A stretch of DNA of 20,047 nucleotides from the IMG/VR virus record IMGVR_UViG_3300025141_001030, positions 1 to 20,047 of that record; one strand, given 5' to 3'. Under the pieces are notes generated by a model, which saw nothing but the letters and a program-made list of their open reading frames with translations, did not search any database and was not told the origin of the DNA. This stretch comes from a virus. A program made the position numbers and the translations under genes. Every line of letters begins with the position of its first letter. Position 1 is the first letter of the stretch. This document shows, in pieces, positions 1 through 20,047 of this stretch.

Positions 1-3
1 CAT
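1..3 (-). other. Possible start codon of the next leftward gene
   Basis: The first three bases read ATG on the minus strand. They are preceded by TTTAAACACC, which resembles the A/T-rich TTTAA-type sequence before many other starts in this window. The position, just after the stop of the preceding minus-strand gene, fits the tight packing of the operon. The coding body lies outside the window, so nothing can be said about the product. Confidence 0.4.
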
Positions 4-8
4 GGTGT

Positions 9-473
9 TTAACTTAAAGTACCTCCAACTCTCGCTACTACTAGCCAGATATTATCTTGAATAGCTCTCAGAACAATAGTTTCCCCAGCGTTTGCCATCA
101 CAAAACTTGTATTCCCTGTATCAGCGTTTTCATCCAATGTATCCGCTCCAGTCCTATTCACTGTAATATCCTGACCACCATCTGTTTCAAATGTTAATGT
201 CAATTCTGTACCAATATTACTCGCAGCTTCTGGCAAGGTCACCGTCAAAGCCTGTGCTCCATCTGTTGAATATTGAACAATTCCATCAGCACTTGTAGGA
301 GCATCTGTAGCCTCCCCTGCTGCCACCGCTCTACTAGGCCAGACTATATCAGCGTCAGCTAACATACGACCTGTCACCGGATTAACCTTCACCATAACCG
401 GAGTAGTCCCATCTACTGAGCTTACGCCCAACATTACCGTTACGTAATTGTTATCTCTTTCTGCTTCAGCCAT
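9..473 (-). CDS. Putative virion protein with N-terminal short repeat module and beta-rich C-terminus
   Basis: A 154-aa protein with no signal peptide or membrane segment. Residues about 5-40 (RDNNYVTVMLGVSSVDGTTP and onward) match the N-terminus of the neighbouring 91-aa protein, so the two genes are paralogous there. The rest is Thr/Ala/Gly-rich with alternating hydrophobic residues, as in small beta-sandwich domains of phage structural proteins. A GQDITVNRTGADT stretch resembles segments common in phage fibre-associated proteins. The gene starts 3 nt after the upstream stop, and TTAAC lies before the ATG instead of an SD. It is the most distal complete gene of the late operon here. A particle or fibre role is inferred from content and position only; I do not recognise a named family. 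Confidence 0.75.
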   Translation of the reverse strand: MAEAERDNNYVTVMLGVSSVDGTTPVMVKVNPVTGRMLADADIVWPSRAVAAGEATDAPTSADGIVQYSTDGAQALTVTLPEAASNIGTELTLTFETDGGQDITVNRTGADTLDENADTGNTSFVMANAGETIVLRAIQDNIWLVVARVGGTLS

Positions 474-475
474 AT

Positions 476-751
476 TTAACTGTTGTTAATTAGTAATGCT
501 CCGTCAGGAGTTGTGTGTAAAGGTATAGGCGCATCATCTACTGAACTTGCTCCTGCCTTCACTGGTACATTATTATCATCTCTTACAATACGTGTGCCTA
601 CAGTCGCACTTGCTCCTAAACTAACAATACGAGCTTGTAGCCTTTGAGTAGTTGGATCTACCGTTACACCTACTGGTGTTGTCCCGTCAGCATCACTAAC
701 TCCTAGCTCAGAAGTAACTCTATTTTCATCTCTCACTGCATTGCTCATCAA
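476..751 (-). CDS. Small virion-type protein with two copies of the RD-N-V-GVS-DGTTP module
   Basis: A 91-aa protein made almost entirely of one repeated motif. Residues about 5-40 (RDENRVTSELGVSDADGTTP) match the next gene's N-terminus. Residues about 56-85 (RDDNNVPVKAGASSVDDAPI) are a diverged second copy. I know such short R-D-x-N-x-V...G-V/A-S-S-x-D modules from uncharacterised phage structural proteins but cannot name a domain. Two adjacent ATGs (751 and 748) can serve as start. The start overlaps the end of the upstream coiled-coil gene by about 25 nt in another frame, which suggests translational coupling. A virion role is inferred from position. Confidence 0.75.
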   Translation of the reverse strand: MMSNAVRDENRVTSELGVSDADGTTPVGVTVDPTTQRLQARIVSLGASATVGTRIVRDDNNVPVKAGASSVDDAPIPLHTTPDGALLINNS

Positions 752-1433
752 GATATTGTTTAGATTTTAGGATTTGATCCCATTGCTGGCTGATCTTTTT
801 CTCTTGTACCTTAATCCATTCCTCTTTCTGATCTAACAATTCTTCACGGACTACTGCAATCTGATACTTCTTATCAACCAATCTTTCTTTCTCACCTATG
901 ATTATACTCTTATTTTCAACTTCTGTCATTGTGTTCCCTAAAATTCCCTCAGCATTCTCTAAAATTTGTTGAGCTTCCTCACGATCTTTTTGACTCAACT
1001 CTTGATCCTCACTAGCCGTATCCATCAATTGTTGCAAGGTTTGGAGTAAATCCTCTAAATTCACTGCTTGAGCAGCTTGCTCTCCCGCCTGTGCTACCAG
1101 ACGCTCAGATTCGCTCTCTAACGCTTGTTCTTTTTCCTCCAGCCTCTCTTTATCTTCTCTTATTTTTTCTGCCTTAGAGCGCATCCTCGAAAGAAATTCT
1201 GAGTTGTTATGCTTTTCTTTTTCAGCTTCAGCCCTATATCCCTTAATTTGTTTCAACATCGCTGTAAATTCTATAGAAAGGAAAAATCCTATAGTTTCTT
1301 GGGCTTGTCTCTTTTGAGCATTAAGATCGTTAATCTCTTTAATTAACTTATCTTTAGCATTCATAAATCTTTGTAGCTGTGTTTCAGCCTGCTGTGCCTT
1401 GGCTCGAACATCAGCTAGATATTGGTCAGACAT
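726..1433 (-). CDS. Coiled-coil protein, unknown role
   Basis: A 235-aa, highly charged, Glu/Lys/Gln/Ala-rich protein with almost no Pro or Gly, predicted to be one long helical coiled coil. Residues about 86-120 (KAEKIREDKERLEEKEQALE) are especially regular. A short hydrophobic patch near residues 48-62 (IGFFLSIEFTAML) is too brief and polar to be a confident membrane span. It follows the N-terminally anchored 151-aa gene with a stop/start overlap (TAATG), so the two are probably co-translated. Next to two membrane proteins it could be a scaffold of a membrane or lysis complex, or a tail rod component. The function is not recognisable. Confidence 0.75.
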   Translation of the reverse strand: MSDQYLADVRAKAQQAETQLQRFMNAKDKLIKEINDLNAQKRQAQETIGFFLSIEFTAMLKQIKGYRAEAEKEKHNNSEFLSRMRSKAEKIREDKERLEEKEQALESESERLVAQAGEQAAQAVNLEDLLQTLQQLMDTASEDQELSQKDREEAQQILENAEGILGNTMTEVENKSIIIGEKERLVDKKYQIAVVREELLDQKEEWIKVQEKKISQQWDQILKSKQYLDEQCSER

Positions 1434-1888
1434 TACATTACGTTAAAGGTTGTTGTCTCAAATTCGATATACAGAGTTTTAATCGGATTTATTTGGTATC
1501 GAATGTATACTACCATCTTATAATGTCCCGGATCTAAATCAACTGGTAAACGGATATTATTTGAAACTAATTCATGACACCCCATCGGAAGTGGTGTGCC
1601 TACACTATAAGTAGGTAAACCAATAATATCTAAGCGATCATCTTGCCGATGCAATTCACGAGATAAAACAAAGGGTTTATCTATAGTCTTACAATAATCT
1701 ATTATATATCCTGCCGTGTCTCCTGCCTGAAAATTATCATCAACTATTAGCATTGGCGATTCTACTGTTAAAGGTATCCTGGAGTCTAGCGACCAGAACA
1801 TAACTACTATCATTGCAGTTAAAGTAAAGATTAACGCTACTTGGCGAAATATTATCTCAACCTGCTTTAACCATTGTAAGAGTTTCAT
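1433..1888 (-). CDS. Membrane-anchored protein with a predicted exported beta-rich domain
   Basis: A 151-aa protein. A short basic cytoplasmic N-terminus (MKLLQWLKQVEIIFRQ) is followed by one hydrophobic segment at about residues 17-34 (VALIFTLTAMIVVMFW) and a roughly 115-aa domain with alternating polar and hydrophobic strands ending at LYIEFETTTFNVM. Two Cys lie in this domain (CKTIDK and MGCHEL) and could form a disulfide if exported. Topology suggests N-in, C-out. It overlaps the 88-aa gene before it by 4 nt (ATGA) and the coiled-coil gene after it (TAATG), so the three form a translationally coupled trio. A lysis or envelope function such as a spanin-like or holin-regulator role is possible but unproven. 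Confidence 0.75.
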   Translation of the reverse strand: MKLLQWLKQVEIIFRQVALIFTLTAMIVVMFWSLDSRIPLTVESPMLIVDDNFQAGDTAGYIIDYCKTIDKPFVLSRELHRQDDRLDIIGLPTYSVGTPLPMGCHELVSNNIRLPVDLDPGHYKMVVYIRYQINPIKTLYIEFETTTFNVM

Positions 1889-2151
1889 GTTGTTATTTGT
1901 ATTAACTTAATAGTTCCCACAATAACCACTGTTAGTACCGTATATACAACATATCTTTGATTATTCTCCAGCTTTACGACCTGATCTTTCACATTCTTCA
2001 CATCATCATTCGTAGCGTAAGTCTTAGTCAGATTTTCATATTCTAACTTCTTATAGATGCTACGCATCTCTTGTTTGATATCATTCTTCAAGGTATCAAA
2101 TTCTCCTCGCATATATTTTATGTCTCGCTGTATTACGTCTAAATCAGTCAT
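1885..2151 (-). CDS. Small coiled-coil protein with C-terminal membrane span, XhlA/holin-accessory-like
   Basis: An 88-aa protein. Residues 1-66 are charged and helical with heptad-like spacing (VIQRDIKYMRGEFDTLKNDI and KNVKDQVVKLENNQ). Residues about 67-86 are a single hydrophobic helix (RYVVYTVLTVVIVGTIKLI) with a short polar tail. This arrangement, an N-terminal coiled coil and a C-terminal span in under 100 aa, is that of XhlA-type haemolysin/holin-accessory proteins encoded next to phage lysis genes. The sequence match is by architecture only. No endolysin is visible in the window; one could lie beyond the left edge. It ends in a 4-nt overlap with the next gene. Confidence 0.7.
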   Translation of the reverse strand: MTDLDVIQRDIKYMRGEFDTLKNDIKQEMRSIYKKLEYENLTKTYATNDDVKNVKDQVVKLENNQRYVVYTVLTVVIVGTIKLIQITT

Positions 2152-2157
2152 GCTTAG

Positions 2158-2244
2158 TTATCTCTTAGTTCGTACTGAATCAGTGTCATCAATATCATAC
2201 GTCTTCTCCTGCTTTGATACGTTGTCGTATTGTAAAGTTGCCAT
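2158..2244 (-). CDS. 28-aa protein, miniature paralogue of the upstream 224-aa protein's N-terminus
   Basis: The frame runs ATG to TAA and encodes 28 residues starting MATLQYDNVSKQEKTYDID. It fits between the stop at 2256 and the next start at 2151, with gaps of only 11 and 6 nt. The peptide aligns with the first residues of the 224-aa protein just upstream (MATTLYEDVSKSMTHFDIQE): MAT, a Tyr, VSK, DI and a later acidic residue all coincide. It is therefore either an independently translated capping or decoy peptide, or the remnant of a duplicated gene. Polar, no membrane segment. The similarity and packing make it more believable than a random short frame. Confidence 0.6.
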   Translation of the reverse strand: MATLQYDNVSKQEKTYDIDDTDSVRTKR

Positions 2245-2255
2245 GATTCATAGGA

Positions 2256-2930
2256 TTACTCTGCGAACACTGGATAAGCTTTAAAGTCGCTACCGTCATA
2301 AATTACATGCAATATACCCCCTGCTGCTGACACATAGTCCCCTGAACCGGTAAGTAAGATTGAAGCATAATCGCCAGCACCAGCTTGATTATCTTTAACA
2401 GTCACTACTCCATCAAACTGTAGGAAGAAGTCTTCACCACCGTAGAAGCCTATATCACTAATCCGGTTAATTTGAGTTGTACCAGTAACATCAAAGAATT
2501 TACCAGCCAACGGAATATCAACATCATTCGTACTAGCTATATCTACTCCTTTCCCTTTTCTCTCAATATCACTTACAATCTCCCAAAGTCCTTCTTCATC
2601 CTCTGCTACCCAAACAGATTGTATTACTAAAGTTTCACCTGCTCTAATCATATCTAGGGAAGTCTCACCCTCTATACCAATTAAATCGTTCTGAGCTACA
2701 TTAGGAGTGACTGTTAATTTATTATCAGGAGCGAAACTAATATCGAAATCATGAATAATAATTCTCTGTGACCGCTCACTAATTGCTGGTAAATTTAAAA
2801 CTCCATCAGATTCAATCGTCATCAATAAAAATACATCACTAATTCGTGTAATAGTATACGGCATGTCTGCCTCCTGTATGTCGAAATGCGTCATACTCTT
2901 CGATACGTCCTCATATAATGTTGTAGCCAT
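2256..2930 (-). CDS. Putative virion protein, beta-rich, unknown family
   Basis: A 224-aa acidic protein with no signal peptide or membrane segment. Alternating hydrophobic/polar strands and loops rich in Gly, Asp and Thr (GFYGGEDFFLQFDGVV, ILLTGSGDYVSAAGGILHVI) suggest all-beta domains like those of phage fibre or baseplate-associated proteins. The first residues recur in the 28-aa gene immediately downstream. It starts 12 nt after the LamG-like gene, with TTTAATTACACT before the ATG. Position between a lectin-like protein and the membrane trio argues for a structural or receptor-binding accessory role. No catalytic motif seen. Confidence 0.75.
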   Translation of the reverse strand: MATTLYEDVSKSMTHFDIQEADMPYTITRISDVFLLMTIESDGVLNLPAISERSQRIIIHDFDISFAPDNKLTVTPNVAQNDLIGIEGETSLDMIRAGETLVIQSVWVAEDEEGLWEIVSDIERKGKGVDIASTNDVDIPLAGKFFDVTGTTQINRISDIGFYGGEDFFLQFDGVVTVKDNQAGAGDYASILLTGSGDYVSAAGGILHVIYDGSDFKAYPVFAE

Positions 2931-2942
2931 AGTGTAATTAAA

Positions 2943-4907
2943 TTAGATAGTTATTGAGTCTGCTGTTGCGGCTACTATTGCCTCAAGATTAAATCCTGCA
3001 AAAACTGGATAATATAAAGTCGGTTCACCTTTCGTTGTTGGCGTAATATTAAAGGTCAGTACTGAATTCTTTACGCCTGGCCAATCATCTTCTCCTAAGA
3101 ATATCCATTCATTCACTTGCTGGTCTGATAGCGTCCCTAATGCACCAGATAACACGATGTCAAATGTGATACTTGCACTACCTTCACCGGCCCCCGATAA
3201 CGTAGTAACTCTAATCGCCTCAACTGAAACAAATAAATCAATAGCATCTCCCAGAGAAGTTAGCCCCATAGTAACGGTTGCTGCCTGGAATATTTCATAA
3301 CGTCTAGCTTGAACAATAGCTACATCAGTATTACCTTCATCATCTAATGGTGTATTACCATAAGAGCCTTGCGACCATGCAAGATCTTTCTCTTCATCAA
3401 AGAATCCAAATTCATCCATATTCCCTACAAAGTTCTCAGACCAAGCTCCATCATAGTCTCCCATTAAGATAAACTGATCGTAGTCTGAATAGTTGTCAGT
3501 ACCGTCTGAGGTTGTTGTATCCTCTGATACACCATCCACATATAATGTATAAGCATCTGTACCATCAAACGTAACCGCTATATGATGCCAGGCATTTGTG
3601 CTGATAGCTGAAGACTGTAGTTCAAACTCATCCCCTTCATCACCCTCAACATTAATCCGCATTGAAGAGTCTATAAACATGAACATCGCATCTGACCCAT
3701 TGGAGAAAGTACACAATGTTTCATCTCCAGCAATACCCGGATCTCTCTGTATGAAGAAAGAAATTGTAAAGTCTCCACCTGCAAAGTTAGATGTACAATC
3801 AAAGACTCTACCGACATCCGCTGCACCCTCTAAAGCTTGCACCCCTGAGAATATTGCATCCCCAGCCGCAACGTATGTTGGCGAGCCTGCGTCAGCAACA
3901 TCAGGATTATCAAAAATGTATTCTTTCCTATCTCTTAAATCTCCATCAAATCTCAACCAAGCTAAACAACTTGTGTCTTCAGCAGTAATATTCGTGTAAT
4001 CAATCGGCTGATATGAAACAAAGTTTCCAGCGTTGTATATAGAATCATGCCAAGCTTCAGTTTTCGCTGCATCGAAAATTCCGATCTCATCAATCACAAC
4101 ATCAGCTTTAGAACCTCCACCTCCAGCTTCATCTCTTAATAGGTAGATTCCGTTAATCGTACTGTAATTATACGTAGCCCCTTCCACATCTGTAACGGTA
4201 GCTAGAGCATCAACATATAAGGAAACTGTTCCATTAGTTGCATGTACAAGAGTCACCTGATGGAAAACACTCGTACCATGTGTAATTGTTCTAGTCACTG
4301 TCCATTTTGCCGCAGGTACTGAATCGTAATAAGTAGCCGTAATATCGCCAGCATTAATTATAATCTCGATGTAATCATTGCCAGAAGTATTAGCTAATTC
4401 TAGTAATGTCTCCCCTGTCGCTGCTGCATTAGCTTTATATGCAAAGGAAATAGTCCAAGCTGCTGCATTTGCAAAACCAGTGAATGTAGTGGCTGAGGCT
4501 GATTTACCTCCATCACTATCGAATGCGTATCCAATAGTACCTAATACAAACGTATCAAAGTCCGGAGTTAGATTTACACTACCAATCGAATCGTCACAAT
4601 CCCTTGCAAATTCATACCAATGTCGCAAGTCATCATCAAGAGTGGTTTCCTGAATCGACTTATAATAACCTGAATAAAATCCGTTTGCAGCTTTAGAAGC
4701 CCAGGTTGCTCCTACTGCTTTAGAAGCATAATTTCCTTCTGTCCCAGCTTCAACATCAAAGTTGTCGTGGAAATTTGCTCTAGGATCAAATAAATTAATA
4801 TCATCCGCTAATTTTGCTATTGAGAGTTTCTTAACAAGTTCAATGTCGTCGGTGATGACTCGACCAGAATTTCTTGTTGCCTCAACTCCTAAGCTTAAAT
4901 ATGACAT
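2943..4907 (-). CDS. Large virion protein with two LamG/ConA-like lectin domains, probable receptor-binding or fibre protein
   Basis: A 654-aa protein. Residues about 85-305 and 310-515 are two similar LamG/concanavalin-type jelly-roll domains. Both carry the signature order: a hydrophobic strand (WTISFAYKA; FTISFFIQR), an H-V-H-type strand (FHQVTLVHATNGTVSLYVDA; WHHIAVTFDGTDAYTLYVDG) and the closing I/M-D-E-I/F-G-I/F-F strand (VVIDEIGIFDAAK; NMDEFGFFDEEKD). A C-terminal beta domain (about 530-654) follows. This fold in phage particles usually binds surface glycans. It begins in a TAATG overlap with the ConA-like 246-aa gene, so the two are made together. Role in host adhesion is inferred; the ligand is unknown. 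Confidence 0.85.
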   Translation of the reverse strand: MSYLSLGVEATRNSGRVITDDIELVKKLSIAKLADDINLFDPRANFHDNFDVEAGTEGNYASKAVGATWASKAANGFYSGYYKSIQETTLDDDLRHWYEFARDCDDSIGSVNLTPDFDTFVLGTIGYAFDSDGGKSASATTFTGFANAAAWTISFAYKANAAATGETLLELANTSGNDYIEIIINAGDITATYYDSVPAAKWTVTRTITHGTSVFHQVTLVHATNGTVSLYVDALATVTDVEGATYNYSTINGIYLLRDEAGGGGSKADVVIDEIGIFDAAKTEAWHDSIYNAGNFVSYQPIDYTNITAEDTSCLAWLRFDGDLRDRKEYIFDNPDVADAGSPTYVAAGDAIFSGVQALEGAADVGRVFDCTSNFAGGDFTISFFIQRDPGIAGDETLCTFSNGSDAMFMFIDSSMRINVEGDEGDEFELQSSAISTNAWHHIAVTFDGTDAYTLYVDGVSEDTTTSDGTDNYSDYDQFILMGDYDGAWSENFVGNMDEFGFFDEEKDLAWSQGSYGNTPLDDEGNTDVAIVQARRYEIFQAATVTMGLTSLGDAIDLFVSVEAIRVTTLSGAGEGSASITFDIVLSGALGTLSDQQVNEWIFLGEDDWPGVKNSVLTFNITPTTKGEPTLYYPVFAGFNLEAIVAATADSITI

Positions 4908-5647
4908 TAGTATCGTGGGTTAGTTAGTACTTTCTTATGAGAATAGAAATCTACGTACATAAATTTAGATCCAGACGCATAAGAAATTCTTCTCGACAAC
5001 AATACTCTATCCATTGACCTCGTTGTCGTCGTTGGAATATTAGTCGTATGTGTTGCTACTACTGTACCATCAATCTTGAACACTACACTAGTTGCGTCCG
5101 CATTTACTATAATCTCAAATTTATGCCAATCAGTATCCACTACCTCACTCGTTGCTGTTGTAGTTGATGTGCCGCTCCGTCTCGTAGTAACTCTCCAATT
5201 AGGCGACTCATCAAAATTGTATTCAAACCAAATACCGTCTGGCCAAGAACTTATCGCACTCCAACTAGTTGCATATCTATACCCCATATATGAAGTCATA
5301 ACATTCCCAGCTGTAGATAAACTCTGTATCCGTGTAATCCATGTCTGCGTATCTTCACCATCTCCTAATAAGAATGATCCATATAAACCTGTAGCTAAAG
5401 TACAGTAATTATTTAAACCATTTGTGCCAAGCTTCGCTATACCTGGATGATCTGTAAAATCACTTGGACTAGCTACAAAACCTACTGCGGAACCTGAATG
5501 AAATGCAACCCAGGGATCAACTGTACCTGAATGATATGTAATGAAATCATCGTAAAAAAATACAACTTTATACTGCTCATCTGGCGCAATGTAACCTGCT
5601 TCGCCAGCACTACTACCTCCCGATGATGGGTTCAATCCTAGTCCCAT
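4907..5647 (-). CDS. ConA-like jelly-roll virion protein
   Basis: A 246-aa protein. After a Gly/Ser-rich N-terminal tail (about residues 1-25) comes one predicted lectin-like jelly-roll. It has an opening strand with YDDF, an aromatic core (GIWFEYNFDESPNW) and the typical back-sheet strand DWHKFEIIVNADATSVVFKI followed by DGTVVATHT. This pattern is frequent in phage head-fibre or tail-associated proteins that bind carbohydrate. No catalytic residues of a glycosidase stand out. It is translationally coupled to the two-LamG protein and follows the 115-aa gene by 4 nt, so these three probably build one surface appendage. Confidence 0.8.
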   Translation of the reverse strand: MGLGLNPSSGGSSAGEAGYIAPDEQYKVVFFYDDFITYHSGTVDPWVAFHSGSAVGFVASPSDFTDHPGIAKLGTNGLNNYCTLATGLYGSFLLGDGEDTQTWITRIQSLSTAGNVMTSYMGYRYATSWSAISSWPDGIWFEYNFDESPNWRVTTRRSGTSTTTATSEVVDTDWHKFEIIVNADATSVVFKIDGTVVATHTTNIPTTTTRSMDRVLLSRRISYASGSKFMYVDFYSHKKVLTNPRY

Positions 5648-5651
5648 AGCT

Positions 5652-5999
5652 TTACACAGTTATGAAATAAAATTGAAGAGTTCCTGCTGAAGCATTACCC
5701 GCTACATATAAATTAGCTATATTAGCTACACCAATTACAATGCGTTCTCCAGCTTCCATTACGAAATATGAATCGCCTCCTGCTGGATCAGAATTAGCCG
5801 ATACCCTCAAATCTGTGCTTGGCCTCAATGAAACCTCAGCTGCATTCGTAGGAATAGCTAAAGTAAGATTGGCTGTAGTATACGCTAATGGTGAATCTTG
5901 CGCTACTGTTGTCGCATCCGATGTTGAGATACTACTGCCTGTATGTATTCGTGGGCCATTAGCACTAGGCTTTAACCCTCCAAAAACTTTGTCTGCCAT
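5652..5999 (-). CDS. Small beta-rich virion protein
   Basis: A 115-aa Ala/Ser/Thr-rich protein with no membrane span or signal. The N-terminus (MADKVFGGLKPSANGPRIHT) is followed by predicted strands and a GGDSYFVMEAGERIVIGVAN segment. A comparable T/D-S-Y/F-V-M-x-A-G-E-R/T-I-V stretch occurs at the C-terminus of the 154-aa protein at the left end (NTSFVMANAGETIVLRAI), so the two may share a small domain. It lies 6 nt after the 188-aa gene and 4 nt before the ConA-like gene. Its start has the same CTTTAACGTAAT sequence as the coiled-coil gene. Function inferred only as particle component. Confidence 0.75.
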   Translation of the reverse strand: MADKVFGGLKPSANGPRIHTGSSISTSDATTVAQDSPLAYTTANLTLAIPTNAAEVSLRPSTDLRVSANSDPAGGDSYFVMEAGERIVIGVANIANLYVAGNASAGTLQFYFITV

Positions 6000-6005
6000 A
6001 CACTA

Positions 6006-6572
6006 TTACGTTAAAGCATTCTTGAGACTACTATACTCCTTTTTCTGACCTTTGTCTAAGTGCATCCACCCAATTTCTTTCAATTCAGCGAATCTTTCTT
6101 CAGGAGTCTGCTCCCCAGCAGGGGCTTCTTCCGATCCCTCAGCCACTTCTTCAGCCTCTCCTTTCTCTAAAGGAATTTCTCCAATAAGCTCTGGCTTGTC
6201 AGCTTTCTTCCCCTTGAAATCTTGAACTACTTCCTTAATCTCACTAGTTATAGCTGGTACGTCAACACTAGTTTCTCGATCTAGTAGAGCTTGCATCACT
6301 TCTCCACGTTCTTTACGTGTCATAGTTTGTGCAACTAATTTATCTCCACGTAGAATATCGTGGAATCTGCCAAGGTTAATAAGAATGAAATCAGCTAAAT
6401 GTTTAGCTAGATGGATTGCGATATGCCCTGGGAATTGCTGTGTTTTCCCTGCTTCAACAGTAAACGGTGTCCCACCCCATGTATGTGTGAATGGCACATT
6501 TAATGGATTAGTAACTGTTCTAATTTGAGTTTCGATAGGCAAGTGATCCTGCCCTGTATTTCCTTTAGCCAT
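6006..6572 (-). CDS. Conserved phage virion-type protein with acidic linker
   Basis: A 188-aa protein. Residues about 18-75 (TNPLNVPFTHTWGGTPFTVE, then FPGHIAIHLAKHL) form a small domain I recognise from uncharacterised phage structural genes located just after the capsid gene. Residues about 125-165 are an acidic Glu/Ala-rich linker (EKGEAEEVAEGSEEAPAGEQ). The C-terminus (ERFAELKEIGWMHLDKGQKK) looks like a short helical tail. It follows the two decoration-type genes after a 72-bp spacer with a hairpin. A capsid-associated or connector role is inferred from context; no enzyme motif is visible. Confidence 0.75.
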   Translation of the reverse strand: MAKGNTGQDHLPIETQIRTVTNPLNVPFTHTWGGTPFTVEAGKTQQFPGHIAIHLAKHLADFILINLGRFHDILRGDKLVAQTMTRKERGEVMQALLDRETSVDVPAITSEIKEVVQDFKGKKADKPELIGEIPLEKGEAEEVAEGSEEAPAGEQTPEERFAELKEIGWMHLDKGQKKEYSSLKNALT

Positions 6573-6616
6573 TGTATAAAATTAAAGAATATATATTTAA
6601 CGACTTGTCCAACCCT

Positions 6617-6631
6617 CTTCTTGCGAAGAAG
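6617..6631 (-). promoter_or_regulatory. Short hairpin in the spacer between two capsid-region genes
   Basis: On the minus strand CTTCTT-CGC-AAGAAG forms a perfect 6-bp stem with a 3-nt loop. It is not followed by a T-run, so it is not a standard intrinsic terminator. It may be an RNA processing site or a partial attenuator that sets the ratio of capsid to appendage genes. It lies in one of the few sizeable gaps of the late operon. Confidence 0.4.
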
Positions 6632-6644
6632 GAAGGATAAATTG

Positions 6645-7136
6645 TTAAGCACAATCTAAGAAAGTTGCCACAGTATCATCGCCATCGACATCAGCAGCTA
6701 CAGCCACCCCAAGAGGTTTGTATGTAGAAGCTGTACCAGCAGTGACGCTGTTTACAACACCATCAGCTCCAAGGATGATAGTATCGCCATCAGCGATATC
6801 ATCATCTCCATTGGTATTAACAGTAGCGTGATAACCGTAACATTGCACCCATCCATAAGATGAAGCAGCAATAGCTCCGATACCAACACCAGCTGGTTGA
6901 TTTGGACTAGCATCTGAAATATCAGACGAAGCTGTTTGTCGCAACGTATCTGAATACGCTAGAGCGACACCAGAAGCCACAGTTGTATCGGCAGCAGCTT
7001 GCATGTATCTGAATCCTCGTAGAGCATTGGTTGAGTCGAACTCATACCGTAGTATCCCGACCTGCTCTTGAGCAGTGGTACTAGAGTCTGTGAGGGCAGT
7101 CTTCCAAGCTATCTCCGAAAAGATTGAAGCACCCAT
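6645..7136 (-). CDS. Probable capsid decoration/head protein
   Basis: A 163-aa protein with an Ala/Gly/Asp/Thr-rich, beta-predicted sequence (RGFRYMQAAADTTVASGVAL; IADGDTIILGADGVVNSVTA; PLGVAVAADVDGDDTVATFL). This composition and the position one gene after the major capsid protein are typical of small beta-tulip/beta-barrel decoration proteins that trim the capsid surface. No cysteine-based or catalytic motif. The start is preceded by AAATTTAATTAAGTAAT, not an SD. The 55-bp spacer before it is extremely AT-rich. Exact family not assignable by eye. Confidence 0.75.
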   Translation of the reverse strand: MGASIFSEIAWKTALTDSSTTAQEQVGILRYEFDSTNALRGFRYMQAAADTTVASGVALAYSDTLRQTASSDISDASPNQPAGVGIGAIAASSYGWVQCYGYHATVNTNGDDDIADGDTIILGADGVVNSVTAGTASTYKPLGVAVAADVDGDDTVATFLDCA

Positions 7137-7191
7137 ATTACTTAATTAAATTTTAAATCAATTTTGAAAATTTTAGAGATTTTTCAACTCG

Positions 7192-7575
7192 TTAGGCCGC
7201 AGCCCTGAAAATTTCGTAATCAATAATAGTATCATTACTTGGATCTCCAGAAAATGTAACCGTCAACGTATTTGTCGTCATGACAGCCTTGGCGATTGTT
7301 ACATTGTTCGTACCATCATCTACTAGAGTGACTGAAACTTTATCTGTCGAAAGCGCACCTGTGACAGTAATAGCTTCAGCAGCAGCACCACCACTTGTTG
7401 TGTGCTTATTCCCGAATACAGAAATATCTGTAGGTTCGATGCCAGAATCCAAATGTTCTTTACTGATTGCGTCATCAGCTACTTTAGCCCCCGTTACAAT
7501 ATCCGCTCCAAGATCATCGGACTTGAGAGTCGCACCGAACTTGAGAGCTGGGATATAATCTTCTGCATTAACCAT
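7192..7575 (-). CDS. Small head-associated protein
   Basis: A 127-aa protein encoded directly after the major capsid gene (17-nt gap). The N-terminal half (GADIVTGAKVADDAISKEHL) looks like a short repeat found in phage fibre/decoration proteins (G-x-K-V/I-A-D-D-A-I). The C-terminal half is beta-rich (VSVTLVDDGTNNVTIAKAVM; TLTVTFSGDPSNDT). Likely capsid decoration or head fibre; the G-A-K-V-A-D-D-A-I type segment is also common in collagen-like or trimeric fibre stalks. No membrane span. The upstream sequence is TATAAC followed by 11 nt and the ATG. Confidence 0.75.
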   Translation of the reverse strand: MVNAEDYIPALKFGATLKSDDLGADIVTGAKVADDAISKEHLDSGIEPTDISVFGNKHTTSGGAAAEAITVTGALSTDKVSVTLVDDGTNNVTIAKAVMTTNTLTVTFSGDPSNDTIIDYEIFRAAA

Positions 7576-7592
7576 AAGATTACAAGGTTATA

Positions 7593-8654
7593 TTATACTG
7601 ATGTTACGCCTTGTAGTACTCCACTTCTGTTAGGATTGTGGTTTACTAGATCACCGTAAGCTAGGAATTGACCAATCTCAGCGTCTTGATTGACCGGTTC
7701 TTTCAGACCTGTCCAAGTAAATGGCATGAGTCCTTCTTGCTCGTAGTAACCGTCGATCATTCCTCCACCTCGTCCAGTCGTAGAATGGATTGGATGTGGT
7801 AGGCTGACCCATTTAAGGTACTTCTCGTTAAGGAAGTACATATACCCTGCGGTACATTTTTCGTCCTTAACAACTGGTGTTCCTCTATACCATAGAGCAT
7901 CGAATCCGATTTCTCCTTTAAGCGCACCTCGTGAAGCTGAAATGCCTCCTTTAGTGACCTGAGCGAAACCTGAAGCATCGTAACCTGCTCTTACTGTAGG
8001 TTGTAGAAGCTGTTCGTAGAACGCCCATACAGCCTCCGTAGTTACGATTAGAGTAGGATTGTCTCCTCCAACGGTACAACTATCATACATAGTTGCCATA
8101 CCAGAGAGAGTCAAAGCTCCAACTCCTGAAGTAACATTAGCTTGTAATGTTGTATATGTAGCTCTAGCTAGACCTCCATATGTAGCCGCTACTGAACCGT
8201 CATCAACGGCAGCAGCTAGACCAGTGAAATCCTTACTAGAATTTCCAGTACCGTCGCTATAGAACGCAGTACCGACACCATCAGCCATGTCATCTTGTGC
8301 AGATGCCATCTCAACACTTAAAAGGTCGAGGACACCTTCTCTTGTCTTAGCGTTGACCGCCATTTCAAGATTAGATAACACAACAGATTGGTAGTATGCT
8401 TTAGGATTGAAAGACATTTGCACACGAGTGTTTGGTCGAGTCGTACTGAAAGTATCGAAACCATCATACGATCCACCAGCAGTCGATGAGCTAGTCTTAA
8501 CTGTAACCTTATATGTTTCTCCTTTCCAAGGTACTGCATTTCCCATGAGTCTCATAGTCAATACATTTGAACCAAGGACAGTATCAAACACTTTCGGTAC
8601 AATATGATCCTGCGTGACCGAGGTCACAACGTCATCAAAAGTCATGATTACCAA
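7593..8654 (-). CDS. Major capsid protein (HK97-fold type)
   Basis: A 353-aa protein of the usual size for an HK97-fold coat protein. Features that identify it: an N-terminal segment ending VFDTVLGSNVLTMRLMGN, a substrate-like strand (WKGETYKVTVKTSSSTAGGS), a long spine-helix region (REGVLDLLSVEMASAQDDMA), then YSDGTGNSSKDFTGLAAAVD and YGGLARATYTTLQA. The last two patterns recur in phage major capsid proteins that pair with gpA-like terminases. The C-terminal part carries aromatic/Gly-rich strands (YLKWVSLPHPIHSTTGRGGG). The scaffold gene lies 7 nt upstream and decoration genes follow, the standard order. ATG codons at 8654 and 8645 are both possible; the upstream AAATTTAATTGGTAATC favours the first. 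Confidence 0.9.
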   Translation of the reverse strand: MVIMTFDDVVTSVTQDHIVPKVFDTVLGSNVLTMRLMGNAVPWKGETYKVTVKTSSSTAGGSYDGFDTFSTTRPNTRVQMSFNPKAYYQSVVLSNLEMAVNAKTREGVLDLLSVEMASAQDDMADGVGTAFYSDGTGNSSKDFTGLAAAVDDGSVAATYGGLARATYTTLQANVTSGVGALTLSGMATMYDSCTVGGDNPTLIVTTEAVWAFYEQLLQPTVRAGYDASGFAQVTKGGISASRGALKGEIGFDALWYRGTPVVKDEKCTAGYMYFLNEKYLKWVSLPHPIHSTTGRGGGMIDGYYEQEGLMPFTWTGLKEPVNQDAEIGQFLAYGDLVNHNPNRSGVLQGVTSV

Positions 8655-8661
8655 TTAAATT

Positions 8662-9438
8662 TTATTTATCGGGGTGATATTGTTTTATATACCCCTTTGC
8701 TTTGGCGACGACATCATCAAGTGAGTCCGTCTTATTAACCCTGATCTTGATCTTACCGAGATCCTTTTCACCAGACGTTTTGCTCGATCTGGTGGAGACT
8801 TTCTTCTCAGTGCCTTCTGGTTCTTCTTCAGCTCCATCATTATCAGTTGCAGCTTTAGATCCACCTGATAACTTCAGATAAACCTTATATGCCTGCTTAG
8901 GAGAGAGTGGGATCTGCTTACCGTCAATATCTTGACCGTATTCATTAGCAATATCCATGATCTCCTGCTCCTGAGAGGATGTTAAATTTGTCCCCTCTTT
9001 AGATAACTCGTCAATCAAGTTATCCATTTCTTGATCGAGGACTTCTGCCATATCTGGCACAGTGTCCTCCCCCTGTTCCGGTGTATAATCTTCCCCTTTC
9101 TGAAGAGCCACCACCTCCTTCAAGAGATTCGCCATCTCTGACATATCTTTAGACTGCTGCTCAACTTGAGCTTTTAATCGCCTGTTGTTTCGCTGCTGTC
9201 TACGCCATGCAGGATGTTTATGAAACTCCTGGGGAATGTCTTTCTTGTCATCATCTGACTCAGATTTTTGTTCATCAGCAGGCTTGTCTGCCTCGCTCTC
9301 AGATTCTCCGTCCTGTGTTTTAGCGTCTTCACTGACGTTAGAATCGGTATCTGGTTCAACCTTTTCCTGATTGCCGACTTCAGGGGAGTCTGGTTGCACT
9401 CCTGCTGCATCAGCAGCTTCGGCATTTGGTTCATCCAT
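8662..9438 (-). CDS. Capsid scaffolding protein
   Basis: A 258-aa, strongly acidic protein. The first about 75 residues are almost entirely Glu, Asp, Ser, Ala and Gln with no predicted fold. A helical, coiled-coil-like centre follows (RQQRNNRRLKAQVEQQSKDM; MANLLKEVVALQKG), and a basic C-terminal tail ends KAKGYIKQYHPDK. Acidic disordered N-terminus, central helix and basic C-terminus, encoded immediately before the major capsid protein, are characteristic of tailed-phage scaffolds whose basic end binds coat protein. No serine-protease motif was found, so there is no sign of a fused maturation protease. Confidence 0.85.
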   Translation of the reverse strand: MDEPNAEAADAAGVQPDSPEVGNQEKVEPDTDSNVSEDAKTQDGESESEADKPADEQKSESDDDKKDIPQEFHKHPAWRRQQRNNRRLKAQVEQQSKDMSEMANLLKEVVALQKGEDYTPEQGEDTVPDMAEVLDQEMDNLIDELSKEGTNLTSSQEQEIMDIANEYGQDIDGKQIPLSPKQAYKVYLKLSGGSKAATDNDGAEEEPEGTEKKVSTRSSKTSGEKDLGKIKIRVNKTDSLDDVVAKAKGYIKQYHPDK

Positions 9439-9484
9439 ATAATCTATTAAAGATTTGAACTATACACTGTAATCTTAACAATAA

Positions 9485-11419
9485 TTACGCTGCACTGTCA
9501 AATGTCCCTCCAGTAAACTCTTGAGCGGCTATCTCTTCCCTCGCAGTACCAGCTTGTGCTTTGACGGTAGCAACCTCAGCTAACATATGTTCCTTAATCA
9601 CCTTCGCTATCTCTGGAGTTAGTGCTCCAGCTTCTTTCATATCCATCACTAACTGCTGATGTAACGCTAGATGTTGAGGTGTAGCTCCTTCAAACGGAGG
9701 AACTGGCTGTCCTTTAGCAAGAGCTTTATTCTCAGCTCCAGCTCGTAAGATAGATATCATAACCTTCTCCTCTTTATCTCCCTTAGTAGCTGCATCGTAT
9801 TCACTCTTAACTCTAGCAAAGACTTGCTCTGGAGCTAATTGCATCATCATAGTTCTCTCAGCTGTCTTAAACGGATGAGGATCACCAAGACGTTCATGTA
9901 ACGAAATTATATCAATTGCTTTCATCTGCCAGAGCTGGATAGCCTCAGCAGCCTCAGCTACCTTATCCTTAATCAAGGTAGACCCTTGTCTAACCTTAAT
10001 ATTAGCTCCCTCTTCAATTACGTTCTTATCAATCTTTAACTGCTTACTTGTCCCATCTTTTCCAATAAACGGAACGAAATGAGCCTTCTTAAAATGTACA
10101 ATAATAAGCTGAGCGAAAGCTTTATACAGATCTTCCATCACCCTCTCTAACATCTGTACTAATTCTCCGATCCTTTCCTGATCCGATTCCTTCAATAAAC
10201 GTCTACCACCAAATGTCTCCTCACCTGGAGTCTTCTCTCCTCTAGTAGTCGAGTGTGTACCAAATATATTATCAATCTCAGCAATAGACTGGAGCATATC
10301 ATTAAATACAAAAGGCTGGAGCTGTTTGCCACCGAACTCCTGTACTGAACCAGGATTACCGTTCTCTAGCCAGGCTACACCGTTAGGTTCTTTACGTTTA
10401 TCTTCAATAACAGCTGCCTCTTCCTTCGTGATCCCAAGACCTCCATAAGCTACAAGTACACCATTAGCTTTGTCTGATGTATCTGAGATCTGTCTCTTCC
10501 TCTTATTAATAGCATCCTGGATCGTCATGATCTGCTCAACTAATGTAGTCTGAGCATATTGGTTTAATCCAAGTGTCCATAAATCACTAAATATATAATC
10601 TGTCTGTGCAGTCGTCCAGAAATTCCTTCCCTTCTTATTCCAGTGTGGATTCTCAATCTTCTCCAATACAACATCAGCTATTTTCCAGAACTTCATCTGA
10701 GGAGTAGTGATCTCGTAATAACCAACCTGTGAACCTTTACCGTTGCCTTCCCCTCCCTTCATCTCAGCTATAGCCTCTTTAATCTCCTTCTCCTTATCAG
10801 GGAATTTATTTAATAAGAACCCTAAGCTATCAACATGATACTCAATTACATACTCACCACTCTGATTAGGTGGCAACAAAATCCTCTGAGGTCGAACATT
10901 CTCAACCCAGATCTCCTTAGTCTCCTCATCGTACCCAAACTTCAAGACACCAATAAAATACAACTCCTGAAATCTCAAAAAGTCTTTCAATAACTGAGCG
11001 ATCTTATTCTCGTCAGCTATAGCTAACATGATCTCCTCTAAATTGTCTGAATAAACCCGGTTATCAACCTCAGAACTCGAATCATCGTTAGGTGGTAAAC
11101 TCACCTGCGGAGCTGGTAAATTACTAGTAGCTCTAGGTAATACTGTCTCTAAACTCTGAAACAACTTATTCAATACTATCCTAGCCTCATACTGCTTCAA
11201 CCGCTTACTGTTCAACTGATGCCCTAAATAATAGCTCTCATGCTTGTCCATCCTCTTCTTCATCTTAGTGAACAATGGCTTAGCATCGTCAATATACCCG
11301 TTAGCAATAGCTATCAGGTCTGCATCCTCCAGATCCATCTCCGGGGTATTCAACAACTGCCCCTTTAAACCTTCCTGTAAATTATCATCAGCTTGTGTCG
11401 TACTTTGTTGTCTATTCAT
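9485..11419 (-). CDS. Portal protein
   Basis: A 644-aa protein between terminase and scaffold, where the portal is expected. Visible portal features: an N-terminal helical segment with KKRMDKHESYYLGHQL, a clip/wing part with LRFQELYFIGVLKFGYDEET and VENVRPQRILLPPN, a segment LVEQIMTIQDAINKRKRQIS typical of the portal stem region, and a C-terminal helical, Ala/Glu-rich tail (APEQVFARVKSEYDAATKGD). Length fits large P22/phi29-like portals rather than the shorter lambda gpB. It forms the dodecameric ring at the unique capsid vertex through which the terminase pumps DNA. The start is preceded by GTTAACGTATATAT. The C-terminal extension may be barrel-like but is not provable by eye. Confidence 0.88.
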   Translation of the reverse strand: MNRQQSTTQADDNLQEGLKGQLLNTPEMDLEDADLIAIANGYIDDAKPLFTKMKKRMDKHESYYLGHQLNSKRLKQYEARIVLNKLFQSLETVLPRATSNLPAPQVSLPPNDDSSSEVDNRVYSDNLEEIMLAIADENKIAQLLKDFLRFQELYFIGVLKFGYDEETKEIWVENVRPQRILLPPNQSGEYVIEYHVDSLGFLLNKFPDKEKEIKEAIAEMKGGEGNGKGSQVGYYEITTPQMKFWKIADVVLEKIENPHWNKKGRNFWTTAQTDYIFSDLWTLGLNQYAQTTLVEQIMTIQDAINKRKRQISDTSDKANGVLVAYGGLGITKEEAAVIEDKRKEPNGVAWLENGNPGSVQEFGGKQLQPFVFNDMLQSIAEIDNIFGTHSTTRGEKTPGEETFGGRRLLKESDQERIGELVQMLERVMEDLYKAFAQLIIVHFKKAHFVPFIGKDGTSKQLKIDKNVIEEGANIKVRQGSTLIKDKVAEAAEAIQLWQMKAIDIISLHERLGDPHPFKTAERTMMMQLAPEQVFARVKSEYDAATKGDKEEKVMISILRAGAENKALAKGQPVPPFEGATPQHLALHQQLVMDMKEAGALTPEIAKVIKEHMLAEVATVKAQAGTAREEIAAQEFTGGTFDSAA

Positions 11420-11453
11420 ATATATACGTTAACACAATATATTATACATTACT

Positions 11454-13088
11454 TCAAGAATATATCCAATCATCTTCCCTTACAGGCTCCTTAGCTAGTA
11501 TAGGTAACGCTGCCATCTCTTCTCCAATGATCTCAATACCTGTACTCACCCAAGGCTCAACTGTCCTAGTACCAGCTCTTAACCTCTGTACCTTACTTAA
11601 CGCTGCCTGGAAATATACAGTAGAGTGGACTAAGTGCTCATGCCCCTGCTTCTCCCAACGACTCTCTGGTATACCAACCTGATTCTCCTCCGTTACCTTA
11701 TAAATATTCCCCCAATGGAAAATGAACTCCTTCAGCTCACTATCAGCATAAGACTGAGAAGATCTACCAGGTGCATTAAACACCATGTCCCCCCCCTTAA
11801 TACTAGCTACTGCCTCGTCAATTGCTTTAGTCCTCTCCATATATACAAAGCCTTGCTGCTTCTTCTCACCCCATTGATACAGCTCCTTACGCATCAAATT
11901 CTTCTTGTAAAAACAACAATAAACCTGAACTCCTTTAGGTGCTCCATTCCTCTCAATATAGTTCCTCCTGGGATATGAGTCAGGCATCGCATCAATCACT
12001 GTGACCGGCTTGTACTTCATCATTAAATTCTCTATCTCATCCCAGGTTTCAACTGAGCCTGTCTGGAATATCCCATCATGATTCCCTAATACATAATGCT
12101 TGTGATGATACCCAACATCTACCCCCATCGCATTTCGCATCTTAGGATTCTCCTCAGCTACAATATTATTGATTATCATCTCTGGCGGTACTTTGTCCTC
12201 AGATGCAATATAAGGAAGACCTAATATCATTGTATGAAATGTCTCCGGACTCTTAGTCTCCTTCAAATAAACAAGCTCCTTAGCACTCACCCAAGGACAC
12301 ATAAGCTGATTTATGTGATAGCCGTGCATCTCCTTCCCTTTCTGATTTATCACCCATTCACCGTCGTGCCTGTCTTCCTCGCTCAATGGCTGCTTGCACT
12401 TTGCACATATATATATCTTCTGGTCTTCATCAACATTTAAGTCGTAACGCAAATCCTGATAATGATTGCACCTAGAACATTGGATCATCCAACGCCTCAT
12501 ATCTGAGTTCATATACATCTGATCTATCCCTCCTGGACGGATTGGGTTGCTAAAATACCATTCACCCTTGTACTTAGACTTCTGTAGCCTAGAAGAATAC
12601 GTATCTATAGTAGCTAAGTTGGATGCGTCAACCTCATCGTATACATTTAAGTCACTGGTGTGCATGATAGCTGCCTTCTTTCCATGTGTGCCTCTGTACC
12701 AGATGAAATTATTCCCTATAGCCTTCTTTGTCAAGGTGTCAGATTTCCCCACTACACGCAGCAAGGGAGGATTATCCTCAATAATTTTGTTCACCTTAGA
12801 TGGGACGAAATCTTTTACATCATCAAAAGTGGGGAGAGTGTAAATACAGTTAAGCCCACGATGAATCGAACCATACAATGTTTTCAATATAGCTAAAGTA
12901 GACCAGCCAATCTGAGCGGATTTCATGCAGCATTGCTTCCAGTGCCAGTCCCGGTAAGGCTCAATCATGAAATAATGCTCATCGAAGCCGAGGGGATCTC
13001 CACGCTCATTCTTGAGCTTGTTCTTCAATAGCCAGCCGAGGACTGACTGGTTCAGGTCTGTGTTCTCAGGGAGATTGTTTTCTGTCAT
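11454..13088 (-). CDS. terL: Terminase large subunit, lambda gpA-type
   Basis: A 544-aa packaging motor. The ATPase part has a non-canonical P-loop K56-SAQIGWST, closely matching the lambda gpA form (KSARVGYSK) in which the invariant GK is absent, and a Walker B-like NVYDEVD at 148-154. Next comes a zinc-ribbon-like insert with Cys at 204, 207, 228 and 231 (CSRC...CAKC). The RNase H-like nuclease part shows MGVDVG with D324 and VTVIDAMPD with D366. It is the first gene of the leftward late operon, with a promoter whose predicted +1 is its own ATG. No small-subunit gene precedes it. It cuts genomic concatemers and drives DNA into the prohead through the portal encoded next. Confidence 0.92.
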   Translation of the reverse strand: MTENNLPENTDLNQSVLGWLLKNKLKNERGDPLGFDEHYFMIEPYRDWHWKQCCMKSAQIGWSTLAILKTLYGSIHRGLNCIYTLPTFDDVKDFVPSKVNKIIEDNPPLLRVVGKSDTLTKKAIGNNFIWYRGTHGKKAAIMHTSDLNVYDEVDASNLATIDTYSSRLQKSKYKGEWYFSNPIRPGGIDQMYMNSDMRRWMIQCSRCNHYQDLRYDLNVDEDQKIYICAKCKQPLSEEDRHDGEWVINQKGKEMHGYHINQLMCPWVSAKELVYLKETKSPETFHTMILGLPYIASEDKVPPEMIINNIVAEENPKMRNAMGVDVGYHHKHYVLGNHDGIFQTGSVETWDEIENLMMKYKPVTVIDAMPDSYPRRNYIERNGAPKGVQVYCCFYKKNLMRKELYQWGEKKQQGFVYMERTKAIDEAVASIKGGDMVFNAPGRSSQSYADSELKEFIFHWGNIYKVTEENQVGIPESRWEKQGHEHLVHSTVYFQAALSKVQRLRAGTRTVEPWVSTGIEIIGEEMAALPILAKEPVREDDWIYS

Positions 13089-13094
13089 AGTTAG

Positions 13095-13122
13095 ATCATA
13101 CTGGTTTGCTTCATTATGTCAA
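13095..13122 (-). promoter_or_regulatory. Late-operon sigma70-type promoter
   Basis: On the minus strand TTGACA (13117-13122) is followed by a 16-bp spacer and TATGAT (13095-13100). Both hexamers are near consensus. The -10 box ends 6 nt before the terminase ATG (13086-13088), placing the expected start site on or beside the A of the ATG. The mRNA would thus have essentially no 5' leader. It should drive the whole capsid and tail-appendage operon. Confidence 0.7.
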
Positions 13123-13178
13123 ATAGGATTTGGTCTAAATTTCAGATTGTGCGGAGCTTGACACTAGAAATTACCACG

Positions 13179-13203
13179 CCCCCGCAAACCCCCCTATGCC
13201 CCC
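13179..13203. repeat. Three closely spaced C-runs (G-runs on the minus strand)
   Basis: Runs of 5, 6 and 5 C at 13179-13183, 13189-13194 and 13199-13203 are separated by 5 and 4 nt. On the minus strand this reads GGGGG-CATA-GGGGGG-TTTGC-GGGGG. Such G-blocks can form quadruplex-like structures, although only three clear runs exist. In an otherwise AT-rich genome the stretch is exceptional. Confidence 0.6.
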
Positions 13204-13425
13204 TCGAAAATCTGCTTCAATCGTGTGTTCTTGGCTTGCACAAGCGCAATGCTCTGCGTTGACGTGCTCAAAAATTAGCACCCTCATTGTGTGCAACCCA
13301 TGTTTGCATATCATATCCACAAATTATGATGGCTTAAACAAGGGCAGAACAGGGATAGTCTTTGACAATATACATTGTGCGGGATAGGTGTAGCAAATGA
13401 GGAGGGCGAAGCAAGGGGGATTGCG
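13183..13425. repeat. Imperfect inverted repeat in the control region
   Basis: CGCAAACCCCCCT at 13183-13195 is almost complementary to AGGGGGATTGCG at 13414-13425, with one base missing and otherwise matching. Beside it, TGCTTC (13213-13218) matches GAAGCA (13408-13413). The arms flank about 210 bp without a gene. This could be a recognition site, a degraded mobile element or the boundary of a packaging site. Confidence 0.4.
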
Positions 13426-13444
13426 TAACTGTCCAGCCAAAGTT

Positions 13445-13474
13445 TTGCACAAGTTTTGAACATTGACATATAAC
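13445..13474 (+). promoter_or_regulatory. Candidate rightward promoter (distal)
   Basis: TTGCAC (13445-13450), an 18-bp spacer, then TATAAC (13469-13474). Both boxes match the sigma70 consensus at four or five of six positions. It points toward the small-gene operon but lies about 180 bp upstream of the first gene, so it may be an auxiliary or upstream promoter. Confidence 0.4.
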
Positions 13475-13596
13475 ACTATATTAATTAAACGTGTATAGAC
13501 TTGACGAAATACTAAACAGAGCAAAATCAAGGGCTTGATTAGAACATACTATTGAATTCATGCAATACTGAGTTTAAACTAAAAATGTAAATACAC

Positions 13597-13626
13597 TTGC
13601 ATTTATTTAGAGAGTCGTGCTAGTAT
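13597..13626 (+). promoter_or_regulatory. Rightward early-type promoter with extended -10
   Basis: TTGCAT (13597-13602), an 18-bp spacer, then TAGTAT (13621-13626). The -10 is immediately preceded by TGC, so it has the TGN extended -10 form. The first small gene starts 30 nt downstream, a sensible leader length. It should drive the plus-strand operon to about 16383. Confidence 0.55.
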
Positions 13627-13655
13627 GTCAAGCGTAGCATTTAACCCATACCAAT

Positions 13656-13754
13656 ATGCAACACGATAAGATATTTCACATCATAGGTATTGCCGTCTGG
13701 CTATACTTCTTTTCGTGGATTATTGTTCACTACTATATTCTTTTTACTTCTTAA
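13656..13754 (+). CDS. 32-aa single-span membrane peptide
   Basis: The frame ATG to TAA encodes MQHDKIFHIIGIAVWLYFF and onward, with a hydrophobic, aromatic-rich helix over residues about 8-28 and a short polar N-terminus. It is the first gene after the rightward promoter and is followed by the next ATG after 2 nt, typical operon packing. TTTAAC lies 10 nt before the ATG, as at other genes here. Small early membrane proteins of phages often alter the host envelope or exclude other phages. No family is recognised. Confidence 0.6.
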   Translation: MQHDKIFHIIGIAVWLYFFSWIIVHYYILFTS

Positions 13755-13756
13755 TT

Positions 13757-13972
13757 ATGAATATGAAAGCGACCCAAAACATTACAGAAGCATCAAGCAT
13801 TCAGGACTTCTCAAAAGAGGACTTAATTGAATTGCTTAAAAATGCGGTTTACCTAGTCAATAGACTAGATGAAAAGCTCGAAGATTTTGCGCCCGAATGG
13901 TACGCATGTGCTGATGATATCGCTGACTCAAGCGACTTTAGTCGCAATATAGGAGACTGGCTACTAGCCTAA
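13757..13972 (+). CDS. Small acidic protein, unknown
   Basis: A 71-aa protein starting MNMKATQNITEASSIQDFSK; the frame is open further upstream, but those codons overlap the membrane-peptide gene, so the ATG two bases after its stop is preferred. The sequence is acidic and helical (DLIELLKNAVYLVNRLDEKL) and ends NIGDWLLA. One Cys, no metal site, no membrane span. Second gene of the rightward operon; it is followed by a 55-nt gap holding a hairpin. Function unknown. Confidence 0.65.
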   Translation: MNMKATQNITEASSIQDFSKEDLIELLKNAVYLVNRLDEKLEDFAPEWYACADDIADSSDFSRNIGDWLLA

Positions 13973-13981
13973 CCTCAATCC

Positions 13982-14004
13982 TGAGCATGATTTAAAAAGG
14001 CTCA
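13982..14004 (+). repeat. Intercistronic hairpin, diverged member (R0)
   Basis: TGAGC (13982-13986) pairs with GCTCA (14000-14004) around a 13-nt A/T-rich loop. The sequence differs from the four later hairpins but occupies the same place, between a stop and the next start. Here the distance from stem to ATG is 23 nt, longer than the 14-15 nt of the others. Confidence 0.4.
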
Positions 14005-14027
14005 CCTAATCATTAAACACTTACAGC

Positions 14028-14513
14028 ATGATTTTCTTACACTTAAACAAGCAGGACTTACAGACAAACATAGAAAAAACTATCAAACAAAATGAGCTAC
14101 ATATTGAAGCCGTCGAGCTTGCAATCAAGGGGCTTGAAACAGTCAAGCACCATAAACAAATCTCTAAACGTGGACTAAACGCAATCAAGGAACTAGGGCA
14201 ATCGGCATATTTTGAACTTGAATTTACTCCACGCCTGAAATTATGGCTTACTAATCGCACCTATGAAGCAAACAGCGACTATTTTGCAGACTATGAGCCG
14301 ACAATCTGGTTTAAAAGCGAAGATGGATACCCTGAAATTATTCAAAATTGCCATGATTATATCGAGGGAAGACATGAGGCACTAGCACAACTCAAAGCGG
14401 ATCTAGAAAATATCGATCAAATCCTAAAAGAATCCGAAGAGTTAGAGCAAGCCTATAAAAAGCTAACAGAATCAATCCATTATACAACACGCAAGCAATT
14501 AAATTTTAACTAG
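14028..14513 (+). CDS. Helical hypothetical protein
   Basis: A 161-aa protein, mostly helical. Residues about 5-45 (LNKQDLQTNIEKTIKQNELH; LAIKGLETVKHHKQ) and 115-155 (HEALAQLKADLENIDQILKE; SEELEQAYKKLTES) form two coiled-coil-like arms. They flank a middle segment with aromatic residues (YFELEFTPRLKLWLTNRTYE; YFADYEPTIWF). No catalytic motif or membrane segment. Its TAG stop is the left edge of hairpin R1. The layout suggests a small protein-binding factor, perhaps an inhibitor or nucleic-acid mimic, but that is conjecture. Confidence 0.75.
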   Translation: MIFLHLNKQDLQTNIEKTIKQNELHIEAVELAIKGLETVKHHKQISKRGLNAIKELGQSAYFELEFTPRLKLWLTNRTYEANSDYFADYEPTIWFKSEDGYPEIIQNCHDYIEGRHEALAQLKADLENIDQILKESEELEQAYKKLTESIHYTTRKQLNFN

Positions 14514-14539
14514 CCCCAACTAATAGAGGGCTTAACAAA
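14512..14539 (+). repeat. Intercistronic hairpin repeat R1
   Basis: AGCCC pairs with GGGCT around the loop CAACTAATAGA, followed by TTAACAAA. The stop codon TAG of the preceding gene provides the first bases of the stem. The stem ends 14 nt before the next ATG at 14547. Same core (TAGAGGGCTTAACAAA on the 3' side) as R2 and R3. Confidence 0.75.
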
Positions 14540-14546
14540 CTATAAA

Positions 14547-15017
14547 ATGAGAACTATTGAAATAAAACTATACAAATTCGAGGAACTATCACAAGAGGCC
14601 AAAGACAAGGCCATTGAAGATCATTGCGGAATCAATGTTGAATACTGGTGCTGGTGGGATCATATCCAAGACGAAGCCAAAGAGCTCGGACTAGAGGTTG
14701 AGAAGTTCCACCTAGACCATAGAACTATCAACGGAAAACTTACAGAGGATCCCCATGAGGTAATCAGGCGAATAAAAGCTAATCATGGGGAAAGCTGCGA
14801 AACATACAAAACGGCCTTACACTTTGAAACACAACTGGGATTAAATCAGGATATTGCAGACGAGGACTCTATCACACAAGAATTTGAAAGCGCACTACTA
14901 GAGGACTACTTGTCTATGCTGAGAAGTGAGTATGAGTATCTCACTAGCTTTGAAACGATCGAGGATACACTACGGGCCAACGGCTACGATTTTACAGTAG
15001 ACGGTACACTTTACTAA
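14547..15017 (+). CDS. Conserved phage hypothetical protein (MRTIEIKLYKFEEL family)
   Basis: A 156-aa acidic protein. The N-terminus (IKLYKFEELSQEAKDKAIED) and an internal CWWDHIQDEAKELGLEVEKF, with later HGESCETYKTAL and YLSMLRSEYEYLTS, match a family I know as recurrent but uncharacterised in phage genomes of many hosts. It is sometimes labelled antitoxin-like in automatic annotation. I see no DNA-binding or enzymatic motif. Residues cluster in acid-rich helices, compatible with DNA mimicry or inhibitor roles. The start has hairpin R1 upstream. Family recognition is fairly firm; function is open. Confidence 0.8.
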   Translation: MRTIEIKLYKFEELSQEAKDKAIEDHCGINVEYWCWWDHIQDEAKELGLEVEKFHLDHRTINGKLTEDPHEVIRRIKANHGESCETYKTALHFETQLGLNQDIADEDSITQEFESALLEDYLSMLRSEYEYLTSFETIEDTLRANGYDFTVDGTLY

Positions 15018-15021
15018 TCAC

Positions 15022-15053
15022 TTGCCCTCTTTAATTAGAGGGCTTAACAAAAA
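15022..15053 (+). repeat. Intercistronic hairpin repeat R2
   Basis: GCCCTCT (15024-15030), loop TTAATT, AGAGGGC (15037-15043): a perfect 7-bp stem, followed by TTAACAAAAAA. The 3' arm is the same as in R1, R3 and R4 while the 5' arm differs, yet pairing is kept and even longer. The base of the shared GGGCT lies 14 nt before the ATG at 15059. Confidence 0.75.
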
Positions 15054-15058
15054 ACAAA

Positions 15059-15274
15059 ATGAAAACTAAAACAAAAACATTATATCACGTATTCACGAAT
15101 GGCAACGATGACTGGACTGCTACGCTTAAAGAGGCGCAAGCAATTATATCAGACTGGCACAAAGACGGAGCAACCGAGCTTCGGATTTATGAGGAAACAT
15201 ATACCGACTATGGAAAAGATACAGAGCAAATGACCGAGGATTGCATATATTCACTAGGTAGCTTCCCATCATAA
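15059..15274 (+). CDS. Small hypothetical protein
   Basis: A 71-aa protein beginning MKTKTKTLYHVFTNGNDDWT, with a helical segment (LKEAQAIISDWHKDGATELR) and an acidic, Tyr/Thr-rich C-terminal part. The pattern strand-helix-strand (YHVFTNG, AQAIISDWHKDG, ELRIYEE) suggests a small alpha/beta fold. It has no metal site or membrane span. It sits between hairpins R2 and R3 in the rightward operon. Function not recognised. Confidence 0.7.
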   Translation: MKTKTKTLYHVFTNGNDDWTATLKEAQAIISDWHKDGATELRIYEETYTDYGKDTEQMTEDCIYSLGSFPS

Positions 15275-15276
15275 TC

Positions 15277-15303
15277 AGCCCCACTAATAGAGGGCTTAAC
15301 AAA
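15277..15303 (+). repeat. Intercistronic hairpin repeat R3
   Basis: AGCCC pairs with GGGCT around CACTAATAGA, followed by TTAACAAA. It differs from R1 by loss of one A in the loop. The stem ends 14 nt before the ATG at 15311, and starts two bases after the TAA of the preceding gene. Confidence 0.75.
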
Positions 15304-15310
15304 AACTAAT

Positions 15311-15547
15311 ATGATTATCGATTTAATACAAGACCGACAAGCGGGCGCACCTTATAACGCTAAACAGTTCTACAATCAAGTAATGCAATACTTTGCTACA
15401 GGCTCACCAAACGCACAAGAGATTGCCGAAGCTATGGACAATGGGACAAACGATCATGTGATATACCAACTTTGCAGATACATTGCAGATAATAATTACT
15501 CGAACCATCTGGCGGTATATGTCGATGGACAAGACTGGCTCAATTAA
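15311..15547 (+). CDS. Small helical hypothetical protein
   Basis: A 78-aa protein beginning MIIDLIQDRQAGAPYNAKQF, with helices (YNQVMQYFATGSPNAQEIAE; HVIYQLCRYIADNN) and a C-terminus ending YVDGQDWLN. One Cys; no membrane segment. The helix-turn spacing is not a convincing DNA-binding motif. It lies between hairpins R3 and R4. Function unknown. Confidence 0.7.
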   Translation: MIIDLIQDRQAGAPYNAKQFYNQVMQYFATGSPNAQEIAEAMDNGTNDHVIYQLCRYIADNNYSNHLAVYVDGQDWLN

Positions 15548-15552
15548 CAATC

Positions 15553-15580
15553 AGCCCCAACTAATAGAGGGCTTTAAAAC
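15553..15580 (+). repeat. Intercistronic hairpin repeat R4
   Basis: AGCCC pairs with GGGCT around CAACTAATAGA, the same loop as R1, but the 3' flank is TTAAAAC instead of TTAACAAA. The stem ends 15 nt before the ATG at 15589. It is the last clear copy; the small genes further downstream are separated only by short A-rich gaps. Confidence 0.75.
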
Positions 15581-15588
15581 TAAACCAC

Positions 15589-15741
15589 ATGAACGATAAT
15601 CAACTAAAACATCACGTCTACTGGATTATTAAAACAATCGGCAAGATTGAAAGCTACGAGGATTTTATCAGCCAACCATTATCTAACGAGGTGATGGAGG
15701 ATATAAACGAGCTAGTCAATCATGTCAAAATCAATTACTAA
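15589..15741 (+). CDS. 50-aa hypothetical protein
   Basis: The frame ATG to TAA encodes MNDNQLKHHVYWIIKTIGKI and onward, ending NHVKINY. It is mildly acidic and helical with no membrane span. It fits exactly between hairpin R4 and the next ATG, and the same A-rich ACTAAACCAC precedes the start. Believed real because of this packing and the hairpin placement; no function recognised. Confidence 0.6.
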   Translation: MNDNQLKHHVYWIIKTIGKIESYEDFISQPLSNEVMEDINELVNHVKINY

Positions 15742-15751
15742 CAACTAAACC

Positions 15752-15841
15752 ATGCTAGACTTTCAAATCAAATTGCTCTTATGGATTATAGTGCTAGATG
15801 TAGCCGTAGTCTATGGAGCAAAATTCTTATTCAACTTATAA
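15752..15841 (+). CDS. 29-aa single-span membrane peptide
   Basis: The frame ATG to TAA encodes MLDFQIKLLLWIIVLDVAVV, then YGAKFLFNL. Nearly the whole peptide is a hydrophobic helix with one Asp in the middle. ACAACTAAACC precedes the ATG, almost the same as before the 38-aa gene downstream (ACAACTAAACCC). Together with the 32-aa peptide at the operon start it makes two tiny membrane proteins in one early operon. Function unknown. Confidence 0.55.
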   Translation: MLDFQIKLLLWIIVLDVAVVYGAKFLFNL

Positions 15842-15852
15842 TCAACAACAAA

Positions 15853-16065
15853 ATGAAAACTGAACCATTAAACCTAAAAGAGATATACAGAATGAAACGC
15901 TACTTATTAAACAGAGCTTTCAAACAATACTTTGACACAATTTTTGACAACTTAGACGAAGACGAATGCTTTGAATTAGCAACAGCATATCAGACATTGA
16001 TAAACGACTACACAAATATTACAGAGGAGCAACTTGAAATGCTTCACAAATCAATTAACAACTAA
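15853..16065 (+). CDS. Small helical hypothetical protein
   Basis: A 70-aa protein starting MKTEPLNLKEIYRMKRYLLN. The frame is open upstream, but an earlier start would overlap the 29-aa membrane gene; ATCAACAACAAA before this ATG matches the start context of the operon. Residues are helical and acidic toward the C-terminus (NLDEDECFELATAYQTLIND; ITEEQLEMLHKSINN). No motif recognised. Confidence 0.65.
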   Translation: MKTEPLNLKEIYRMKRYLLNRAFKQYFDTIFDNLDEDECFELATAYQTLINDYTNITEEQLEMLHKSINN

Positions 16066-16069
16066 ACCC

Positions 16070-16186
16070 ATGAAAAAATATACTTGCGAAGAGTGCGGAG
16101 AGAAAACAACCGATAGCCACTACAGAAAAGACGAAAACGAAACAGTCTGCGAGGACTGCTGGCACGAGTACATGTTCAACCTCTAA
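16070..16186 (+). CDS. 38-aa zinc-ribbon protein
   Basis: The frame ATG to TAA encodes MKKYTCEECGEKTTDSHYRK and onward to a second pair in VCEDCWHEY. Four Cys in two CxxC knuckles (residues 6, 9, 27, 30) spaced 17 residues apart make a compact zinc ribbon. Histidines at 17 and 32 are nearby. Single zinc-ribbon peptides in phages can bind nucleic acid or host transcription or translation factors; the target here is unknown. It starts 4 nt after the preceding stop. Confidence 0.7.
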   Translation: MKKYTCEECGEKTTDSHYRKDENETVCEDCWHEYMFNL

Positions 16187-16206
16187 AAACTTTTAATCCC
16201 TATATA

Positions 16207-16383
16207 ATGACTAAGAAAATTTTTCACCTCGAAATCCAAGTGATTGAAACTGGACACTTAACGATTGAGGCTGAGACAATCTTTGAAGCAAAAGAACAAG
16301 CTCGCTATTTATGGCATAGTGGAGCCAAAAAAGTAGGCTCCACAGAATTCAAAGTGCTATCCTCCGGAACTGATACCCTCTAA
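16207..16383 (+). CDS. 58-aa hypothetical protein
   Basis: The frame ATG to TAA encodes MTKKIFHLEIQVIETGHLTI, then EAETIFEAKEQARYLWHSGA, ending SSGTDTL. A strand-strand-helix-strand pattern (HLEIQVIE, HLTIEAE, EAKEQARYLWHSG, TEFKVLSSG) suggests a small compact alpha/beta fold. It is the last plus-strand gene before the convergent junction. No function recognised. Confidence 0.65.
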   Translation: MTKKIFHLEIQVIETGHLTIEAETIFEAKEQARYLWHSGAKKVGSTEFKVLSSGTDTL

Positions 16384-16405
16384 AACGCACGAGGATCGTT
16401 TCTAA

Positions 16406-16464
16406 GCGACTCAATTCCCTAGGTGGCACATTGAGTCGTGCTACCCCCGAAAACGTCGTAGGGA
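16406..16464 (+). ncRNA. Candidate folded RNA / pseudoknot at the convergent junction
   Basis: Three complementary pairs interlock. CGACTCAAT (16407-16415) pairs with ATTGAGTCG (16430-16438), 9 bp. TCCCTA (16416-16421) pairs with TAGGGA (16459-16464), 6 bp. GGTGGCAC (16422-16429) pairs with GTGCTACC (16438-16445), 8 bp with one G.T. The last two nest, and the first then pairs the apical loop with upstream sequence. The one G.T is a G.U only in plus-strand RNA, so the fold would belong to the 3' end of the rightward transcript. No T-run follows. Confidence 0.5.
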
Positions 16465-16470
16465 TAGAAT

Positions 16471-16494
16471 TAGATACCTCTCCGTTGATATCTA
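16471..16494. repeat. Inverted repeat TAGATA/TATCTA
   Basis: TAGATA (16471-16476) and TATCTA (16489-16494) form a 6-bp stem around a 12-nt loop. It lies between the plus-strand pseudoknot candidate and the end of the minus-strand replication operon and may add to a bidirectional 3' structure. Confidence 0.4.
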
Positions 16495-16501
16495 GCTGGC
16501 T

Positions 16502-16525
16502 GTCGGGATTGATTTTCACCCCGAC
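16502..16525 (-). terminator. Weak terminator-like hairpin at the end of the replication operon
   Basis: On the minus strand GTCGGG (16525-16520) pairs with CCCGAC (16507-16502) around a 12-nt loop that contains the TGA stop of the last gene. The stem is GC-rich but no T-run follows, so it would be a poor intrinsic terminator and may only protect the 3' end. Confidence 0.35.
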
Positions 16526-16767
16526 CAAGAAAACGTGTCCGAGTTGATAACTGGCAGCCTATCAAAAAGATTCTTAATGAGCACGTCCGTTTGTTTCACA
16601 AACTTGATGTGAGTCTCGCACTCCACACACTCAGCCCCGATCATGAATGTCCACTTTGGACTAGCTGACCAAGTCGGGTCTTTAAGTAATTGAGGGCGTA
16701 CCGCTATCGGTTTTAGCGTTAGCAGTACATGTACTTCCTTCTTGCATCTGTTGCATTTTAGTTTCAT
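16516..16767 (-). CDS. Zinc-ribbon protein, last gene of the replication operon
   Basis: An 83-aa protein with two CxxC knuckles: C5/C8 (MKLKCNRCKKE) and C47/C50 (AECVECETH), with H53 beside the second. The 38-residue gap contains a Trp/Pro-rich loop (DPTWSASPKWTFM). This is a treble-clef or zinc-ribbon architecture, probably nucleic-acid or protein binding. Its start overlaps the stop of the upstream gene by 4 nt (ATGA), so it is translationally coupled to the replication genes. A role in replication or recombination is suggested by context only. Confidence 0.75.
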   Translation of the reverse strand: MKLKCNRCKKEVHVLLTLKPIAVRPQLLKDPTWSASPKWTFMIGAECVECETHIKFVKQTDVLIKNLFDRLPVINSDTFSWSG

Positions 16768-17087
16768 GCTGTTAGTTCGTTAGATTCTACTTGCTCAACA
16801 AAGGTGCGGAAGATTTTATCATGGTCTTCCATAGATTCGCTCCCGAAATCGTGCTCCATTTCCTGTAGCCCATAAGCCTGAAACAAATGAAACAATCCTC
16901 GCATTTTCTCCATTGCATAATTGGGGTCAAAGCTCCTTTTGTACATTGCGTTACCTCTCGAACAGAAGTAATCATAAATCATAAACAGACTTCTCGCCTT
17001 GTCGTCAGTCATATCAACAACTGATGGAGCGTTCATCATCCTTAGCCCTATCTCCCGCATACTTTCGCTCTTGTGTTCTCTAGCCAT
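16764..17087 (-). CDS. Hypothetical protein of the replication operon
   Basis: A 107-aa, Met-rich, helical protein (MREIGLRMMNAPSVVDMTDD; FDPNYAMEKMRGLFHLFQAY; MEDHDKIFRTFVEQVESNEL). One Cys; no catalytic motif, metal site or span. It follows the primase-helicase by 21 nt, with TTTAATTTTTTAGT before the ATG, and overlaps the zinc-ribbon gene by 4 nt. It may be a helicase partner, but the sequence does not show it. Confidence 0.7.
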   Translation of the reverse strand: MAREHKSESMREIGLRMMNAPSVVDMTDDKARSLFMIYDYFCSRGNAMYKRSFDPNYAMEKMRGLFHLFQAYGLQEMEHDFGSESMEDHDKIFRTFVEQVESNELTA

Positions 17088-17108
17088 ACTAAAAAATTAA
17101 ATTATAAA

Positions 17109-18905
17109 TTATTCATTGTGCCACATGCTTTGCCTGTCTTGATAGTCCTCATGTGATAAGAACTCTCCTTTGTAAAAATACCAATGCCCATACCCCTGAA
17201 AACCGTCAAATCTATCTCGGTCTACCTTGATGCAAAACCTAGCAAGGTCTTCTTTGTCTGGCGTTCCTTCCCCTGAAAACTTCTTATACCTGCCAACTAT
17301 CAAGGCCCACAAAGCTATATTCGCAAGTTGCCCTGTCCCCTCTGCATCGGCCATAGTGAGCTGTTCCGGTGGTCTAACTTCTTTTTGTGATGCCTTCCCG
17401 ATGTGGTGAACTCCGATTATGCAGCAGTTTTTTTTCTCAGCGAAATCTTTGAGAAACTGCGCCAACAGGGCTTGTTCATTGTACTTGTCTTGATCTGAGC
17501 CGCCTCCGCCAATCCGATTAAAATTATCAACTATCAATAAATCTGGCTTGCGCTGCTTGACTATCTGCTCCACCCACTCCCTAGATGCCCCCCTGCCTAC
17601 GTTATCGGGAGCTTCAATAATATCTAAATTCTCATGTGTCTGAGCATCCATACCCTCGATCACCCTATCCAGCTTATCATTGTCTTGATCCACCTCTGTC
17701 GAAGTATACCCCAATACTGCCCTAGCCCTACGCTCAATCAAACTAGCCCCCGTCATCTCTAAAGACAAATAAACAACCTTGCTCCCCTGCTTTGCGTTAT
17801 TCAGGGCAACCGAATACGTAAACTCGGTTTTGCCGGAATTGTAAGTCCCAACGACTAAACCAAATTGTGTCTTTTTGAGCAACGGTAATTTAACAAAAGC
17901 GTGCTCTCCTACGCTCCAGTCTAGTGTTTCGGTTCCGTAATACGCCTTAGCCTGCTGCTTGATGTCATCTATAGAATCGACCTTTACCGCCCCCACGTCA
18001 CTAATGCCGAATTGCTCCCTCATCCATCGCTTGGCTTCTGGAAACGAGCACTTGTTAAAATACATAACCATCTCATAAGTGTCCCCTCGTGGCGGCTTCT
18101 CTGAGAACCTATTGATATAATTCCCCTCGAAACAAATCTTCATCGAGGTTGATTTGCCATCCTCAAACACAACATCTTTCTCGTAGTATACGCCTAGCTT
18201 ATCCAGTACATCAGTGATTGGTATGTCGTGAGCCTCCTGTTTTATTTTCTTTGACTTTAATTTCTCAGGCTTAGGTTCTACGATCTTGGCTGCAAGTATC
18301 TTATCGGCTAAGCCTGGAACTAAATCCTCATACTCATATCCCCTATCAGGTTTACACTTTGAAGATGCCTCGAAGATGTCCTCTAATGTTCCGTCCATCA
18401 TCTGCTCGACCGTTAGTCTAGTCTTAAATAGTTTTTTGTTTTTAAGGTTTGGGCTACCTACGGATCTGAATATTCTGCGTTGGCCATAGATAGATAAATC
18501 CATAGTCTCCAACTTGAGCGTTGTCTTGAATCCTGTAGCCACTGCCCTGTATTGATCAACTGTATCTTCTCTAGGCGGTAGCCCGATGCAGGCACAAGGT
18601 ATCACGATGTGGAATCCCTTGCCCCCTGAGAAGTACGGAGTAGCTATAATCTGATTCTTCCATAGATACTGATATAATTTTTGAGCATCAGTAAATGTTT
18701 TAGCTAAGTCTGTCTCGTGGTCAAAGTCGAAAGCTAGATCCATCACGTAAGGGGAGTGATAATCTTTCTCGGTGTATGTCTCAAGAGATTCAAAAGCTTC
18801 TGTGTCTGGCAAGTACCCCGCTATCGTTTCTGCAACCTTACTTAGCTCAACCATGAGCCGAGGTTCATCGAACTCTATTTTCCTATGTGCAATTTCTCTA
18901 TACAT
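17109..18905 (-). CDS. Fused AEP-type primase and DnaB-like helicase
   Basis: A 598-aa two-enzyme protein for unwinding and priming at the fork. Residues about 1-185 are an archaeo-eukaryotic primase/polymerase palm: D60-F-D62 in MDLAFDFDHE, SGGKGFH at 93-99, and the third motif D136 with GQRRIFRSVGS at 141-151. Residues about 228-300 (VLDKLGVYYE; GDTYEMVMYFNKCSFPEAKR) resemble the second half of a CHC2 primase zinc domain, but with the zinc-binding Cys mostly lost. Residues about 335-590 are a RecA-fold helicase: Walker A GTYNSGKT (353-360), YLSLEM (379-384), Walker B LLIVD (456-460), HH at 500-501, and KVDRDRF near the end. The ATG overlaps the initiator gene's stop (ATGTATAG). Confidence 0.9.
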   Translation of the reverse strand: MYREIAHRKIEFDEPRLMVELSKVAETIAGYLPDTEAFESLETYTEKDYHSPYVMDLAFDFDHETDLAKTFTDAQKLYQYLWKNQIIATPYFSGGKGFHIVIPCACIGLPPREDTVDQYRAVATGFKTTLKLETMDLSIYGQRRIFRSVGSPNLKNKKLFKTRLTVEQMMDGTLEDIFEASSKCKPDRGYEYEDLVPGLADKILAAKIVEPKPEKLKSKKIKQEAHDIPITDVLDKLGVYYEKDVVFEDGKSTSMKICFEGNYINRFSEKPPRGDTYEMVMYFNKCSFPEAKRWMREQFGISDVGAVKVDSIDDIKQQAKAYYGTETLDWSVGEHAFVKLPLLKKTQFGLVVGTYNSGKTEFTYSVALNNAKQGSKVVYLSLEMTGASLIERRARAVLGYTSTEVDQDNDKLDRVIEGMDAQTHENLDIIEAPDNVGRGASREWVEQIVKQRKPDLLIVDNFNRIGGGGSDQDKYNEQALLAQFLKDFAEKKNCCIIGVHHIGKASQKEVRPPEQLTMADAEGTGQLANIALWALIVGRYKKFSGEGTPDKEDLARFCIKVDRDRFDGFQGYGHWYFYKGEFLSHEDYQDRQSMWHNE

Positions 18906-19761
18906 TTTTATTTGGGATTAAGTGTTTATATTCTTTTCCATGTATGGCCGCACCCAGGATCTTGATAGCTAAGTGCATGTCCAAGTCTTCAAGTAAATCT
19001 AAATCTAGCCCCTTAACTGCCGCCTTGCCGAATAGCTCCTGATCTATAATTCCTTTGCCTTCGGGGTTCTGCCATTGCTTCTGCGTTAACCACCACGGCT
19101 CGATTAGTTCTGGGTCTATCTCATCATTCCATCCCTCATCGTTTATCCACGTAGTAGGTAGAGGTACGTACTTTACATTCTGCCATTGGTCGCATCGGTT
19201 CCGTGTTCGCATCGCCTTAACTATTTTAGGTAGCAGGCTACGTTCAAGCTTTAAGAATAAAATTCTTGCCTTCTTCTTTTTTTCCTTCCGTTTATTCAGC
19301 AGCCAATATTCAGCAAAGTCTTCATCAGTCATGAGGTCGGACACTTTCTTTTGTATAGTTTCTTTTGTAAGAGTTTCTTTTGTATCTATCTGTTTAGATA
19401 ACCCCTGACTATCTGTTTGGATAGTTTTTACTATCTGTTTAGATAGTATCTGTTTAGATAGTATCTGTTTAGATACTATCCATTCAGATAGTTTTTTATT
19501 CATGCCATACTCCTTACCTCGCTTAACGATCACATTTTTATCGAGTAGCTTCTTTAAATCTCTTGAGCAATTATGTGCTGCAATGCCTGTCATCTCCTCG
19601 AACTGACTAAGTGAGATCCAATCGGTAGGTTTGCCCCAGCCGTAGGTCTTTCTAAGGATTACCATTATCAAATTAAACTGAGATTGACTTAGTTTACTTT
19701 GAGCTAGTTTTTCTAGTATCGTATGTTTAATCGGAGTTGATTCTTTTGGGAGTTTACGCAT
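18898..19761 (-). CDS. Replication initiator, phage O-protein type (winged helix), with internal origin
   Basis: 287 aa from the ATG at 19761. The frame is open 12 codons further, but those codons fall in the structured leader and the M-R-K-L start fits the family. Residues about 8-95 match the N-terminal domain of lambda O-type initiators: an F/L-N-L-I-M-V-I-L-R-K-T-Y-G-W core, DWISLSQFEEMTGI, then the recognition-helix region AAHNCSRDLKKLLDKNVIVK and GMNKKLSEWI. Residues about 91-125 are encoded by the iterons and repeat S-K-Q-I-L. A basic helical stretch (LNKRKEKKKKARILFLKLER) and an acidic C-terminus follow, where helicase loading would be expected. It binds the iterons in its own gene and should load the DnaB-like helicase of the next gene. 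Confidence 0.88.
   Translation of the reverse strand: MRKLPKESTPIKHTILEKLAQSKLSQSQFNLIMVILRKTYGWGKPTDWISLSQFEEMTGIAAHNCSRDLKKLLDKNVIVKRGKEYGMNKKLSEWIVSKQILSKQILSKQIVKTIQTDSQGLSKQIDTKETLTKETIQKKVSDLMTDEDFAEYWLLNKRKEKKKKARILFLKLERSLLPKIVKAMRTRNRCDQWQNVKYVPLPTTWINDEGWNDEIDPELIEPWWLTQKQWQNPEGKGIIDQELFGKAAVKGLDLDLLEDLDMHLAIKILGAAIHGKEYKHLIPNKNV
19345..19384. repeat. Three direct repeats TTTCTTTTGTA in the origin
   Basis: Identical 11-bp copies at 19345-19355, 19359-19369 and 19374-19384, spaced 14 and 15 bp start to start. One strand is almost all pyrimidine. They adjoin the iterons, where lambda-type origins have the AT-rich unwinding segment. In the protein they encode the T-K-E-T repeats. Confidence 0.65.
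19387..19490. repeat. Replication origin: six palindromic iterons inside the initiator gene
   Basis: Six copies of TATCTGTTTAGATA or close variants, at 19387, 19410, 19432, 19447, 19462 and 19477 (14 bp each). Copies 1, 3, 4 and 5 are identical in the core; copy 2 has one change and copy 6 three. Each is an inverted repeat, TATCT-GTTT-AGATA. The last four are spaced exactly 15 bp, the first three 22-23 bp. Placement inside an O-type gene beside an AT-rich tract is the lambda origin design. Confidence 0.8.
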
Positions 19762-19779
19762 ACAAAAATATATTAAACA

Positions 19780-19863
19780 CAAGTACCCCCTCCACAAAAA
19801 ACTCCACGCATCGTGCGAAGGGGGTGCTTGAATTGAATATAAAATTGTTCATGTTGCGTGGAG
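19780..19863 (-). promoter_or_regulatory. Structured leader of the replication operon
   Basis: Two interleaved stems can form. CTCCACGCA (19802-19810) is complementary to TGCGTGGAG (19855-19863), 9 bp. CAAGTACCCCCT (19780-19791) pairs with AGGGGGTGCTTG (19819-19830), 12 bp with one G.T on the plus strand (A.C on the minus). In the minus-strand leader TGCGTGGAG is followed by six T, then GTGGAGGGGG, so GTGGAG occurs twice and CCTCCAC upstream could pair with either copy. This resembles an attenuator or switch before the initiator gene, or an operator in DNA form. Confidence 0.45.
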
Positions 19864-19879
19864 GTAGTAAGTGCTTCCC

Positions 19880-19907
19880 AATATACAGCTTGGGGTCGTG
19901 AAGTCAA
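19880..19907 (-). promoter_or_regulatory. Promoter of the replication operon
   Basis: On the minus strand TTGACT (19902-19907), a 16-bp spacer, then TATATT (19880-19885). It precedes the structured leader by about 15 bp and the initiator ATG by about 120 bp. The -10 region TATATTGG also partly fits the TAnnTTTG form used by Bacteroidota. Confidence 0.6.
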
Positions 19908-20047
19908 GAGGCTTTAATTCACACACATTTGTTATTTAAACTATTGGCTTAGTGCAGCCATTATTTTAAATGCCCACTACGCCACTTTCCTTCAGTCAAT
20001 ACCAATGAAAGTACCTAGCTAATATGCAGAACAGAACGAACCAGGGC
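19908..20047. other. Right-end sequence without a recognised gene
   Basis: A 140-bp A/T-rich stretch upstream of the replication promoter. Short frames on the plus strand end within a few codons. An ATG at 20024 stays open to the window edge (MQNRTNQG) and might start a rightward gene, but eight codons are not enough to call it. Confidence 0.4.

Follow-up and report, generated by a model that had tools for sequence, protein, structure and literature searches.

A hairpin of 20–22 nt, of the form AGCCC...TAGAGGGCT, precedes four consecutive, unrelated small genes of this phage at a nearly constant distance from the start codon. The four copies (R1–R4) are a real, discrete repeat of ordinary size, whose register with the start codon is unusual in a phage without Shine–Dalgarno (SD) sequences. 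The hairpin is probably a reusable leader element, with the putative function of helping to start translation, or of insulating it, gene by gene. We consider it quite possible, short of probable, that R1–R4 represent a single start-associated leader element, present four times and acting as RNA, a role suggested by position and predicted folding.

The window, meaning the whole stretch of DNA analysed, is a complete viral contig record of 20,047 bases. Its rightward cluster of ten small genes (13757–16383) is flanked on one side by a leftward head and packaging block with the terminase gene (11454–13088) and on the other by a leftward replication block encoding a DnaB-like primase-helicase (17109–18905) and an O-like initiator (18898–19797). 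Five TGA stops in the window and a terminase ending at the same place as its relatives L009 and L010 point to the standard genetic code, and recoding was rejected on these grounds. The four proteins encoded downstream of R1–R4 are mutually unrelated when compared with one another; their coordinates and those of the hairpins are collected in Table 1. Inside the O-like initiator gene, iteron-like 22-nt repeats (ACTATCTGTTTRGATAGT, 19408–19496) encode SKQIL repeats and mark a probable replication origin of the lambda O-like type. An inverted repeat, CGACTCAAT...ATTGAGTCG (16404–16440), stands where the plus-strand cluster meets the leftward replication block and is a possible two-way terminator, one without a clear U-tract. 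Between two head-region genes, a hairpin (CCTTCTTCGCAAGAAGAGGG) lies on the minus strand at 6573–6644; L009 and L135 carry different hairpins in a possibly corresponding gap, so that, assuming the gaps correspond, structure may persist there while sequence changes. Before the plus-strand cluster, at ~13385–13420, a dense cluster of non-coding changes separates the window from its relative L008; the two contigs are otherwise near-identical.

Table 1. Hairpins, leaders, genes and junctions (window positions unless another locus is named)
Feature	Position	Strand	Remarks
R0 junction	13973–14027	+	no copy of the R1–R4 element; no significant fold
R1 hairpin	14512–14532	+	AGCCC-CAACTAATAGA-GGGCT; 14 nt to ATG 14547
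R1 spacer	14533–14546	+	A-rich unpaired leader TAACAAACTATAAA; no SD
Gene after R1	14547–15017	+	156 aa; PHROG 5162-like, function unassigned, relatives in many phages
R2 hairpin	15023–15044	+	7-bp stem GCCCTCT-TTAATT-AGAGGGC at 15024–15043; GGGCT 14 nt from ATG 15059
Leader equivalent to R1 spacer	15045–15058	+	A-rich; no SD
Gene after R2	15059–15274	+	71 aa; no family
R3 hairpin	15277–15296	+	AGCCC-CACTAATAGA-GGGCT; 14 nt to ATG 15311
Leader equivalent to R1 spacer	15297–15310	+	A-rich; no SD
Gene after R3	15311–15547	+	78 aa; no family
R4 hairpin	15553–15573	+	identical to R1 across 21 nt; 15 nt to ATG 15589
Leader equivalent to R1 spacer	15574–15588	+	A-rich; no SD
Gene after R4	15589–15741	+	50 aa; no family
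Hairpin-less junction	15742–15751	+	10-nt gap; A-rich leader of the same kind
Hairpin-less junction	15842–15852	+	
Hairpin-less junction	16066–16069	+	
Hairpin-less junction	16187–16206	+	
L199 Twister-P5 ribozymes	329–399, 717–789, 4092–4156, 4477–4539, 6715–6769	+	positions in L199

The core 10-mer TAGAGGGCTT has four exact occurrences in the window, each on the plus strand and each at one of the R1–R4 junctions, against 0.03 expected; four copies were reached in 0/100 shuffles. A sequence-only reading of this DNA had placed the GGGCT arm 14, 14, 14 and 15 nt before the ATG, and these distances are exact; it had also seen that the R1 stem uses the preceding stop codon, and the A and G of that TAG (14511–14513) do begin the 5′ arm. 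R1 and R4 agree at 21/21 nt, R3 differs by one deleted base (identity among the three, 20–21/21) and R2 matches the others at 16–17/22. Besides the stem, all four share the loop TAAT(T)AGA, with 10–11 nt between the arms in R1, R3 and R4 and 12 nt between GCCC and GGGC in R2. The hairpins are placed −1 to 6 nt past the upstream stop. The spacers that follow are 9–11/14–16 identical, with their length kept, and similarity drops to background beyond hairpin and spacer: gapped alignment gives ~50–67% likeness for the 30 bases 5′ of each hairpin and for the opening 30 bases of each gene. That the 14/14/14/15 spacing is kept although the spacer sequence has diverged supports a leader element; to the contrary, part of the fixed spacing could have been inherited when the unit was copied.

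Discrete repeats between unrelated genes would also be expected at cassette boundaries, where small genes are gained, lost and shuffled by recombination and the hairpin is a jobless passenger. In L199/L206, the junctions left by gene loss fall exactly at start-associated repeats, and the repeats of L180 keep sequence at both gene ends. We nevertheless judge a cassette boundary unlikely: R2, the divergent copy, has the best fold, the features of an integron attC are lacking, and no close relative with a different R1–R4 gene content was found, hence no exchange was seen. An integron attC (RYYYAAC...GTTRRRY, ~57 nt or longer) was rejected by inspection, GCTTAAC being present on the 3′ side only; the repeat here measures ~21 nt plus spacer.

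In predicted folds, R2 forms a perfect 7-bp stem with an energy of −13.3 kcal/mol (z −4.2, matched by 0/200 shuffles). The energies of R1, R3 and R4 are weaker, at −7.2 to −7.7, with z of −2.3 each for R3 and R4 (4/200 and 8/200 shuffles) and −1.6 for R1 (16/200). When folded in a 140-nt context, all four hairpins have GC pairs with a predicted probability near 1, and the leader from −14 to −1 is predicted to be 84–96% unpaired. When the 5′ arm was blocked in silico with the sequence unchanged, leader accessibility fell from 0.86 to 0.62 at R4 and from 0.96 to 0.84 at R3, with no drop for the R1 or R2 leaders. Since the drop is confined to R3 and R4, insulation alone is modestly supported and would be unnecessary at some junctions. 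The different 5′ arm of R2 had been taken as a compensatory change and, on that basis, as a sign that it is the structure, more than the sequence, that is conserved. Pairing is indeed kept and strengthened: R2 gains 3 bp through 5′-arm changes only, losing the outer A–U pair, and its stem is longer because the 5′-arm bases match the constant AGA. The change is one-sided, however, with GCCC/GGGC identical in R1–R4 and no pair altered on both sides. With two-sided changes at zero, the argument for structure over sequence fails as stated, and the lack of covariation leaves selection on structure undemonstrated for R1–R4.

The absence of SD sequences is borne out by a 5-nt match in 0/28 genes (0.3 expected). 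Three 4-nt matches were counted among the 28 genes (1.0 expected); the hairpin 3′ arm, whose AGGG sits just inside the scanned stretch, can explain matches of this kind. Leaders of the 28 genes are 43% A. The terminase relatives L009, L135 and L136 likewise lack an SD, and the best match of the major capsid protein (MCP), at 37%, is to a Saccharibacteria (TM7) phage that uses SD, as do several other compared phages. Another terminase relative, L010, carries an IS1595-like transposase (2179–3030, minus strand), of a type known from Candidate Phyla Radiation genomes. Together, the TM7-phage-like capsid protein and this transposase hint at a possible Patescibacteria-type host; SD-independent initiation in the host is assumed.

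Hairpins had been described before successive start codons, which holds for four junctions; the genes starting at 15752, 15853, 16070 and 16207 have none. The preceding junction, R0, had been counted as a diverged hairpin, and its membership was rejected: TAGAGGGCTT is absent, and the sole stem, GAGC/GCTC, lies 23 nt from the ATG and folds at chance level (z −0.8). Gap lengths are 33–41 nt at R1–R4 and 4–20 nt at the four following, hairpin-less junctions, a relation that is partly trivial because hairpins need room. Genes 15752, 15853 and 16070 have an A-rich leader without the hairpin (TTAACAACTAAACCC before 16070 as against TAACAAACTATAAA after R1). The hairpin is an addition to this phage's normal leader and no replacement for an SD; since hairpin-less genes of the module share a similar A-rich leader, initiation in this phage can do without it.

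The layout of the proposed leader element, which we read as putatively both insulating and positioning, is a short GC-closed hairpin, then a fixed-length, presumably unstructured A-rich stretch, then the ATG. The hairpin would fold as soon as it is transcribed, would stand where the footprint of an initiating 30S subunit ends on its upstream side, at about −15, and would seal off the message of the preceding gene, the A-rich leader staying free for SD-independent initiation. Folding would shorten the 33–41-nt gaps to an effective stop-to-start distance of 12–21 nt (gap minus hairpin), close to the 4–20 nt of the hairpin-less junctions. Each gene in a polycistronic message might be initiated independently or re-initiated, aided by its hairpin. 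The start-codon register, taken with the independent recurrence of the arrangement in another phage described below, favours a role at the leader of the downstream gene.

Lying between stop and start and near both (−1 to 6 nt; 14–15 nt), the hairpins could also serve transcript processing or stability, blocking exonucleases or marking cleavage so that each gene would have a separately stable mRNA. A related principle is at work in L199, where Twister-P5 ribozymes stand before successive starts. We hold such a role to be fairly unlikely, as a 4–7 bp stem is short for RNase III and a weak barrier to exonucleases, a role in stability would not call for a set distance from the start codon, and the module is without a ribozyme or other Rfam family. 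No match to Rfam families, ribozymes included, was found in the module at the curated or the relaxed threshold (E 1); a search of the same type is positive for the L199 ribozymes. Arrays of the Twister-P5 self-cleaving ribozyme (RF02684) comprise seven copies in G002 and five in G003, and in the L199 phage at least four of these ribozymes end ~9–12 nt before successive start codons. L206, which is related to L199, is missing two genes, with the junction inside a shared ribozyme. A further start-associated element, of 72 nt, is present in L150 in two copies that are 99% identical (4918–4989 and 5750–5821) and close with CCCCCGCTTTTT; both end just before a start codon, one of them that of a relative of the 14547 protein, and the element has no Rfam match.

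The shared loop TAAT(T)AGA, together with the stem and the restriction to a four-gene set, would fit a putative regulator site, in RNA or DNA, through which a phage or host protein controls the four genes jointly. Operator hairpins at phage start codons are known, as for the RNA-phage coat protein, which lends the idea a general precedent. DNA operators, however, do not usually vary in arm spacing as these copies do (10–11 versus 12 nt), a candidate RNA-binding protein was not recognised, and the module's first gene carries no copy; we rate a regulator site as distinctly unlikely. Lambda nut boxB (5-bp stem, GNRA-like pentaloop, upstream boxA) was rejected as well, the loops here being 6–11 nt (TTAATT or CAACTAATAGA).

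Relatives of the phage and of its hairpins were sought along several routes. Six terminase relatives are present in the viral collection (L009, L010 and L134–L136 at 54–58%, L008 at 100%). The R1–R4 cluster is absent from these six where sequence exists, and other genes take its place where sequence is available; L008 ends before the cluster. A helicase scan found no relative, nor did a terminase scan of genome contigs. The 14547 protein has 69 relatives in viral contigs; those inspected upstream show either an SD or an A-rich leader with nothing added, so this gene and the hairpin do not move together. Scanning viral contigs with a 17-mer turned up seven matches, those inspected lying in or near genes of unrelated phages; a looser hairpin pattern yielded no R1–R4-like array in the loci checked, among the matches listed; a stem-loop pattern search returned single hairpins only, in unrelated phages; and blastn of the hairpin in named phages gave matches at E ≥ 2 only. 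The covariance-model search that had been proposed, here over 36 loci with a model built from the four copies, recovered R1–R4, followed by L137 (E 0.02) and weaker single hairpins. The L137 hairpin belongs to an unrelated, SD-using phage fragment and is identical to R2 over GCCCTCTTTAATTAGAGGGCTTAACAA (27 nt), with an SD between hairpin and ATG. We read this likeness as convergence, such GC hairpins being common single intergenic features.

Unrelated phages (L137, L140, L143) have similar single GC hairpins between genes, which would be compatible with a relic intrinsic terminator (AAGCCC...GGGCTT core), harmless or read through. This is very improbable for R1–R4, since no U-tract follows the arm and the terminator-like hairpins with T-runs in Cellulophaga phage phi4:1 are at least 33 nt away from the start that follows. 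A terminator was rejected because TTAACAAA follows the 3′ arm in place of a U-tract and a terminator scan finds none at R1–R4.

Returning to the leader element, we found a comparable arrangement in L180, which is record G001 (IMGVR_UViG_3300024346_000047), 68 kb long, largely SD-less and carrying a relative of the 14547 protein. SD use in G001 is low, at chance in L217 and somewhat higher in L216. In it, AAATAAAATCCTAGAAATAGGTGTAAAATTATG, which forms a 4-bp hairpin with a GAAA tetraloop (CCTA-GAAA-TAGG) 9 nt before the ATG, is present six times, and hairpins of the TGTGCAAYGTTGCACA type (TGTGCA...TGCACA) are present four times, 18–20 nt before the ATG; both families share a single small-gene cluster and a single strand (L180/L216, G001:C1 ~57000–63000). 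A conserved sequence, TAATCTAAATGTGCA, is also seen at stop codons of G001 (L180/L216). G001 resembles the window in being SD-poor, in having a small-gene cluster with a fixed-distance repeated hairpin and an A/C-rich spacer, and in sharing the 14547 family; it differs in that the sequences are unrelated, there are two families, the distances are 9 and 18–20 nt, and its 14547 relative is hairpin-less. That unrelated sequences build the same arrangement speaks for a role linked to the start that follows, and suggests a general rule beyond one repeat.

Short words that recur at a set distance ahead of open reading frames were sought in ~216 loci and proved to be mostly SD sequences, the hairpin-like exceptions being the window, L180 and L199. 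The isolated, SD-less phage phi4:1 has no repeated hairpin family in the two stretches examined. It carries a single R-like hairpin of 7 bp (z −4.0), 13 nt before gp093, with a weak model E of 0.078, so SD-less phages may have the arrangement but do not all seem to share it. Whether SD-less phages have repeatedly evolved copy-and-paste, start-associated hairpins as a substitute ribosome landmark in small-gene clusters is doubtful; the cases would be this phage, the two G001 families and perhaps phi4:1 gp093. If true, this would be a class of translation leader previously undescribed outside the SD-containing extended start-associated repeats (ESAS) of mycobacteriophages. How starts are found in long SD-less messages is an open question, and one hairpin-leader unit pasted before unrelated genes is a compact natural experiment, small enough for reporter work.

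Among known systems, phage T4 has intercistronic UUCG hairpins. These are alike in being stable small hairpins between phage genes and differ in their tetraloop type and SD-using host. The SD-less Flavobacterium johnsoniae tunes initiation through the structure and A-richness of its leaders (PMC6847099), which fits the leader reading. This Bacteroidota, Kozak-like initiation is similar to the present case in its A-rich, unstructured, SD-less leaders; unlike here, no description of an upstream hairpin was found there, and the host of the present phage is not known to belong to the Bacteroidota. In cluster K mycobacteriophages, Start-Associated Sequences (SAS) and ESAS, the latter inverted repeats, lie upstream of the starts of many non-structural genes that are unrelated to one another; each genome has 11–19 SAS, and roughly half of these come with ESAS (PMC3203893). 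SAS are 13-bp sequences of the GGGATAGGAGCCC type with AGGAG, an SD, 3–7 bp before the start; ESAS add 17-bp arms above the SAS, lie mostly in one orientation with a variable loop and larger intergenic gaps, and are suspected of a translational role (PMC3203893). Like them, R1–R4 are inverted repeats immediately upstream of starts, repeated before unrelated genes. Unlike them, R1–R4 have arms of 5–7 bp rather than 17 bp, number four copies, show no sequence relation, and come without SAS, with a TAACAAA-type spacer and no 5-nt SD in 28 genes. R1–R4 are not a member of this family; in layout, SAS/ESAS are their closest published parallel.
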